Assembly: GCA_020444065.1 (NCBI GenBank)
Contig: JAHLLQ010000002.1
Location: 124,001 to 188,000, forward strand
Direction: 5' to 3'
Origin: a bacterium
GTDB lineage: Bacteria; Sumerlaeota; Sumerlaeia; SLMS01; JAHLLQ01
DNA length: 64,000 bases
The notes beneath the pieces are model-generated. The model did no database searches. It saw nothing but the letters and a program-made list of their open reading frames with translations, and was not told where the DNA came from. The translations under genes were made by a program, and so were the position numbers. This document shows, piece by piece, positions 1 through 64,000 of the stretch. Positions within the stretch are counted from its first letter, which is position 1. Each line of letters begins with the position of its first letter.

Positions 1-1353
1 CCAGCTTGGTCCGAAGATCATGTGAATCAGGATTGCATCGAACAGATCGAATTCGCTCTGCCATGGCAGCGCTTTTCCATCCGATTCATCGTGTCGCGTC
101 ACCTCCATGCCCGCTTCTCGCAGCATGTCATCAATTGCATCCACCTGGTAGAGCGCATCGCCGCGCACGTGCACAGACAGTACCTTGCTGCCAGGCTTCA
201 GGTTCATCGGCAGCGCATCGTGTCGATCCACCGCCACCGTCAGGGCATTGTGAGCAATCTCGATGCTTGCCGACCGGTGCCGCTCGATGTCGGCGGGGGA
301 GACCTGATCGCCGTGCGTGCGCTCGAACAGGCCGAGCTTCTGCTTGAACGCCAGGACTCTTCGCACTGCATCGTCGAGCCGGTCCATCGAGAGCCGCCCA
401 TCTTCCACGGCACGCATCAGGATCGGGAAATCGATATCGAGTTCGCAGAACAGCACCTGGTCGCAGCCGGCTTCCAGTAGCGCCGGCACGATGTGCTCGC
501 GTGGGCCCCAACTGCTGATTCCGCCCATCGCGGATGCGTCGCTGACGATCATCCCATCGAATCCCAATTCCCCCCGCAGGAGATCCGTCGTCAGTCGCTT
601 GCTGAGCGTTGCTGGGGGAGCGGCGGAAAGCGAAGTCCCATCGCCCGGATCGATGCAAGGCAGCGCGATATGCCCAATCATCAGGCTCCACACGCCGTCT
701 GCGATCACACGCCGATACAGGCCGCCACTCAAGCGCTCCCAGTCCTCTCGCGACAACGGATTGATTGTCGTGCAGATGTGCTGGTCCCGCGCATCATAGC
801 CATCGCCGGGGAAATGCTTCGCGCATCCCGCCATCCCATGTTCCTGCATGCCGCGAATGAACGCTGTCGCCAGGCGGCCGATCAACTCCGGTTCGTCGCC
901 CAGGCTGCGCGTATTGGTGATCGGGTTCTGCGGGTTTTTGTTGATGTCGATGACCGGCGCGAAATTCCAGTGCACGCCCGCTTCCAGGCCTTCGAGAGCT
1001 GCCGCGCGTCCCATCGTCCAGGCCAGCTCCTCGTTTCCTGTCGCCGCCACGGCCATCATGTCCGGAAAGACCGTCGCGTCCTGGATCATGCGTCCGGGAC
1101 CGCACTCCAGATCCGACGACACAACGATCGGCACCTTTGCGTTCGACTGGAAGTGCTCCGAGTGCGTGCGGAACGACTCCTTTGTTCCAGGCATGATAAA
1201 GATCCCGCCCGGTTCTATATCGCCGAGGTAATCGTCCACTTCGTCCAGCGTTTGTCCCGGGCGAATAAACGGGTGCAGTATCTGGCCGACCTTTTGCGCG
1301 ATTGTCATCGTGGCCAGAAGTGTCTCGATATCGGCGGTCACAAAAGTCGTCAT
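1..1353 (-). CDS. Glycoside hydrolase family 3 enzyme (3' end outside window)
   Basis: This gene runs off the left edge, so only the first 451 residues are present. The ATG at 1353 follows a GGGAGG ribosome site. GH3 hallmarks are visible: KHFPGDG at residues 179-185, followed by RDQH, which matches the Asp-His acid/base dyad loop of NagZ-type enzymes, and GMIVSDASAMGG with the predicted nucleophile Asp272. A second, C-terminal GH3-like domain begins near residue 370, and there is no signal peptide. GH3 enzymes remove terminal beta-glucose or beta-N-acetylglucosamine residues. The dyad favours a NagZ-like mechanism, whereas the neighbouring laminarinases and sugar importer favour a cytoplasmic beta-glucosidase role. 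Substrate is therefore open; family assignment is firm. Confidence 0.85.
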   Translation of the reverse strand, partial: MTTFVTADIETLLATMTIAQKVGQILHPFIRPGQTLDEVDDYLGDIEPGGIFIMPGTKESFRTHSEHFQSNAKVPIVVSSDLECGPGRMIQDATVFPDMMAVAATGNEELAWTMGRAAALEGLEAGVHWNFAPVIDINKNPQNPITNTRSLGDEPELIGRLATAFIRGMQEHGMAGCAKHFPGDGYDARDQHICTTINPLSREDWERLSGGLYRRVIADGVWSLMIGHIALPCIDPGDGTSLSAAPPATLSKRLTTDLLRGELGFDGMIVSDASAMGGISSWGPREHIVPALLEAGCDQVLFCELDIDFPILMRAVEDGRLSMDRLDDAVRRVLAFKQKLGLFERTHGDQVSPADIERHRSASIEIAHNALTVAVDRHDALPMNLKPGSKVLSVHVRGDALYQVDAIDDMLREAGMEVTRHDESDGKALPWQSEFDLFDAILIHMIFGPSW

Positions 1354-1382
1354 GAATCCCTCCCAGAAATTCAGTGCCTGTG

Positions 1383-1396
1383 TAGTTATCGATACC
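1383..1396 (+). promoter_or_regulatory. Predicted repressor operator, site 1 (GH3 gene)
   Basis: TAGTTATCGATACC lies 30 bp upstream of the GH3 start. It shares 13 identical bases with the site before the second GH16 gene (7617-7630). The core GTTATCGATA is nearly palindromic and CG-centred, as in LacI-family operators. A TTGACG hexamer on the minus strand (1419-1414) lies 17 bp upstream of the box, which would place the box over the -10 region. Confidence 0.55.
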
Positions 1397-1498
1397 TTTT
1401 TGCCCCACGCGAGCGTCAACGCGAAACTCCTCCCTAACCGATTTTCACCGCACTTGCAGTACATCTCATTCATGCCAAATCGGACATGGTTTGGCGGG

Positions 1499-1527
1499 AA
1501 TGTCGGATCAGATAACGATAACTGCAA
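1499..1527 (-). promoter_or_regulatory. Candidate promoter with operator site 2 in the spacer
   Basis: On the minus strand, TTGCAG (1527-1522) and GACATT (1504-1499) are separated by 17 bp. The box CAGTTATCGTTATC (1511-1524) fills this interval. It would drive the GH3 gene, with operator site 1 about 125 bp downstream, a spacing that could allow looping. The -10 match is weak; the operator match is good. The remainder of the 545-bp gap 1354-1898 shows no gene. Confidence 0.4.
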
Positions 1528-1734
1528 AGGGGCGTTGGTCTCATTTTGCCCCCTTTGGAAGACGCGGAACAGACTTGGGCCAAATGCCAAGCAGGCGCCC
1601 TTCAGCCCCTTGGAGTCCAACGCCCTCCGTTCCTATAAGTCTTGAAAATACAATGGAAAACCAAGCGAATTCAGCACTTGGACGCGTCGGCACATCGGTG
1701 CTTGCTTCATGGATTACGAGTCCACGGATGGGCC

Positions 1735-1756
1735 GTGGAGAAAAAAACTTCCTTGG
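1735..1756 (+). promoter_or_regulatory. Upstream box shared with the second pseudopilin gene
   Basis: GTGGAGAAAAAAACTTCCTTGG is almost repeated at 53178-53201 before the other pseudopilin gene, as GTGG(G)AGAAAAAA..CT.CCTTGG. Both copies end in TTGG, which could be part of a -35 element. A good -10 follows only in the second copy. A 7-bp inverted repeat (TCCACGG/CCGTGGA, 1721-1739) overlaps this copy. Confidence 0.35.
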
Positions 1757-1797
1757 ACCGGTCCTTTTTCTCTTGCGCGAGGCGGGGCTGCTGAGGA

Positions 1798-1811
1798 GAG
1801 TTATCGATAGC
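1798..1811 (+). promoter_or_regulatory. Predicted repressor operator, site 3 (pseudopilin/GH16)
   Basis: GAGTTATCGATAGC matches the boxes before the GH3, transporter and second GH16 genes in 11 core positions. It sits 88 bp upstream of the pseudopilin start, so the pseudopilin and the GH16 gene behind it would join the same regulon. Confidence 0.5.
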
Positions 1812-1898
1812 AACGGCACGGCGGGAACACAGCCCCCTTACCCGCCTGGCACCACCAAAAGGCGAAGCCCGCCGCAAAATCTCAGGAGGTTCCCCACC

Positions 1899-2549
1899 AT
1901 GCAGCACACAACCGCCCCGACACGCCGCCGGGGGTTCACCCTCATCGAACTCCTCATCGTTGTGGCCATCATTGCCATTCTGGCCGCGATCGCAGTCCCC
2001 AACTTCCTCGAAGCACAGACCCGCTCGAAAGTCAGCCGCGCCCACGCCGACATGCGGACCTTGGCCACAGCTCTCGAGTCCTACCGCGTCGACAATAACC
2101 AGTACGTTCCGACGCCGAACTACGATCGCGTCACCGGCGCACAGACGTTCGAGTTGGAAGCCCGCTGGGCCTACCTGACCACACCGATTTCCTACATCAC
2201 CTCGATTCTCGACGATCCGTTTGGCGATACGGATGTTACCGTCAGTAACTGGAACACGAGCTCGAAGTACCGCACCTTCGATTATAGCGCCTTTGACAAG
2301 GAAGGCACCTACGAGACGATGAATTTCAAGCAGGACCTCGTTCTTGTCTTCGGATATCCCACGTCGATCCTGTGGATCATGGCTTCTCAGGGCCCGGACC
2401 TCGAACCCGGCCTGACCGTCAGCGATTCTTCCCTCGGAACAACCAGTGGCATGGCGACTGGACTTCCTTACGATCCGACCAATGGCACCATCAGCGCAGG
2501 CGACATCACTCGCGTCGGCCCTGGTGGTGGAATCTCCGGCGGAGCGTAA
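1899..2549 (+). CDS. Prepilin-like protein (type II secretion/type IV pilus pseudopilin family)
   Basis: The protein has 216 residues. The ATG at 1899 follows AGGAGGT (1884-1890); an in-frame extension upstream to 1491 has no such site and no pilin character. Residues 9-30 form the prepilin peptidase motif: RRRG, then FTLIELLIVVAIIAILAAIA, with Glu at +5 for N-methylation after cleavage at the Gly-Phe bond. The helix is followed by PNFLEAQTRSK. The C-terminal body is soluble, with ITR near the end, and has no recognised adhesin fold. The gene sits inside the glucan locus, 147 bp before a laminarinase gene, separated from it by a hairpin. It could be a surface pseudopilin serving substrate contact or secretion; this role is inference. 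Confidence 0.85.
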   Translation: MQHTTAPTRRRGFTLIELLIVVAIIAILAAIAVPNFLEAQTRSKVSRAHADMRTLATALESYRVDNNQYVPTPNYDRVTGAQTFELEARWAYLTTPISYITSILDDPFGDTDVTVSNWNTSSKYRTFDYSAFDKEGTYETMNFKQDLVLVFGYPTSILWIMASQGPDLEPGLTVSDSSLGTTSGMATGLPYDPTNGTISAGDITRVGPGGGISGGA

Positions 2550-2605
2550 GTGCCGCCCTCAGTAGTGCGTGCCGCGCCCCCCTCGCTGGCACGTTGGGCT
2601 TGACC

Positions 2606-2671
2606 GAAAGGGTGCGACGACTGAATGGCGATCGAGTCCGCCGATTCAGCGCCGCACCCTTTCTGCATTTT
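2606..2671 (+). terminator. Long hairpin between pseudopilin and GH16 genes
   Basis: An 11-bp outer stem (GAAAGGGTGCG 2606-2616 with CGCACCCTTTC 2653-2663) encloses a second stem (CTGAAT/ATTCAG). It is followed by TGCATTTT. It looks like a partial terminator or mRNA-processing hairpin that could set the pseudopilin to laminarinase ratio. Confidence 0.55.
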
Positions 2672-2696
2672 AGATTACTCTTCAAAGGACAGCAAA

Positions 2697-4304
2697 ATGA
2701 GACGAAGTTTTCGACTCATATCGCAGATGGCCGTCTCGATCACAGCGCTCGGGATCGCGGCCGGCTGTGCGACTCAGAACTCAACGACAATCAAGGCCGA
2801 CGCGGACTCGCCGCGAGATTCTCTCTGGAAGCTCATCTGGTCGGACGAATTCGACGGCCCGGAAATCGATAAGACTGTCTGGACGCACGAGACGTTTCCC
2901 GGCGAGGCCAGCGGAAACCGCGAGCTCCAGCACTACACGGATCGCCCCGCCAATTCCTACATCGAGAATGGAATGCTCGTAATCAAAGCGAAGCGCGAGG
3001 ACTACAAAGGTCACGACTACACCTCGGCCCGCATGACGACCCGAAACGGCTTCGCTTTCCGATACGGACGCGCCGAGGCTCGCATCAAGATTCCATCCAC
3101 GCAGGGCATCTGGCCGGCATTCTGGATGATGCCCCGCGATTCCGTCTATGGCGGCTGGCCGCACAGTGGCGAGATCGATATTCTTGAGTCCGTCAATATC
3201 GCCGACGAGACGTACGGGACGATCCACTTCGGCAATCCCCAACACGTGCACTCCGGCGGCGCGCATACGTTGTCCGACGGAGCGCTGCATTCCGATGACT
3301 TCCACGTCTACTCCGTCGAATGGGAGCCTCAGGAGATCCGGTGGTACGTGGACGGCGAGCTCTTCTCCACAAAGAACAAGTGGATGACCCAGGCAGCGGC
3401 CTATCCGGCGCCCTTCGACCAGGACTTCTACCTGATCCTGAATGTCGCCGTCGGCGGCTACTGGCCCGGACCGCCGGATGAAACGAGCGTCTTCCCACAA
3501 ACCATGGAAGTCGACTGGGTTCGCGTCTACCAGATGGACAACGAGTTCCCGAAGGTGGAAATCGTCTCACCCGGGGACCGCGAGAACGTTTCCGCGAACA
3601 CGCCAATTACATTCAAGGTCAACGCATCCGACCCGGATGGAACCATTACGCGGGTGGAACTCGTGCAAGGGCGTAACGTCCTTGCCACCGACAGCGAACC
3701 GCCATTCGAACTCACCATGGCGGGACTGGCCGACGGCTGCTACGACGACCTGACAGTGCTCGCCTTCGACGATGCCGGCGTGCCTGCCCGCGCCAACCGA
3801 GTGCTGTTTGTCGGCGAGGGCTGCCCCCAGGGCCCTTACGGTGGCACGCCAATCGCCATCCCAGGTGAATTCGAAGCCGAAGACTTCGACGAAGGATGGA
3901 GCGGCGAGGCCTGGCACGACACCGATTGGACGAACAACGGCGGTCAGGCGCGTCACGAAACCGGAGTCGACATTGGCCGGTCGGGCGATGCGCTCTACAT
4001 TGGCTGGACGGAGCCAGACGAGTGGATCGAGTATCACGTCGACGTTGCTGAATCCGGTGCCTACACGCTGAACGCTCGCGTTGCCTCAGGGGCAGACGGC
4101 GGACCGATCGTTCTCTCCGATACGCTTCATCCAGAAAACGAAGCCACGATCACCGTCCTCTCCACGGGCGACTGGGATACGTTCGTTCCCGTGACGAGCG
4201 AAGGAACGCTCAAACTCTCTGCCGGGCCGACAGTGCTTCGTCTCTTCTTCCCCGAAGGTGGAGTGAACGTCGACAAGATATCTCTTACCAAAGCAACCGA
4301 GTAA
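2697..4304 (+). CDS. Lipoprotein GH16 beta-glucanase (laminarinase-like) with Ig-like and CBM6 domains
   Basis: The protein has 535 residues, starting at ATG 2697 after AAAGGA. The N-terminus is a lipoprotein signal ending AAGC, so the enzyme is probably tethered to the envelope. The GH16 domain (about 45-280) contains the catalytic EIDILE signature: Glu159 is the nucleophile, Asp161 assists and Glu164 is the acid/base. A bacterial Ig-like domain (about 283-383, with ASDPDGTITRVE) follows. A CBM6-type module (about 388-535, with EFEAEDF and EWIEYHVDV) ends the protein. GH16 enzymes of this type cut beta-1,3 or mixed-linkage glucans. The secreted paralogue at 7663 lacks the Ig-like domain. Exact specificity cannot be read from sequence. 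Confidence 0.9.
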   Translation: MRRSFRLISQMAVSITALGIAAGCATQNSTTIKADADSPRDSLWKLIWSDEFDGPEIDKTVWTHETFPGEASGNRELQHYTDRPANSYIENGMLVIKAKREDYKGHDYTSARMTTRNGFAFRYGRAEARIKIPSTQGIWPAFWMMPRDSVYGGWPHSGEIDILESVNIADETYGTIHFGNPQHVHSGGAHTLSDGALHSDDFHVYSVEWEPQEIRWYVDGELFSTKNKWMTQAAAYPAPFDQDFYLILNVAVGGYWPGPPDETSVFPQTMEVDWVRVYQMDNEFPKVEIVSPGDRENVSANTPITFKVNASDPDGTITRVELVQGRNVLATDSEPPFELTMAGLADGCYDDLTVLAFDDAGVPARANRVLFVGEGCPQGPYGGTPIAIPGEFEAEDFDEGWSGEAWHDTDWTNNGGQARHETGVDIGRSGDALYIGWTEPDEWIEYHVDVAESGAYTLNARVASGADGGPIVLSDTLHPENEATITVLSTGDWDTFVPVTSEGTLKLSAGPTVLRLFFPEGGVNVDKISLTKATE

Positions 4305-4322
4305 GTAAACTCACAACCAAAT

Positions 4323-4362
4323 AAAGAACGGGCGCCTTCGCGATGGAAGGCGCCCGTTCTTT
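4323..4362. terminator. Bidirectional terminator between convergent genes
   Basis: A perfect 17-bp stem (4323-4339 with 4346-4362) has a 6-nt loop and ends in A and T runs on either side. It would end both the GH16 transcript and the convergent transporter operon. Confidence 0.9.
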
Positions 4363-4386
4363 GTCTGCCATCTTCTCTCGCTTGAA

Positions 4387-5241
4387 TCAGCCCTTCAGAC
4401 CCGTGAGCGAAATGCCCTCGATGAACGTCTTCTGCGTCAGGAAGAAGAGCGCGATCACCGGCGCGACCATCAGCGTTGTCGCTGCCATCAAGTGCGTGAT
4501 CGCCGTCTCGCCCAGGCGGCTCTGGAAGGACTGCAGCCCAAGCGCCAGCGTGAACTGCTTCTCGTCCGTCAGGTAGATCAACGGCGCCATAAAGTCGTTC
4601 CAGTGATACATGAAGCTGAACAGTGCCACGACAAGCAGCGCCGGCCGGATCAGCGGAATGATGATCTGCAGGAAGATGCGCAGCTCTCCGCACCCATCGA
4701 TGCGAGCCACATCCGTTAGATCCCGCGGAACGCCAAGAAGGAACTGGCGCAGAAGGAAAATGTTATAGGCATGTCCGAAGAACGCGGGAACCCAGAGAGG
4801 CTTGTACGTTCCAATCCACCCGAGATCGCGGAAGATTGCGTACTGCGACACCATCAGCACCGGAAACGGAACCATCATCGTCGCCAGCGTGATCGCAAAG
4901 AACTTGTCGCGTCCGGGAAAGCGGTAGTGCGCGAAGCCCCACGCAATGAATGCGCTGGCCAGTGTCATCCCGATCACGTTCATGATCGCCACGTAGAGCG
5001 TGTTGCGCGTGTACAGCCAGAACGGAATCGCCTTCGTCGCAACGACATAATTATCGAATCGGAAGGGGTGCGGGATCCACTCCGGGGGAGCAGTCGTGGC
5101 CTGCTGCGCCGTCATCAGCGACGTCTTGATCATCCAAACAAACGGCAGCATGAACAGAATAGAGAGCAGGCCCAGCGTCAGATACAGAAGGAAACGCTTC
5201 GACAACGTAACGGCTGGGCTTTCACCAAGAGGCGGAATCAT
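4387..5241 (-). CDS. ABC sugar transporter permease, MalG type
   Basis: The protein has 284 residues. Its ATG shares one base with the stop of the upstream permease (TGATG), and GGAGGAAG precedes it. Six membrane segments are apparent. The cytoplasmic EAA loop reads DVARIDGCGELRIFLQIIIP, which docks the ATPase in carbohydrate importers of the CUT1 type. It is the last gene of a three-gene operon (solute-binding protein, MalF-type, MalG-type) transcribed away from the second GH16 gene. No ATPase gene accompanies it, so a shared MsmK/UgpC-type ATPase encoded elsewhere is expected. Predicted cargo is glucan oligosaccharides released by the flanking GH16 enzymes. Confidence 0.9.
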   Translation of the reverse strand: MIPPLGESPAVTLSKRFLLYLTLGLLSILFMLPFVWMIKTSLMTAQQATTAPPEWIPHPFRFDNYVVATKAIPFWLYTRNTLYVAIMNVIGMTLASAFIAWGFAHYRFPGRDKFFAITLATMMVPFPVLMVSQYAIFRDLGWIGTYKPLWVPAFFGHAYNIFLLRQFLLGVPRDLTDVARIDGCGELRIFLQIIIPLIRPALLVVALFSFMYHWNDFMAPLIYLTDEKQFTLALGLQSFQSRLGETAITHLMAATTLMVAPVIALFFLTQKTFIEGISLTGLKG

Positions 5242-6122
5242 CAACTTCCTCCGTAAACGACGAAGCGATTTGTGAGCAGGTGCGCCGAGTACGTTAGCAC
5301 CGCGATCATACCGAACAGAATCCAAGCCATCGCACACGCATACCCCATGTTCAGGTATGCGAACGCCTGGTCGAATAAGTACATTGAATAGAAGAGCGTC
5401 GAGCGCGCCGGCCCGCCGCCCGTCATGACGTACGGCAGGGCGAAAATCTGCAGCACACCGATGCAGCCCATGATCAGGTTGAAGTAGATCACCGGAGAGA
5501 TCATGGGGAGCGTGATATAAGCTGTTTCCTGCATCTTCGTGGCGCCGTCGATGCGTGCCGCTTCGTATAGCGCGCGCGGCACATCCTGCAGGCCGGCCAG
5601 GTAAATGACAACCGGGTTGCCGACAATCCACATCGTCGTCAGCACCAGGCCGGGTTTGGCCAACGCCGGATCCCCCAACCAATCGAACGGCCCGAGCCCG
5701 ATGACGCCGAGCAACTCATTCACAATGCCGTACTCGGTGTGCAGAATATCCTGCCACAGAATGGCCAGCGCCACCAACGGCACCAGCGACGGCAGGAAGA
5801 AGACCGTGCGGAAGAAGCCGAGGAACCTGATGTTTGAATTCAGGAGCAGCGCCAGGAAGAGAGCCGTCAGCGTTCCCAACGGCAATGCAAATAGCGCAAA
5901 GTAGAACGTGTTGTACAGCGAGACCCAGAAGACCTCGTCATGCACCAACTCCTGGTAATTCTGTCCCCCCAGGAAAGCCGGTGGGTTCAATACTGAGTAG
6001 TCGCAGAAGCTGTAGTACAGCGACAGGACCATCGGCAGCAGGAGGAACGATGCGAACCCGACAATCCATGGCGAAATGAACGCCATGCCGTACTTCAGTG
6101 CCCGTTTCTCTTCGCCGGTCAT
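5241..6122 (-). CDS. ABC sugar transporter permease, MalF type
   Basis: The protein has 293 residues. The preferred ATG at 6122 overlaps the stop of the solute-binding protein gene by four bases (ATGA) and has GGAG seven bases upstream. A GTG at 6134 is less likely. Six membrane segments are visible. The EAA loop is canonical: EAARIDGATKMQETAYITLP. It pairs with the MalG-type permease to form the membrane channel of a CUT1 carbohydrate importer. Co-translation from overlapping frames suggests fixed stoichiometry. Confidence 0.92.
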   Translation of the reverse strand: MTGEEKRALKYGMAFISPWIVGFASFLLLPMVLSLYYSFCDYSVLNPPAFLGGQNYQELVHDEVFWVSLYNTFYFALFALPLGTLTALFLALLLNSNIRFLGFFRTVFFLPSLVPLVALAILWQDILHTEYGIVNELLGVIGLGPFDWLGDPALAKPGLVLTTMWIVGNPVVIYLAGLQDVPRALYEAARIDGATKMQETAYITLPMISPVIYFNLIMGCIGVLQIFALPYVMTGGGPARSTLFYSMYLFDQAFAYLNMGYACAMAWILFGMIAVLTYSAHLLTNRFVVYGGS

Positions 6123-7483
6123 AGGTTGCTCCACTCTTCGAGTCGCTGCTGGCCAATGGCCTCCCAGCGCTCGTTCATCAGATCCAACTTGGGCTGCATG
6201 CGTTCCTTCACGCGATCCAGGGCGTCCTTGACACTCAGCTTATCCGGAGGTGTCACCCAGAGACGTTCCTGCGCCACTCCCAACTCGTCGCGGTACTCGA
6301 TCCAGACCGGAGTCTTCGGGACCGCCTGCGCATTCGGCGATTCGGCCAGCGCGCGGAACATGCGGATGTAGGGATTCGGGTGCTTCTCGTAGAACCCCTC
6401 GGACACCTCCTTGCGCGGCGAGAACTTCTTCTGGAGCAGGCAGAGCTCCTCGATGTTCTCCTGCTTCTGGACGAACTTGATAAAATCCCAGGCTTCTTCG
6501 ACATGTCGCGAGCCGCGCGGAATCACCAGCATGTCCGTCTCCACAATCGTCGCCGGTCCGCCCGTGACGTACGATGCTGAAGGGAATGGCGCCGCCGCCC
6601 AATCCATCCCGTCTCCGAACTTCTCGATGAAGTTCGCCATCCACACGCCCTGCTGCTTCATCGCGACGCGGCCAGACATGAAGGAGTTTGAAGAAGAGGC
6701 AAACTGCCCGCGATGGGCCGAACTGAAGAACCGAACCTTTTCGGAGTCGTAATTCGTCACATACGAGCGATACCACTCGAATGCCCGCACGTTCTCCGGA
6801 GAGTTGCAGAGCAGTTCCTTCCCATCATCGCTCAGGAGCTTTGCGCCGAACCATACTCCCCAGAACTGGTCCCACCACCCAGGATCGTTCGGCACGAAGC
6901 CCATATGTGTGTAATTGCCATCCTCGCCGACCTTCGTCATCAGGCGAGCATAGCGATCGAATTCCTCGATGGTTGTCGGCGGCTTCTCCGGATCGAGGCC
7001 CGCCTCGCGGAAGCTGTCCTTGTTGTAGTGCAGGGCAACCGTCGCCGGGGTCGCAGGCAATCCCCAGACGAAATCGCGATAGACACAGGTATTGATGATC
7101 GATGGAACGTAATCATCGCGCGACAGCCCATCGCGCTCCATCAGCGAATCCAGCGGGTAGAGGACGCCTTTCTCGGCATAGCTGACCATCGCGTGCGACC
7201 AGAAGCCGGCGATATCCGGCGGGTTGCCTCCGGCCGTCGCCAGCAGCAGCTTGCGATCGATCTGGCTGGTCGAAATGAACTCAACGTAGACCTTGTCCTG
7301 CGAGGCGTTGTACTTGTCGACAATCGCCTCCATCGCGTCTTTCTCAAACCCTGTCCATTTCTCCCAGTACCGGATTTTGACGCGCCCATCGTCGGTCATA
7401 TCGTCGAGGTCCCGCGGGATAAAGAGGGCCGAAATCCCCAGGATGAGGATCGCAACGATGATGTAGGGAGTGTAGTCTTTCAT
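6119..7483 (-). CDS. Extracellular sugar-binding protein of ABC importer, membrane-anchored
   Basis: The protein has 454 residues and is the first gene of the importer operon. The N-terminus (YTPYIIVAILILGISALF) is a hydrophobic anchor without a lipobox cysteine or clear cleavage site, so the protein is probably held at the membrane by an uncleaved helix. The rest fits the family 1 solute-binding proteins (VKIRYWEKWTG at the start of the first lobe, DMLVIPRGSRHVEEAWDFIK near the C-terminal third). Its promoter has a predicted operator in the spacer. Binding of beta-gluco-oligosaccharides is inferred from the adjacent GH16 genes. Confidence 0.88.
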   Translation of the reverse strand: MKDYTPYIIVAILILGISALFIPRDLDDMTDDGRVKIRYWEKWTGFEKDAMEAIVDKYNASQDKVYVEFISTSQIDRKLLLATAGGNPPDIAGFWSHAMVSYAEKGVLYPLDSLMERDGLSRDDYVPSIINTCVYRDFVWGLPATPATVALHYNKDSFREAGLDPEKPPTTIEEFDRYARLMTKVGEDGNYTHMGFVPNDPGWWDQFWGVWFGAKLLSDDGKELLCNSPENVRAFEWYRSYVTNYDSEKVRFFSSAHRGQFASSSNSFMSGRVAMKQQGVWMANFIEKFGDGMDWAAAPFPSASYVTGGPATIVETDMLVIPRGSRHVEEAWDFIKFVQKQENIEELCLLQKKFSPRKEVSEGFYEKHPNPYIRMFRALAESPNAQAVPKTPVWIEYRDELGVAQERLWVTPPDKLSVKDALDRVKERMQPKLDLMNERWEAIGQQRLEEWSNL

Positions 7484-7523
7484 GATTGGAACCGCCGGGG
7501 TGTCGACTCACGAATTTTCCGTG

Positions 7524-7552
7524 GTTATAGGTAACGATAACGTCGCAGTCAA
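7524..7552 (-). promoter_or_regulatory. Sigma-70 promoter with operator site 4 filling the spacer
   Basis: On the minus strand, TTGACT (7552-7547) and TATAAC (7529-7524) are exactly 17 bp apart. The box ACGTTATCGTTACC (7530-7543) lies wholly between them. A bound repressor would block polymerase directly. Transcription would start about 35 bp upstream of the solute-binding protein start. This is the best-formed promoter in the window. Confidence 0.75.
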
Positions 7553-7587
7553 GGCTTTTGGACCGAAAAGTTTCCCTGGGTTAACGC

Positions 7588-7630
7588 TTGACCTCGGAAG
7601 CCTTACCTTCAAGTGTGGTATCGATAACTT
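7588..7630 (+). promoter_or_regulatory. Candidate promoter and operator site 5 for the second GH16 gene
   Basis: TTGACC at 7588-7593 is a plausible -35; the hexamer 17 bp on (AAGTGT) is a poor -10. Immediately after it comes the box AAGTTATCGATACC on the minus strand (7617-7630), in a position typical of a +1 operator. It is 33 bp upstream of the GTG start. Confidence 0.5.
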
Positions 7631-7662
7631 GGGGTTGAATCGATTCATCGTCAGGATTGCCT

Positions 7663-9027
7663 GTGAGCCTCCGGAACCTGCCTCGTACGCTTTGTCTCGC
7701 CGCCAGTGTGGCCATCTTCGCAGCGATGTCGGGAAGCATCGCCGCCCAGAACTGGGAACTCGTCTGGTCCGACGAATTCGACGGACCCTCCATCGATTCT
7801 TCAAAGTGGAGCCATGAAGTCAATGCCCAGGGAGGTGGGAACAATGAACTGCAGTTCTACACCTCTCGTTCCGAAAACTCGTTCGTCCAGGACGGGAAGC
7901 TCGTCATCCGCGCCATCAAAGAGCAGTACACCGCTGTCGATCCCTCTGATGGACAGACCAAGACGCGTAGCTACACCTCTGCCCGGCTGAACACCAACAA
8001 CAAGGGCGATTGGCTTTATGGCCGCTACGAGGTCCGCGCCAAGCTGCCAGGGCGCCAGGGACTCTGGCCCGCCATCTGGATGCTGCCGACGGATTGGGTC
8101 TACGGCGGGTGGGCCGCCAGCGGCGAGATCGACATCATGGAACACCGCGGCGATCGCCCGACCATTCTCTACACCACGATTCATTACGGAGGGGGCTGGC
8201 CCAACAACGTGCACCACGGGGCCGAAACCACCGTTCCCGACCTCTCCGAGGACTTCCACGTCTACGCCTTCGAGTGGTACGAGAACGAGATGATCTGGTT
8301 CTTCGACGGCACCGAAGTCTGGCGCACCGATTCCTGGTACAGTGACAACGGCGACTACCCGGCGCCGTTCGACCAGCGCTTTCACATGATGCTCAACGTC
8401 GCCGTCGGCGGCAGTTTCCTGCCCGATCCACCGGCCGATGCGGATTACTTCCCGCGCGAAATGCAGGTCGACTATGTGCGCGTCTATCAGCGCAACAACG
8501 ACGATCAGCAACCCTGGTCCGGCACCCCTGTCGCCTTGCCGGCGCGGATTGAGGCCGAACACTACGACACCGGCGGCAGCATGGTCGCCTACAGCGACAA
8601 CGACGCCTCGAACAACGGCGGGGCGTTCCGACTCGACGAAGGCGTGGACATCGAAAACTCGCAGGACGAGGACGGCACCTACTCGATCGGCTGGTTCTCG
8701 CCGGGGGAGTGGGTCGAATACACCGTCAATGTTCCGCGGACCGGCGAGTACGGAATTGCCATTCGCAACTCGACGCAGAACACCGACGCAGCCGTGCGGG
8801 TCGACTTCCGACAGGCCGGCGCAACCGTCACCTCTGCAGAGACCGCTCTTTCCTCAACCGGAGGCTGGTACAACTGGACGACAACCGACGTCGGCTCGGT
8901 CAACCTGACCGCGGGTGACTACATCATCCGCGTCAATTCCACCTCGGCGGACTTCAACTTCAACTACCTGGAAATCGACCTTCTCCACGCCGCCACCGGC
9001 GACATGTGGATCATCCTCGGGGAATAA
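7663..9027 (+). CDS. Secreted GH16 beta-glucanase (laminarinase-like) with CBM6
   Basis: The protein has 454 residues. The GTG at 7663 has AGGA six bases upstream; the in-frame TTG at 7657 has no room for a ribosome site. A signal peptide runs to about residue 28 (cleavage after SIAA). The GH16 domain contains EIDIME with catalytic Glu155, Asp157 and Glu160. The CBM6 module from about residue 291 shows RIEAEHYD and EWVEYTVNV. It is a paralogue of the lipoprotein enzyme at 2697 without its Ig-like domain. A freely released depolymerase plus a tethered one, with an importer between them, is a standard arrangement for stepwise glucan digestion. Confidence 0.9.
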   Translation: MSLRNLPRTLCLAASVAIFAAMSGSIAAQNWELVWSDEFDGPSIDSSKWSHEVNAQGGGNNELQFYTSRSENSFVQDGKLVIRAIKEQYTAVDPSDGQTKTRSYTSARLNTNNKGDWLYGRYEVRAKLPGRQGLWPAIWMLPTDWVYGGWAASGEIDIMEHRGDRPTILYTTIHYGGGWPNNVHHGAETTVPDLSEDFHVYAFEWYENEMIWFFDGTEVWRTDSWYSDNGDYPAPFDQRFHMMLNVAVGGSFLPDPPADADYFPREMQVDYVRVYQRNNDDQQPWSGTPVALPARIEAEHYDTGGSMVAYSDNDASNNGGAFRLDEGVDIENSQDEDGTYSIGWFSPGEWVEYTVNVPRTGEYGIAIRNSTQNTDAAVRVDFRQAGATVTSAETALSSTGGWYNWTTTDVGSVNLTAGDYIIRVNSTSADFNFNYLEIDLLHAATGDMWIILGE

Positions 9028-9044
9028 CGAAGAGCCGCTCCTGG

Positions 9045-9245
9045 AGTGCTGAAGCCATGCTTCAGCCGTCATTCGGGGCAAGCCATGCTTGCCCCACCTC
9101 CAAACTGAAGTCAGCCAAGGAGAAGTAAAGGCAACTACCCTTGCCCTTGTGGTGCACTCGAGGGAGATTGTGAGCCACTGTGCCATGAGTGACTCGCACG
9201 CCGCGTTCGCCTGCAAAGGCCGAAGCCGGAGAAAGAAAAGGGCAA
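9045..9245 (+). repeat. Hairpin-rich intergenic repeat, copy 1
   Basis: This gap holds two perfect hairpins with the same CAT loop: GCTGAAGC/GCTTCAGC (9048-9066) and GGGGCAAGC/GCTTGCCCC (9075-9095). Then comes a 48-bp block (9130-9177) about 90% identical to 10589-10636, followed by further shared pieces up to about 9240. It resembles a non-coding REP-like element; no gene is seen. Confidence 0.7.
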
Positions 9246-9294
9246 CCATCCCTTTTTCCAATTCCCCCCGACCTGTCTCTCAATGAGGTCCAAA

Positions 9295-9810
9295 ATGCCT
9301 GATATAATCGACTTGAATTACTGGTTCGCCGACAGCAGAGAACCAAGTGGGCAGTGGCTTCCGGTCGGTGTAGAGTACTGCCAAGAGGAGTGCACGAAGG
9401 ACGTGCTTGCGGCCGATCAAGCCTACTCTCTTGTTTGCCCGTACATCGAGCCTATGGATCAGCCCTCGATCCGGGAATTCGTCTGCTCGATTGTCACAGA
9501 TCCCGAGGACAGATTCTCCGGCCAACCACTCCTGTCCCGCGAACTGATGCTCTCCCGCGATGAACAATCTGCAACTCTCTGCTGCCGTCATCTGAGCGGT
9601 TCAGTGCTCAGATACTTGCTCCCCCTGCGTTCTCTTGGTCCCTTGGATCTCGTCGTGCTGATTCCCGATATCGAGGACCACGCATCGCCGCCGGCACTGG
9701 AAAATGAGTACTGGCGAGAACTCATCATCCGGGCGCACGAATTCTTCGTGCTTGGACGATACGACGATTCATTTGAAATGGTGCGCCTGTTCGCGGCGGA
9801 GAAGAGATAA
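9295..9810 (+). CDS. Hypothetical protein, first of a tandem paralogous pair
   Basis: The protein has 171 residues and belongs to a family I do not recognise. The ATG at 9295 is preferred over 9283 because TGAGGT lies just before it and because the paralogue at 9912 starts with the same residues (MPDIIDL versus MPEIINL). Shared blocks are WLPVGVEY, the LCCRH..GSVL..LLPLR stretch, the LE.EYWREL segment and FFVLGR.SF.MVRLFA near the end. No signal peptide or membrane segment is present, so the protein is probably cytoplasmic. The even conservation along the whole length suggests one compact domain. Confidence 0.75.
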   Translation: MPDIIDLNYWFADSREPSGQWLPVGVEYCQEECTKDVLAADQAYSLVCPYIEPMDQPSIREFVCSIVTDPEDRFSGQPLLSRELMLSRDEQSATLCCRHLSGSVLRYLLPLRSLGPLDLVVLIPDIEDHASPPALENEYWRELIIRAHEFFVLGRYDDSFEMVRLFAAEKR

Positions 9811-9811
9811 G

Positions 9812-9836
9812 GCGTCGGCGTCGTCTGTCGACGCCT
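9812..9836 (+). terminator. Hairpin between the tandem paralogues
   Basis: A 7-bp stem GGCGTCG (9812-9818) pairs with CGACGCC (9830-9836). A T-rich stretch follows about 20 bp later rather than immediately, so termination is uncertain. Confidence 0.35.
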
Positions 9837-9911
9837 CCGGGCCTGCCCACCGTTTTTCCCTCTTTCTGGGAATCCCCGCATCCACAGATCGACTGCAGCG
9901 CGAGGCTGACA

Positions 9912-10442
9912 ATGCCCGAAATAATCAATTTGAAACACCGATTCGCAGGCCCGACGGAGGCAAGCGGCCACTGGCTTCCAGTCGGAGTCGAGTATCATCA
10001 AGAGGTCTGCAAGCGCACCCTGAAGGAGTGGAAGATGCTTGCAGACAATCGGGAATACTCTGTGGTTGCCCCGCACATCGGCGCATTGGACGAGCCCAAT
10101 GTCAGGGCATTCATCAACTCCCTTGTTGCAGATCGGACTGATAACTTCTCCGGCGATCTCGTGATCTCCCGCAGGCAGGAGGTTGTACGGCTCTGCTGTC
10201 GGCATATGAGGGGTTCGGTGCTCAACTCCTTACTTCCCCTGCGTTGGCTCGGCCCCCACGACACAGTCCTGTTAAGTCCCGATCCCCAGGACTACTCATC
10301 GCCCCCTTCACTGGAAACCGAATACTGGCGCGAGTTGATCCTCAGATCCGGAGAGTTCTTCGTACTTGGCCGGCGCAGTGATTCTTTTGGGATGGTACGC
10401 CTGTTTGCAGAGAAGGGAGACCACACATTTAATCCTGCGTGA
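9912..10442 (+). CDS. Hypothetical protein, second of a tandem paralogous pair
   Basis: The protein has 176 residues and is a clear full-length paralogue of the protein at 9295, sharing the WLPVGVEY, LCCRH, LLPLRWLGP and EYWREL blocks. It contains a short insertion near residue 40 and a few extra C-terminal residues. No known domain is recognised, and it has no signal peptide. The two genes are 101 bp apart with a hairpin between them and could be cotranscribed. Both frames are intact with similar length, so neither copy looks like a decaying duplicate. Confidence 0.75.
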   Translation: MPEIINLKHRFAGPTEASGHWLPVGVEYHQEVCKRTLKEWKMLADNREYSVVAPHIGALDEPNVRAFINSLVADRTDNFSGDLVISRRQEVVRLCCRHMRGSVLNSLLPLRWLGPHDTVLLSPDPQDYSSPPSLETEYWRELILRSGEFFVLGRRSDSFGMVRLFAEKGDHTFNPA

Positions 10443-10447
10443 TCTTT

Positions 10448-10701
10448 GAGTGCTGAAGCCCTGCTTGCCCCCCTCGGTTGACCCACGCAACGCCTGCAAT
10501 GCGGGTGGCGCGAAGCACGGCTTCGCACCGACAAAGCGGCAGCATGGCTGCCGCACTCCAAATAGGAAGCGCGACACGCAGGACTCCCGGCAACTGCCCT
10601 TGCCCCTGTGGTGCACTGAAGGGAAATTGTGAGCCAATATGGCTCGAGTGGCACGCGCACGCCGCGTCGGCCCAAAAGGCCGAAGCGGGAGGGAGAAAGA
10701 A
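10448..10701 (+). repeat. Hairpin-rich intergenic repeat, copy 2
   Basis: It opens with the same GAGTGCTGAAGCC.TGCTT segment as copy 1 and contains two perfect 3-nt-loop hairpins, GCGAAGC/GCTTCGC (10510-10526) and GCGGCAGC/GCTGCCGC (10536-10554). It then has the 48-bp block 10589-10636 shared with 9130-9177. The hairpins differ in sequence from copy 1 but keep the arm-3 nt-arm design. Its last bases supply the ribosome site of the next gene. Confidence 0.7.
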
Positions 10702-10702
10702 G

Positions 10703-11278
10703 ATGACTCGCAGCAACAGTATTCGTGAAATTCGGTTTTCGTCCCTCATGCTCCTTCTCTCGATGGCGCTGGGCGTTTCCTCCTGTGGCTTCATCCCAGT
10801 TGAGTCGGGAACCATAAACATCCGCGTTCAGAATCAAACGAACTGTTGGGCCTGCATTTCACTCCACGCCGACGCGTACGACGTTGTTCCTCAAGTCTTG
10901 ATCCCGTCAGGGCAAGAAACAGTTCTCCAGACCAACACGACCCTTGCAGGCGTGAAGGTCCGAGACTTCATGTTCGAGCCTGACCTGCGTCTGACCGCCA
11001 AGACGGACTCTTGCGGCTGTAGCGAGATATCCTGGAAGGATCTCGGAGCCGCGGCAACAGACCACCTTGAATTTGCAGTACAACTGAGAGACGACTTTCT
11101 GATTCTGACTGAGGAAGGGCTTTTTCCAGTATACTCTACTTCCCAGCAAGAATTCGATGACTTTCATCTCAGTTGTCAAGGTGCTCAAGATCGGCTGCCA
11201 GGATCCCCACCCGCGGCCGGAGCGTCTTCTCGTACACAGCCACCGGATAAACCACGCCAAGATACCGGAGAGGAATAG
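10703..11278 (+). CDS. Putative lipoprotein of unknown function
   Basis: The protein has 191 residues, starting at ATG 10703 after GGGAGG. The N-terminal signal ends in the lipobox GVSSC at about residues 22-26, so the product is probably lipid-anchored. The mature part contains several cysteines (TNCWAC, DSCGC) and a polar Pro/Ser-rich tail (PPAAGASSRTQPPDKP). No family is recognised. The next gene starts within its stop codon (TAGTG), so the two lipoproteins are translationally linked. Confidence 0.65.
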   Translation: MTRSNSIREIRFSSLMLLLSMALGVSSCGFIPVESGTINIRVQNQTNCWACISLHADAYDVVPQVLIPSGQETVLQTNTTLAGVKVRDFMFEPDLRLTAKTDSCGCSEISWKDLGAAATDHLEFAVQLRDDFLILTEEGLFPVYSTSQQEFDDFHLSCQGAQDRLPGSPPAAGASSRTQPPDKPRQDTGEE

Positions 11279-11718
11279 TGGCGGTCCCCGTTTTCCAGAG
11301 AGCGACCACACTCCTTGCTCTTGCCATCCTCGTGGCGATCACTTCCTGTGCGGGCCGGATGGATGTTGCCGGTCGTTATGTCTGTGTTGAGGATCCGGGC
11401 CAGACCCTTCTGTTGTACTCGTCAGGTGACTTCATACATTCCTTTACGAGAAACGGAAAGCTCGTGAATCGACTCGGCAGGGAATACAAGATTGACGGAG
11501 ATCGGATCGTACTGCGTGGCTTCGCCGCTCCTGATGTTCACGATCTTGCATACCGTTGGGAGTCCTACAACGTCGTCTTCAAAGGGGGAGTTATCTACAT
11601 ACCATATACGTTGGAGATGCCAGGAGGGGACTCTCTCCATCGCTTCGAAAGGGCGGGACCACTCACGACGGGCGACAAAAAGCTACTGCAGCAATTGAAA
11701 TCACCGGGAGGAAGTTGA
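11278..11718 (+). CDS. Small putative lipoprotein of unknown function
   Basis: The protein has 146 residues. The GTG at 11278 overlaps the previous stop by one base and follows GGAGAGGA. The signal peptide ends in the lipobox AITSC. The mature domain alternates short strands (RYVCVEDPGQTLLLYSSGDF, then YKIDGDRIVLRG), suggesting a small beta-sandwich or beta-barrel. No family is recognised. It is the second member of a run of small envelope-protein genes. Confidence 0.65.
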   Translation: MAVPVFQRATTLLALAILVAITSCAGRMDVAGRYVCVEDPGQTLLLYSSGDFIHSFTRNGKLVNRLGREYKIDGDRIVLRGFAAPDVHDLAYRWESYNVVFKGGVIYIPYTLEMPGGDSLHRFERAGPLTTGDKKLLQQLKSPGGS

Positions 11719-11749
11719 ATTGCCTCCAGAAACGGCCGGAGCATAGTCT

Positions 11750-12535
11750 ATGCAGGACAAACGTACACTTTCAGGCCGCATCATCGCAGGACTTGGCCTA
11801 CTCTTGACCATTATTCTGGTCCAGGCTGTGATCATCATAATTCTCCTGGCTGAGAAGAATCCCGAGTCAACTTCCGGACCCGAGAGCGCAAGTAAGAGTG
11901 GTATTGGGGAATCTGCCTCCCATGAGGAAATACTCTCTACTTTCCAAACTGGCCCGCCGACATCTGATCCTCTTGAAGGGATTGAGTCCAATCCTTCTCC
12001 ACTAATCATTCCTCCGAGCCTGGAGCGCATGCATCTTCTGGGCCGCACAGAGATTGGACGAAAAGCATACGGGTGGGCGGCGGCGTTCGATGAAAAGTTC
12101 GAATTGAAGGGCGAACTCGGGAAGATTAGCCAGTCGCTTCTTGCTGACGGTTGGACTCCCCATCCATCTGGCCTCCTCTTTGATGATTCCTCCGGTGACA
12201 ATCAGCTCTTCTTTGTTGCCCACAACCAGCCGTACCAATTCCAGATAAATCGCCTTGAGTTTGCGAAGAAGGGCAAGGGGTACATCCTCTATGAAATCTC
12301 CCAGGATGACTTCCGAAGCGACATTCGAAGCTTCCGCATGATTTATCTGGATGCCGAGATGCTAAACATCGCTCTTTGCAGATTCGATCGGAAGGACATC
12401 TCATCCCTGGGCTTGGGTTTGGATGATTGCGGCGATGTGTCCTCCGAGAGGCTTCAGTTGCTGGATCCATACATCCCATTCTTCTTGGGAAACGATGCCA
12501 CGAGGAGAGATCTTCTGGAAGAGATCTTCAGATAG
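11750..12535 (+). CDS. Hypothetical membrane-anchored protein
   Basis: The protein has 261 residues from ATG 11750. One membrane segment near the N-terminus (IIAGLGLLLTIILVQAVIII) is followed by a Ser/Glu-rich linker and a soluble domain of about 170 residues, presumably periplasmic. No catalytic motif or family is recognised. It is 31 bp after the lipoprotein gene and on the same strand, so it probably belongs to the same transcript. Confidence 0.6.
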   Translation: MQDKRTLSGRIIAGLGLLLTIILVQAVIIIILLAEKNPESTSGPESASKSGIGESASHEEILSTFQTGPPTSDPLEGIESNPSPLIIPPSLERMHLLGRTEIGRKAYGWAAAFDEKFELKGELGKISQSLLADGWTPHPSGLLFDDSSGDNQLFFVAHNQPYQFQINRLEFAKKGKGYILYEISQDDFRSDIRSFRMIYLDAEMLNIALCRFDRKDISSLGLGLDDCGDVSSERLQLLDPYIPFFLGNDATRRDLLEEIFR

Positions 12536-12614
12536 TCGCAGGAGATAGGGGAGAAAAGCTGACGATCCCCCGTTTCCCCGCAACGAGAGAAGAGCCCATA
12601 ATTGACGGAGAGAA

Positions 12615-12881
12615 ATGGAAGAAGGCTCTGATTGCGGGGGAATCAGCGTTGGCGTTGGCACTCTTGCTGGGATTGCCTATGGCGTCTACCGCTCCATGGG
12701 GGATACCGACGTTGCAATGAAGGCTATTCGGATTCTGGCAGGTCTGATCTTGGGATACTCAGCCGGCTCTCTCCTAATCCTGTTCCCGCTATCAGTCCGA
12801 ATTGGACTCCGAGAACTGTGCAGGCGAGTTGGGATTGCTGAGCATTCTCGGATTGAAGAACAAGAACAAGGGACAAAATGA
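12615..12881 (+). CDS. Small two-helix membrane protein
   Basis: The protein has 88 residues. The ATG at 12615 has a GGAG four bases upstream. Two hydrophobic segments are visible (ISVGVGTLAGIAYGVY and ILAGLILGYSAGSLLILFPL), followed by a charged tail. Its stop overlaps the next start (ATGA). No family is recognised; the overlap and shared strand support that it is real. Confidence 0.5.
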   Translation: MEEGSDCGGISVGVGTLAGIAYGVYRSMGDTDVAMKAIRILAGLILGYSAGSLLILFPLSVRIGLRELCRRVGIAEHSRIEEQEQGTK

Positions 12882-13180
12882 TCTATCTCACAATAGACGG
12901 CATGTCTTCTGGCACCGGCATTCGGGACTCGGTTACGTCCGAGTATCTTGAGCCCGAGGCACTTCACTTGTCCGACGCAGTTCGGGGGAGACTTGAGCAT
13001 TGGCTGGGAGAATACAGAGAACTGCACATGCGAAACTACGCGGATGCAGGCGAGAGAGATCGTCTTGACGAAGAGGGATTAGCGATTGCCCGGATCATAA
13101 AGGGCGAAATCCCCGGTTCCAAAGTGAATTACTTCTCGGACGCGAAGTGCACAACCACTTGGAATGTCGAGAGCACGTGA
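12878..13180 (+). CDS. Small hypothetical protein
   Basis: The protein has 100 residues and starts with ATGA overlapping the previous stop, after AAGGGA. It is soluble and acidic, with no signal peptide and a helical central region (LEHWLGEYRELHMRNYADAG). No family is recognised. It closes the run of small genes that begins at 10703; the next gene converges on it with no visible terminator in the 89-bp gap. Confidence 0.5.
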   Translation: MIYLTIDGMSSGTGIRDSVTSEYLEPEALHLSDAVRGRLEHWLGEYRELHMRNYADAGERDRLDEEGLAIARIIKGEIPGSKVNYFSDAKCTTTWNVEST

Positions 13181-13269
13181 CATCCTTGAGTGAATCTCCT
13201 CTCTTCCCGCGCTGTTGCTGCAAAGCTGGCCATCGATCGCGTGTCGCGATGCTCTCCTCCCGCACCCGC

Positions 13270-14784
13270 TCACTCCTCCGCAACGAGTCGCCCGTTGCTT
13301 GCCCAGATGCGCGTTGCCGGATCAACCGGGAAGAGGAACAAGAACACCTTATCCAGTCGCTCCGCCCAAAACTGCTCGCTGTGGATCGCGTCGACGTCGA
13401 CGCATTGTTGCAGGTTGGGCCCGATGGCGTAGCCGTTCTCCAGCAGTGCATCGCGCGCCTCGAAGGCCGCGCCCATGCCGTCGTCGCTTCGGCCGGACTT
13501 CGTGCCGCTGTCGATCCACAGGCGCATGTCCTGTCGCTTGCCTGTACGGAAGCGTTCAACGATGCGCGAGCACTCGTCCTCCGCGTTCTTGCCGGAGATA
13601 TCGAACGCCGAAGACATCGCCGCATTGTTTCGAGCGAACTCGGGGAACTCCCACGCGATATAGGCGGAGAAGATCCCGCCCATTGACGATCCGCAGGTCG
13701 CCCGGTCTTCGGGATCGGACAACGCGCGGTAGTTCTCCTCAATATACGGAGCCACGCGGTCGCGATAGAAGGCCGCCATTTTGTCCGCCCGGCCGGGCTT
13801 CTGATCTTCCGGCGGAGCATCTTCCCGCCCACCCCACGAACCGTAGGGCGGCAGGTACTCCCAGACGCGCTGTCCGCCGTTGTTTCCCACGCCGACGATC
13901 AGGCACTCGCGCATGCGGCCCTCGCCGATCAGCCGATCGGCCACGTCGTCCGCGTGCCACGATCCAATGAAGCTGTCCTTCGCATACGCCTCGAACAAAT
14001 TCTGCCCATCGTGCATGTAGATCACGGGGTACTTGCGATCGGGGAAATTGTCGTAGCCTCTCGGTGTGTACACATAAACCGGACGATCCGGGATCGTCTC
14101 GGTTCCCGGAAAGCGATCGATCTTCACCACGCGCGACGGAGAGACATCGGCTGGTGGTTCGTACGCGAAGATCTGTCCGTCTCGCACCCACAAATCCATC
14201 AGGCCCGTGATGAAGAACTCGTCATCGGTGAATTTCGGCGACATGTACTGCCCCTCCGATTCGCGCAGGCGAAACTTCCACTCCCCGCGGCCGGGCAAAT
14301 CCTCCAGCACCGATTCCCACAAGCCGTCCTCAGTCTTTTCGGTCCAGATGGGGATCCAGCCGCTGATCGGAAAGTAGTACTCCAACTGCGGGGCCTCCGC
14401 ATCGCTGTAGAATCGCACATGGGCCGTCCGTTTCGGCGCTCGGTTGCCGGGGACCTTCATCTTCAACGGCCCCGACAATTCGCGGATCAAGGCATTCGGA
14501 CGCGCCATGTACTCGGGCGTGTCGCGGCACATGATGTAGCGATACGTGAACCGGGTCCCGGCCGGCAGATCAATGGCCAGCTTCCACTTCGGGAAATCGT
14601 AAGGCGACATCTTCACCGCGTTGGCTGGATCGTTCTTGCCCAGCTCGGGCAGACTGCCGACCACGAAGATGCTCTGGCCGAAATTCGTCGAGTACTCCGT
14701 CTCGAACTCCACGCGAACCAGCTCCGGGCCGTCCGCCCACAGGGCAGTCGTCATCAGAAGGACTCCAATCAGCAGAAAGCGCAC
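13270..14784 (-). CDS. Secreted esterase with N-terminal CBM20-type domain
   Basis: The protein has 504 residues. The GTG at 14784 is chosen because AGGAGGTT lies seven bases upstream and the signal peptide (FLLIGVLLMTTALWA) starts there. Residues about 22-110 look like a CBM20 starch-binding module (FVVGSLPELGKNDP, then FTYRYI). A second beta-rich segment follows. The C-terminal half is an alpha/beta hydrolase of the esterase D/enterochelin-esterase type, with YPVIYMHDGQNLF and the nucleophile elbow CGSSMGG (Ser367). Likely secreted or periplasmic. Substrate unknown; the CBM suggests an acylated alpha-glucan or glycogen-like polymer, by inference. Confidence 0.75.
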   Translation of the reverse strand: MRFLLIGVLLMTTALWADGPELVRVEFETEYSTNFGQSIFVVGSLPELGKNDPANAVKMSPYDFPKWKLAIDLPAGTRFTYRYIMCRDTPEYMARPNALIRELSGPLKMKVPGNRAPKRTAHVRFYSDAEAPQLEYYFPISGWIPIWTEKTEDGLWESVLEDLPGRGEWKFRLRESEGQYMSPKFTDDEFFITGLMDLWVRDGQIFAYEPPADVSPSRVVKIDRFPGTETIPDRPVYVYTPRGYDNFPDRKYPVIYMHDGQNLFEAYAKDSFIGSWHADDVADRLIGEGRMRECLIVGVGNNGGQRVWEYLPPYGSWGGREDAPPEDQKPGRADKMAAFYRDRVAPYIEENYRALSDPEDRATCGSSMGGIFSAYIAWEFPEFARNNAAMSSAFDISGKNAEDECSRIVERFRTGKRQDMRLWIDSGTKSGRSDDGMGAAFEARDALLENGYAIGPNLQQCVDVDAIHSEQFWAERLDKVFLFLFPVDPATRIWASNGRLVAEE

Positions 14785-14945
14785 GGTTTCCAACCTCCTG
14801 TGCGGAAAAGACTTAGCCCGAGCAGACCGCCCCGGCCCGTCAATCGGCAAGTCGAAACGTTCCCCCCTCAGGGTTTCCTTGCGTTCCCGAACTTCCGGGA
14901 GAGAATGGAGCCGACCAACGCACCGTCGCATCGGAAAATCGCCAG

Positions 14946-17900
14946 ATGGCCGACTCTCAGGACAAAACCCCGTCGAAGGGCGCCCCGGAGGATCTCCCGC
15001 GAGATTCCTCCCAGACATACAACCCTGCCAAAACGACGGCCGTGTACTCCAATCCCGACGTCCCCATCGGCGAAATGCGCAAGACGTTGCCGCTGTGGGA
15101 GACGGAAGCCTCCGGCGATCTGCCGGAGCACCCCGCTCTTCCGCACGTTACATTGGGACGGAATTTCGTTCTTCGCGAGTTGATCGGCAAAGGCGGATTC
15201 GGCGAGGTCTGGGAAGCGCTCCAGGTTTCTCTCGGCCGGACGATCGCCGTCAAACGCATGAAGCACCAGTTCGACGACGAGCCTCACTCCAGCCGCTACC
15301 TCGAGCACCTCGAGTTCACGTTCCACCAGGAAGCCCTCACAACCGGCAGTCTCGAACATCCGAACATCGTCCCCGTTTACGACCTCGGGCGCGACGCCCA
15401 GGGGCGCCCCCTGTTGGCAATGAAGCGCGTTCGCGGAAAGCCCTGGGATGACATCATCGACGCCGATGCGTTCTTGTCTCCCACGGATTTTCTGGGCAAG
15501 CACCTGCCCATTCTGGTCGCCGTTGCTCAGGCGCTTGCCTACGCGCATTCCAAGGGCATCGTTCACCGCGACATCAAGCCCTCGCAGGTCATGGTCGGTG
15601 AATTCGGCGAAGCGCTACTGATGGATTGGGGGCTGGCGGTTGTGTTCGATCCGCAGCGCGCCGGCGAAGAAATTCCTCCGATGAGCGAGGCGGGCTGGAT
15701 CGCGACGACAGAGACGGCGCCAAACCCCGCTGGCACGGCCGCCTTCATGGCACCGGAGCAAACCGAAGAGGACGCCTCGCGCATCGGTCCTTGGACGGAC
15801 GTGTTCCTGCTCGGATCGACGCTCTACTACTTGCTCACGCTCTCGCCGCCGTACAGCGGTGATGATCCGAAGAGCGTCTACTTCCGGGCCATGTCGGCAG
15901 AATTCCCGAAGCCGGATTTGCGCGCGCCCACACGCGACATCCCGCCGGAGCTTTCCGTCATTGTCGAGAAGGCCATGGCTCGCGACCCGGACGATCGTTA
16001 CGCATCGGCAAAGGACTTTCTGAACGCGATTCAAGATTACCTGACCGGCGCAACGCGGCGTCGCGAATCCTGTGCATTGACCTCCCAGGTTGCCGAGCAT
16101 CTCGAGTCCGACGCTGCCAGCTACGGTTCGCTTGCCGAGTGCGACAACTTGCTAATCCGCGCGCGCGAGTTATGGCCCAACAATCCGGAGGCAGGCCCTC
16201 TCCGTGAACGGGTTCTGACCAGCTATGCCGAGTCCGCACTCGCGAATGGCGACCTGAAACTTGCCCATTTGCAGGCCGAACGCATTGTGCGTCCCGAGGC
16301 GCGAAAGCCGCTGCTGGCGCGCATTTCCTCTGCGCAGGAATCCGTCCTTCGGCGCGATCGCCAGCGCCGGCTCGCGATCGGTGCCACCGTGATTCTACTG
16401 TTCGTCATCGGATTCGTCGGCTTCGTTCTGCACGATTCGCAGCTTCGCGCCGACACCGAAGCCGCACGCCGGCGCCTCGACCAGGAGCAGGCCGCCCGGG
16501 CGCAGGAACGCACGCTGCAGGAGGCGGAGCTGAAACGTCTCTTCGAGCGCATCAATCAACTGCGCATGACCGAGAACCAGTTGGCCGAAGAGCTCTCCCA
16601 TGATATTCCACTTCCGGCGGAATTGCATGCTTCCGAAGGCGAAGGATCCGATGCACTACGCGATGAAGCGCGAGTCCGCGATCTGCTGACACGCGTCGAC
16701 CAGGCGCAGCGCAATCGCCGCGAACTGGCTGAACTTGTTCCTGCCGGCACGCTCGAAGATGCACCATTTCCGCTGCTGCTTGCAGAAGCCAATCTGGCGA
16801 CTGCGCGATCAGTCGGCGCCGACGATTATCTCCGGTCCTTCGAGCTTTATCACCGCGCCCAGCAGGAACGCGATGAACTCCCTGAGCCATGGACCGGTAT
16901 GGGTGTGGCTGCTTTCCGCGGAGGCTATCCGACGTCGGCGACGGTCTGCCTCGCCGAAGCCAGTTCGCGTACGCTGGCGCTGCGCGGCGAAAGCCATCCG
17001 GATTATGCGCGCGCACTGGCGCTCGAAGGCGAAGCGCACAAAGAGCTCAATAGCGAAGACCAGGATTACATCGAATACTACCGGCGCAGTATGGAGATTC
17101 TGCAGCCTCAGTGGTCCGAGCTTTCGCTCACACTTGCCGATCGTGCGCAGGAGTTGGGGCTCTACAAGGAGGCGACGGCCTATTCTTCTCCCACGCTTGA
17201 AATGAATCTGCGTCTCTTCGGCGAACACGATCGCCGCACGGCCGATGCGTACGAGACGCTCGGCACAAATCTCTTCATGAGCGGCGAAGTATCCGATGCT
17301 GAGCCCTATTTGCGAAAGGCGCTTGAACTGCGCCGCGAAGTCCTGGGCCGCGAGAACAGCGACACCGCGGAATCCTGCGAAGACCTTGCGATCACGCTGG
17401 CCGATCGAGGCGAAATCGAAGAAGCCCTCAAGCTGATGGACGAAGCGCTCAATATTCGCCGCGAACTGCATGGCGAACGTCATCCCGACACTGCGATCGC
17501 CTATCACACGATGGCGATGTTGATGGCGCAGGAAGGGCGATTTGGCGACGGCGAGGAATACGCTCGGAAAGCCCTCGATATCGATCGTGAAATCCTCGGC
17601 CCTGAGCATCCCCGCACAGCGCGCGATGCCGATTCGCTCGCCGTCATGCTTCAGTACCAGCGTCGTTTCCAGGAGGCGCAGGAATACCTGGAACTCGCAA
17701 TGCGCGTGCGCGTCGAGAAACTCGGCGAGAATCACCCCTCCACGGCAACGTCCTACCAGAATGTTGCTTCGAACCTCGGGCGGTTGGGCGATGTTGAAGG
17801 AGCGGAGCGTCTGTCTCGCAAAGCGCTTGAGATCCGTCGGCGAATCTTCGGCGACCGCAGTCCGGAAGTCGCGCTCGTCCTCAGCAACCTGGGAGCGCTC

Positions 17901-18785
17901 CTTGAATCGCAGTCACGCCTTGACGAAGCGGACGCTGCGCTCAAGGAGGCAATCGGGATTATCGAAGAAACTCACGGCGAGGATGATCCGCAACTCGCCA
18001 TCTATTTCAACAATCTCGCCCGCGTGTTGGAGAAAGAAGAACGTATCGACGAAGCTCTTCAAATCGCGCATCGGGCGCTGCAGATTCAGAGGCAGAATTG
18101 GGGCGATACTCACCCAACTACGGGCGTGTGTTTCGCCAATCTTGGACGGCTCATGGTTTATAAGCAGCAGTTCGATGACGCCGAATTGTTGCATCGCAAA
18201 GCCGGCGAGATCTTTGATTCCACGATGGGCGTTGGAAACCCTTACTCCGAGATACTCAATCATCGGTGGGTATGGCTTATGACGCGCCGGGCTGAAACCG
18301 GCGCCCCGGTCGATGCAATGCGCCTAATCGCATTATCGCGTGGCCTCGTCGAATCCGGGTGGGCCACTGAGACGCTCAGCAAGAAGGAAATGGACGAGGA
18401 TCTCCTCGCAGGAATGCGCGGACTTGTTGGTGGTCTACTCGCGCTCGATCCGTCGATGAACGATCTGGCCCGCCGCGAGTACCTGCGTGCCCTTGCTTTG
18501 GCACGAATGCTCGCCAAAGTTGACGACGGCAGCCTGACCACCGAGTTCGCCCGCCCGGTGGCTGAGCGCCTCGGCGTAGAACTCAAGTATGGTGAAGCCG
18601 TCGGCGCGCCGGAGCCAACTGACGGCCTGTACGACCGCGAGGCACTGCAGGACTATCTCGACAGCATCGCCGCGCCAATTGACTGGGAGACGGAGCTTCC
18701 CGCGGTACTCGATTGGACACCGGATGAGCCGGAACTGCAGGGCGAGGCGTTCGATAAGGCTGTGGATTCCATCCTTGAACGGTGA
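14946..18785 (+). CDS. Receptor-like Ser/Thr protein kinase with C-terminal TPR array
   Basis: The protein has 1279 residues. The ATG at 14946 lacks a strong ribosome site but no better start exists. The kinase domain (about 73-365) has the glycine loop GKGGFGEV near 80, Lys103 in AVKRMK, the catalytic loop HRDIKPSQVM (Asp209) and DWG in place of DFG, a variant common in planctomycete-type kinases. A helix-rich segment leads to one membrane span (about 479-500). A coiled-coil region follows, then roughly ten tetratricopeptide repeats of the NPHH/kinesin-light-chain type (GERHPDTAIAYHTMA and similar). The kinase is predicted cytoplasmic and the TPRs external. It is divergent from the CBM20-esterase gene. 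Confidence 0.88.
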   Translation: MADSQDKTPSKGAPEDLPRDSSQTYNPAKTTAVYSNPDVPIGEMRKTLPLWETEASGDLPEHPALPHVTLGRNFVLRELIGKGGFGEVWEALQVSLGRTIAVKRMKHQFDDEPHSSRYLEHLEFTFHQEALTTGSLEHPNIVPVYDLGRDAQGRPLLAMKRVRGKPWDDIIDADAFLSPTDFLGKHLPILVAVAQALAYAHSKGIVHRDIKPSQVMVGEFGEALLMDWGLAVVFDPQRAGEEIPPMSEAGWIATTETAPNPAGTAAFMAPEQTEEDASRIGPWTDVFLLGSTLYYLLTLSPPYSGDDPKSVYFRAMSAEFPKPDLRAPTRDIPPELSVIVEKAMARDPDDRYASAKDFLNAIQDYLTGATRRRESCALTSQVAEHLESDAASYGSLAECDNLLIRARELWPNNPEAGPLRERVLTSYAESALANGDLKLAHLQAERIVRPEARKPLLARISSAQESVLRRDRQRRLAIGATVILLFVIGFVGFVLHDSQLRADTEAARRRLDQEQAARAQERTLQEAELKRLFERINQLRMTENQLAEELSHDIPLPAELHASEGEGSDALRDEARVRDLLTRVDQAQRNRRELAELVPAGTLEDAPFPLLLAEANLATARSVGADDYLRSFELYHRAQQERDELPEPWTGMGVAAFRGGYPTSATVCLAEASSRTLALRGESHPDYARALALEGEAHKELNSEDQDYIEYYRRSMEILQPQWSELSLTLADRAQELGLYKEATAYSSPTLEMNLRLFGEHDRRTADAYETLGTNLFMSGEVSDAEPYLRKALELRREVLGRENSDTAESCEDLAITLADRGEIEEALKLMDEALNIRRELHGERHPDTAIAYHTMAMLMAQEGRFGDGEEYARKALDIDREILGPEHPRTARDADSLAVMLQYQRRFQEAQEYLELAMRVRVEKLGENHPSTATSYQNVASNLGRLGDVEGAERLSRKALEIRRRIFGDRSPEVALVLSNLGALLESQSRLDEADAALKEAIGIIEETHGEDDPQLAIYFNNLARVLEKEERIDEALQIAHRALQIQRQNWGDTHPTTGVCFANLGRLMVYKQQFDDAELLHRKAGEIFDSTMGVGNPYSEILNHRWVWLMTRRAETGAPVDAMRLIALSRGLVESGWATETLSKKEMDEDLLAGMRGLVGGLLALDPSMNDLARREYLRALALARMLAKVDDGSLTTEFARPVAERLGVELKYGEAVGAPEPTDGLYDREALQDYLDSIAAPIDWETELPAVLDWTPDEPELQGEAFDKAVDSILER

Positions 18786-18846
18786 GTCGGCCCTCTCTTT
18801 GCTTCTTCACCCGGAAGATGCGCAGTAACACACGGAAGGCAGGCTG

Positions 18847-19980
18847 ATGAATATTCCCATTCGCGACAAGAATCTGAACAAAATCGCCGACAAGGTTATG
18901 GCGGGCGAGCGCCTGTCGTACGACGACGGGTTGGTTCTTTATGGCACGCACGATCTGCCCGGCCTCGGGGCCCTGGCCAACTGGTCGCGCGAGTCGCGTC
19001 ACGGCGACAAGACATTCTACAACATCAACCTGCACATCAATCCGACGAACTCCTGCTTTGCATCGTGTATTTTCTGCGCATTCGGTCGGAAACCATTCGA
19101 CGAGAATGCCTATATTCTGAAACCGGAAGAAATCGTTGAGCGGGCCCGCGCGCAGATGCCCGAAGGCTGCAATGAGATCCACCTCGTCGGCGGAATCGAC
19201 CCGCGCCTGAAGGTGGATTATTACTGCGACTACATCCGCGCACTGAAGTCAGCTTTCCCGCACGTCCACATCAAGACACTGACGCCGGTCGAAGTGGAGT
19301 TCATGGCGCGCCGCGGCAAGATCTCCATCGCGGAAGCCATCGAACGCCTCCGGGAGGCTGGGATGGATTCCATGCCCGGCGGGGGAGCGGAAATCTTCGA
19401 CTCGGAAATTCGCGAACAGATTTGCGAACACAAGTGCGACGCCGCGCAGTGGTTCGAAACGCACCGCGAGATGCACAAGCGCGGCATGCGCACCAACTGC
19501 ACGATGCTGATCGGTCACTTGGAGGAAGCTCGCCATCGCGTCGATCATCTGATTCGTCTGCGCACGCACCAGGACGAATGGGTTTCCTACGATGAGGATG
19601 GAAACCAGAAGACTGGCTTCCAGTGTTTCATTCCGCTATCGTTCCATCCGGCGAACACAAGGCTTTCTCACCTACCCGGCCCAACCGGTTTCGACGAACT
19701 CCGCAACATGGCGGCCAGCCGACTGATGCTCGACAACATCCCGCACATCAAGGCGTACTGGATTATGCTCGGCATCAAGCAGGCACAGGTCGCCCAATGG
19801 TTCGGCGCCGACGACATTGATGGCACGGTCATGCACGAGGAAATCTACCACGACGCCGGTGCCCGAACGCCGCAAGGCATGACAGTTTCCGAAATCCAGC
19901 GAATCGTTCGCGATTGCGGCCGTGTACCCGTTCAGCGCGATTCGTTGTACAATGAAATCGAGGCGCAGTACGTCGATTGA
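18847..19980 (+). CDS. mqnE: Aminodeoxyfutalosine synthase
   Basis: The protein has 377 residues. It is a radical SAM enzyme with the cluster motif CFASCIFC (Cys70, Cys74, Cys77) and the MPGGGAEIF stretch typical of MqnE/MqnC-type enzymes. Length and the absence of an MqnC-specific pattern favour MqnE, which joins an S-adenosylmethionine-derived adenosyl radical to 3-[(1-carboxyvinyl)oxy]benzoate in the futalosine route to menaquinone. MqnC is the main alternative. No other menaquinone gene is nearby. It converges with the O-antigen-ligase-like gene with only four bases between stops. Confidence 0.85.
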   Translation: MNIPIRDKNLNKIADKVMAGERLSYDDGLVLYGTHDLPGLGALANWSRESRHGDKTFYNINLHINPTNSCFASCIFCAFGRKPFDENAYILKPEEIVERARAQMPEGCNEIHLVGGIDPRLKVDYYCDYIRALKSAFPHVHIKTLTPVEVEFMARRGKISIAEAIERLREAGMDSMPGGGAEIFDSEIREQICEHKCDAAQWFETHREMHKRGMRTNCTMLIGHLEEARHRVDHLIRLRTHQDEWVSYDEDGNQKTGFQCFIPLSFHPANTRLSHLPGPTGFDELRNMAASRLMLDNIPHIKAYWIMLGIKQAQVAQWFGADDIDGTVMHEEIYHDAGARTPQGMTVSEIQRIVRDCGRVPVQRDSLYNEIEAQYVD

Positions 19981-19984
19981 GCGG

Positions 19985-21277
19985 CTAGGCTGCAGTTGCT
20001 TCTTTCGTCTCGACAACGAGCATCCCCGCCATTGTCCACAGCAGCAGGGCCACCTGGCCTTCGTTGAAACACGCGACAAGTCCGTAAATCAGAAATGCGA
20101 TCAGGACGGCCAACGCGACGCGCGTCCCCGGCATGGCATCGTGCTTCAGCGCGCCGATGCCGAGCCACAGCAGCGTTCCGACAAGCCATGCGTACGCCGC
20201 AAAGCCCGCCAGTCCAATCTCGGCCATTGTCTGCAGATAGATCTGGTGCAGGTCCGGTTCGCGGTTGTCGGTCACCAACTCATACTTCTCGATGCCCGCA
20301 TGGGTCGTGAAGATGTCGCCGCCATAGCCAAGTCCCAAAACCGGATGCACGCCGATGCGATCGAGGCCCTGTTGCCACAGGCCGATTCGCCCCGACAGCA
20401 ATCGATCTGGCTGTCCGATATCTTCAACCAGCGTCGCAGCGCGAGCCCGTCCCAGCGGTGAAGCCAGGACAAACACCGCCGCCAGACCCGCAATGGCCAC
20501 CAACATCCACCAGCGCCCTCGCAAGAAGACGATTGCCAGCACCGTCGAGATTGCGGTCGCAACCCACGGCCCGCGTGATCGCGTCAGCACAAGAAACCAC
20601 AGCGAAACCACGCACACGACAATCGCCGCAACAAGCCAGGCGCGCTTTCGATTTCGGAAAGCATTCAAGCCGACGGCGACAGTCGCCGGCAGTGCCAGAA
20701 TAAACACCATTGCCGATCGCGTGTAGCTCTCCAGCATTCCCTCCGCGCGCAACATCTCCGCGCCATCGGGCGTGAAACTGACCTTCACGAAGTCCTCTGC
20801 GCCCGCATAGAAGAGCACGATTCCGCCGATCGCGCTGATGCCCGCCGCCACAAGGAACCCGCGCAAGATGGTCATCTGCCGTTCGGAGTCGGTTGCCCAG
20901 GAAGCGACGATCGCAAACAGGATCAGGAACCAGAAGTGTTGCTCGAAGAACGTCGAGAAACTGTATCCTACATCGATCGAAAGCCCCGACGCCGCCAGAA
21001 TACACACGGTCAGGGCGATCACGGGCCACTGCACGGCACGCAGTCGCTTCAGCGAAACCCAGCCGCACCGGATTGCCCAGACGCCGAGCCCGATCGTCGC
21101 GGCCATCAGCAGCACGCGCCCGGCGCGAACGTTGTTTTCAAATGTCGAGATGACGATGAGACCGGCCAGCGCCCAACCGATGCCGCGCAGAGTCCACTGC
21201 TCGGCCTTCGGCGAGGTCAGCACCGCCAGTCGGCCGGCGGGGGAGCGCTTCTCCTGGGATTCTTGGCTGACGGACAT
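19985..21277 (-). CDS. O-antigen ligase/Wzy-like membrane protein
   Basis: The protein has 430 residues from ATG 21277, sixteen bases after the stop of the glycosyltransferase gene. There are about twelve membrane segments and a large loop between later helices. SGRIGLWQQGLDRIGVHPVLGLGYG matches the conserved loop of the O-antigen ligase/polymerase (Wzy_C) superfamily. These proteins polymerise or attach surface polysaccharide outside the inner membrane. Whether it is WaaL-like or Wzy-like cannot be decided. The adjacent glycosyltransferase supports a surface-glycan role. Confidence 0.75.
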   Translation of the reverse strand: MSVSQESQEKRSPAGRLAVLTSPKAEQWTLRGIGWALAGLIVISTFENNVRAGRVLLMAATIGLGVWAIRCGWVSLKRLRAVQWPVIALTVCILAASGLSIDVGYSFSTFFEQHFWFLILFAIVASWATDSERQMTILRGFLVAAGISAIGGIVLFYAGAEDFVKVSFTPDGAEMLRAEGMLESYTRSAMVFILALPATVAVGLNAFRNRKRAWLVAAIVVCVVSLWFLVLTRSRGPWVATAISTVLAIVFLRGRWWMLVAIAGLAAVFVLASPLGRARAATLVEDIGQPDRLLSGRIGLWQQGLDRIGVHPVLGLGYGGDIFTTHAGIEKYELVTDNREPDLHQIYLQTMAEIGLAGFAAYAWLVGTLLWLGIGALKHDAMPGTRVALAVLIAFLIYGLVACFNEGQVALLLWTMAGMLVVETKEATAA

Positions 21278-21293
21278 TCGGATGCCGGGCGGA

Positions 21294-22565
21294 TCAGGGA
21301 GTCCATTCCTTGCGCCGGGTTCGACTCTTCCGCGCAAGGCGACTGAATCGTGTTCTGAAAATGGCGCGACTGATCGGATCCATACGGCGGGGCGGATCGG
21401 CCGGGGCTCCGGCCACCAATTCTTCGTACGTCTTCTCCATCTCGCCCAGGAACCGTTCTCGGTTGAAATCCTGAGCGCGCTGCAGCCCGCCGTCAACCAG
21501 TCGAGCGCGCAAATCGTCATCTGTCTTCAGGCGAACAAGCGCATCGAGCAGCTCCACCGGGCGGCTCGCATCGATCAGGAGCCCATTCTCTTCCGGCGTC
21601 ACAACCTCCTGTGGGCCGATGATGTCCGGCGCAATCACGGGCGTTCCGGTCGCCATGGCCTCGATGAGAGACAACGACAATCCCTCGTTCTTCGAGCACA
21701 ACACGAACGCGTCCGCCGCCGCCAGGTAGCTCGGGATGTCCTTCGACCATCCGACGAGTTGCACGTTCGGGGCGATTGCAGAGCCGCCTTCCTTCTCCGC
21801 CTGGGCATCCAGATCGAAGATTACTTCCTTCAGACGATTCAGCAACGACCCGCCGCCAACGAATGTTGCCCGCCAATTGCCGAGCGGGCTGTTGCCTTTG
21901 ACTGTCGAGAGACTGAGCGCCTTCAGCAGCCGTTGCGGCGCCTTGTGGGGCTCCAGTCGGGCCGTATGGACAATATGGAAGACCTCATCCGGAACGCCGA
22001 TGCGCTTTCGGCATCCTGGCCGATCGGCCAGAGCCTTCTCGTATGGCCGCAGATCGATCCCGTTCAGAACCACACGCACCGGCGTTTCGCCGATCTCGAA
22101 GTTCCTCTGGCAGAAATCCTCGATGCCCTTCGAGCAGGTCAGCACCATGTCCGTGTGCGGAGCCAGCAGCGCTTCCATGCCGTGGAAGTACTTGTTCAGT
22201 CGGTGTTCGTAGGTGTTGTGGTAGTGCGCAATCTTGTAAGGAACGCCCGCCAGAACCGCCGCAGCCCGGCCGGCGAAATTCGCGAAGTCCGAATGCGCGT
22301 GCAGGACATCGATGCGTTCATCGCGCAGAACACGCGCCAGGTGATCGATGTCCCTCGGCCGATACGAGCGCGAAACGGGCACACGCATCGTGCGCCACCC
22401 GTGGGCGGCCGCTTCGTCACGGAAGTGGTTCGGATTCTTGAAATTGATCAGAATCGGCTCAAACCGGGAGCGATCCAGACCCCTCATCAACTCCATGATG
22501 ATGGCCTGAGTACCGCCGGTCTCGAGGTTTCCGACGACTAATGCGATGCGAAGAGGACGACCCAA
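21294..22565 (-). CDS. Glycosyltransferase family 4-type protein
   Basis: The protein has 423 residues. The only usable in-frame start is the TTG at 22565, inside an oligo-T tract; upstream the frame reaches a stop at 22596-22598. The N-terminal Rossmann domain shows ALVVGNLETGGTQ. The C-terminal domain carries the donor-site motif of GT-B enzymes: SKNEGLSLSLIEAMATGTPV, the GT4 E-x7-E glutamates. It probably adds a sugar in surface-polysaccharide synthesis with the downstream ligase-like gene. A very basic C-terminal tail (RLARKSRTRRKEW) could contact the membrane. Start assignment is uncertain. Confidence 0.8.
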   Translation of the reverse strand: MGRPLRIALVVGNLETGGTQAIIMELMRGLDRSRFEPILINFKNPNHFRDEAAAHGWRTMRVPVSRSYRPRDIDHLARVLRDERIDVLHAHSDFANFAGRAAAVLAGVPYKIAHYHNTYEHRLNKYFHGMEALLAPHTDMVLTCSKGIEDFCQRNFEIGETPVRVVLNGIDLRPYEKALADRPGCRKRIGVPDEVFHIVHTARLEPHKAPQRLLKALSLSTVKGNSPLGNWRATFVGGGSLLNRLKEVIFDLDAQAEKEGGSAIAPNVQLVGWSKDIPSYLAAADAFVLCSKNEGLSLSLIEAMATGTPVIAPDIIGPQEVVTPEENGLLIDASRPVELLDALVRLKTDDDLRARLVDGGLQRAQDFNRERFLGEMEKTYEELVAGAPADPPRRMDPISRAIFRTRFSRLARKSRTRRKEWTP

Positions 22566-22630
22566 AAGAAAAAAACCCGTTCGCCAGCCGAGAGCTCATT
22601 ATCGAAAGCACAACCGGCAAAGTGAACGGG
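22565..22630 (-). terminator. Second hairpin with T-tract reaching the glycosyltransferase start
   Basis: On the minus strand, GTGAACGGG (22622-22630) pairs with CCCGTTCGC (22576-22584) across a large loop. A run of T's interrupted by one C follows and leads straight into the TTG start codon. It may be a second terminator of the fmdB transcript or an attenuator. Confidence 0.45.
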
Positions 22631-22653
22631 AACCAAAGGGGAGCCCTCAACCT

Positions 22654-22685
22654 GAAAAAAACCCGCCCGGAAAAAACCCGGGCGG
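22654..22685 (-). terminator. Rho-independent terminator of the FmdB gene
   Basis: On the minus strand, CCGCCCGG and CCGGGCGG form an 8-bp GC stem (22678-22685 with 22663-22670) and seven T's follow (22661-22655). It lies 33 bp after the FmdB stop. Confidence 0.85.
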
Positions 22686-22717
22686 AGATTCGCAGAATCT
22701 TGAGTTTCGTGGAGTAA

Positions 22718-22978
22718 TCAGTTGTCAGCGCAAGGACAGCATCCGCTGCCGCAATCGCCGGACTTCGGCGCAGGCGTTCCAGCCGAGGCATTCCCGCCCT
22801 TGTAGTCCGTGATGTAGAAGCCGCTGCCCTTGAAAATGAGGCCCGCGCCGGCACTGATCAGGCGCTTCAGTTGTCCCTTTTCGCCACACTCGCAATCCGT
22901 CAGCGGCGCATCCGACATCCGCTGCTCCACCTCAAACTGGCGATGACATGACTGGCACTCATAAACGTAGGTCGGCAT
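22718..22978 (-). CDS. FmdB-family zinc-ribbon protein
   Basis: The protein has 86 residues, beginning MPTYVYECQSC as in FmdB/CxxC_CxxC regulatory proteins. The pairs CQSC and DCECG form the zinc ribbon. The tail is cysteine- and glycine-rich (CGSGCCPC), as is common in the family. The original FmdB was linked to formamidase gene control, but most members have no proven role. It is followed by a strong terminator and lies 118 bp after the RND-ABC fusion gene on the same strand. Confidence 0.85.
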   Translation of the reverse strand: MPTYVYECQSCHRQFEVEQRMSDAPLTDCECGEKGQLKRLISAGAGLIFKGSGFYITDYKGGNASAGTPAPKSGDCGSGCCPCADN

Positions 22979-23096
22979 TTTCCATTACCTCTGCCTCAGA
23001 AAGTCCGGCGAATGCTTCGGGCTGCCGGGCGCCTCTGACAACCCCAAAAGCAGGAAATGGGCCCATTTGCGTGCCAGGCTGAGACAGTATTGGGTG

Positions 23097-26000
23097 CTAT
23101 TCTCTCCCCAGAACCCCGAGCAGCGCATCCTCCAGGCTGGCGTCCACGTTGGCTGCCCGCGGGTGCGGAGCCTCCGGCGAGATCACCCGCCAGCCGGCGC
23201 TGTCGCCCCGCGCGTACCGGAACAGCACGCGGCCGCCCGCCGAAACGATGCCTTCGCGCAGACGCTCCGGGTCGTCGCCGTTCAACGGAATCTCCCAGAT
23301 CTGGTTGCGCCACTCGCCGCGGAGATCCAGCGGCGGACCCTGGAACAGCAGTCGGCCCTGATCCAGCACCGCCACCGCCTGGCAGGTCTCCTCCAGGTCC
23401 TCCACGATGTGCGTCGAGAACAGGACCGTTCGGGTGCGGGCCAACTGTGCCAGCAGCACGCGGACCTTCACGCGTTCCACAGGGTCGAGTCCCGCTGTCG
23501 GTTCGTCGACGATCAAGATCGGTGGCGCCTGCAGCAGCACGCGCGCGATCCCCGCCCGCTGTCGCATACCGCCGGAGAAGGTTCCGATCTTCTCGTTCAG
23601 TTCATCTTCCAGGTGAACTTCCTTCGCCGCGCGATGGATGGCCGCGTGGCGCTGCGCGGGCGAAGCCAATCTGTCCAGTCGCGCCAGGTGCGGGGCCAGG
23701 TGGGGATTCGTTTCCGGAGAGATCTGAACCTTCCGCAGCGTCCGCGCCGTTAGCATCGCGAAGTAATCGAGGTACTCGTACAGCGTCATCCAATCGTAGT
23801 GCCCGTGGTTCTGCGGCAGATAGCCGATCAACGGGGCTAATTGCTCGCCGGCTTCGCGTTGCGGTACGCCGAAGATGCTGACCGTGCCGCGCGTTGGCTC
23901 CATCAGTCCTGCGATGCACCGCATCAGCGTCGTCTTGCCTGCGCCGTTCGGGCCCAGCAAGCCGTACAGGCCGCGCCCGATCTGGAGCGTCACGCCGTCC
24001 AGCGCATCCACGCCGCGCCGCGGCCGGTGCCCGAAGGGATAGCCCTCGCCCGGCAGCAGTCGCGGAATCCGGCGCCAGCCATCGGTCGGATACAGAACGT
24101 GCAGGTTGCGCAGCTCGAGCGCCACCTCGTTCGGATCGATCGGCTCCGTCGGGATTTCAGCGATCGCATCCACCTCATCCGGGGTTGGGTGGAAACGTTC
24201 CCGCCGCAGCGCCAGCACAACCAGCGTACGCACATCGCCAATCGCCTGCTTGCCGAAGCGCCACATCCCGCGAACAGTCCCGCGCGCGACGCGCCAAGCT
24301 GTGACGGGCAGGCGCTTGAAGATCCACGGAGCGATCTTGCGGAACAGGCGCCACGCCTTCCCCGGCCACCTCCACGGACGCCACCGCCAGAATGCCACAA
24401 CGGCAATGATCCCGCGCATGATCCCATTTGTGACGCGCTCGAACGTCAGGAAGGCCAACCGCCAGGTTCCAATCCAATACGGTCTGGCCCACATCACGAA
24501 GTCATCGCCGATCAGGTACATGCACGGCAGCACCAGCAACATCAGGAACGTCGCGCTGGTCAGACCGCCCAGCACCGTTACTGCGACCGGGCGCCACTGC
24601 GAGGTCTCGCCGCCGCTGATCGCCAGCGGCATCAATCCCAGGGTCGTTGTCAGGAACGTCATGACGATCGGGCGGAGGCGCTGGTCGGCCGCCTGGAACA
24701 CGGCGCGACTTCGGCGATAGCCCTTCTCCACGCGATAGCGCAGCGCCGTGTCCATCAGCACAATGCCGTTGTTTACCGCCAGTCCGTTCAGCAGAATCAC
24801 GCCGAAGGCCGCCAACTCGTCGAAGGGCAGCTTTGTGATCGCAAGGGCAGCCACGATGCCGATGATCATCAACGGATTCGTCAGGATGATCGTGAACGGG
24901 ACCCAGTAAGATTCGAAGACCGCCGCCATCACGACGTAGATGAGCACCACCGCCGCCAGCAGAACGAAGATGAAGTCCTGCTGCCGTTCCTGCAACTGCC
25001 GCTGCTGGCCCTCGAATTCCACGACGATACCCGCTGGATTCGGCAGGGCCTTGATGATGTTTTTGATCGACGTCAGCAACTCGCCCGCATCCGCACCCGG
25101 GACCCACGTATAGTCGACATACAGGCTGCTCTGACGATCCTGGCGCGTGATGCGTGCGGGAGTCTGCGCCGCGCGGAAATTCGTCAGCTCGCCGAGCGGC
25201 ACGCTGCTGCCGAGCGGAGAGTAAATCGTCATGTCCTGAATCTGCCCGACCGTATCGATGTCCGCGCCGGCAAAGCTGATCGTCACATCGGTCCGGTCTT
25301 CGCCATCCTTCAGAACGAGGCTCGAAATCGTTCCGCCGGCTCGCGTCGCGCCGATATACTGGCCCAGCGTCTGCGCGTTCACGCCGAATAACCGCGCCTT
25401 GTCGCGATCGACCAGCGCCTGGTACTCGGGCTGAGGATTCTCCGTCCGAATCTCCGCATCGATGATGTTTGGCAGCGCACGCACCGCATCGATCAAACGG
25501 TTCGCGTACTGCTCGATGATATCCTGATCGAGCCCCTTCAGAACCAACTGCCCTGTCGTGCCCGATTGCAGCACGGCGGCATCCTGTCCCGGTTGGTCAT
25601 CTCGCGTCAGACTGATCTCGCCCCCCGGAACATTGCCGATGAAGTCCGGCATCGATTGTCGAATCGCGGATAGCGTACGGCCGCTCGGGCGTTCATCCTC
25701 CTCCAGCAACTGAATGTCGAAGGTCGCCTGGTCCTGGCGGAACCAGACGCCGAAGCGATCAATATCTTCGTGCTCCAGCAGACGATCTTCCACAAAGGAC
25801 ACCGTCCGGCTGGCTTCCGATGTCAGCGTGCCCGGCGGCATCTTCATGTACACGCGGAAGACCTGCTGATTGCCCTCCTGGCTCGCGTTGGCTTCGCGAA
25901 TGGTATCGCAAGCCTCGAGCATTACGAACGCCAGCAGCAGTCCCACGATCGCCAGCACGCGGCCGCGGTGCCGCAGGCAGCCCTTCAGGATGTAGCGGTA

Positions 26001-27566
26001 GATTTCGCGCATGCGGCTGTTCGTCGGGTTGAAGTGCTTCGCCGCGCGATCGAATTCCTCCGCGCCGCGAGCCCCGCGATGCCGCACCACCGTCTGCAGA
26101 ACCTTCGATGCCAGCATCGCTGAGAGCGTCAGCGCCACCAGCAGCGAGATCAGCAACGGGAAAACCAGCGCAAGGGCCGGTTCCTTCACGAACAGCTTGA
26201 ACTCGCCATCGATGAACAGGAACGGCACGAACGGCACGACCGACGTCAGCGTCGAGGCGAACAGCGCGCGGCCGACTTCATCGCCGCCCTGTCCCGCCGA
26301 TTCCAGCGCCGGCAGGTGCCTGGAGAAATACAAACGGAAACAGTTCTCCACCACCACAATCGAGTTGTCCACTAACATGCCTACACCCAGGGCGAGGCCG
26401 ATGATGGAGAAGATATTGATGCTCATCCCGAATGCATAGAACAGATTGAACACCGCGATGATACAGATTGGAACTGACGCGAAGATAATCGACGACACTC
26501 GCCACGAACGGAAGAAAACCATCGGCACAATCAGCGCCAGCACGGCACCGATCAGCGCCAGGTTTCGGACCTGGCGGATGACCTCTTCCACGATCTCGGC
26601 AATGTCCGTGTCGATCTTGACTTCCGTGCCCGGCGGAAGCTCCTGGTTGATCTCCTTGATTCTCGCACGAACCGTCTGGGCGAGACGAATCATGTTCTCG
26701 CCCTCTTCGCGTTCGACATTGATGCCGATCGCGTAGTTGCCGTTCGCGCGATAAACCCACCCGTCCAGCGCCTTGCCCTCGGTGACGTTCGCCACGTCCT
26801 CCAGAGACACGATGCCTTCGCTGTCGACCGGAATGCGGCGCAACTCGTCGACGTTCTTCACCGGATCGTTCAGGCGAACGTAGTGGTTCTCTCCCGGAAC
26901 ATCGAGAGTCCCAAGGAACGTATCCTCGTTTGCTGCGCGCTGGATCTTGCCGAAAACGTTCTCGAAATTCAGTCCGAACCCGGCCAGCCGATCGGCATCG
27001 ATCTCCACATCGGCCGCATCGGCAGCAAGCCCGCCGACTTCAACCTTCGCGACGCCGGCGATGCCTTTCAACTGCGGCTCCACCTTGTCGCGGACGACAT
27101 CGTAGAGCTGATCCTCTTCGAGAGGACCCTCCACGGACAGCGCCATCAGGAAATTCTTGAAGTTATCCGTCGTGAACGGAAAGACCTGGATCTCCGTCCG
27201 CCGATCATCCAGGCCCTGCTGGAACGAGTTCAATCGCTCCTGCAGGTCGATCGTCGTGAAGCGAATATCCGTGCCGTCCTCGAAGTCCGCCCGGATCCAC
27301 GTTCCCCAAGTCCCGGTCCAGGATTCGATCTTCTTCACCCGCGGCAGTTCGGCAATGATGCCCTCGACCGGCTTCGTCAGCGACTCCAGCGTATCCTCGG
27401 GGCTGGCCCCCGGCTTCTGCATATAGATGCCCAGCTTCGGCACCGTGATATCCGGGATCAACTGCATCGGGAGCTGCTCGTACGACACGATACCCAGCAC
27501 CACGATCGCGATGAAGACCATCAGCGTCGTCACAGGCCGTCGAACGGCGAGACGAGAGATCCGCAT
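23097..27566 (-). CDS. RND exporter fused to an ABC ATPase
   Basis: A single uninterrupted frame of 1489 residues. Residues 1-1024 form a complete HAE1/AcrB-type RND subunit: the N-terminal helix (VRRPVTTLMVFIAIVVLG), two large periplasmic loops, GMLVDNSIVVVE in the proton-relay helix (about residue 399), and the second six-helix half ending before MWARPYW at 1025. A basic, Trp-rich linker follows (1025-1145) with possible amphipathic helices. Residues about 1146-1400 form a full ABC-2-type ATPase: Walker A GPNGAGKTTL (about 1204), signature SGGMRQR (1331), Walker B ILIVDEP (Asp1354, Glu1355) and an H-loop in STHIVED. A C-terminal extension typical of drug-exporter ATPases ends the chain. No ABC permease or membrane-fusion protein gene is adjacent. 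Confidence 0.9.
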   Translation of the reverse strand: MRISRLAVRRPVTTLMVFIAIVVLGIVSYEQLPMQLIPDITVPKLGIYMQKPGASPEDTLESLTKPVEGIIAELPRVKKIESWTGTWGTWIRADFEDGTDIRFTTIDLQERLNSFQQGLDDRRTEIQVFPFTTDNFKNFLMALSVEGPLEEDQLYDVVRDKVEPQLKGIAGVAKVEVGGLAADAADVEIDADRLAGFGLNFENVFGKIQRAANEDTFLGTLDVPGENHYVRLNDPVKNVDELRRIPVDSEGIVSLEDVANVTEGKALDGWVYRANGNYAIGINVEREEGENMIRLAQTVRARIKEINQELPPGTEVKIDTDIAEIVEEVIRQVRNLALIGAVLALIVPMVFFRSWRVSSIIFASVPICIIAVFNLFYAFGMSINIFSIIGLALGVGMLVDNSIVVVENCFRLYFSRHLPALESAGQGGDEVGRALFASTLTSVVPFVPFLFIDGEFKLFVKEPALALVFPLLISLLVALTLSAMLASKVLQTVVRHRGARGAEEFDRAAKHFNPTNSRMREIYRYILKGCLRHRGRVLAIVGLLLAFVMLEACDTIREANASQEGNQQVFRVYMKMPPGTLTSEASRTVSFVEDRLLEHEDIDRFGVWFRQDQATFDIQLLEEDERPSGRTLSAIRQSMPDFIGNVPGGEISLTRDDQPGQDAAVLQSGTTGQLVLKGLDQDIIEQYANRLIDAVRALPNIIDAEIRTENPQPEYQALVDRDKARLFGVNAQTLGQYIGATRAGGTISSLVLKDGEDRTDVTISFAGADIDTVGQIQDMTIYSPLGSSVPLGELTNFRAAQTPARITRQDRQSSLYVDYTWVPGADAGELLTSIKNIIKALPNPAGIVVEFEGQQRQLQERQQDFIFVLLAAVVLIYVVMAAVFESYWVPFTIILTNPLMIIGIVAALAITKLPFDELAAFGVILLNGLAVNNGIVLMDTALRYRVEKGYRRSRAVFQAADQRLRPIVMTFLTTTLGLMPLAISGGETSQWRPVAVTVLGGLTSATFLMLLVLPCMYLIGDDFVMWARPYWIGTWRLAFLTFERVTNGIMRGIIAVVAFWRWRPWRWPGKAWRLFRKIAPWIFKRLPVTAWRVARGTVRGMWRFGKQAIGDVRTLVVLALRRERFHPTPDEVDAIAEIPTEPIDPNEVALELRNLHVLYPTDGWRRIPRLLPGEGYPFGHRPRRGVDALDGVTLQIGRGLYGLLGPNGAGKTTLMRCIAGLMEPTRGTVSIFGVPQREAGEQLAPLIGYLPQNHGHYDWMTLYEYLDYFAMLTARTLRKVQISPETNPHLAPHLARLDRLASPAQRHAAIHRAAKEVHLEDELNEKIGTFSGGMRQRAGIARVLLQAPPILIVDEPTAGLDPVERVKVRVLLAQLARTRTVLFSTHIVEDLEETCQAVAVLDQGRLLFQGPPLDLRGEWRNQIWEIPLNGDDPERLREGIVSAGGRVLFRYARGDSAGWRVISPEAPHPRAANVDASLEDALLGVLGRE

Positions 27567-27640
27567 GGGGGTAGTCAGCTCCGGGAGGACGATACACCAC
27601 GACGCCGCGGCCCAGCCAGGCCACGCGCCCTGGATGTTAT

Positions 27641-27669
27641 AGTATCATGGAGCCGGAATGCTTCACCAA
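27641..27669 (-). promoter_or_regulatory. Candidate promoter for the RND-ABC gene
   Basis: On the minus strand, TTGGTG (27669-27664) and GATACT (27646-27641) are 17 bp apart, about 75 bp upstream of the start codon. Each hexamer matches the consensus in four positions. Confidence 0.35.
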
Positions 27670-27754
27670 TCCCGCCACCTCAATTGCACGTCGCCGCCCT
27701 CGCGCGCCGATCGATCGCTGCCGCCATTGCCTCGACCGGCCCAACCCCCTCCCG

Positions 27755-27813
27755 TGACCTCCCGCAAAGCGTTGTGGTGACTGCCTTTGTGCTTCCAAAC
27801 CTTCAGAAGAACC
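27755..27813 (+). repeat. 59-bp intergenic repeat B, copy 1
   Basis: It matches 30976-31034 over 59 bp without gaps and with about eight mismatches (core AAGCGTTGTGGTGACT). It lies in the 553-bp gap 27567-28119. Apart from the promoter above and repeat C, that gap shows no gene. Confidence 0.7.
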
Positions 27814-28012
27814 CGACGTTGAATACTGGCCCAGGATCTATCTCTCTTGCCCTGGTGCTGGGCGCAGTGTTTTCTACCCTTGGTGATATTCGGGGGAGGT
27901 CCCATCAAGCCACTGGTTGGATGCATCACCTTGCCCGACGTTGCGTGTCACGTAACGCTCCGCGGCAATCGCCGTCGCCCCACAAATTCGGGCGGAAACC
28001 GAGAAAGCAGAA

Positions 28013-28069
28013 GTCTCCCGGCCGGATGGGACTGACGTTCGATGAATAGAGTGTCCTATCCCCGAATGT
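28013..28069 (+). repeat. Intergenic repeat C, copy 1
   Basis: It is similar to 29159-29214. Shared blocks are GTCTCCCGGC, GACGTTCGATGAATA and CCCGAATGT, in the same order and spacing. Both copies lie just upstream of hypothetical genes. Confidence 0.65.
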
Positions 28070-28119
28070 TCGATTCTCCCGAGTATCTAGGGTCAGAGCG
28101 TGGTGGAGGTTTCACAGCA

Positions 28120-29052
28120 ATGCACAAGATTGGAGCCATAGTCCTGATGCTCCTGGGTAGCCTGATATCGAGTGGAGCTTGCGGGGAGAACGTGGCGGAC
28201 TGCGAGATTATGCCGGCAGTGGCTCAGGACAGTATCTCCACTATGTCTCTCACGGAAGAGCAAGTTGAGAAGATCCATGAGATACTCAGCACTGCAGCTT
28301 GTCCATCTACGGAAATTGGATGGACGGAGGAAGAGTGTCAATCAAGCCTGGTGATCTTCGATTCGGCTCTAGATACGTTGGGGTACTCCATTCAGCCAGC
28401 TCAACTCGCAGAGGCGACATCACTTGAGAATATAGATATCGCAGCCAAACTCGTCGTCATAGCAGAAGACAAAATCCATCGGCCGGAGTACTATACTGAA
28501 ATCATTCAGTTCATCCAAGCCGTCGAATCACCTTCGCAATCCGGGATCGCGGATATGGCGTTTAAGGTTCCTATAGAGGAAGTTTGGCGGTTGCCTGTCG
28601 AGTACACGTTGCTGCGACCCTACCAACAGGGAGATGGCTTCAGGAGAGGTCTCTTCTTCAGAATTTGGCAAGAGGACCTTGGTAGCAAGATGGGCTTCCG
28701 ATCCCCAGTCTTCCCGACCACTTACATCTATTTGTCAAGGACTGCCTCCGAATACGCCAACTCCGGGCGCTCCCTGACACTAGGGAATTTCAGCGGGGTC
28801 TGTCCTCTCCTGATCGATTCTCCCGGGAAGGAGCAATTCGCCTTAGTCCTCGCACTCCTTGACTCTGCCAGGGCATGCCTAGGTAGCCAAAGCGGCTTCG
28901 ATGACATGGTACGAATGGTCGCGATTGCTTTGGCCTCCAATCCGAAGTGGGAGGAGGTCATCTTGGCTTCCGGGCAGGAGATGGAACTGAAGTACGGGGA
29001 ACTGTATGATTTCCTCTACCAAGAGTATCATAGATTCGACGAGATGTGGTGA
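28120..29052 (+). CDS. Putative exported protein of unknown function
   Basis: The protein has 310 residues. The ATG at 28120 follows GGTGGAGGT, and an upstream in-frame ATG at 28042 lies inside a repeat. The N-terminus (MHKIGAIVLMLLGSLISSGAC) is a signal peptide, possibly of lipoprotein type with an atypical box (SGAC). The mature protein is acidic with no recognised domain. Composition looks poorer in GC than the neighbouring dxr and RND genes, as expected of accessory DNA. The repeats on both sides suggest a mobile or rearranged segment. Confidence 0.65.
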   Translation: MHKIGAIVLMLLGSLISSGACGENVADCEIMPAVAQDSISTMSLTEEQVEKIHEILSTAACPSTEIGWTEEECQSSLVIFDSALDTLGYSIQPAQLAEATSLENIDIAAKLVVIAEDKIHRPEYYTEIIQFIQAVESPSQSGIADMAFKVPIEEVWRLPVEYTLLRPYQQGDGFRRGLFFRIWQEDLGSKMGFRSPVFPTTYIYLSRTASEYANSGRSLTLGNFSGVCPLLIDSPGKEQFALVLALLDSARACLGSQSGFDDMVRMVAIALASNPKWEEVILASGQEMELKYGELYDFLYQEYHRFDEMW

Positions 29053-29102
29053 TTTTCGTGGCGACTCAGCGACAGGCTCCTCTCCCACCCACGACGTCTC
29101 TT

Positions 29103-29156
29103 CAGAAAGAAGCGCATCGCGCGATTCCCCGCGCGCGCGCCCAACCCAGTGGATGA
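29103..29156 (+). repeat. 54-bp intergenic repeat D, copy 1
   Basis: It aligns without gaps to 30842-30895; CAGAAAGAA, CGCATCGC and CCCAGTGGATGA are shared. Confidence 0.6.
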
Positions 29157-29158
29157 GA

Positions 29159-29214
29159 GTCTCCCGGCTGATGGAACCGACGTTCGATGAATAAAGTTAC
29201 TTGTACCCGAATGT
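29159..29214 (+). repeat. Intergenic repeat C, copy 2
   Basis: This is the counterpart of 28013-28069, directly following repeat D. The two repeat types are thus joined here but separate elsewhere, giving a mosaic. Confidence 0.65.
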
Positions 29215-29284
29215 CCTATCTCCAGATTTCAATGGATGCTATGGAGCTGCCCAGGGACCTGAAGTGCCAACTGGGAATCGTGAA

Positions 29285-30055
29285 ATGATAATTGGTGATG
29301 TGCAAGTCTTCGCAATCGAGCTGACCCCGGAGAGGCCAATGGGAGGCTTTGGCCTCCCAGGAACTGCCAGTTACTGGGTTGCGGGTCATCGACTGGCAGG
29401 AAGTGACGATTCCTGCTATCTTCTGGAGACCCTGGGCAACCTGGAGGATATCCTTGTATACTCACAGAAGAGGGAATCTCATGACCTGTTTCTCTTATCC
29501 GAGGATTCATTGGCCAATATCCTCGCTGAGGGACTCTATGGTGAATCAGCTCCTGATTTCTCAGGTCTTCCCAGCCAGCTGAAAGACGAGAACTGGTACA
29601 GATTCAGTCTGTCTCTCCCCAGTTTAGCTTCAGATCGCTGTTTTACCTTCATGGTGACCTGCGAAGGGCGGGCGAGGCTACTTGTGGTGGATATCGATTT
29701 CACTTGGTGCAGAACTTGTGCCGCGAGTGCAGATCAGATAGAATCGGTCCTTGAGCGCGCTTTTGAGCAGCTGAGTGCCTGGAAAGCGGAATATGAGCAA
29801 ATCCTGAAACCGGAGGACGTTCCTGAGCCCGTAGATGCTCAGCGAGTCTATGAGACGACGGCTATCCGGGCTGAAGACATGTGTTCGTGGTGGGGCGTGA
29901 ATGGGCATGGTCAGGTCTACAAGTACGAGCTGCAGCCGAACGGTCGAGTCCGATTCGTGGAGGTTGTGCAGCCGAATCACATTCCTGAGAGCGTGAGAGA
30001 AGAGTTTCGAGAGATACTCGGCGGCAATGATCAGGAAGCATCTCCCTCTTGTTAG
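29285..30055 (+). CDS. Hypothetical protein
   Basis: The protein has 256 residues from ATG 29285. A longer form from TTG 29201 would start inside repeat C and is less likely. A 25-codon frame (29210-29288) ends in ATGA over this start and could couple translation, but it may be chance. No signal peptide is present; several cysteines occur (SDDSCYLLE, TWCRTC). No family is recognised. The C-terminal segment (QPNGRVRFVEVV) looks like a small beta domain. Confidence 0.55.
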   Translation: MIIGDVQVFAIELTPERPMGGFGLPGTASYWVAGHRLAGSDDSCYLLETLGNLEDILVYSQKRESHDLFLLSEDSLANILAEGLYGESAPDFSGLPSQLKDENWYRFSLSLPSLASDRCFTFMVTCEGRARLLVVDIDFTWCRTCAASADQIESVLERAFEQLSAWKAEYEQILKPEDVPEPVDAQRVYETTAIRAEDMCSWWGVNGHGQVYKYELQPNGRVRFVEVVQPNHIPESVREEFREILGGNDQEASPSC

Positions 30056-30087
30056 TCCCCGAATATCCCAACAAGGAGGGTCTATTC

Positions 30088-30792
30088 GTGTTTGGTGAAA
30101 ACAAGATCCGAAGCTTCTGCGTGATGCTGTTGTGCCTGCTTCTGTCTCTGTATCTTGCTCTTCAGGTGTCTGCGCAGATCGATCAACCTCAGCGGTCGAA
30201 TGCGCTCGAATTCACTTGGGAGAACGTGGACCCAAGTGAAGTTGTTTCTGGTGTCGTCTGGCAAATCAGGAGGCGCGAGATGGCCACGGATGTTGTACTG
30301 GAGATTCGGATGTTTGGGCGCTTTGGATATGTTCCACTCGTCGCGATGGGCGATGCAGAGCCGCTACCTCAAGTACGGTTCGATAGAATCCAAGTCAGTG
30401 CTGAGGGTATCGAGGAGCTTTCCGAACAGTTGAATGAACAACTAGATGGTTTTGAGGTAGAGTATCTCGCAGATGTCGACATTCTCCTGATTTCTGAGGC
30501 AGGACTGTCAGAAGATCTAGACTGGCCATTGAACAAGCGAGTCCGAAAGACAGTCGGGCTGACCTCAGATTGCCAGATAAGCATTCAGAAACACCCAGAA
30601 CCGGTAATCGATCTGGAACTAGATACCGCGAGACACTACTTCCACCAGTATGTGTCGTCACTGGGTGGAGATGCGCACTACTTAATTATCTCTCAGAAGC
30701 ACGACAAAACGATTGCCGTACATCAAGATTCCTTTCCAGCCTTCGATCCCAGTTCTATCCCGAATTACCGCCAAAGGCGTGCAGTGCAATAG
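30088..30792 (+). CDS. Secreted hypothetical protein
   Basis: The protein has 234 residues. The GTG at 30088 has an excellent AAGGAGGG seven bases upstream (30073-30080). The signal peptide (SFCVMLLCLLLSLYLALQVS) is predicted to be cut after VSA. The mature part is acidic, with no recognised domain. It follows the gene at 29285 by 32 bp, so the two are probably cotranscribed. It could be an extracytoplasmic partner of that protein, by position only. Confidence 0.65.
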   Translation: MFGENKIRSFCVMLLCLLLSLYLALQVSAQIDQPQRSNALEFTWENVDPSEVVSGVVWQIRRREMATDVVLEIRMFGRFGYVPLVAMGDAEPLPQVRFDRIQVSAEGIEELSEQLNEQLDGFEVEYLADVDILLISEAGLSEDLDWPLNKRVRKTVGLTSDCQISIQKHPEPVIDLELDTARHYFHQYVSSLGGDAHYLIISQKHDKTIAVHQDSFPAFDPSSIPNYRQRRAVQ

Positions 30793-30841
30793 CCGCTCGG
30801 CGAATCATGGGCAGGAGACCCTTTCGTCCGAGGCCCTTCGT

Positions 30842-30895
30842 CAGAAAGAACCGCATCGCTTGATCTCGCCCCCTCGCGTCCACCCCAGTGGATGA
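30842..30895 (+). repeat. 54-bp intergenic repeat D, copy 2
   Basis: This is the counterpart of 29103-29156, here followed 80 bp later by repeat B instead of repeat C. Confidence 0.6.
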
Positions 30896-30975
30896 ACGCT
30901 TGCGCATACGCGTGCACAGAGCAAGGCGAAGTGCCTGCTGAAGACCCGCGCGTGCTTCGGATTCAAAGCCCGGCT

Positions 30976-31034
30976 TGACCTCCCGCGAAGCGTTGTGGTG
31001 ACTGGCTTTGTTCTTGCAGACCTCCGAAAGAACC
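30976..31034 (+). repeat. 59-bp intergenic repeat B, copy 2
   Basis: This is the counterpart of 27755-27813. It ends two bases before the dxr start codon, so the repeat supplies the dxr leader and its weak ribosome site (GAAAG). Confidence 0.7.
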
Positions 31035-31036
31035 TT

Positions 31037-32236
31037 ATGTCGAAACGCGCCCTCACAATTCTCGGCTCCACAGGCAGCATCGGTACCCAGGCCCTCGATG
31101 TCGTTCGAGCCCATCCGGCTCACCTTCGCGTCGAGGCTCTCAGCGCCGGCGCGAACGTGGACCTGTTGCTGCGCCAGGTTGCCGAGTTTCATCCCAAGTG
31201 GGTTCATCTGACCGATGAACGAGGCGCCGAGCGGCTGCGCGCCGAATTGTCAGGCACCGAGGTCCGCGTTCTGAGCGGCCCGTCCGGCCTGCATCGGATC
31301 GCCGCCGAGCCCGAAGTTGACATGGTCGTCGTCGCGACCGTCGGGTGGACCGGCGTCGAGCCGACGCTCGAAGCGATCGAGGCGGGGCGCGAAATCGCCC
31401 TCGCGAACAAGGAAGTCCTGGTTTGCGCCGGCGACATCGTCATGGAGGCGGCCCGGCGCTGTGGTGTGACGATCTGGCCGCTCGACAGCGAACATAACGC
31501 CATTATGCAATGCCTGGCGGCCGGCCCCGTCGGACCGCGGGCACCCCTGCGCCGGATCATCCTGACCTGCAGCGGCGGCCCCTACCGAAACGCCTCTGCG
31601 GAGGAAATCCAGTCCGCAACCGTCGATCGGACCCTCGATCATCCCACCTGGGACATGGGCCGCAAGATCACCGTCGATAGCGCGACCTTGATGAACAAGG
31701 GCTTCGAGATCATCGAGGCCCATCACTTGTTCGATGTGCCGCTGGAGCGGCTCCAGGTGATCATTCATCCCCAATCGATCATTCATTCCATCGTGGAATA
31801 TACCGATGGCTCGATGATCGCCCAGATGGGTCAGACGGATATGCGGCTGCCGATCCAGAACATCCTGACCCAGCCCCACCGGCGGCCCACGATGATCGAG
31901 CCGCTGGATCTTGCACAGGTCGCACGGCTTGACTTTTCCGAACCCGATATGGACCGATTCCCGTGCTTGCGGATGGCCTACGACGCCGCCGCGCGCGGCG
32001 GGTCCGTTCCCTGCGTACTGAACGCCGCCAATGAGGTGGCGGTCCAGGCCCACCTGGATGGCCGGATTCCCGTCGGGGCCATTGCCCGCGTGATCGGCGA
32101 TGTGCTCGGCCGCCACGACGCGCAGCACCGGCCGGACCTCGATGCCTTGCGCGCCATCGATCGATGGGGGCGCCGAGTGGCCGCCGAAGTAATAGAAAAC
32201 CTCCCCGGTTCGACCGGCAAAACGGAGACGACGTAA
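31037..32236 (+). CDS. dxr: 1-deoxy-D-xylulose 5-phosphate reductoisomerase
   Basis: The protein has 399 residues, the usual length. The ATG at 31037 gives the canonical N-terminus SKRALTILGSTGSIGTQALD with the NADPH-binding GSTGSIG. Further hallmarks are LANKEVLV, the metal and substrate motifs LDSEHNAI and CSGGPYR, and MGRKITVDSATLMNKG. Dxr converts deoxyxylulose phosphate to methylerythritol phosphate, committing carbon to isoprenoids. The next gene, rseP, is three bases away, a pairing found in many bacteria; uppS and cdsA, often upstream, are absent. Confidence 0.97.
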   Translation: MSKRALTILGSTGSIGTQALDVVRAHPAHLRVEALSAGANVDLLLRQVAEFHPKWVHLTDERGAERLRAELSGTEVRVLSGPSGLHRIAAEPEVDMVVVATVGWTGVEPTLEAIEAGREIALANKEVLVCAGDIVMEAARRCGVTIWPLDSEHNAIMQCLAAGPVGPRAPLRRIILTCSGGPYRNASAEEIQSATVDRTLDHPTWDMGRKITVDSATLMNKGFEIIEAHHLFDVPLERLQVIIHPQSIIHSIVEYTDGSMIAQMGQTDMRLPIQNILTQPHRRPTMIEPLDLAQVARLDFSEPDMDRFPCLRMAYDAAARGGSVPCVLNAANEVAVQAHLDGRIPVGAIARVIGDVLGRHDAQHRPDLDALRAIDRWGRRVAAEVIENLPGSTGKTETT

Positions 32237-32239
32237 TCG

Positions 32240-33790
32240 ATGATTGAACTGATGGGTTTCATGATGCTCGCCGATATCGGCGGCTGGCTCGGTCCGAAAG
32301 TGATCGGCTTCCTGGGAATCGTCGTGGCCTTTGGCCTGGCGATTCTTGTGCATGAGTTCGGTCACTTCATCACGGCCAAGCTCTTCAAGGTTCCCGTCGA
32401 GCGTTTCGTCATCGGATTCGATAACGCCGTGATGCCGCTCATGCCGAAGTGCATTTGGGAGAAGAAAATCGGCGAGACCACCTACGGTCTGTCGCTGATG
32501 CCTCTCGGCGGTTACGTCCAGATGAAAGGCGTTGTTCATCCCGAGATCCAGAAATACATCGATGGCGAAGACGCGCCCAAGAGCGACGACCTCGTCGAAA
32601 CGGATGCTGCCGGGCTGGAAATCGCCACGCACTCGTCCGAGGCCAAGAACGACAACCTCGTCAACCAGGCCCTCGCCGATCAGGCGGCGCTTTACCGCAA
32701 GCCCTATTGGCAGAAGCTCATCATCTACAGCGCCGGCGTGATCATGAACCTGATCCTCGCCTGCGTCGTCGTCGCGATCATCGGCATCAAGGGCGAAGAA
32801 GTCGACAAGCCCCTGCCCGCCGTCGTTGGCTGGCAGGCTCCCGCCTCCTGGATCGTAAGCCAGGACATTCAGCAGGGCGACAAGATTCTCTCTGTCAACG
32901 GAACCCCGGTTGAGACTGACGAAGATTACCTCAAGGCTCTTCGTGAGGCTCTTCCTGAGGACGAGGATGCCAAAGAAGCCGAGATCGTTCTCTCCCTGAA
33001 TCGCAGCGGCGAGACCATCGAACGCGATTTGACTCTGCCGATCGGTGAAGCTGCGCCACAGGAGCCAATCTCGGAACTCGTGCAACTGACCTCCCGGCCG
33101 GCTTACGTCGAGTACGTCATCATCAATGCCCCCGCCGACAAGGCCGGCCTGAAACACGGCGACATCATCGCCGGCATTGATGGCGAACCGATCGACGACT
33201 GGAACGAGATGGTCGATATCATTCGGGGAAACCCGGACAAAGAAATGGCCTTCACTATCCTGCGCGATGGCAAGGAATTCGGCGTGACGATCGCTCCACA
33301 GGAATCCGCCCGTCGTGAAGGCACCGGCGAGATTGGCATCTTCCCGGGCACGCCGGAGAAAGTCATCGTGAAATTGGGCGTCGTTGAAGCGATCGTCAGC
33401 AGCCCCATCGTCGTCGCCAACAATACCCTGATGTACGCGCAGAACCTGAAGAAGATCGGCAGTTGGATTGTGCGGGGCCAGGTCAATAAGGTTCGCCAGG
33501 AACTCGGCGGTCCGGTGGCAATCGCCCAGATGGCCGGGCGTCACGCACAGCTTGGGCTTGATCGCTTCCTGCAATTCATGATCATGCTGAACATCGCCCT
33601 GGCCGTGATGAACCTCCTTCCGATTCCCGTTCTGGACGGCGGGCACATCTGCCTGGCCACCTACGAAGCCATCTTCCGCAAACCGGTCCCGGCCAAGGTC
33701 CTCGTGCCAGTGCTGCAAGGCGCCGTCTTCCTGATCCTGGCGTTCGTGGTCCTCGTCACATTCAGCGATCTCTTCAAGATGTTCAGTTGA
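32240..33790 (+). CDS. rseP: Site-2 intramembrane zinc protease RseP
   Basis: The protein has 516 residues. The zinc motif HEFGH (His38, Glu39, His42) lies in the first membrane helix, and NLLPIPVLDGGH near residue 460 provides the third metal ligand. Two PDZ domains lie between (around GDKILSVNG and GDIIAGIDG). The chain is longer than E. coli RseP (about 450), mainly because of an acidic insertion after the first helix (about 100-150). RseP trims membrane anti-sigma factors and signal-peptide remnants. It is coupled to dxr and precedes mreC. Confidence 0.94.
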   Translation: MIELMGFMMLADIGGWLGPKVIGFLGIVVAFGLAILVHEFGHFITAKLFKVPVERFVIGFDNAVMPLMPKCIWEKKIGETTYGLSLMPLGGYVQMKGVVHPEIQKYIDGEDAPKSDDLVETDAAGLEIATHSSEAKNDNLVNQALADQAALYRKPYWQKLIIYSAGVIMNLILACVVVAIIGIKGEEVDKPLPAVVGWQAPASWIVSQDIQQGDKILSVNGTPVETDEDYLKALREALPEDEDAKEAEIVLSLNRSGETIERDLTLPIGEAAPQEPISELVQLTSRPAYVEYVIINAPADKAGLKHGDIIAGIDGEPIDDWNEMVDIIRGNPDKEMAFTILRDGKEFGVTIAPQESARREGTGEIGIFPGTPEKVIVKLGVVEAIVSSPIVVANNTLMYAQNLKKIGSWIVRGQVNKVRQELGGPVAIAQMAGRHAQLGLDRFLQFMIMLNIALAVMNLLPIPVLDGGHICLATYEAIFRKPVPAKVLVPVLQGAVFLILAFVVLVTFSDLFKMFS

Positions 33791-33839
33791 GAGCCTTCTA
33801 ATCTCTGGATTCCCCAATCGCCCCTTGACCTTGTGCAGG

Positions 33840-33870
33840 CCCCCGTCTCGTGATGCGTGACAGACGGGGG
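33840..33870 (+). terminator. Strong hairpin between rseP and mreC
   Basis: CCCCCGTCT (33840-33848) pairs with AGACGGGGG (33862-33870), a 9-bp stem with a 13-nt loop. No T-run follows, so it may be a processing or pausing site, not a terminator. Confidence 0.45.
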
Positions 33871-33925
33871 ATTGCCAGAAATTGCTCCGACCGTCCCCGA
33901 TCCCGCTGAGGCTGCTGAGCCCGAA

Positions 33926-34780
33926 ATGCCCTCCCTGTCTCGATCCATCCGCCAACCTCGTCAGGCGGCGCTGACCGGCGTCGCACTGATCTTGTTTGCC
34001 GTCGTGCTGATCACGGCACAGGGCCGTTTCGATGCGGAGCTCGATGGCACCCGGGGCCTTGTCGCGACGCTTCTCGTTCCAATCGTGGAGGCCGGCGCGA
34101 AGGTCAATCACGAGGCCGAGCAAATCTGGCTCGGATTCTTCGGAACAACTTCCATCATCGAAGAGAACGCACGCCTGCGCGAGGAACTTGCGCGCCTGCA
34201 GGTCGAGCAGGCCGCCGCGCGCACCGAAGCAGCCGCGCTCAGCCAGGCGGTTGTTCTCGGCGGCGAGCTGCCGAAGTTCGCGCCCTCCTCCCAATCCGCC
34301 CAGGTCCTGGCCAGCGTTCCCGACGGTCGGCGTCGCAGCCTTTGGATCGATCGCGGCTGGAACGAAGGCATCGGCGAGGGCCAGGTCGTCCTCGGTCCTC
34401 ATGGCGTTCTCGGTACGATTCAGGAAGCCCACCCGCACCACGCGATCGTTCAACTGCTGACCGACGAACAAAGCCGTTGGGGCGGCGAAGTCACCAATCG
34501 TGGCGAGGCCGGTGTCGTACATGGCACCGGGCGCTCCGACGCGCTGGAGTTCCAACTCGAGCTCACCACAACCGAGATTGAACCCGGCGACGTGGTCATC
34601 ACATCCGGCAAGCGCGGTTCGGCTGTTCCCGCTGGTCTGCCCCTCGGTCGCGTGCGCGAAGTGACCCTCGACAAGTCCGGCGAGCGCCACGCCGTGCTCG
34701 AACCCACAGATCCGGCGGAAGAACTTCGCACCGTCTTCATCCTCGATGCCGAGCAGATTCCCTGGGAGCCGTCGCGATGA
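33926..34780 (+). CDS. mreC: Rod shape-determining protein MreC
   Basis: The protein has 284 residues from ATG 33926. A GTG at 33857 would add 23 residues but lies in the hairpin stem region and lacks a ribosome site. A short cytoplasmic tail, one membrane helix (LTGVALILFAVVLITAQ) and a coiled coil (EENARLREELARLQVEQ) are followed by the two beta-domains of MreC (VPDGRRRSLWIDRGWNEGI, then GDVVITSGKRGSAVPAGLPL). MreC organises the elongasome in the periplasm. It overlaps the next gene by four bases. Confidence 0.92.
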   Translation: MPSLSRSIRQPRQAALTGVALILFAVVLITAQGRFDAELDGTRGLVATLLVPIVEAGAKVNHEAEQIWLGFFGTTSIIEENARLREELARLQVEQAAARTEAAALSQAVVLGGELPKFAPSSQSAQVLASVPDGRRRSLWIDRGWNEGIGEGQVVLGPHGVLGTIQEAHPHHAIVQLLTDEQSRWGGEVTNRGEAGVVHGTGRSDALEFQLELTTTEIEPGDVVITSGKRGSAVPAGLPLGRVREVTLDKSGERHAVLEPTDPAEELRTVFILDAEQIPWEPSR

Positions 34781-35310
34781 AGACCAACGCGTGGCTTCGG
34801 TACCAGCGCTTACGACATCCGATCCTCTGCGGCGGAGCGGAAGCCGCCGCTTCGGCTCTTGTTGCGCTCTTCGCACTGGGGCTGGTCGGGCCGATGGTTG
34901 GGGCGCCCGCCTGGACGGTCTTGCTGTGGGCGGCGTTGGCCTTCCGGCGCCCCCCGATCTATCAGGCCGCTGCTGCAGTCACATTGTGCGTTGGTTCCGA
35001 CTTGCTGTCCGGGGCTGTCGTCGGCAGTTCGCTGATTCCGATGGGAGCGGCCATGCTTCTCGCCAACGCATGGATGGGGCGATCCGGTAAACGTTGGGAC
35101 CGCGCGCATGCAGGCTTTGCAGGCGCGGCGGTCATTGGAACTCTGGTTACCGAAGCCCTGCTCGGCGATATTCCAGGACTTGGTCGTGTTCTGAACTCGA
35201 TCTTCCTGTTGATCCTGGTCGCCGCCATCCTGGCCGGCTGGCAAGCCTGGCGCTCGCGCCGACCCCGCTCGGTGCGACGCCGTTTCCCCGCGCCGAGGAC
35301 CGATCCATGA
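34777..35310 (+). CDS. mreD: MreD-like membrane protein
   Basis: The protein has 177 residues with about five membrane segments. The start overlaps the mreC stop (ATGA), and the stop overlaps the rodA start in the same way. Sequence similarity to MreD is low, as usual for this family, so the name rests on position between mreC and rodA, size and topology. A very basic C-terminus (RSRRPRSVRRRFP) is on the cytoplasmic side. Confidence 0.75.
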   Translation: MKTNAWLRYQRLRHPILCGGAEAAASALVALFALGLVGPMVGAPAWTVLLWAALAFRRPPIYQAAAAVTLCVGSDLLSGAVVGSSLIPMGAAMLLANAWMGRSGKRWDRAHAGFAGAAVIGTLVTEALLGDIPGLGRVLNSIFLLILVAAILAGWQAWRSRRPRSVRRRFPAPRTDP

Positions 35311-36482
35311 GCCCGGAGGGTCTCGGTCTCAACTCCGACGTCATCGAAGGCCCCTCGCGCCGCCACCTCCGCACGCGCGTCCTGTTTGAAACACTGCGCT
35401 ACCTCGATCCTTGGCTGGTTTTGGCCGTCGCGGCTCTGACCGGGTTCGGGCTTTGGATTCTCTTCGGCGCCGTGCAGGGCACGCCACATCTCCTTGCCGC
35501 GGCCGATCGCCAGGTCACCTGGTTCTTCATTTCGCTCGCGGCCATGGCGGCGGCTTTACTCGTCGATTATCAGTGGCTCAAGCGACTCGCACCTTACGCC
35601 TACATCGCGAACCTTTTGCTGCTCATCGTCGTCCTGTTCGCCGGCCGAACGGTCAACGGCGCGACCTCGTGGTTGCGCTTCGGGCCGTTGAGCTTCCAGC
35701 CCAGCGAAACCATGAAGATCGCCACCGTCATGATGCTGGCGCAGTGGTACGCGCATCGGCCTGGCGGCGTGCAACGTCTTCGCGACCTTGCCGGCCCGGC
35801 GCTACTTTGCGGAGCCCCTGCGCTGCTCGTGCTGCGCCAGCCCGACCTCGGAACCGCCTCGCTCTTCGGTATCCTCTTTCTTGCCATGCTCTTCTGGGCC
35901 GGTTGCCGGCGTTGGATCTTCGGAGGTCTCATCGGCGGGGGAGCGCTCGTCTGCATCAGCCTGTACCCCTTCCTGAAGACATATCAGAAAGAGCGCCTGC
36001 TGACCTTCATCGATCCCTTTCGCGACCCCCAGGGAGCCGGCTACAACGTCATCCAGTCGATGATCGCTGTCGGCTCCGGCGGACTCTCCGGCCGAGGCTG
36101 GGGCGAAGGGACCCAGGCCGTGTTTCACTACCTGCCCGAGGCCCACACAGATTTCATCTTCGCCAGCGCCATCGAACAGACCGGCCTCATCGGAGCCATC
36201 GTGATCTTTGGTCTCTACGGTGTCGTCTTCTGGAGAATGCTCGCCACCGTGCAAGTCGCGCGCGATCGCTTCGGCGCCCTTCTGGTCGTTGGCCTCGGCG
36301 CCATCGTCATGGGCCACGTCTTCATGAACGTTGGCATGACGATTGGGCTGTTTCCTGTCACCGGCCTCCCGCTCCCGTTCCTCAGTTACGGCGGCTCGTT
36401 CCTGTTCGCCATGCACGTCCTGGTGGGCCTTGTTCTGAACGTCTCGATGCGGCGCTTTGTGTTTGCGCGACGGGGAGGCTAG
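35307..36482 (+). CDS. rodA: Peptidoglycan glycosyltransferase RodA
   Basis: The protein has 391 residues from ATG 35307 (overlap ATGA with mreD). It has ten membrane segments and SEDS-family hallmarks: WLRFGPLSFQPSE, the ERLLTFIDP motif, GYNVIQSMIAVGSGG, and EAHTDFIFA with the functionally essential acidic residue. LPLPFLSYGGS occurs near the end. RodA polymerises glycan strands during elongation and normally works with a class B penicillin-binding protein. The PBP2 gene usually found between mreD and rodA is missing here. Confidence 0.95.
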   Translation: MSPEGLGLNSDVIEGPSRRHLRTRVLFETLRYLDPWLVLAVAALTGFGLWILFGAVQGTPHLLAAADRQVTWFFISLAAMAAALLVDYQWLKRLAPYAYIANLLLLIVVLFAGRTVNGATSWLRFGPLSFQPSETMKIATVMMLAQWYAHRPGGVQRLRDLAGPALLCGAPALLVLRQPDLGTASLFGILFLAMLFWAGCRRWIFGGLIGGGALVCISLYPFLKTYQKERLLTFIDPFRDPQGAGYNVIQSMIAVGSGGLSGRGWGEGTQAVFHYLPEAHTDFIFASAIEQTGLIGAIVIFGLYGVVFWRMLATVQVARDRFGALLVVGLGAIVMGHVFMNVGMTIGLFPVTGLPLPFLSYGGSFLFAMHVLVGLVLNVSMRRFVFARRGG

Positions 36483-36656
36483 CCAGCGCCTTGTCTCGAC
36501 AATCACGATCGGAATAGACGATTCCAGCCAGCAATGGTGTTTCGCTCACGAAAGCAGATTGCTCCAAACGGTAGGATGTGATCCATTGGCGCCGGATTTG
36601 CTTTGGCGTGTCAGCAAAGGGCCGTTTAGCCTCATCTTCTGCCGAGGAGCGATGCA

Positions 36657-37097
36657 ATGCTTGTCCGACTTATCTACACCAGCAAGCTTGACAGCAATAC
36701 CACCGTCGGGGATCTGAATGCGATTTTGGATGCGTCGCGCAAGAACAACCCGAAGCTGCGGATTACGGGAGTCCTCTTTTACACCACGAAGTACTACCTT
36801 CAGTGGCTGGAAGGGCCCCGCAAAGAAGTCAACAAGCTCTACAACATGGTTGCTGAGGACAAACGTCACTCCGATGTCACGATCCTCGACTACGCTGACG
36901 TACAGAAGCGTGAGTTCGGATCCTGGGCAATGGCGTTCGTATCCTCACAGGGTGTCGACCGAAAGATCTGGAGACGTTTTGTCTCCACCGACGAGGTCGA
37001 TCCCTACAGGCTTACGCAAGAAAACGCCGCCGACTTCCTACGTGCTGCCGCCAAGGCACAGGAGAGCATCCTTGGCGGCAGGGCAGAGTCCACATAG
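36657..37097 (+). CDS. Stand-alone BLUF blue-light photoreceptor
   Basis: The protein has 146 residues with GAGGAGC upstream. It fits the flavin-binding BLUF domain over its first 100 residues. The key residues sit at exactly the AppA spacing: Tyr7, Asn31, Gln49, Trp90 and Met92 correspond to Tyr21, Asn45, Gln63, Trp104 and Met106. It also has the LEGPRKEV stretch. The 45-residue tail has no effector domain, so it must act through a partner, as short BLUF proteins such as PixD do. Its neighbours (rodA and an acid phosphatase) give no clue to the target. Confidence 0.9.
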   Translation: MLVRLIYTSKLDSNTTVGDLNAILDASRKNNPKLRITGVLFYTTKYYLQWLEGPRKEVNKLYNMVAEDKRHSDVTILDYADVQKREFGSWAMAFVSSQGVDRKIWRRFVSTDEVDPYRLTQENAADFLRAAAKAQESILGGRAEST

Positions 37098-37116
37098 GAT
37101 CCGGGCTTGCGAGTTC

Positions 37117-37911
37117 CTACTCCATCGGATTCCAAGGCCACGAACCATACATCGGATTCGGCAGCAGGATGTAATCCGTGCCGAACTTCGCGTAGGCCGA
37201 ATCGTCTGCGTGCAGCATGTCCTTCTGCCGGAGTTGCGGGAAGTCCTGGATGTTGTCGCCGACGTAGAGAACAACATTCATCGGTGCCCAGCCGGCCGGC
37301 GTTGTGCCATCCAGAATTGACTCGTAGCGCGGGTTCTTGTTTCCGGACTCCGGCGTGCGGCACAGCATCTGGTCGAACGGAATGCCCTCCTTGCGGAAGT
37401 TCGATTCCGACGCGTCCTGAACCTCCTGGCTGCGGTTCGTCACGATTGCGATCTTGCCGCCGAGCTTGTGCACCGCCTCCAGGAACTCCACTGCTCCCGG
37501 CAGCGGCTTGGCCTCTTCGCGACGGCACCACGCCGTCCATGCGGGATAGCTGAACCGTTCGCCGGCCAGCGCGATCTCCTTCTGGAACTGCGAGTTGTCC
37601 AGAACCGTTTCGTCCGCATCCAGGACCACCGCCCACGATCCCGGTTCCAGATTCTTCGCCTTCTCTTCCACCAGACGCGTCGCGACGGCGTAGGCCTGCA
37701 GATAGCAGCCGCGCTGTTCCGCCGAGTTGCGGAACCAGTGAATATCGTTCGGAAGTTTCGGGGCCTCTGCGACCTCGGTTTTGACCTCGGTCTTGACTTC
37801 GGCAGCAGGGGCGGCAGCCGGCTCCGTCGAATCGACCTGAACCGTCAACTGCGGCCCGGAGCACGCGGTTAGCACCGACAGCAAGAATGCAAATAAGAGC
37901 ATGCGTTTCAT
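37117..37911 (-). CDS. Lipoprotein e(P4)-type acid phosphatase/5'-nucleotidase
   Basis: The protein has 264 residues. The signal ends in the lipobox LLSVLTAC (Cys17), so it is an envelope lipoprotein. An Ala/Glu/Thr linker with a short repeat (EVKTEVKTEVAE) precedes a class B-like HAD domain: motif I is VLDADETVLDN with nucleophile and acid/base Asp, followed by AIVTNR and VGDNIQDF. The family releases phosphate from nucleotides and small phosphoesters at the cell surface, allowing nucleoside uptake. It converges with the BLUF gene, 19 bp between stops. Confidence 0.9.
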   Translation of the reverse strand: MKRMLLFAFLLSVLTACSGPQLTVQVDSTEPAAAPAAEVKTEVKTEVAEAPKLPNDIHWFRNSAEQRGCYLQAYAVATRLVEEKAKNLEPGSWAVVLDADETVLDNSQFQKEIALAGERFSYPAWTAWCRREEAKPLPGAVEFLEAVHKLGGKIAIVTNRSQEVQDASESNFRKEGIPFDQMLCRTPESGNKNPRYESILDGTTPAGWAPMNVVLYVGDNIQDFPQLRQKDMLHADDSAYAKFGTDYILLPNPMYGSWPWNPME

Positions 37912-38134
37912 CTTCAGTCTTCCTCATTCCAAAGGGTTCTTCGTTTCAATGAGATCGAAGTGGGAAGCCGGAGCGCCGCTCCGCAGTCCCAAAGCGTATG
38001 CCTATTCAAACGCTGTCAACTCGTCAACGAATTTGCGCGGGGACAGGGATTTCCGGCGGCCGCAGGGAACTTCGCAGCCCCTGGCCTTGTCCGACAATTC
38101 TATCGCAATCAACCCTGGGGAGGGCAGTGGCAGT

Positions 38135-38956
38135 ATGAGATACTGGATGCAGATCGTCCTGTCAGCGCTTCTGGTCACAGGCTGCGCCCAATCCAAGAAG
38201 ACTGTCGCGACGGTTAATGCATATGGAGTAGTCCGTCATCCTGCCACCGCCGAACGCTGGGAGGAGATCTGCTCCGAACCAGATGTATATGTTTGCCTCC
38301 ATAATCTGCTTTGCGCGGGGATGGCGGGGGAAGACTTCAGGCCATTCATGAGTTCCGAAGACCGAAGAGTCTTCGATCTCTTCACGGAAGTTCCACCGCC
38401 TGAGCTCGGCGATCACGACATCCTTGCTCACGAGAACTGGCCTTTCCACGGCTTTCGTCAGTACGCGGAGAAGTATCTCAATGCCCTGCCGGACGAGGCG
38501 CATCACACGTATGATGACTGGGATGCTGTCTATGATCTCTTCCGGGAAGATTGCGTTGTCCTGAGCGATGAAGAGGTAGGTGCTTTCGAAGAACTGATTT
38601 CAATCCACGCGCAGGAATACGGAGTCCCAAGGGAGTTGCTGAGCGCCATCTACCACGACACGCTCCAGCGATTCCCGATGTTCTGTTCAGAGACAATCCT
38701 CTTCGTTGGCCCCACTGGCGAATCGGGGCCGCGTTTTCATCCCAAGGTCCTTTGCGGCTCAGGATCGTGCGTGGATCATATGGTTTTCGAGGAGTCCTGG
38801 ATAGGCATTCATATCTGCGCCTCAGATTCCATGGCATTCGTCTGGATTCTCAACTCACAAGCCGAAATGGCAGGTTACAACATTCTGGTTCGCGCAGTCA
38901 AAATGCCCGATGGTCATTGGCTGATTGATGCATCCTGGTTAATGGGTATCATGTAG
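38135..38956 (+). CDS. Putative lipoprotein of unknown function
   Basis: The protein has 273 residues. The ATG at 38135 follows GGGGAGGG; the frame extends upstream to 37901 but without a ribosome site. The lipobox is LLVTGC. The acidic mature domain holds several cysteines (SEPDVYVCLHNLLC, CGSGSCVDH) that could form disulfides in the periplasm. No family is recognised. It resembles the small lipoproteins at 10703 and 28120 only in general character. It converges with the propeller gene, 15 bp between stops. Confidence 0.65.
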   Translation: MRYWMQIVLSALLVTGCAQSKKTVATVNAYGVVRHPATAERWEEICSEPDVYVCLHNLLCAGMAGEDFRPFMSSEDRRVFDLFTEVPPPELGDHDILAHENWPFHGFRQYAEKYLNALPDEAHHTYDDWDAVYDLFREDCVVLSDEEVGAFEELISIHAQEYGVPRELLSAIYHDTLQRFPMFCSETILFVGPTGESGPRFHPKVLCGSGSCVDHMVFEESWIGIHICASDSMAFVWILNSQAEMAGYNILVRAVKMPDGHWLIDASWLMGIM

Positions 38957-38971
38957 CGAAGGGCCCATCTC

Positions 38972-41665
38972 TCACCACACACTGAAGAACTCCATCTCCG
39001 GTGGCCCACCTCCCGTCGCAGGACCGCCCGGGTCCTCGACGATGCCATTCGCCGTTTCGTCAAGATCGCCGCGTCCTCCATCCCGGATGAAGAGAGTGAA
39101 GAGCCGTGAGCTCGAATCATACTGGGCGCCCGTTCCGGTGCCGGCTTCCCAGTTGAAGTTCATCCAACCCGGCGTCACATCCCATTGCCAGTACGAATCG
39201 ATCGTTCCCGGATCGTCATGAAGTTGGATCTGGACTTCGACGATTTCTCCGGCGGCGATGGCTCCGTTGTAATCCACCGCGAAGTGCACCAACCCGATTG
39301 GGAAGCTTGTCACTCCATCTGGATAAGCGACTGAGACCGGATCGGTCCCGACACCAGTGAGAACGGGTCCCGGAGCATTCGGTGACGCGATTAGCGTCGC
39401 GTACATCCCGCCGCCCTCCACCGGAAGAGAAGCTACAAATGCCTGAAGGCTGTCGGACGTTCCATCGTCGTTCGCATCGCCTGCATTCGGCGCGGCATCC
39501 TCGATTGCGTTCGGGACTCCATCCGAATCGAAGTCCGAGTTCTCAAATCGCGCGAGGTAGCGGCGGTTCGTACCGCCGACCTCCGTGAATGACCCACCGA
39601 CATAGAGGGCGCGCCCATCTCCGCCCAATGCCATCACACGATTGTTGAGGCCCGGGTCCCATGTGGTCGCGCTGCCCGTGGCTGGATCGAGTTCCGCCAC
39701 GAACCACCGCACTTCTCCACCAATGGTAGTGAACGGGCCTCCTGCGTAAATCTCGGACCCTGATGAATGGAGCGACAAGAGATAGATGCTTGCACTCGGG
39801 TTCCAGGAGGTTGCATTGCCCGTCGTCGCATCCAGCGCCGCGATGTACTTCCGCGACTGTCCTCCGATGGACGTGAAGTTCCCGCCCGCATAGACCGTCG
39901 ATCCCTGGATTGCAAACATGTCGACCGTGTTGTTTGCATTGGGATTCCAGCCAGTCGCCTGGCCAGTCGTTGCATCAAGCGCAGCAACGCGATTTCGAGC
40001 CTGTCCGGCGATCGTGGTAAAAGATCCTCCCACGTAAACGGTTGAACCGGAAACGGCAAGACCCGAGACGACGCTGTTTGGATTTGGATTCCAGCCCGTA
40101 GCATTTCCTGTCCCTGCATCGAGAGCCGCAAGACGGCTGCGCGACGCCCCACCGATCGATGTGAAGTATCCCCCTGCGTAGACGGTCGATCCCGACGTCG
40201 CCAACGCAAGGACCACGCTGTCCGGATTGGGATTCCATGGCGTCACGTTTCCGGTCGCCGCATCCAGGGCGGCAATGCGGTAGCGCCCTTCCCCATTCAC
40301 CGTGGTGAAAGGCCCCGCGATATAGACTGTCGATTCGTCCTCGGAGACCGCGATTTCCTGTACGGCCGAATCGATGTCCGCTTGAAATGATGTCAGGTTT
40401 CCCGAGGCGTCGAAGGCAGCGATGCGATTTCGTTGATGTCCGCTGATGCCTCGAAATGTCCCGCCAATCAGAATCTCCGTCCCATCCGCATTTGGATACA
40501 GGCAGTAGATCTGATCATCGCTATCGTAAGCCGTGTTGGCGGACCAGCTTGCCAGGTTTCCCGTGGCCGCATCCAATGCGGCCACGCATCGGCGCGCTTC
40601 TCCGTTCATTGCATCGAAGTATCCGCCGACATAGACAGTCGACCCGTATAGCGTAATCGCATTGATTCGATCGTTGTCCGGCGTCGGATTCCAGTCTGTC
40701 GCATTTCCCGTCGCGGCTTCGATGGCAGCCAGATAAGTACGCGATTGGGCACCGACGAACGTGAAGCTCCCTCCGATGTAGACCAGGGTTGTATCTGGAG
40801 AGACATAGATCGTATCGACCACGCCATTCGGACTAGGATCCCAGATTGTTGGCGTGGCCGTAATTCCATCAAGGGCGGCCAACTGCGCGCGAGATTGTCC
40901 GCTGATGGTCGTGAACTCACCACCAACATAAACGATACCGTCGGCTTCGGCGACTGCATTCACCGAGAAGTTGGGGTTGGGGTTCCAGGTCGTTGCATTG
41001 CCCGTGGTCGTATCGATGGCGGCCAGGTAACGCCGCGATGCTCCACCAATGCTTGTGAAGCGTCCTCCTGCATACACCGTGGTCCCCCAGATCGACAGAT
41101 CCTCCACATGGTTATCCGCATTCGGGTTCCAACTCGTGGCGTTACCCGTTGTCGGATCGAGAGCCGCGATGTAGTTACGGGTTTGCCCACCGATCGTCCG
41201 GAAGTATCCGCCAACATAGACCAGGCCGCCGGAAACGGCGATCGTCAGAACGTTGTTGCTTGCGTTCGGATTCCAGTCCGGATCCACCGTCCCATCCGCA
41301 AGGATGCGTGCGATGCGATTCCTTGGCACTCCGCCCACATCCGTGAAGCTTCCGCCGATGTACCAGCCACCTTCACCGGCTGGGGCGCAGGCGTAGACCG
41401 TGCTGTTTGCCTCGGGGAAATCCGAATTCGGCAATCCGGTTGTTGTGTTGACGGGGACCGCCATTCTGGCAATGGCGCCGATGTAGGTGAACGTCCCTCC
41501 GACATACGTCGTGTCGCCTGCCTGGGCGATTGCCTGCACGTTCGCATTGGGAACCCACATGTCGGGGTCGGGTGTGCTGCTCAATCCTGCATGCACGGGC
41601 CAAAGCCCTGCGGAGAGCATCACGAGCGCTATCAGCGTGACTCGAATCCCTTTGCCAATCATCAT
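38972..41665 (-). CDS. Secreted 14-repeat beta-propeller protein with C-terminal anchor-type domain
   Basis: The protein has 897 residues with a signal peptide cut after about residue 26 (WPVHA). Fourteen repeats of about 45-50 residues follow, each with the core VYVGG.FT.IGG..R..LAALD and most ending in TGNAT.WNPN. Fourteen blades would fit two seven-bladed propellers. A calcium-binding-like stretch (FDSDGVPNAIEDAAPNAGD) leads into a beta-sandwich of the choice-of-anchor U type (about 720-880). Likely function is surface binding or structure, not catalysis. The repeats vary in identity, so the array looks old. Confidence 0.8.
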   Translation of the reverse strand: MMIGKGIRVTLIALVMLSAGLWPVHAGLSSTPDPDMWVPNANVQAIAQAGDTTYVGGTFTYIGAIARMAVPVNTTTGLPNSDFPEANSTVYACAPAGEGGWYIGGSFTDVGGVPRNRIARILADGTVDPDWNPNASNNVLTIAVSGGLVYVGGYFRTIGGQTRNYIAALDPTTGNATSWNPNADNHVEDLSIWGTTVYAGGRFTSIGGASRRYLAAIDTTTGNATTWNPNPNFSVNAVAEADGIVYVGGEFTTISGQSRAQLAALDGITATPTIWDPSPNGVVDTIYVSPDTTLVYIGGSFTFVGAQSRTYLAAIEAATGNATDWNPTPDNDRINAITLYGSTVYVGGYFDAMNGEARRCVAALDAATGNLASWSANTAYDSDDQIYCLYPNADGTEILIGGTFRGISGHQRNRIAAFDASGNLTSFQADIDSAVQEIAVSEDESTVYIAGPFTTVNGEGRYRIAALDAATGNVTPWNPNPDSVVLALATSGSTVYAGGYFTSIGGASRSRLAALDAGTGNATGWNPNPNSVVSGLAVSGSTVYVGGSFTTIAGQARNRVAALDATTGQATGWNPNANNTVDMFAIQGSTVYAGGNFTSIGGQSRKYIAALDATTGNATSWNPSASIYLLSLHSSGSEIYAGGPFTTIGGEVRWFVAELDPATGSATTWDPGLNNRVMALGGDGRALYVGGSFTEVGGTNRRYLARFENSDFDSDGVPNAIEDAAPNAGDANDDGTSDSLQAFVASLPVEGGGMYATLIASPNAPGPVLTGVGTDPVSVAYPDGVTSFPIGLVHFAVDYNGAIAAGEIVEVQIQLHDDPGTIDSYWQWDVTPGWMNFNWEAGTGTGAQYDSSSRLFTLFIRDGGRGDLDETANGIVEDPGGPATGGGPPEMEFFSVW

Positions 41666-41735
41666 AGGCTCCCTCCCGTTATCCCGGGAGTCTGGGAAAA
41701 CGGATTCTTAAAGTGTCTTCATCGTTTTGTTCCTC

Positions 41736-42773
41736 TCATCCACTCCCAAATGGTGAACCTTCGAATTCATCCTTCAATTCGCGCTCCATCAATTTGCGCA
41801 CGGCGGCCTTGGCGGCGTAGCGCCCTTCACAGATTCCGACAACGACTTCTGCAATGGGCATGTCGATATCCTTCTCGCGCGACAGCTTCAACGTTGCCAG
41901 TGCCGTTGATTCGCCCTCGACGACCATGCCGATTTCGTGACGTGCTTCCGCCGCTGTCTTGCCCGAACCGATCAGTTGCCCGAACGTTCGATTGCGGCTA
42001 TGCGGACTGAAACAAGTGACCGTCAGATCGCCCAGACCAGAAAGACCATAGATTGTCTTAGGGTTGGCACCGAGTGCAGCGGCAAAGCGCGCGATCTCTG
42101 CAAGGCCCCGCGTCATCAGTGCCGACTTGCTGTTCGCGCCGAATCCGAGTCCGTCCCCCATTCCGGCGGCGATCGCGATCACGTTCTTCAGCGCACCACC
42201 CAGTTCCACACCAAGCACATCATCGTGCGTGTAGACGCGCAGGTTGCCCGTTACGAAAACATCGCGCAACAACGCGGCGTGTTCTGGCTTCTTTGAGGCC
42301 GCGACGACCGATGTCGGAATGCCCTGGGCAACTTCGCGCGCAATGCAGGGACCGGATACGACGCCGACGGAGCAGTTTGGTAGAGCGGCTTCGACAACAT
42401 CGGACAGCGGGCGCAACGTGGCCATGTCGATACCCTTCGAGGCCAATCCGATAACACAGTCAGAATCCTTGCCGATGGCTTTCGCCAGCCTCGGGACAAG
42501 CCGTCCGACCGCTTGTGCAGGAACGACGAGGATGATGATCCGGGCGCCGCGAACGGCATCCTCCAAATCAAGATCGAGGGTCACGGTTTCATGGAGTTTC
42601 AGCTCCGGAACGCCGAAAGGATGCCGATCGATCCGCAGGCGCTCAATCGATCGCGCGGCGTGATCCCACAGCCGCACAGACACACCCTTGCGAGCCAGCA
42701 TATCAGCGATCGTGCTGCCCCAGGCTCCGGCGCCTAACACCGCTACCTGTCCGATACTTCCTGAGTCCGGCAT
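41736..42773 (-). CDS. gpsA: Glycerol-3-phosphate dehydrogenase [NAD(P)+]
   Basis: The protein has 345 residues. The N-terminal dinucleotide fold reads VAVLGAGAWGSTIADMLA. GPCIAREVAQGIPTSVV, ELGGALKNVIAIAAGMGDGLGFG and the LSGLGDLTVTC/SRN region are standard GpsA blocks. The enzyme makes sn-glycerol 3-phosphate from dihydroxyacetone phosphate for phospholipid synthesis. It is 32 bp after the FHA-GGDEF gene on the same strand and could be cotranscribed with it. Confidence 0.96.
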   Translation of the reverse strand: MPDSGSIGQVAVLGAGAWGSTIADMLARKGVSVRLWDHAARSIERLRIDRHPFGVPELKLHETVTLDLDLEDAVRGARIIILVVPAQAVGRLVPRLAKAIGKDSDCVIGLASKGIDMATLRPLSDVVEAALPNCSVGVVSGPCIAREVAQGIPTSVVAASKKPEHAALLRDVFVTGNLRVYTHDDVLGVELGGALKNVIAIAAGMGDGLGFGANSKSALMTRGLAEIARFAAALGANPKTIYGLSGLGDLTVTCFSPHSRNRTFGQLIGSGKTAAEARHEIGMVVEGESTALATLKLSREKDIDMPIAEVVVGICEGRYAAKAAVRKLMERELKDEFEGSPFGSG

Positions 42774-42805
42774 CTGCGCGTTCCTCCAGCATTTACGTTG
42801 GATGA

Positions 42806-43855
42806 TCAGGGATGCAGTTGCGTCCGTTCCTGTGAGTCGCCATCGAGCCCACTCAGGACGGATCGATTTCTTCCCATGGCCTTGGCCTGATACAGCGCCT
42901 TATCGGCTTCCTCGAGCATTTCCAGCTTATCGTTGTGATCTTCGTGCAATGTCGTCACACCGATGCTGACAGTGATGTGTCGATGGATATCCTTGCCGAG
43001 ATCGAAATCGTGTTTCTCGATAATCTCGCGGATGCGTTCCGCCGCGTTGACGGCACCTTCCTCGGTCGTTTCCGGCAGCAGAATGGCGAACTCTTCACCG
43101 CCGTAACGGCCACAGATATCACCCTCTCGCAGCGAGGCGCGAATCAGATTCGCCACCATGCGCAACGCCGAGTCGCCACAGAGATGCCCGCACTCGTCAT
43201 TCACCAGCTTGAAGTGATCGACATCGATCATCAGCAAAGACAGCGGCCGTTCGTGGCGCTTGGAACGATCGAATTCGCGGTGAAATTCGCTGAAGAAATA
43301 CTCGCGCTTGAAGACGCCGGTCAGCGCATCGTGCAGCGCCATCGTCATCAGCATCTGGTCGAGCTCGAGAACGCGCTCGTCTTTCAGGAAGAACCCCAGG
43401 ACCGTGCGCCCGATGCGAATCTGATCGCCGTCCTTCACGGGTAGTGGCTGCTCCAGCAGTTTCCCGTTCAGGTACGTCCCATTTGTGCTGTCCATGTCCT
43501 CGATGGTGCAGTTCGGGATCAGCGCTTCTGTGTCGCCGGAGTTCTTCCACACCAACTTTGCGTGGCGACGCGATGCTTCCCCGTCCGAGATCAGAACATC
43601 GGCTCGGACATCACGCCCGATGACGCTTTCCTCCTTCATCAGGACGAACCGTTCGCTGACGCGTCGACCATCGAGCGTAATCAGAACGGGCCGCCGGCGC
43701 GATGGCTCCATCGGCGTGACCTGCGTGTCGCGACTCGCGCGCCTCGGCTTCTGGGGCACCCCCCCGGGGAACAGCGTCTCATTCCCCGTGTTGTCCTCAT
43801 CGGGCTTATGCCGAACGCGCTCATGGTGACCGTTCGAATTGTTATCCTGCGCCAC
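42806..43855 (-). CDS. FHA-domain diguanylate cyclase
   Basis: The protein has 349 residues, soluble, without membrane segments. An FHA phosphothreonine-binding domain (about 60-160) shows IGRDVRADVLI, SRRHAKL and STNGTYLNG. The GGDEF domain (about 175-340) has the active-site variant GGEEF (from Gly252), a normal catalytic form, and an RxxD product-inhibition site five residues upstream (REGD). It should make cyclic di-GMP in response to phosphorylated partners. Ser/Thr kinase and PP2C genes at 14946 and 62295 could supply such a signal, by inference. Confidence 0.92.
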   Translation of the reverse strand: MAQDNNSNGHHERVRHKPDEDNTGNETLFPGGVPQKPRRASRDTQVTPMEPSRRRPVLITLDGRRVSERFVLMKEESVIGRDVRADVLISDGEASRRHAKLVWKNSGDTEALIPNCTIEDMDSTNGTYLNGKLLEQPLPVKDGDQIRIGRTVLGFFLKDERVLELDQMLMTMALHDALTGVFKREYFFSEFHREFDRSKRHERPLSLLMIDVDHFKLVNDECGHLCGDSALRMVANLIRASLREGDICGRYGGEEFAILLPETTEEGAVNAAERIREIIEKHDFDLGKDIHRHITVSIGVTTLHEDHNDKLEMLEEADKALYQAKAMGRNRSVLSGLDGDSQERTQLHP

Positions 43856-43885
43856 GTTCTCGTCTCTCTAACCGGCCCGCCTCGA

Positions 43886-44593
43886 TCAGTCTGTGGCCGC
43901 GGTTTCCTCTTCCGCTAACTGACTGATGAAGTGACGAATTGTATTGTCCAGCCGACGATATCGAACCAAGTTGCTCTCCTCCGGCGCACCGGCGGGAGCA
44001 ACCGCTTTGTCGAGGAAACACGCCGCGAGAAAGGGACAGCGCTCTTCCTTCGCCGCTCGCGCGAGTCCGATGCCTCCGACATCGAACAGCCCGACTCCCC
44101 ACTGAGTGAAACTCTTTCCCGCAATGCTGTGAACCGTCAAGGGGAACGCTAAGGAACCCAAAACAAGTTCTTCGCCGGATCCCACCACCTCTGTGGCGAT
44201 CCTGGCTCCTTGGCACTTCTCGGGAAGGTCTACAGGTAGTTTCTCCGCCGAATCCGGGCACAACCTCTGGATCTCCTCCAGCGCGGAGACATCCTGGAGA
44301 TGCGTCGGCAGAAGCAGGTCGTCGGGCTCGGAGCCGGCCCGGTCCAGAAACTCCTCGGCGGCCTCGACGGTCGTCAGCAGCACTAGCAGTTCCGCCCCGC
44401 GCCGGACGGCCATTCGCCCCGTCGCATAAAGGAAATCGGCGTTCCCGGCCGCTGAGTAGACACGCCAGGGCGTCCCGTCCGGCCCCGGCCCGTCCCACGT
44501 CAGGCACGGGCCGTCGACACCACGCTTCTCCAGTCCTGCCAACTCCGCCAGCTTCTTCGCCATCTCCGGGCGAGGACACACGATCGCGATCAT
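43886..44593 (-). CDS. Possible nucleoside-phosphorylase-fold protein
   Basis: The protein has 235 residues. The start MIAIVCPRPEMAKKL and the late segment GLFDVGGIGLARAAKEERCPF resemble the first strand and the base-binding region of the purine nucleoside phosphorylase/MTA-SAH nucleosidase superfamily. The acidic catalytic residue is not clear, so the assignment is tentative. Its start overlaps the stop of the TPR protein by four bases (ATGA), implying translational coupling. Confidence 0.5.
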   Translation of the reverse strand: MIAIVCPRPEMAKKLAELAGLEKRGVDGPCLTWDGPGPDGTPWRVYSAAGNADFLYATGRMAVRRGAELLVLLTTVEAAEEFLDRAGSEPDDLLLPTHLQDVSALEEIQRLCPDSAEKLPVDLPEKCQGARIATEVVGSGEELVLGSLAFPLTVHSIAGKSFTQWGVGLFDVGGIGLARAAKEERCPFLAACFLDKAVAPAGAPEESNLVRYRRLDNTIRHFISQLAEEETAATD

Positions 44594-45411
44594 GGGGCGG
44601 CCTCTACCCGTCCCAGGCTTCGCAATGCCAGCCTGTTTCCGGGCTGCAGGTCCAGCGCCCGCTCGTAGTTCAACCTGGCGAACTTCTCTTCTCCGGCGGC
44701 GCTGAGTGCGTCCCCCCGGGCCACGAAGCTGTCCGCATGCATCGGGTCCAGACGAACGGCCGACTCGGCGGCTTCTTTTGCCTCATCCGCGCGACCCAGA
44801 TCGACCAGGATCCAGGCTTTCATGCGCCACAGGCCGGCCAGCCTCGCCTCGCGATGCAGTCCCTCATCAACAAGGGAGAGCGCCCGATTCGGGTCGCCAT
44901 CGGTCAGCGCCCAGCGCGCCCGGGACAGCAGGACCGTCGGGTCCGATTGCAGATCCGGCGGCAGGCTCTCCAGGAGCTGCGTGTGATCCTTCCGGTCTGT
45001 CGTGATCAATGCGGCTAGAATTCGGATGTGTGGGTTCCCCGGACGCGCCCGAAATGCCTTCATGATCTCATCCGCCACGGCGGACATGCGTTCCGGTTCA
45101 AGGGCGCGGTCGTTCAGCGAGGTCAATTGCTCGCCGCCAGGCTGAATCAGCATCGGCCTCATGATCGGCTCCAGCCCATCACCGCCTGCCGTCAGGAAGT
45201 AGGTCCCCGGCTCCAGTTGCAAAGTCAACGGTGTCAGACCGGCGCGCTTCCCGTTCAGCCAGACATCCATCTGCTGGCCGTTCCGCGTCTTGATGTTGAC
45301 GGTTTCCTCGGTGCTTTCCGGCTCTTGAGCCGCCGGCTGCTCCTGGGCAGCCAGCAGCCCCGCCATCAGGATCAGGGCCAGAATCGGAAACCATCGCCGC
45401 AAAAACATCAT
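44590..45411 (-). CDS. Exported PEGA/TPR protein
   Basis: The protein has 273 residues. The ATG at 45411 has GGAG seven bases upstream, and a second ATG follows directly. The signal peptide (RRWFPILALILMAGLLAA) is cut near residue 22-24. A PEGA-like domain (VWLNGKRAGLTPLTLQLEPG) comes first, then three or more TPR-like helical pairs (ALDLQPGNRLALRSLGRVE at the end). Such proteins are usually periplasmic scaffolds. It is the first gene of an overlapping pair. Confidence 0.7.
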   Translation of the reverse strand: MMFLRRWFPILALILMAGLLAAQEQPAAQEPESTEETVNIKTRNGQQMDVWLNGKRAGLTPLTLQLEPGTYFLTAGGDGLEPIMRPMLIQPGGEQLTSLNDRALEPERMSAVADEIMKAFRARPGNPHIRILAALITTDRKDHTQLLESLPPDLQSDPTVLLSRARWALTDGDPNRALSLVDEGLHREARLAGLWRMKAWILVDLGRADEAKEAAESAVRLDPMHADSFVARGDALSAAGEEKFARLNYERALDLQPGNRLALRSLGRVEAAP

Positions 45412-45579
45412 CTCTTCGCTCCTTGCGAACTCAGGCCACAATCACGCGGCAGGGCCCTCGGGTCGAGCCGAATCCCATCGCGATGACTCCCCCCCTGAGC
45501 CCGATCCTTGCTCTTCTCCTTGCGCCCCGGCGGTCCTCGCCGCCAAGTTCAGGACCGATCAAAAGGAGCGACCCTGGAA

Positions 45580-46617
45580 TTGGAAACACCTGAAGTCATC
45601 AAAGTTGGTATTATTGGGGCCCGCGCCTTCACGGCACGGGAACTTCTGCGGATTCTGCTGCGCCACCGGCGTGCAAAGGTTGTCGCACTGCAGGCGCGCG
45701 TCGATGCACCGGAGCCACTGGCGGACACCTTCCCCGAGTTGCGGGGCTACGATCTGCCCCCAATCGAGCCCATCGGCGTCGATTCTCTCCCAAGCGACAT
45801 GGATGCCGTCTTCCTGTGTCTGCCTCACACGGTCGGGGCGAAGTTTGCGACGGAATTGGACGCCCATCCGGCGCGTGTCTTCGACTTGAGCGCGGACTTC
45901 CGCTTCCGCGATCACGAGGTCTACGAATCCGTCTACGGCGTGTCGCATCCTTCTCCGGAACTGAATCGCAAAGCCGTTTACGGCCAGCCGGAACTGAATC
46001 GCGCGGCACTCGTCGGCAAGCGCCTCATCGCCGTCCCGGGATGCTATCCGACCTCCGTACTTCTTGCTCTCGGTCCGCTGATGAAGAAGGACATGATTCA
46101 CCCGCGCAGCGTCATCGCCGACTGCAAGTCCGGCGTTTCCGGCGCCGGGCGGACGCCAAGCGACGTCACGCATTACTGCAACGCGAACGAAGGCTTCATG
46201 GCCTACAAGGTCGCTGCGCACCGGCACCAGCCCGAGATCGAGCAGGAGCTTTCGCGTCTCGCCGGCGAGTCGGTTCTTGTCACCTTCGTGCCGCACCTGG
46301 TCCCCATGGATCGCGGCATTCTGGCAACCTGCTATTGCCGCTTGAAAGAGTCCATCCCCGAGGATTCGCTTCGCGCACTGTTCGAGCAATTCTACAAAGA
46401 CGAACCATTCGTTCGCGTTCTGCCACGCGATGTATTGCCGAACACGAAGGCCGTGGCGCACTCGAACTTCTGTGACGTCAATCTGCGGATCGATCCACGC
46501 AACCAGGGCCTGATCGTCATCAGCGCGATCGACAATCTGGTGAAGGGCGCCAGCGGCCAGGCCGTACAATGCATGAACGTCAGCTTCGATATTCCCGAAA
46601 CCGAAGGGCTTTTCTGA
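45580..46617 (+). CDS. argC: N-acetyl-gamma-glutamyl-phosphate reductase
   Basis: The protein has 345 residues. The TTG at 45580, eleven bases after AAGGAG, gives the usual ArgC length; CTG at 45574 is too close. The N-terminal fold reads VGIIGARAFTARELLRIL. The catalytic cysteine is Cys155 in PGCYPTSVLLAL, and SGVSGAGR and HRHQPEIEQ are standard. ArgC reduces N-acetylglutamyl phosphate to the semialdehyde in arginine synthesis. No other arg gene is nearby. An O-methyltransferase gene follows at once. Confidence 0.95.
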   Translation: METPEVIKVGIIGARAFTARELLRILLRHRRAKVVALQARVDAPEPLADTFPELRGYDLPPIEPIGVDSLPSDMDAVFLCLPHTVGAKFATELDAHPARVFDLSADFRFRDHEVYESVYGVSHPSPELNRKAVYGQPELNRAALVGKRLIAVPGCYPTSVLLALGPLMKKDMIHPRSVIADCKSGVSGAGRTPSDVTHYCNANEGFMAYKVAAHRHQPEIEQELSRLAGESVLVTFVPHLVPMDRGILATCYCRLKESIPEDSLRALFEQFYKDEPFVRVLPRDVLPNTKAVAHSNFCDVNLRIDPRNQGLIVISAIDNLVKGASGQAVQCMNVSFDIPETEGLF

Positions 46618-46620
46618 GTG

Positions 46621-47268
46621 ATGAGTGATTGGAAGATCTTCCACCAACCCGTCGAGGTGTTCCTGGCGCAGTTGGGCAAGACGAACGTTCCGGAACTTCT
46701 GTCGGAAATGCAGGATGAAGCGGTCCGCCGCGGAGGTTTCCCGATCGTCGGGCCGGAAGTCGGCCGATTCTTCCTTCAGTTGGCGCGCCTTCGTCGGCCG
46801 AAGCGAATCCTCGAGCTCGGTTCCGGGTACGGCTATTCGGCGATCTGGTGGGCACTCGGCGCAGGACCGGACGTCGAAATTCAATGCACCGAGTACAAGC
46901 AGGAAAACGCTGACGCCGGAATGGAATACGCCCGCCGCGCAGGCGTTGCAGACTGCATCACCTACCACGTCGGCGATGCGCTCGAAAACGCCGCCAAGCT
47001 CGAAGGCCCTTGGGATATCATCTTCGCCGACATCGACAAGATCCAGTATCCCCGCGCTTATGATTTCGCGAAGGAACACATGCGTTCGGGCGACTTGCTG
47101 ATGTTCGATAACATGCTTCGACACGGTGACGTCGCGAACCCGGATAAGCAGGAAGACGAGACCGTCAAAGCCATTGTTGGTTTGGACAAGCGAGCCTTCA
47201 GCGATCCCGACATGGACGCCAGCCTGATTCCCATCCGAGACGGCATCTTGCTCACCATGCGTAAGTAG
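46621..47268 (+). CDS. Class I SAM-dependent O-methyltransferase
   Basis: The protein has 215 residues from ATG 46621; a GTG at 46618, abutting the argC stop, is an alternative. It matches the catechol/caffeoyl-CoA O-methyltransferase family: LELGSGYGYSAIWWA (SAM loop), then the acidic strand end IQCTEY, FADIDKIQYP (metal-binding Asp region) and FDNMLRHGDV (second metal site). Substrate is unknown. It is probably cotranscribed with argC and pgeF. Confidence 0.88.
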   Translation: MSDWKIFHQPVEVFLAQLGKTNVPELLSEMQDEAVRRGGFPIVGPEVGRFFLQLARLRRPKRILELGSGYGYSAIWWALGAGPDVEIQCTEYKQENADAGMEYARRAGVADCITYHVGDALENAAKLEGPWDIIFADIDKIQYPRAYDFAKEHMRSGDLLMFDNMLRHGDVANPDKQEDETVKAIVGLDKRAFSDPDMDASLIPIRDGILLTMRK

Positions 47269-47281
47269 CCGCTCCTTTCAG

Positions 47282-48016
47282 ATGACCGAGCCGTTCGTCA
47301 CCGTTCGCAATCAACGCATCCTGCGTCCGTCCCTGCCCGGCGGCGTCACGGCCATCTCCACAACGTCCGATTTTCCGCCAGCCCACTCGAAGGACTTCAC
47401 CGCGATCGCAGACGAACTGCGAGAACTCCTCGAAGGCGATGTGAGCGAAGTCATCTTCGCCGAGCAGACCCACGGCAACGAGGTCGCCTGGCTGGATGGC
47501 GACATTGATACCGATCAGATCCCCGGCTGCGATGGACTCGCAACGAACCAGCCCGGCCGAGCTGTTTTCGTCCGCACGGCGGACTGCGTCCCGGTGCTTG
47601 TCAGCGACTCTCGCAGGCCCTTCATCGCAGCCGTTCACGCGGGTTGGCGGGGTACATTCGACAGAATTCTCGAACGCGCGCTCCAGCTTGCCCTGGACAC
47701 CGGCAGTCAATCGCGCGACTTATGGGTGTGGTTGGGTCCGCACATCCGACGAGATCGCTACGAGGTTTCGCCGGAGATTATTGCGGGTTTTCGAGAGCGC
47801 TTCGGCCATTTGGGAGAGATTGGGCGGGAGCGGCAGTTAGATCTGACGGCCGTGAATCGGCTGCAGGCGCTTGCCATGGGCGTCCCCCCCAACCAGATTG
47901 CCGATTGCGGGCATTGCACGCTGGAACGCAAAGATCTGTATCCATCCTATCGCCGCGACGGCGAGTGCCGCGGCCAGATTTTCACCGGATTGATTCTGCG
48001 CCCCTCGGGAGATTGA
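47282..48016 (+). CDS. pgeF: Peptidoglycan editing factor/purine nucleoside phosphorylase (laccase-domain, YfiH family)
   Basis: The protein has 244 residues. Family signatures are EQTHGNEVAW, RTADCVPVLVSD and AVHAGWRGT, which carry the zinc-binding His and Cys residues; a further Cys-His pair is in ADCGHCTL. Family members have adenosine deaminase and phosphorylase activity, and in E. coli PgeF removes wrongly built UDP-MurNAc peptides. The gene often sits near cell-wall or division genes; here it lies between an O-methyltransferase and a PilM-like gene. Confidence 0.92.
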   Translation: MTEPFVTVRNQRILRPSLPGGVTAISTTSDFPPAHSKDFTAIADELRELLEGDVSEVIFAEQTHGNEVAWLDGDIDTDQIPGCDGLATNQPGRAVFVRTADCVPVLVSDSRRPFIAAVHAGWRGTFDRILERALQLALDTGSQSRDLWVWLGPHIRRDRYEVSPEIIAGFRERFGHLGEIGRERQLDLTAVNRLQALAMGVPPNQIADCGHCTLERKDLYPSYRRDGECRGQIFTGLILRPSGD

Positions 48017-48019
48017 GCC

Positions 48020-49294
48020 ATGAGTCCAGAGACAAGACCTCCGGCCATCAGCGTTCCCCCCGATCACCCCGTGACCGGTGTCGTCGTCGACGGCAATTCG
48101 TTGCTGGCTGCCGTTGTCTCCATGACCTCCACAGGCGAACCCGTGGTTCACGCCACGCGCACAATGGAGTTGGACTCCCTCGTCGAGCGCATCGCCCGCG
48201 TCAATCACCCCATTTTCATGGATGTCGACTTCCTGGAATTCCCCAGCCCCGAGATTCTGGTGTCTCAGCTCAACAACTTGCTCGAAGGCGACATCTTCCA
48301 GAATCCGCTCGTAGTGGTTTTTCCGCCAGAAATCACCCGGTGCTGGCAGGAGCGCGGCCCGGCCGGCGAGGAGGCCCGCGCCGATCGCATTCGCCGTGGC
48401 CTGAAGGGCATTCGCAACTCCAACCCCTATTCGTACCCGATGCTCCTGGCCTTCGACGAAACGAAGACCAAGTGCGGGGGCGAGGCCACGCGGTTCTGGT
48501 CCACACGGTTGGACGATCTGATGGCCTCCGCGGACCTCTACAACTCGATTGCATTGCCATTCCAGGCACTGGTGCAGGGCCACCGCGCGGGGGCCGAAAT
48601 CCTGCGTCTCCTTTCGGCGGAGGAACCCGACTCGCCGATGTCCTTGGTGGACGTCGGCAAGCTGCGCACGCTCTATCTCGGCGGTTGCGACGGTGAGTTG
48701 GTCTTCAACCACGCCATTCCTGTCGGCCTGGCTCGCGACGACATCTTCTACTTTACCGCCATCAAGCCCGTGATGTCGTACCTGCACACCGTGGCCGAGC
48801 AATTCGGGACCCTCCTCTTCCCGCCGGACTCCACGCCCTCGCCGATCTTCGACCCCGTGATTTCAACGCCCCAAGTCGATTGCACGCGCTTCAGCATGCA
48901 GGTCGCCCGCTACGCCTACCGCGTGCTGCACGACATTTGGGGCGAGACCTGCGAGCCGCGCGAGGTCGTTCACTACGTCACCGGCCGCCCCAGCCGCCTC
49001 CCCGGCTTCCGCCAGTACCTGGACGTCAAGACTGGCGCGCGCTTCCGCCGCCTGGATCGCCGCCCCATCGAATCCATGCACCTGGCCGAAGGCATCGGCT
49101 GGCCCCAGGTTGCCGACCACCTCCTCCCCATCGGTGCGGCCATGGCCTATCACCGGCGGAAAGAAGACCGATACGGGCTCGTCCTGCGCAGTCGGCGGCC
49201 CTCCCGCCTGACCGATCAACTGGCCGCAGACGGGCAGTTGAAGCCAAACGATCTGTACCTGATCGAGGCTCCGGACAGCGACAAGACCCGCTGA
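48020..49294 (+). CDS. PilM-like actin-fold protein (tentative)
   Basis: The protein has 424 residues, soluble. The pattern of an actin/FtsA-type fold is visible: VTGVVVDGNSLLAAVV as phosphate-1 strand, SLVDVGKLRTLYLGGCDGEL as phosphate-2, and VTGRPSRLPGFRQYLDVKTG as the adenosine-binding GxxS-like loop, which resembles PilM. The other pil genes (pilN, pilO, pilP, pilQ) do not follow. It could serve a pseudopilin system through the two pilin-like proteins in this window, by inference. It is three bases after pgeF. Confidence 0.45.
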   Translation: MSPETRPPAISVPPDHPVTGVVVDGNSLLAAVVSMTSTGEPVVHATRTMELDSLVERIARVNHPIFMDVDFLEFPSPEILVSQLNNLLEGDIFQNPLVVVFPPEITRCWQERGPAGEEARADRIRRGLKGIRNSNPYSYPMLLAFDETKTKCGGEATRFWSTRLDDLMASADLYNSIALPFQALVQGHRAGAEILRLLSAEEPDSPMSLVDVGKLRTLYLGGCDGELVFNHAIPVGLARDDIFYFTAIKPVMSYLHTVAEQFGTLLFPPDSTPSPIFDPVISTPQVDCTRFSMQVARYAYRVLHDIWGETCEPREVVHYVTGRPSRLPGFRQYLDVKTGARFRRLDRRPIESMHLAEGIGWPQVADHLLPIGAAMAYHRRKEDRYGLVLRSRRPSRLTDQLAADGQLKPNDLYLIEAPDSDKTR

Positions 49295-49437
49295 TTCCTC
49301 CTCATGCGCCACCGAGAATTCGAGGTTCGTCCTTGACGGGGGCACTCCGCCTGGGTTGAATGCCGCGCCGCTGACGGAGGGGATTTCGCCCCGCGCCAGC
49401 CTAATTTTCCGACTGAAAGGTGGTGAAAATCGCTCCT

Positions 49438-49650
49438 ATGCCGAAAGTTGTCATTGAAGAAGGCGAGCCGATCGATCGCGCACTCAAGCGTTTCAAGAAG
49501 GAATGCCAGAAGGCGGGCATCCTGTCCGAAGTGCGTCGCCGCGAGTTCTACGAGAAGCCTTCCGTAAAGAAGAAGCGCAAGCAGGAGGCCGCCATCCGCA
49601 AGATGCGCCGCCGTCTCCTCAAAATGCGCCGGCGTCTGGAACGCATGTAA
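49438..49650 (+). CDS. rpsU: 30S ribosomal protein S21
   Basis: The protein has 70 residues: [20 protein letters not shown], then a basic helical tail ending [16 protein letters not shown]. The ATG at 49438 gives the typical S21 N-terminus; GTG codons at 49420 and 49423 overlap the AAAGGTGG ribosome site. S21 helps initiation complexes bind mRNA. A strong terminator follows 33 bp later, so rpsU is probably its own transcription unit. Confidence 0.95.
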
Positions 49651-49682
49651 TATCACCACCAGAGACATTCGTCTCGGTTTTC

Positions 49683-49712
49683 ACCGGCCCGTTTCGACGG
49701 GCCGGTTTTCTT
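49683..49712 (+). terminator. Rho-independent terminator of rpsU
   Basis: ACCGGCCCGT and ACGGGCCGGT form a 10-bp stem closed by a TTCG tetraloop (49693-49696), followed by TTTCTT. Confidence 0.92.
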
Positions 49713-49833
49713 GTGCCCATCCGTGTGCTCTGTGGCATCCGTGGTTGCGCCGCCTAATCCCCGCCCGGTGCGAAACCTGCTTTGTTCTCTCGCGCAAGTC
49801 CTTGTGCGGAGAACAATCCTGTTGGAAACGACC

Positions 49834-50898
49834 ATGCATTCCTCCCCTGTTGCAGACGATCACCGCTCTCGCGGTGCGGAATTCCGTTCGATGTTCGGTT
49901 GGGAGATACCGGCACACTTCGGCGATCCCGGTGCCGAATATGAGGCAGCGCGCAACACCGCGGCCGTCGTGGACCTGAGCTTTCTGACCATCGTGCGCGT
50001 CGAGGGCTCCGACCGGGCCGATTATCTCAATCGTCGGCTCAGCCAGCTCATTCTGGGAATGCAGGATGGAGACGGGCAGCGTGCGGCATTACTGGATGCG
50101 GTCGGCAAGATGCAGGCGGACCTCGAGGTCTTCGCCGACGGCGAAGAGTTTCTCCTGCTGGCGGCACCGTTCGAGGGCGATCAGCTCGCGCCGCGACTCG
50201 ACCAGTACGTGTTTTCCGAGGATTGCCGTTTTCACGACGAGACGCGCGGCCACGCCAAGTTCGCACTTGTCGGCCCGCAGTTCGCCGATCTGATCGGCGC
50301 GCTCGACGTTCGGCCGCTCGACGCAGGAGCCCAGTGCGCCGAACGAACCGTCGCCGGTCAGTTCGGATTGCATCTGGTGCGCAGCGACCTGGTGCCTGAG
50401 GGGCTTCTGTTGATTGCCCCGGCCGCAACGGCTGGAAACGTCTGGGATGAACTTGTCCGCGCCGCCCAGCGCATTGGCGGGCGGGCCGCGGGTTGGGACG
50501 CGTTCAATACGCGCCGCATCGAAGCCGACACGCCCTGGTTTGGAATCGATCTCGATCACGACACAATTCCCTTGGAAGCCGCACTTTCCAGTGCGATCAG
50601 CTTCAACAAAGGTTGCTACCCGGGTCAGGAAACCATCGCAAAGATCTCGAACCTTGGACATCCTGCAAAACAACTCGTATCCGTACAAGTCCACGGCGAG
50701 TCACTTCCCGATCTGCCGGCGGAACTGCGAACATCTGCGGGAGAATTCGCGGGCACTCTCACGAGTGCCGCCGTTTCACCTGCGCGCAAACACACCATCG
50801 GGTTCGCCACGGTGAAGTGGGCATTCCGCGATGAGGGAGTCGAGTTGCTCACTTCGAGCGAACATCGCGTTGTGATTCAAAAGGCAGTGGGGGAGTGA
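49834..50898 (+). CDS. Folate-binding YgfZ/GcvT-like protein
   Basis: The protein has 354 residues from ATG 49834. It belongs to the aminomethyltransferase fold, with the YgfZ signature KGCYPGQE near residue 265; the cysteine is the residue conserved in YgfZ and absent from true GcvT. YgfZ helps assemble or repair certain iron-sulfur enzymes using tetrahydrofolate. The N-terminal part (GWEIPAHFGDPGAEYEAAR) resembles GcvT, so a GcvT-like activity is the alternative; no glycine-cleavage genes are nearby. Confidence 0.85.
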   Translation: MHSSPVADDHRSRGAEFRSMFGWEIPAHFGDPGAEYEAARNTAAVVDLSFLTIVRVEGSDRADYLNRRLSQLILGMQDGDGQRAALLDAVGKMQADLEVFADGEEFLLLAAPFEGDQLAPRLDQYVFSEDCRFHDETRGHAKFALVGPQFADLIGALDVRPLDAGAQCAERTVAGQFGLHLVRSDLVPEGLLLIAPAATAGNVWDELVRAAQRIGGRAAGWDAFNTRRIEADTPWFGIDLDHDTIPLEAALSSAISFNKGCYPGQETIAKISNLGHPAKQLVSVQVHGESLPDLPAELRTSAGEFAGTLTSAAVSPARKHTIGFATVKWAFRDEGVELLTSSEHRVVIQKAVGE

Positions 50899-50905
50899 CA
50901 AAATC

Positions 50906-51832
50906 GTGAGTGCCAGGCAGGCAACCGAGTGGAATGGCGGCCTCAAAATCGGGTCGCACATGTCGATCGCAGGAGGCGTCGACAAGGCCCCCGCGCGCGG
51001 AGCAACCGTGCGTTGCAGTGCCATGCAGATCTTCGTGAAGAACAACAACCGCTGGGAAGGTCCGCCGATCAGCGACGAGCAAGCAGGCAGTTTCCAACGT
51101 GAACTCGAGAAGGCCGGCATTGGAATCGACGCCGTCTTTGCGCACACGTGCTACCTGATCAACCTGGCATCCACGCGTGAGGAAGTCGTCGAGAAGTCGA
51201 TCCGCGCTCTGGAGGACGAACTCCGCCGTTGCCAGCAACTCGAACTGCCAGGCCTTGTGATGCACCCCGGCGCGCATCTGGGCGCAGGGCGCGAGGCAGG
51301 CATCGAGCAGATCGCCGGCCACTTGCGCGACATCTTCTCTCGGATTCCGCATGTCAAGACGCGCCTGTTGCTCGAAACAACCGTGGGGAGTGGAACGAAC
51401 CTCGGTGGGACGTTCGAAGATCTAGGCGACTTGCTCGCCGCGATCGATTTGCCCGACAATATGGGCATTTGCCTCGATACCTGCCACGTTTTCGCAGCCG
51501 GATACGAGATCCGCGATGAGGCGTCCTACAAGAAGACGATGGCCGAATTCGATCGGATCGTCGGGATCAAGAACCTGAAGGCGCTCCATTTGAATGACTC
51601 GCTGAAGCCCTTCGGCTCGCGCCGGGATCGCCATGCCCACATCGGCCAAGGCGAAATCGGCCTGGATGCGTTTGGTTTTCTGCTGAACGATCCCCGGTTG
51701 CGAGGCATTCCGATGGCCCTCGAGACCGATAAGCAACCGGATCTGGAGGACGATCGGAAGAATCTGAATCGCTTACGGAAGCTCATCGGGGCTCCGGAGC
51801 AGCGGAAAATTGCCAAACCGGCATCGAAGTAA
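50906..51832 (+). CDS. nfo: Endonuclease IV (AP endonuclease)
   Basis: The protein has 308 residues, GTG start 50906, seven bases after the previous stop. It has the TIM-barrel metal sites of Nfo: IGSHMSIAGG at the start, HPGAHLGAG (trinuclear zinc His), LLETTVGSGTNLG with the metal Glu, CLDTCHVFAAGY, HLNDS and the DRHAHIGQGEIG metal motif. It cleaves DNA at abasic sites in base-excision repair. It is probably cotranscribed with the YgfZ-like gene. Confidence 0.95.
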   Translation: MSARQATEWNGGLKIGSHMSIAGGVDKAPARGATVRCSAMQIFVKNNNRWEGPPISDEQAGSFQRELEKAGIGIDAVFAHTCYLINLASTREEVVEKSIRALEDELRRCQQLELPGLVMHPGAHLGAGREAGIEQIAGHLRDIFSRIPHVKTRLLLETTVGSGTNLGGTFEDLGDLLAAIDLPDNMGICLDTCHVFAAGYEIRDEASYKKTMAEFDRIVGIKNLKALHLNDSLKPFGSRRDRHAHIGQGEIGLDAFGFLLNDPRLRGIPMALETDKQPDLEDDRKNLNRLRKLIGAPEQRKIAKPASK

Positions 51833-51967
51833 CAGACTTGCGCCGCGCTTCGGCGAGGCCAACTGTACACGGAGGGGCGAAGGAAGCCCTCGAAACTCGG
51901 AAATAAACGTTATCCTGAGGCCCTCATCGGCCTCGGGGCACTCAAGTATAATAAGGGAGTACATGCA

Positions 51968-52927
51968 ATGTCCGACAAGGAAATCACGCGGAACGCAGTG
52001 ATTTGCGGCAGCGGCCCGGCTGGTTGGACCGCCGCAATCTACCTGGCGCGCGCCGAACTCAAGCCGCTCGTTATCGCCGGTCCCCAGGTTGGCGGCCAAT
52101 TGACCACCACCACGACCATCGAGAATTTCCCCGGATTCCCCGAGGGTCGCGATGGCAACCAGCTCATGATCGATATGGAAGAGCAGGCAAAGAAGTACGG
52201 AGCCGAGGTGGAATACGAGTCCTGCAGCGGATTCGAGAAGGACGGGGACACCTTTATAGTGAAGTATGGGAATACAAGCGTCCGCGCGCACACGATCTTG
52301 ATCTGCACCGGCTCCTCCGCCCGCACGCTCGGAATTGAGACGGAAAAAACATTCTGGAACTACGGAGTCCACACCTGCGCGGTTTGTGACGGCGGATTCT
52401 ATCGTGGAAAAGAAGTCGTCATCGTCGGTGGCGGCGATTCCGCCATGGAAGAGGCCACCTATCTCGCCAAGCTCTGCACCAAAGTCACCGTCATCCATCG
52501 GCGGGACGAACTCCGCGCCAGCAAGATCATGGCGGAGCGGGCCCTCGAGCACCCGAAGATCGAATTTGAGTGGAATTCCACCGTCGAAGAGGTCCTGGGC
52601 GAGGTCGAAGGCGAGCGCAAAAAGCGCGTGACTGCTGTTCGGCTGCGTAATCTGAAGGATGATTCGCGGAAGGAACTTCCCACATCGGCCATGTTCCTGG
52701 CGATCGGCCACACGCCGAATTCCGGGTGGCTAAACGGGCAGGTGGAGACGGGCGACAGCGGATATGTTGTCGTCGACGCCCGTCAAAGGACGAATCTTGA
52801 CGGAGTGTTCGCCGCAGGCGATATTCACGATCACCATTACCGCCAGGCGATCACCGCGGCTGGCTACGGGTGTAAAGCGGCTTTGGAAGCGGAACGGTAC
52901 CTTTCTCAGAAAGGTGTCATAAATTGA
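51968..52927 (+). CDS. trxB: Thioredoxin reductase
   Basis: The protein has 319 residues. The FAD fold GSGPAGWTAAIYLARAE, the redox-active CAVC (Cys137, Cys140), the NADPH fold IVGGGDSAMEEATYLAK and the C-terminal FAD motif GVFAAGDIHDH are all present. It passes NADPH electrons to thioredoxin. AAGGGAG precedes the start. A TATAAT at 51947-51952 lies so close to the ribosome site that a promoter there would give an almost leaderless mRNA. Confidence 0.96.
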   Translation: MSDKEITRNAVICGSGPAGWTAAIYLARAELKPLVIAGPQVGGQLTTTTTIENFPGFPEGRDGNQLMIDMEEQAKKYGAEVEYESCSGFEKDGDTFIVKYGNTSVRAHTILICTGSSARTLGIETEKTFWNYGVHTCAVCDGGFYRGKEVVIVGGGDSAMEEATYLAKLCTKVTVIHRRDELRASKIMAERALEHPKIEFEWNSTVEEVLGEVEGERKKRVTAVRLRNLKDDSRKELPTSAMFLAIGHTPNSGWLNGQVETGDSGYVVVDARQRTNLDGVFAAGDIHDHHYRQAITAAGYGCKAALEAERYLSQKGVIN

Positions 52928-53177
52928 GCGGAGTTGGCAATTTCGCCAGAAAGCTCCATTTCTCAGGGGTGGAAAGCCCCTCGCCAGGCCCGAAAATGTC
53001 GCATTCGTGCAACTTTTCGATTGCCGAGCAAGGGCTCTTTCCTCAGCATCACATTAAGACTGGTGCCGACTGCCGTTTTGTGGCGGCAGGGGCTCATCCC
53101 GGATTGGCTCGGTTCAAGTCAGAATCGGGTTGACTATCCGAGTCCTATCGGTGGGAATGGGACCCATCGGCCTAGTC

Positions 53178-53226
53178 GTGGGAGAAAAAACACTGCCTTG
53201 GGGCGTTCGTGGTCGCTTGGTAGAAT
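53178..53226 (+). promoter_or_regulatory. Shared upstream box and candidate promoter of the second pseudopilin gene
   Basis: The box at 53178-53201 repeats that at 1735-1756. It runs into a good sigma-70 promoter: TTGGGG (53198-53203), a 17-bp spacer and TAGAAT (53221-53226). The leader would be about 200 nt. The rest of the 509-bp gap 52928-53436 has only a small hairpin (CTGCCG/CGGCAG near 53070-53090); no gene or known riboswitch pattern was seen. Confidence 0.5.
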
Positions 53227-53436
53227 GTGAATCTTCCAGAGTAGCCAAAACCGGCGAACGGACAAATAAAGGGGCCGCGCGACACTCGAGATTCAGAGGG
53301 AATGCCAGTTATTCCGGCAAAAACACTGAACCAAGAGGCGCTCGGATTGGACGTTTCGTCAACAATGGATGGAATTCGCTGCGGGTGATCCCCGGGCGAT
53401 CATTTCGAACAATTTTCTCAAGGAGGCAGAGCCTGC

Positions 53437-54117
53437 ATGAAACTAACATTCTCCAGAAGCAAGAGGGGCTTCACACTTATTGAGCTCCTCATCGTGGTTG
53501 CCATTATTGCCATTCTGGCCGCCATCGCAGTTCCGAACTTCCTTTGCGCGCAGACCCGATCGAAGTACTCCCGCGTGCTCTCTGAGTTCCGTACGATGCG
53601 TACCGCCGTTGAGTCCTACGCAGTGGACTGGAACAAGCCCCCCCGTATGTCCTGGGGCTGCCAGGTCGCCGGCCTGAACACGGCCCCAGGCGACCGGTAC
53701 CAGGGCGATCCGATCTATGGCACCCTTGGTCCCTGGATCACGACACCCGTGTCGTACATCACCCGCTTCGATTTCTTCGATCCCTTCCAGAAGGCCAAAG
53801 AAGGCACGGTGGAATGGGACGCCATTCTTTACACCTATCAGGACTATTTCACGAACTCCCTGTCGTTGTGTCCTCCCAGCGGCCGTGACATCTACGTTCC
53901 CGGCTCTGCTGACCTGAACGAATTCGCTTACAACTTCGGCTCCTACTTCATGCTGTCCATTGGGCCGACCAGCAACGACTACCTGGTCAAAGCAGATTTC
54001 TACAATCAGTATGATCCGAGTAACGGCTGCGTCAGCAACGGCACGATCTTCGTCAGCCAGAAGCACACCGATCCGGTTCTCTACGAATCCGTTGGTTCCG
54101 GCTCGATTCTGCGATAG
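53437..54117 (+). CDS. Prepilin-like protein, second copy
   Basis: The protein has 226 residues with AAGGAGG eleven bases upstream. The prepilin motif is KRG, then FTLIELLIVVAIIAILAAIA, followed by PNFLCAQTRSK. This is identical through the whole helix to the protein at 1899, apart from the Glu-to-Cys change after PNFL. The soluble domains share only the general plan (SR..SE.RT...A.ESY..D, then a middle ITTPVSYIT stretch). Four further cysteines could form disulfides. It precedes a very large secreted propeller gene by 128 bp. Confidence 0.85.
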   Translation: MKLTFSRSKRGFTLIELLIVVAIIAILAAIAVPNFLCAQTRSKYSRVLSEFRTMRTAVESYAVDWNKPPRMSWGCQVAGLNTAPGDRYQGDPIYGTLGPWITTPVSYITRFDFFDPFQKAKEGTVEWDAILYTYQDYFTNSLSLCPPSGRDIYVPGSADLNEFAYNFGSYFMLSIGPTSNDYLVKADFYNQYDPSNGCVSNGTIFVSQKHTDPVLYESVGSGSILR

Positions 54118-54245
54118 ACCACAGCCGCAGGAAGTATCAGCTTTCTAAACATCAACAGCATATCCGAAACTGAACACCATCAACCCTCGCCCCCCCTGCA
54201 AACCAACCGATATTGAACCAATCCCAAAAAAGGAGAGCGGTTTTA

Positions 54246-57200
54246 ATGAAGCCCTTTTCTCGCAAAGCTTGTACGGCTCTTGTCGCGGCGTTAGCCTTGA
54301 GTGCCGTGCCTGTCGTGGCGGCTCAGTTTGGCAATGATGCCAACAGTCGGCTCGACTCGGCTCGGCTCATTCGCACTGTCGACGGCTCGTACCTGAACCA
54401 AGATGGACAAGTTGTTCTCTCTCGCACAAACCAAGGCCTGCGGGTTGTCGCTCCCAAGGGCGATACACTGGCCCAGACCGACGCCCAGTCCATGCGTGGC
54501 GCACGTGCCGTCCAGTTTGACGGTATTGCTCGCCTCAGCGTTGGCCAGGCAGTCTCGGGCTACTTCGTTAACCCGAACGGCTCCTCTGTTGAGGTCGTCG
54601 AACAAAACAACGCCAAGTGGTCCGGAAACGGACAATATATCGTCTTCCCCTCCGCAGCTTCTAACCTGATCAGCGGCGATACCAATGATCGTATGGACGT
54701 CTTCCGCCTGGATGTCACGACGGATGAAGTCGTGCGTCTCTCGACCACCTATGGCCTGACTGGCGAAGCTGATGGTTCCGAAGCCTTCACCGGCGACCCC
54801 AACTCTCGTGCAGGCGCCTATGCGCCGACGATCAATAACGACGGCACGAAGGTCGCCTTCTGGTCCAACCTCGTGTTGAACGACGTTCATAACAGCTACG
54901 TGTTCCCCGCTGTCGGTTCCATCGATTCGGCTCCGGCATCCGAGGCCACGATGCTCTACTGGATCCAGTTGGATGGCAGCGGAGCTACCACCGACATGAA
55001 GTTGGTGACAAACCCTGGCGCGAGCCTTCCCGATTTCAACATGGCGAGCACCCTGTTCGCCGGTTGCGATATGGACAGCTCCGGTGACCTTGTCGCCTTC
55101 GTGTCTGACAACCAGAACCTCCCCGGCGCCCCGATCTTTGCCAGCCAATTCGGCGGCGTCCTGGCTCAGCAGATCTACGTCTGGGATTCCAACGCCAACA
55201 GTGGCGCTGGCCAGGCCTACCTGATCTCCGACAACTCCATTGGCAACCCCCTCGCGATCCTCGCCCCCAACGGTGGCGCGATCTCCCTCTCCGACGACGG
55301 CACCAAGGTCTCGTTCATGGGTTGGGGCAACGAGACGATCACGGGCCGCACCGACAGTCCTTATTCGGATATGTTCGCTGCTGACGTGACCACTCTGGCC
55401 AGCCCGGGCGATGTCGTGCGTATTGCTATTCCCGATGGCGTTGTTCCGTCCTTCGCGAACAACCCCACCCAGAGCAATGACATGGGCGACTTCAACGCCT
55501 ACGGCATGATGTCTCCGGACGGCAACATGGTGGCCTACTACGGCGACGCGGAGAACGGCGTTGTCACTGGCAACGATGTTCCTCCCGAGTCCACGAGCTA
55601 CCTGCTCGGCCATCTCTACGTGAAGACCGTATTCGGCGCCAACGCAGGCGACTTGGTCTGCCCGGTTCGGAATGAGAACTACGATCTGATATTCTCGACC
55701 GGCTACTCCGGTTCCATGGACTACGGCACCCGAATCACTTGGTCCGGCGATCAGAACTGGGTCAGCTTCGGTGCCGACTGGGATGTGCGCTCGAATCAGA
55801 CCGCTCCTCCCGTTGGTGGCGCCTTCCCGAACATCGGCCTTGGCGTCTGGATCATCGACACCGCCACCTGGTCTACGGTTGAGCAGCGCTTCGTTGACGA
55901 ATCACCGGAGCCCAGCCCCATCAATGACGGCAACCGGGCGCCCTATGCGCTCAGTCTTGGTCCCACAAGCGACCTCGCGGCGTTCGTCGTGGGCGATGGC
56001 GTGACCTTCCCGGGCGACTCTGGCCTGGCCGAAGACCTTGCCATCTACGACAATACGCAGGCTGTCGGCTCCAAGATGTCCCGCGCCGGTGCGCTTCCGC
56101 TCACCGCTCCGGACACCAACGACCTCTCCGGTCGTCCCGCCATGTCTGATGACGGCAACTACGTCGCCTACGTGACGTTCGCAGAGAACGTCGTTGGCGA
56201 TGACAGCAATGGTGTTCCCGAAGTCGTCCTGTTCGACCGTGCGACCTCGACCAACATCCTGTTGTCCCGCGACCCGGCCAACCCGGGCACGCAGGCCGAC
56301 AACTCCTCCGGTGGTGCTGTCAACCTCGGTTCCGCCGATTTCGAACTCGAACTGACCGGCACCGGCGGCAGCAGCGTGGCCATCTGGCACAGCGTCTCGT
56401 CCGTCGATATGTCTTCTGACGGCCGTTATGTGGTGTTCCCCTCCGGCGCCTCGAACCTTGGCGCCTCCGGATTCGCCGCTTCGGTCAGCGACGTCAGCAC
56501 CGCCCTTGGCGCTGGTGGTACCGATCAGATCTACCTGTACGACACCACCGCCGGCACGATCAAGATCGTGACCGAGTTCGGCCCCGTTGGCGCTAGCTAC
56601 GAAGTTGCCGATGATGTCTCCTTCAACCCGGTCGTCAGCGACAATGGCCAGTACGTGGCCTTCCAGACCTATGCAACCAACCTGGTTGGCGCCTCTGGTG
56701 GCGGCGGCTTCAACATCGTTCGTCGCGATATGACTGTCGCTCCGGACGATCCGAATGCCTACGTCCTCGTTTCCGACCTCGGCGCTGGCGAAATGTCCGC
56801 GACTGAGAACGTCTGGCCGCAGATCTCCGCCGACGGCACGCTCGTCTGCTGGATGTCTCTCGACAACATGTTGGCCGACGACGACACCAACGGTATCACC
56901 GAGTACGACATCTACCTCTGGACCGAAGGCTCGGGCATCAGCCTGGTTTCCGGCACCGATGGTGGCGTCCGCTACACGGTCAACGATGGTGGCAACTCGA
57001 CCTCCTACGACAGCATTCGTCCCGTTATGTCGAATGACGGCAGCTTCATCACCTTCGTGACTCTGGCCAGCTTCGATCCTCTCGATCCGCAGCCCCAGGG
57101 CGACGTTGCCGGCTCCGACAACGACGAATACGATGGACCCTTCTGGGACATCTACATCTACAACACCGCGACCCAGACTTGCCGCGTTGTTGACCCGGGT

Positions 57201-57617
57201 CTCGACATGTCGACGCCGGACGCCTTCCGCTGGACGACGCTCCGCTCTTGGGCCAAGTCCGACAACGCCGGTCGCGTCGTCGTCTTCCAGAGCCTTGGCA
57301 AGTACGCGTCTGCTGACACGAACGAACACTACGACATCTACGCGTTCGATCGTTTCACGAACTCGATGACGATCCTCAGCCGCAACGCCGCTGGCGTGGC
57401 CTCTGACGACGACGTCGTTCCGTTCGCCGACACCGGCCGCGTTCAGTTCAGTGTTCCGTTCTTGAACAGCGACGGCACCAAGGTCGCCTTCGACAGCCAG
57501 GCCTCGAACCTCGTTGCCGATGATGGCAATGGTCACCGCGACGTGTTCCTGGTCGACCTCAGCCTGACCTCGACGGGCGTCACCGAAGTTGAGAATAGCT
57601 GGGATATGTACCAGTAA
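54246..57617 (+). CDS. Large secreted PD40/TolB-like beta-propeller protein
   Basis: The protein has 1123 residues. The ATG at 54246 follows AAAGGAGAG, and the signal peptide is cut after about residue 26 (VPVVAA). Roughly twelve WD40-like PD40 strands recur: MSDDGNYVAYVT, MSSDGRYVVFPS, VSDNGQYVAFQT, LNSDGTKVAFDS and similar, often followed by ASNLV..D.NG..DVF.D. They would form two propellers. No membrane anchor or sorting signal is seen at the C-terminus. The protein is acidic and strikingly poor in lysine. It may be a major exported or surface protein; function is unknown. It is probably cotranscribed with the pseudopilin. Confidence 0.8.
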   Translation: MKPFSRKACTALVAALALSAVPVVAAQFGNDANSRLDSARLIRTVDGSYLNQDGQVVLSRTNQGLRVVAPKGDTLAQTDAQSMRGARAVQFDGIARLSVGQAVSGYFVNPNGSSVEVVEQNNAKWSGNGQYIVFPSAASNLISGDTNDRMDVFRLDVTTDEVVRLSTTYGLTGEADGSEAFTGDPNSRAGAYAPTINNDGTKVAFWSNLVLNDVHNSYVFPAVGSIDSAPASEATMLYWIQLDGSGATTDMKLVTNPGASLPDFNMASTLFAGCDMDSSGDLVAFVSDNQNLPGAPIFASQFGGVLAQQIYVWDSNANSGAGQAYLISDNSIGNPLAILAPNGGAISLSDDGTKVSFMGWGNETITGRTDSPYSDMFAADVTTLASPGDVVRIAIPDGVVPSFANNPTQSNDMGDFNAYGMMSPDGNMVAYYGDAENGVVTGNDVPPESTSYLLGHLYVKTVFGANAGDLVCPVRNENYDLIFSTGYSGSMDYGTRITWSGDQNWVSFGADWDVRSNQTAPPVGGAFPNIGLGVWIIDTATWSTVEQRFVDESPEPSPINDGNRAPYALSLGPTSDLAAFVVGDGVTFPGDSGLAEDLAIYDNTQAVGSKMSRAGALPLTAPDTNDLSGRPAMSDDGNYVAYVTFAENVVGDDSNGVPEVVLFDRATSTNILLSRDPANPGTQADNSSGGAVNLGSADFELELTGTGGSSVAIWHSVSSVDMSSDGRYVVFPSGASNLGASGFAASVSDVSTALGAGGTDQIYLYDTTAGTIKIVTEFGPVGASYEVADDVSFNPVVSDNGQYVAFQTYATNLVGASGGGGFNIVRRDMTVAPDDPNAYVLVSDLGAGEMSATENVWPQISADGTLVCWMSLDNMLADDDTNGITEYDIYLWTEGSGISLVSGTDGGVRYTVNDGGNSTSYDSIRPVMSNDGSFITFVTLASFDPLDPQPQGDVAGSDNDEYDGPFWDIYIYNTATQTCRVVDPGLDMSTPDAFRWTTLRSWAKSDNAGRVVVFQSLGKYASADTNEHYDIYAFDRFTNSMTILSRNAAGVASDDDVVPFADTGRVQFSVPFLNSDGTKVAFDSQASNLVADDGNGHRDVFLVDLSLTSTGVTEVENSWDMYQ

Positions 57618-57642
57618 GCTCTCGCTTCCAACCCTGTACTCC

Positions 57643-57676
57643 ACATCCCCCCGGGTAACCGGGGGGATGTTCTTTT
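57643..57676 (+). terminator. Rho-independent terminator of the PD40 gene
   Basis: A perfect 12-bp stem (57643-57654 with 57659-57670) is closed by a GTAA loop of the GNRA type and followed by TCTTTT. Confidence 0.92.
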
Positions 57677-57794
57677 GGGGTTAATTGGAGCGCCCGGGTC
57701 CATATCTTCGGTTGCCCGGCCAACCGTTCCCTGCTCGGCTTAAGGGCCGTCGCGAAAGCTACGACGAGGATTCTCCTTCTCTGGTGAAGGACCG

Positions 57795-59558
57795 ATGTTC
57801 GACTCGATCAAGAACCGCTACCGCCGCTGGAGGCTGCACCGCGAGGCGGAGATCGAACGCCGCCCCCCGCGGCTGATCTTCCCCTTCTGGATTCAGCTCA
57901 TGCTGTCCTACCTGCTGTTCAGCGCGATCATCGGGTTCATGCTGATCAACGTCTGGACACGCCTGTGGGCAGTCGTAGAGGCCGATACCACGGCGAGGCG
58001 CGTTCGTGCCTTTGCGGATTTGTCGGTCCACAGCGTCAATCTCGATGATATGTTCAACGGCGACTACTCGATGGAAGGTCGGGCGGCCAATCGTCTCTGT
58101 TGGGAAATCTCCGATGAACTTGCCGGCGCACACTATTCTGACGGGCAAGATGTCGACTTCGAACGCCTATGGGTCTCGGTTCTGATTCCCACAGCCGATG
58201 GCTGGATCTACTGGCTGTCCACGGATGAAGAGAATATCGGTAAGCCCTACCCCTTCAGCGCATACCTCGACAATTACTTCGATCCCGAGGGGGGCTGGGA
58301 CAACTTCGCGACCGAGGGCGATCCAATCAAGATCGAGTACAAGCCCCTCTTCTCGCGCTCGGATGAGGTGCTGGATCGCGAACGTGCGCTCCGCGCCGCC
58401 ATGACATCAGACGAGCCGCCGCCGCTCCGTGGCGTCTTGATTGATGAAGACCCCATCAGCAGCGTGCGGCCCCTCGAGGCCGTGATCGCGAAATCCAGGC
58501 TTTCTTCAGAAACACTAACGGCCGCCCCATCTCAGCTTCGAAAGGCCGTTCTGGCGATCGAGGCACCTCCGACTCGCGTCAGCGAAGTCACGCTGATGGT
58601 CATGATCGTCTTCGGAGCGCTCTTCCTGATCGCCAGCCTCGTGGCGTTGCTTGTCGCACTGTTCATCACGTGGCGCATGAATCGTCCGATCAAGGCATTG
58701 CACGAGTCGATGGTCGCCGTCGGCCAGGGCGACCTGCGCAAGCGCATCAAGGGCGTGCGCAGCCACGACGAATTCGGTCGCCTGGCCTGGCAGTTCAATC
58801 GCATGATGACCGACTTCATGCGCAACCAGGAGATCGCCGTCGAAGTCGATGTTGCGGCTCGTATCCAGCGCGATCTGATTCCCGCTGCTCCGACTTCCAT
58901 TGCCGGGGTCGACCTGGCCAGTTGGTACGCGACTTCCGCATTGGTCGGTGGCGACTACTTCGACTTCATTCGCCACGAAGATTGTCTCTGGATCTCAATC
59001 GGCGATGCGGTTGGGCATGGTGTGGATTCGGGCCTCATCATGGCATCGGCCCGCGCCATGGTGCGTGCTCTGGCAGAGGACTTCCGCAGTCCCGGCGAGA
59101 TCATGACCCGCCTCAACACGCTCCTGACCAACGATCTGACGAACGGCAACTTCTTCACGCTCGCCGTGGTTCACCTGAATCTGAAGACTTTCGAGTTCAC
59201 GGTCTGTTCCTCGGGTCACGAGCCCTTGATCTGGCGCCATGCGGAGACCGGCCGCCAGCAGTTGATCCTCCGCAACGGTCCGCCACTTGGTGTCACCAAG
59301 TCATTTGAATACCCCGAGTCCAAAGTCCTTCAATTCCAGGTCGGGGACTTGCTTGTTCTTTCTACCGACGGCGTCCGCGAATGCCATGGGCCGGAAGACG
59401 AGCTCTTTGGGCGCGAGCGCTTCGAGCGCACGCTGGCCCAGCCTGCCCTGACCGCCGCGGACGTCATGGTGAATCTGAAGGACGCGTTGGACACTCATCG
59501 GGGCGAACGCCCCCCCGAGGACGACATCAGCGTCGTCATTCTTCGCCGCAGCCGGTAA
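57795..59558 (+). CDS. Membrane sensor with HAMP and SpoIIE/RsbU-type phosphatase domain
   Basis: The protein has 587 residues. A short basic cytoplasmic start, a membrane helix (about 30-52), an extracytoplasmic sensor region (about 53-260) and a second helix (about 265-290) lead to a HAMP linker (MNRPIKALHESMVAVGQGDL). The C-terminal PP2C-like SpoIIE domain has GGDYFDF, DAVGHGVDSG, SSGHEPLIW and STDGV, with metal-binding Asp residues intact and DDISVVIL at the end. Such proteins dephosphorylate anti-anti-sigma factors in stress signalling. No STAS or RsbW-like gene is adjacent. Confidence 0.92.
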   Translation: MFDSIKNRYRRWRLHREAEIERRPPRLIFPFWIQLMLSYLLFSAIIGFMLINVWTRLWAVVEADTTARRVRAFADLSVHSVNLDDMFNGDYSMEGRAANRLCWEISDELAGAHYSDGQDVDFERLWVSVLIPTADGWIYWLSTDEENIGKPYPFSAYLDNYFDPEGGWDNFATEGDPIKIEYKPLFSRSDEVLDRERALRAAMTSDEPPPLRGVLIDEDPISSVRPLEAVIAKSRLSSETLTAAPSQLRKAVLAIEAPPTRVSEVTLMVMIVFGALFLIASLVALLVALFITWRMNRPIKALHESMVAVGQGDLRKRIKGVRSHDEFGRLAWQFNRMMTDFMRNQEIAVEVDVAARIQRDLIPAAPTSIAGVDLASWYATSALVGGDYFDFIRHEDCLWISIGDAVGHGVDSGLIMASARAMVRALAEDFRSPGEIMTRLNTLLTNDLTNGNFFTLAVVHLNLKTFEFTVCSSGHEPLIWRHAETGRQQLILRNGPPLGVTKSFEYPESKVLQFQVGDLLVLSTDGVRECHGPEDELFGRERFERTLAQPALTAADVMVNLKDALDTHRGERPPEDDISVVILRRSR

Positions 59559-59680
59559 GGGTGTCATATTGCCCGCAATGACCGGCCCCTGAATTGACAA
59601 GATCGCGCCCTCACCGGAAGCGTATCGGAACGATCGCGGCCGTGCCGCCGCCCATCCCTCAAGAGTTGGACGAAAAGCCT

Positions 59681-60973
59681 ATGTCGAAAAAGCACCGCTT
59701 GGAAACGAAATGTCTCCATGCCGGCCACACGCCGGATACCGAGACAAACTCCCGGGGAGTGCCTGTCTATCGCACTTCGTCGTACGTCTTCCGGGACACG
59801 GAGCACGCAGCAAACCTGTTTGCTCTGAAGGAACTCGGGAACATTTATTCCCGCCTGATGAACCCGACAAATGCCGTGCTGGAGGAGCGAATGGCTGCCC
59901 TGGAGGGAGGGGCTGCTGCCTTGACGCTCGCGTCGGGAACGAGCGCGATCCACTACTCGGTCATCAACATCTGCAAGGCCGGCGACGAGATTGTCGCGGC
60001 CAATGACCTGTACGGCGGCACTTACACGATGTTCGACGCGATTCACCCGCAATTGGGGATCAAGACGACGTTCGTCGATCCTCGCAAAGCGGAGAACTTT
60101 GCAAAGGCCATCACCAACAAGACCCGCTTGATCTACCTGGAAACGATGGGCAACCCGGTCCTCAACGTGCCGGATTTCGCGGCCATTGCGGACATCGCAA
60201 AGGCTCACGATCTGCCTCTCGTTGTGGACAACACATTCGCCACCCCGGCGCTCTGCAATCCGATCGCACATGGCGCAAATATCGTTTGCCACTCCCTGAC
60301 CAAATGGCTCGGTGGCCACGGCACGGGGATCGGCGGCGTCGCTGTCGATGCTGGCAACTTCGATTGGACGAACGAGAAGTTCGCTCTCTACAACGAGCCC
60401 GATTCCTCCTACCACGGGCTGCGCTATGCACACGACCTCGGGGATTTAAATCCCGTGGCGTTCGCACTTCGTATGCGCCTCGTTCCGTTGCGCAACCTGG
60501 GCGCCTGCCTCTCGCCGGATAATGCCTGGATGTTCCTGCAGGGCATCGAGACGCTGCCGCTGCGGATGGAGCGCCACAGTTCGAACGCCATGGCCGCCGC
60601 GAAGATGCTGGAAGAGCATGCCCTCGTCGATTGGGTGCGCTACCCTGGCCTGGACAATGATCCGACGCACGTCACTGCCAGCAAGTACATGCCGAACGGC
60701 TTCGGTGGAATGATCGTCTTTGGAATCAAGGGCGGCGCAGCAGCCGGCAAGAAGTTCATCGAGAGCCTGCAGCTCTTCAGCCACCTGGCAAACGTTGGCG
60801 ATGCAAAGAGCCTCGCCATTCACCCCGCGACGACGACGCACAGTCAGCTCGACGAGGACCAGCAGGCCGCCGGCGGCATCTCGCCGGAGCTCGTGCGCCT
60901 TTCCATCGGCATCGAAAACATCGCCGACATTCTGGAAGATCTGGAGCAGGCCCTGGCCTCATCGAAAGCATGA
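59681..60973 (+). CDS. metY: O-acetylhomoserine sulfhydrylase (trans-sulfuration PLP enzyme)
   Basis: The protein has 430 residues from ATG 59681. It belongs to the Cys/Met-metabolism PLP family: PVYRTSSYVF, SRLMNPTN, the PLP Lys208 in CHSLTKWLGGHGT and a large C-terminal domain. The length of about 430 fits O-acetylhomoserine sulfhydrylase better than cystathionine gamma-synthase (about 385). It makes homocysteine from O-acetylhomoserine and sulfide. It overlaps metX by four bases, which supports this function. Confidence 0.92.
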   Translation: MSKKHRLETKCLHAGHTPDTETNSRGVPVYRTSSYVFRDTEHAANLFALKELGNIYSRLMNPTNAVLEERMAALEGGAAALTLASGTSAIHYSVINICKAGDEIVAANDLYGGTYTMFDAIHPQLGIKTTFVDPRKAENFAKAITNKTRLIYLETMGNPVLNVPDFAAIADIAKAHDLPLVVDNTFATPALCNPIAHGANIVCHSLTKWLGGHGTGIGGVAVDAGNFDWTNEKFALYNEPDSSYHGLRYAHDLGDLNPVAFALRMRLVPLRNLGACLSPDNAWMFLQGIETLPLRMERHSSNAMAAAKMLEEHALVDWVRYPGLDNDPTHVTASKYMPNGFGGMIVFGIKGGAAAGKKFIESLQLFSHLANVGDAKSLAIHPATTTHSQLDEDQQAAGGISPELVRLSIGIENIADILEDLEQALASSKA

Positions 60974-62124
60974 CCCGTTTGCAGGAAACAAAGACGCAGT
61001 TCTGCGAGATCGCCACAAGCGAGGACCCCTTCGTGCTGCAAGACGGCAGCACGTTGGGGCCTTGCGTGGTGGCGTACGAAACCTACGGCGAATTGAACGA
61101 GGATCGAAGCAACGCGATCCTGATCTTTCATGCGCTGACCGGCAGCCACCATGCCGCGGGCTTTGATCCTATCGGACCGGGCAATGAATTCTGGAAGGAT
61201 GAGGTTCAGCAGGGCTGGTGGGAAGGCTTCATCGGTCCCGGCCTGGCCGTCGATACGAACCGCTACTACGTGATCTGCGCAAATTACCTGGGCGGGTGTT
61301 ACGGAACAACGGGTCCGGCCACTGTCGATCCTGTGACCGGCGATCCGTACGGCAGCCGTTTCCCTTGGCCGAGCGTCTCCGACATCGTCGATTCCCAGGT
61401 TCGTTTGCTTGACAAACTCGGGATCCAGACCCTCCTCGGTGCGATTGGCGGTTCGATGGGTGGTTTCTGCACGATGGATCTGGCCGTGCGTTACCCGGAC
61501 CGAGTCAAAGTCGTTATTCCCATCGCCAGCGGCCTTCGAGCGACGGTGCTCAGCAAGGTCCACAATTTCGAGCAGATCTACGCCATCCAGGAGGACCCAG
61601 ACTTCCAGAATGGCGACTACTACGACGGTCCTCGGCCGGAGCGCGGCCTGATCCTGGCCCGGATGATCGCGCACAAGACGTACGTTTCGCTCAGCGTCAT
61701 GGAGGAACGTGCCCGTGGCGAGGTCGTTCAGCCGACGGACCTCCTTTCGGGCTACAATCTGCAGCATCGGATCGAGTCGTACATGCTGCACCAAGGTCGG
61801 AAATTCGTCCAGCGCTTCGATCCGAATTCGTATCTGCGGATTGTCAACGCCTGGCAGGCCTTCGACTTGCCCAAGCAGCAAGCCGATGGCGATTCGACTC
61901 AGGCCCTCTCGACGTGCCAGGGGCAGAATTGGCTCGTCTTCACGATCGATTCGGATGTGTCGTTCTACTATGACGAGCAGGCGGAAATCGCCCAGGCGCT
62001 GCGGGCAAACGGAATCCCGTTCCAGTACATCACCGTACACAGCGAGAAAGGCCACGACTCCTTCCTGCTCGAACCGGACCTCTTTACGCCGCATATCCAC
62101 TTCATGTTGGCGAAGAATTCGTAG
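60970..62124 (+). CDS. metX: Homoserine O-acetyltransferase
   Basis: The protein has 384 residues; the ATG overlaps the metY stop (ATGA). It has the alpha/beta-hydrolase fold with LIFHALTGSHHAAG, NYLGGCYGTTGP and the nucleophile elbow GGSMGG (Ser162); the late Asp and His are in the IDSDVSF and EKGHDSF regions. It acetylates homoserine for direct sulfhydrylation by metY. Some family members use succinyl-CoA; specificity cannot be settled by eye. Confidence 0.95.
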   Translation: MTRLQETKTQFCEIATSEDPFVLQDGSTLGPCVVAYETYGELNEDRSNAILIFHALTGSHHAAGFDPIGPGNEFWKDEVQQGWWEGFIGPGLAVDTNRYYVICANYLGGCYGTTGPATVDPVTGDPYGSRFPWPSVSDIVDSQVRLLDKLGIQTLLGAIGGSMGGFCTMDLAVRYPDRVKVVIPIASGLRATVLSKVHNFEQIYAIQEDPDFQNGDYYDGPRPERGLILARMIAHKTYVSLSVMEERARGEVVQPTDLLSGYNLQHRIESYMLHQGRKFVQRFDPNSYLRIVNAWQAFDLPKQQADGDSTQALSTCQGQNWLVFTIDSDVSFYYDEQAEIAQALRANGIPFQYITVHSEKGHDSFLLEPDLFTPHIHFMLAKNS

Positions 62125-62294
62125 GTCCAAAAGGTTGTCGAAAGCCAACTTTGACTTGCGCGCACTCCCCGGAATCGGTTCGCATACTAGGGGTTGCGAC
62201 AGATTGCCCGAGGGAGTGCAAATCGGCCTGATCGCCCTTGCGGACGGGGGGCTCGGTTTTGCATTCTTCTCACATGCCAGCTCCAGGTGGACCC

Positions 62295-63146
62295 ATGCGA
62301 ATGACCCGAGGAAAACTCCGAATTCAGGCGGCCGGACTCAGCGACCGGGGCCTGAAACGTGGTCATAACGAGGACAGCCTGTCCGTCGTTCCAGATATCG
62401 GCCTCTTTATCGTCGCAGACGGTATGGGCGGCCACAACGCCGGCGAAGTCGCCAGCCGCCAAGCTATTGAGTCGATCGTCGATTTCCTGCGTAAGGCGAC
62501 CAACGACACCGATCTCACCTGGCCGTTTCCCCAGCAGCCGGATCTGGACCGCGTTGAGAATACAATTGTAGCGGCGGTCAAGCTCGCCAATCGCGACGTC
62601 TGTAACCTTTCGCTGGAGCACCAGGAATACAGCGGCATGGGGACGACACTGGTCGCCATGCTGATCGACGAGAACTGCTCGCGCGTTTCGATCGCCCACG
62701 TTGGCGATTCTCGCTGCTATCGCTTGCGTGACGGGAAATTCGAGCAACTGACCCTCGATCACTCCTGGGTCTCGGAGCAGTTGCAGAAGAATATCATTAC
62801 CGCCGAAGAGGCGAAGAATCACCGCTGGAAGAACGTCATTACCCGCGCCCTGGGCAACAAGCTGGACGTGGAAGTCGACGTTCAGACAGAGGACATTCAC
62901 TCCGGCGATCTCTTCCTTCTTTGCTCCGATGGGCTTTCCAGCATGATTGAGGATGAAGCCATTGAGAGCGTTGTCCTCGAGAAGCCCGACCTGGAAGAAT
63001 GCATCCACGGCCTGATTCGTGCGGCGAATAACTCCGGCGGCCTCGACAATATTTCGGTGATCCTGGTCCGCTTCCTGGATGCGGAGGATGGCGACGCCCC
63101 GTCCGAGGCCAGTTCGGCGCCCGACCCCGAGGATACCGACGCCTGA
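62295..63146 (+). CDS. PP2C-type Ser/Thr protein phosphatase (Stp1/PrpC family)
   Basis: The protein has 283 residues. The ATG at 62295 follows AGGTGG; an ATG at 62301 is also possible. It has PP2C motifs in order: GLSDRGLKRGHNEDSL, FIVADGMGGHNAGEVAS, GMGTTLVAML, HVGDSRCYRLRDGKFEQLT, ITRALGN, CSDGLSSMI and GLDNISVILV, with all metal-binding Asp residues. A short acidic tail ends the protein. It probably reverses Ser/Thr kinase action, but no kinase gene is adjacent. Confidence 0.95.
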   Translation: MRMTRGKLRIQAAGLSDRGLKRGHNEDSLSVVPDIGLFIVADGMGGHNAGEVASRQAIESIVDFLRKATNDTDLTWPFPQQPDLDRVENTIVAAVKLANRDVCNLSLEHQEYSGMGTTLVAMLIDENCSRVSIAHVGDSRCYRLRDGKFEQLTLDHSWVSEQLQKNIITAEEAKNHRWKNVITRALGNKLDVEVDVQTEDIHSGDLFLLCSDGLSSMIEDEAIESVVLEKPDLEECIHGLIRAANNSGGLDNISVILVRFLDAEDGDAPSEASSAPDPEDTDA

Positions 63147-63173
63147 TAGCCGTCTGCTCAGCGAGAAACTCCG

Positions 63174-63207
63174 ATCCGCCGCTTTCCCGCGGCGGATTCG
63201 TTCTTTT
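63174..63207 (+). terminator. Rho-independent terminator of the PP2C gene
   Basis: ATCCGCCGC and GCGGCGGAT form a 9-bp stem with a TTTCCC loop, followed by TCGTTCTTTT. The following 250 bp (63208-63461) hold no gene; a TTGACG near 63257 has no good -10 partner. Confidence 0.85.
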
Positions 63208-63461
63208 CACGGTCCCAATTATCCATATCTGCCAGGGCCTTGGCCCAAAATGATCACCATGTGTGCTTGACGCCCATGCCAATTGCTGTACCAACTGCCG
63301 TCTTGATCCTTGGTTTAGGGGGCTATGTCAAAGTGCTAGCTCAATTAAATCAGTGATCTGCAAGACGGAGGACTGGATGGCGAGGGAGAGCGTATGGTGT
63401 TTGCCAAAGGGACGGTCGCAACAGCATCCAACTCCACAATCTCAAAGAAGGAACGGTTTTC

Positions 63462-64000
63462 ATGATGAAGCGTTCGATTCTTCCAATCACCGCTTTGCTG
63501 TTTGGCACGGCCGCGCTACCCGCATTGGCACCCGCTCAGACTCGCGCAGAGTTTGAAATCCAGTCAGAGGTTCCAGCCTCTGCTGCAAGCAACTCAGAAT
63601 TCCCGTGGTACTCCAAGTACTACGACACGACCCAGGACGTGCTGCTGCGCACGACCCGTCAGAAGAACAACTACATCGTCAAGACCTTCCCCATCTACAA
63701 TACCGACGCCATCGAGATTCAGTCCTACCTGCTTCGCTCCACGGCTTTCGAAAACGCCGTCGTCGAAGTGATGGGCAAGGAAGGCGTTGTCGACCCGAAG
63801 ACCGGCAAGGACGTTCAATTCCTGATCGTCACGGCACCGGACTTCATGATGCCTGGCATCACCGAAACCGTCGAACTGACCGACGTCGAAGGCTTCGTGT
63901 TCTTCGACGGCACCGGCGCCACCAATGAGAATGGCGTTCCGGGTGCTTTGACCTACGTTGGCAAGCACCGCACGGCCAGCCAGTTGATCAGCATTCTCGG
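63462..64000 (+). CDS. Secreted protein, 3' end outside window (possibly secretin-like)
   Basis: Only 179 complete codons are present before the right edge. The ATG at 63462 (another at 63465) follows AAAGAAGG. A signal peptide is cut near residue 25 (PALAPAQ). The segment VKTFPIYNTDAIEIQSYLLR resembles the short N1-type modules of secretins, which also run from a strand into a helix with N-DA-EI. This likeness is weak and would need the missing part. The two pseudopilins and the PilM-like gene in the window make a secretion-related role worth testing. Confidence 0.6.
   Translation, partial: MMKRSILPITALLFGTAALPALAPAQTRAEFEIQSEVPASAASNSEFPWYSKYYDTTQDVLLRTTRQKNNYIVKTFPIYNTDAIEIQSYLLRSTAFENAVVEVMGKEGVVDPKTGKDVQFLIVTAPDFMMPGITETVELTDVEGFVFFDGTGATNENGVPGALTYVGKHRTASQLISIL

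Follow-up and report, generated by a model that had tools for sequence, protein, structure and literature searches.

The window analyzed here, a stretch of 64,000 nucleotides (64 kb), carries a sugar ABC transporter operon whose predicted promoter holds a palindromic box between its -35 and -10 elements. We consider it probable, at roughly three chances in four, that this box (7530-7541) is the operator of a LacI-family protein encoded on a different contig (C5:380066-381163, here C5 LacI), that a dimer of this repressor blocks the transporter promoter until a beta-1,3-gluco-oligosaccharide releases it, and that the transporter thereby belongs to a shared regulon. Judged from the sequence, the box very probably serves as the off-switch of a LacI-type repressor, one whose control extends to further genes of beta-1,3-glucan digestion.

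The transporter genes lie on the minus strand and comprise a solute-binding protein (6119..7483; SBP_bac_1, Pfam 120 bits) and two permeases with BPD_transp_1 domains (5241..6122, with its start taken from a script, and 4387..5241). A terminator-like hairpin of 17 pairs just past the second permease (4323..4362, minus), recognized by a consensus match only, probably marks the end of the operon. The promoter consists of a -35 element, TTGACT (7547..7552, minus), and a -10 element, TATAAC (7524..7529, minus), each with five of six consensus bases, and it had rightly been called near-consensus, since the pair fits 10 of 12 sigma-70 consensus bases across a 17-bp spacer (7530-7546). It stands 41 bp ahead of the start codon, and transcription would be expected to begin near 7517. 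A simple promoter scanner missed it because its rule demands a T at position 6 of the -10. The palindromic core of the predicted operator, GTTATCGTTACC (7530..7541, minus), touches the -10 and leaves 5 bp (GCGAC) up to the -35. The preliminary description used a 14-bp box in an apparently asymmetric frame (7530-7543) and had it exactly fill the spacer; the 14-mer that is symmetric about the central CG occupies 7529-7542 and overlaps the -10 by one base. The box does lie between TTGACT and TATAAC, 17 bp apart, but "exactly fills" is slightly overstated, and the palindrome itself is imperfect. The site shows the layout known from core operators, with near-consensus -35 and -10 elements, a spacing of 16-18 bp and the site between them.

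The weight of the argument comes from the distribution of the box in this genome and from a relative, G008. The pattern GKTAWCGWTAMC, written from the sites in the window, occurs exactly at 13 places in the 5.2-Mb genome (3 inside the window and 10 outside), compared with 1 for the reversed control, and 12 of the 13 are intergenic. All 12 are centered on CG by design of the pattern, with fixed G, T, and A positions and A/T-rich edges. Seven of them precede genes for GH16, GH17, GH81, GH161, two GH3 enzymes, and this ABC transporter: in the window, the GH3 gene starting at 1353, the transporter and the GH16 gene starting at 7657, and elsewhere the second GH3 gene (C2:553803), GH17 (C3:21151), GH161 (C5:379728), and GH81 (C10:58176). 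The other five either adjoin genes with no known glucan role, namely those for an aldo/keto reductase, a secreted 410-aa protein, a thioredoxin-like protein, and a secreted 524-aa protein on C9, or sit between the GH161 gene and a LacI-family gene (C5:379876). Several boxes are shared with a divergent neighbor, so some of these assignments are uncertain; the alternative neighbors are a trypsin-like protein on C10, a 1077-aa protein on C3, and a 362-aa protein at C5:371900 (gene starts outside the window were taken from a simple script). Families GH16, GH17, GH81, and GH161 include well-known beta-1,3-glucan enzymes, and because genes of all four stand beside boxes, the common theme is beta-1,3-glucan use.

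Relaxing the pattern by one mismatch removes this specificity genome-wide, with 85 places against 79 for the control (72 against 78 with exactly one mismatch), and distant one-mismatch boxes were therefore rejected as evidence. Six one-mismatch boxes, however, lie less than 200 bp from an exact one (125511, 372932, 374669, 553956, 80753, and 58029), whereas an even spread of the 72 places would put about 0.03 near the 12 sites, times 2 for both sides, well under one. Three genes have such a pair (C2:125385/125511, C2:553835/553956, and C9:80627/80753), with the one-mismatch member lying 121 or 126 bp farther upstream. DNA looping between paired boxes was considered and discarded, as the pair distances (57, 66, 87, 90, 121, 126, 126, and 194 bp) have no common helical phase. 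The single exact box within a gene, C1:50715, falls in a gene with a cohesin domain; it and a one-mismatch box at C1:40744 take up corresponding positions close to the starts of two similar genes, of which one is cohesin-bearing, and the two boxes are probably shared coding sequence rather than operators.

Within the window, the divergent GH16 enzyme with its CBM6 domain (7657..9027, plus, starting at 7657 or 7663) has a second predicted operator core ahead of it, GGTATCGATAAC (7617..7628, plus), near a candidate -35, TTGACC (7588..7593, plus), and a weak -10, AAGTGT (7611-7616). The same core, GGTATCGATAAC, recurs as an exact box and predicted operator at 1385..1396 (minus), 31 bp ahead of the GH3 gene, which continues beyond the window edge (1..1353, minus; C2:123734-125353). 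A one-mismatch box, GTTATCGTTATC, follows 126 bp from the GH3-proximal one (1511..1522, minus), and another, GTTATCGATAGC (1800..1811, plus), lies 87 bp before a pilin-like gene (1899-2549), downstream of which is the second GH16 gene of the region (2625/2727-4304). Pilin-like genes with the start FTLIELLIVVAIIAILAAIAVPNF adjoin glucan enzyme and sugar transporter genes at two places in this genome, the window site and C10:52977-53519, and at one in G008 (C79:156498-157193, L051).

The genome encodes seven LacI-family DNA-binding domains, none of them in the window. Exact boxes were found at one of the seven loci (about 3.1 kb each), that of C5 LacI, where two lie upstream of the gene. PF00356, PF13377, and PF00532 all exceed their cut-offs in this protein, giving a LacI helix-turn-helix with a sugar-binding domain. 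Aligned to Escherichia coli LacI, it matches as far as residue 333 of 360 in LacI and residue 363 of 365 in the query, which, judged by length, would leave no room for the C-terminal tetramerization segment of the E. coli protein. A GH94 gene, preceded at 79 bp by a one-mismatch box, follows the C5 LacI gene; the closest solved relatives of this GH94 are not laminaribiose phosphorylases.

Close relatives of C5 LacI (E 1e-60) are present in 2 of 40 genomes of the phylum, this one included. In the other, G008, the protein is 47% identical to C5 LacI, and its gene extends 4 bp into the orthologous transporter gene (63% identity), with GH1 and GH16 genes on the other side of the LacI operon. G008 is 88% complete, and its one exact box (control 0) sits between the LacI/transporter operon and GH1, so that the site lies upstream of the regulator's own gene in both genomes. 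A pattern-based scan of contigs for relatives of C5 LacI gave 16 loci, with 47% identity in G008, at most 30% in the other full-length matches, and 46-52% in two short ones that cover about 50-65 residues. Ten transporter loci were taken, and L056 and L061 were excluded as being without the search motif; besides the gene itself, a paralog on C10, and G008, the rest were five genomes without this LacI, and the box was upstream of the transporter homologue in none of the five. Against this link, exact matches in three other relatives without this LacI (E 1e-60) numbered four in G002 (control 3), one in G004 (control 0), and two in G010 (control 0), and six of these seven are GGTATCGATACC, a variant absent from the 13 sites here.

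The claim that the box is a repressor site is thus well supported as a prediction, by a CG-centered palindrome of the LacI type, by copies that stand before beta-1,3-glucan genes and also ahead of a gene of the LacI family, and by the same box at the G008 LacI/transporter locus. Which LacI-family protein binds it is a separate matter, and C5 LacI is the predicted binder. With seven such DNA-binding domains in the genome, another paralog could bind the operator, alone or together with the C5 protein, and the best candidate is the LacI gene at C10:54171, which lies about 3 kb from the GH81 box (C10:58095) and near a paralog of the transporter. We regard this as unlikely. The C10 gene and the five others outside C5 have no exact box in their 3.1-kb loci, the residues that precede TVSR differ (VM in C5 LacI, LM in the G008 ortholog, IG in the C10 protein), and in G008 it is the C5 LacI ortholog to which the box is linked. 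The C10 region (C10:47872-51006) holds a second, similar ABC transporter, with GH125-like, pilin-like, and its own LacI genes nearby, and no box is found upstream of its binding-protein gene.

Assignment to C5 LacI leaves the role of the promoter to be weighed. Matches of at least 10 of 12 bases with 17-bp spacing also arise by chance, 1.0 on average in each of 20 dinucleotide-shuffled 64-kb windows, and for this reason the presence of such a promoter somewhere in 64 kb means little. On both strands of the window, however, the transporter promoter is the single match of this kind. Among 3001 shuffles of the 173-bp intergenic region, a same-strand match appeared in 0.27%, before the box is required to lie inside it, and the second-best promoter match at the site scores 7.5.

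The preliminary description held the position of the box in the spacer to be the clearest single piece of evidence for a repressor site, a ranking that we do not keep. Of the 12 targets, one, the transporter, has the box entirely inside the spacer, and the repressor-site reading consequently does not derive mainly from this position; the LacI link and the conservation in G008 are stronger. The layout is not repeated across the other targets, and the G008 transporter, which lies within the LacI operon, is not comparable. Position in the spacer does argue for repression at the transporter promoter, while the evidential weight comes from the regulon and from G008. At 8 of 12 targets, TTGAC is present in the 50 nt upstream of the core; the corresponding figure is 68 of 888 for control windows, which were taken at like distances ahead of 74 non-target genes and are not independent of one another. 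Seven of these eight targets have the box on or after the presumed -10, which is often a weak match. The remaining four (C3:21257, C5:371900, C5:374726, and the LacI side of C5:379876) have no TTGAC ahead of the box and no clear promoter. A second word, CGGTCCAA, which has a longer, partly palindromic form, ACCGGTCCAA, adjoins TTGAC in some of the box promoters and also flanks the box of G008. Its copies include window 7558-7565 (minus), C9:80672, C5 near 373105, C10 near 58070, and L051 near 9645. It is present in 4 of 10 merged box regions, with 10 copies in all loci compared, and as a second regulatory motif it was rejected, not being significant among the roughly 33,000 8-mers compared; ACCGGTCCAA occurs at 12 places genome-wide, as does its control.

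The idea that the GH3 control region copies the spacer design was not borne out. The letters of TTGCAG-17-GACATT (minus, 1527-1522 and 1504-1499) are present, but the pair has 6 of 12 consensus bases, falls outside the three best matches at the site, and would have its -35 overlapped by the box. A more plausible GH3 promoter element, from the sequence, is the candidate -35 TTGACG (1414..1419, minus), 17 bp before the core at 1385-1396, for which there is no good -10. The distance from TTGAC to the core is also 17 bp at the second GH3 gene (box C2:553835), where TTGACA-16-TGTTAT would put the box over the -10.

These comparisons bear on a second possibility, that the box is a regulator site and TTGACT/TATAAC is not a working promoter, so that the position in the spacer is coincidental. 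The chance matches in shuffled windows and the lack of the same arrangement at other targets speak for it, as does the fact that the promoter rules of this lineage are unproven. On the other side are the uniqueness of the match in the window, its place just before the start codon, its rarity in local shuffles, the low score of the next-best match, and the TTGAC that precedes the box at two-thirds of the targets, and we think coincidence improbable. An activating role for the protein, or a dual one set by box position, is hardly credible. At C3:21257 and C5:374726, one of several tied best matches (7 of 12) does set the box just upstream of the -35, but these matches are weak as well as tied, a box at the transporter position would block polymerase, and sugar-specific LacI-family regulators are mostly repressors.

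With repression by C5 LacI as the preferred reading, the following course may be envisaged. Without inducer, a LacI dimer would sit in the spacer and compete directly with RNA polymerase at the transporter promoter. It would be released by a beta-1,3-gluco-oligosaccharide, with laminaribiose suggested by analogy. Through the other boxes the same repressor would control the divergent GH16 gene, the two GH3 genes, GH17, GH81, GH161, and its own gene. From the target genes, induction by laminarin or other glucans is plausible. Operators in the core position are described as competing with RNA polymerase and repressing strongly (in the parts of PMC7515704 and PMC7804116 consulted). PMC7804116 also reports that promoters close to consensus resist repression by all but strong operators. 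Together with the imperfect palindrome of the transporter box, this counts against the reading of the box as the C5 LacI operator, and control at this promoter may not be tight.

The nearest parallel, and the source of the suggestion that laminaribiose may be the inducer, is GlyR3 of Clostridium thermocellum, likened here by its described properties. As far as the relevant sections of PMC5483248 describe it, this LacI-family protein of the celC-glyR3-licA operon is, like the repressor proposed here, an autoregulated repressor of glucanase genes, including a laminarinase-type one, is released by laminaribiose, and binds a 14-bp CG-centered site near the promoter. Its site, TGAACGCGCGTACA, is unlike the box here, GTTATCGATAAC, and the targets described there are celC-glyR3-licA and manB, whereas here there are about a dozen scattered sites and an ABC transporter. 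According to the summary figures of PMC4052901, local sugar regulons of the LacI family have an even palindrome with central CG in 1173 of 1303 regulators and autoregulation in 72%, with most sites 30-140 bp before the start codon. The regulon predicted here is alike in all three respects but has more sites than most. Engineered core-operator promoters, as presented in portions of PMC7515704 and PMC7804116, similarly place the operator between -35 and -10 so that repressor and polymerase are mutually exclusive; here the arrangement is natural and a 12-bp core fits the 17-bp spacer, whereas the engineered 21-bp lac operator needed trimming. BglR and CelR of Thermotoga maritima also regulate beta-glucan or laminarinase genes together with sugar transporter genes, but in the account given in the sections of PMC3750489 at hand, BglR, at the laminarinase operon, belongs to the ROK family, and CelR is a LacI-family cellobiose regulator.

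The mechanism proposed is thus a known one, a LacI-family regulon with one core operator, and the beta-1,3-glucan regulon in this lineage is new; searches of one open-licence library on the LacI family, laminarin, GH16/GH17/GH161, and Sumerlaeota turned up no description of it. It is an even prospect, in our judgment, that the lineage has a dedicated LacI-family repressor of beta-1,3-glucan use acting at about a dozen scattered promoters, that the starting point of this regulon may have been one local site next to the transporter, the arrangement of G008, and that the box predicts proteins of glucan use. The candidates so marked are the secreted 524-aa protein (C9:79022-80593) and the 410-aa protein (C5:373320-374552), neither of which has a convincing match in Pfam or NCBIfam. 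The C9 protein, which has a perfect box before its gene and homologues in 1 of 40 other genomes, matched nothing in Pfam at 0.001, had only weak hits once the cut-off was loosened, and has no convincing solved relative. A short, nearly genome-specific word would connect an importer, endo-glucanases, beta-glucosidase-type enzymes, and a beta-1,3-glucan phosphorylase with their likely regulator, and would point to a probable part in beta-1,3-glucan use for proteins that have no family. The transporter promoter would offer a naturally occurring example of the core-operator layout found in purpose-built promoters, and the ordinary, familiar mechanism would here be at work in a little-studied bacterium of an uncultured lineage.
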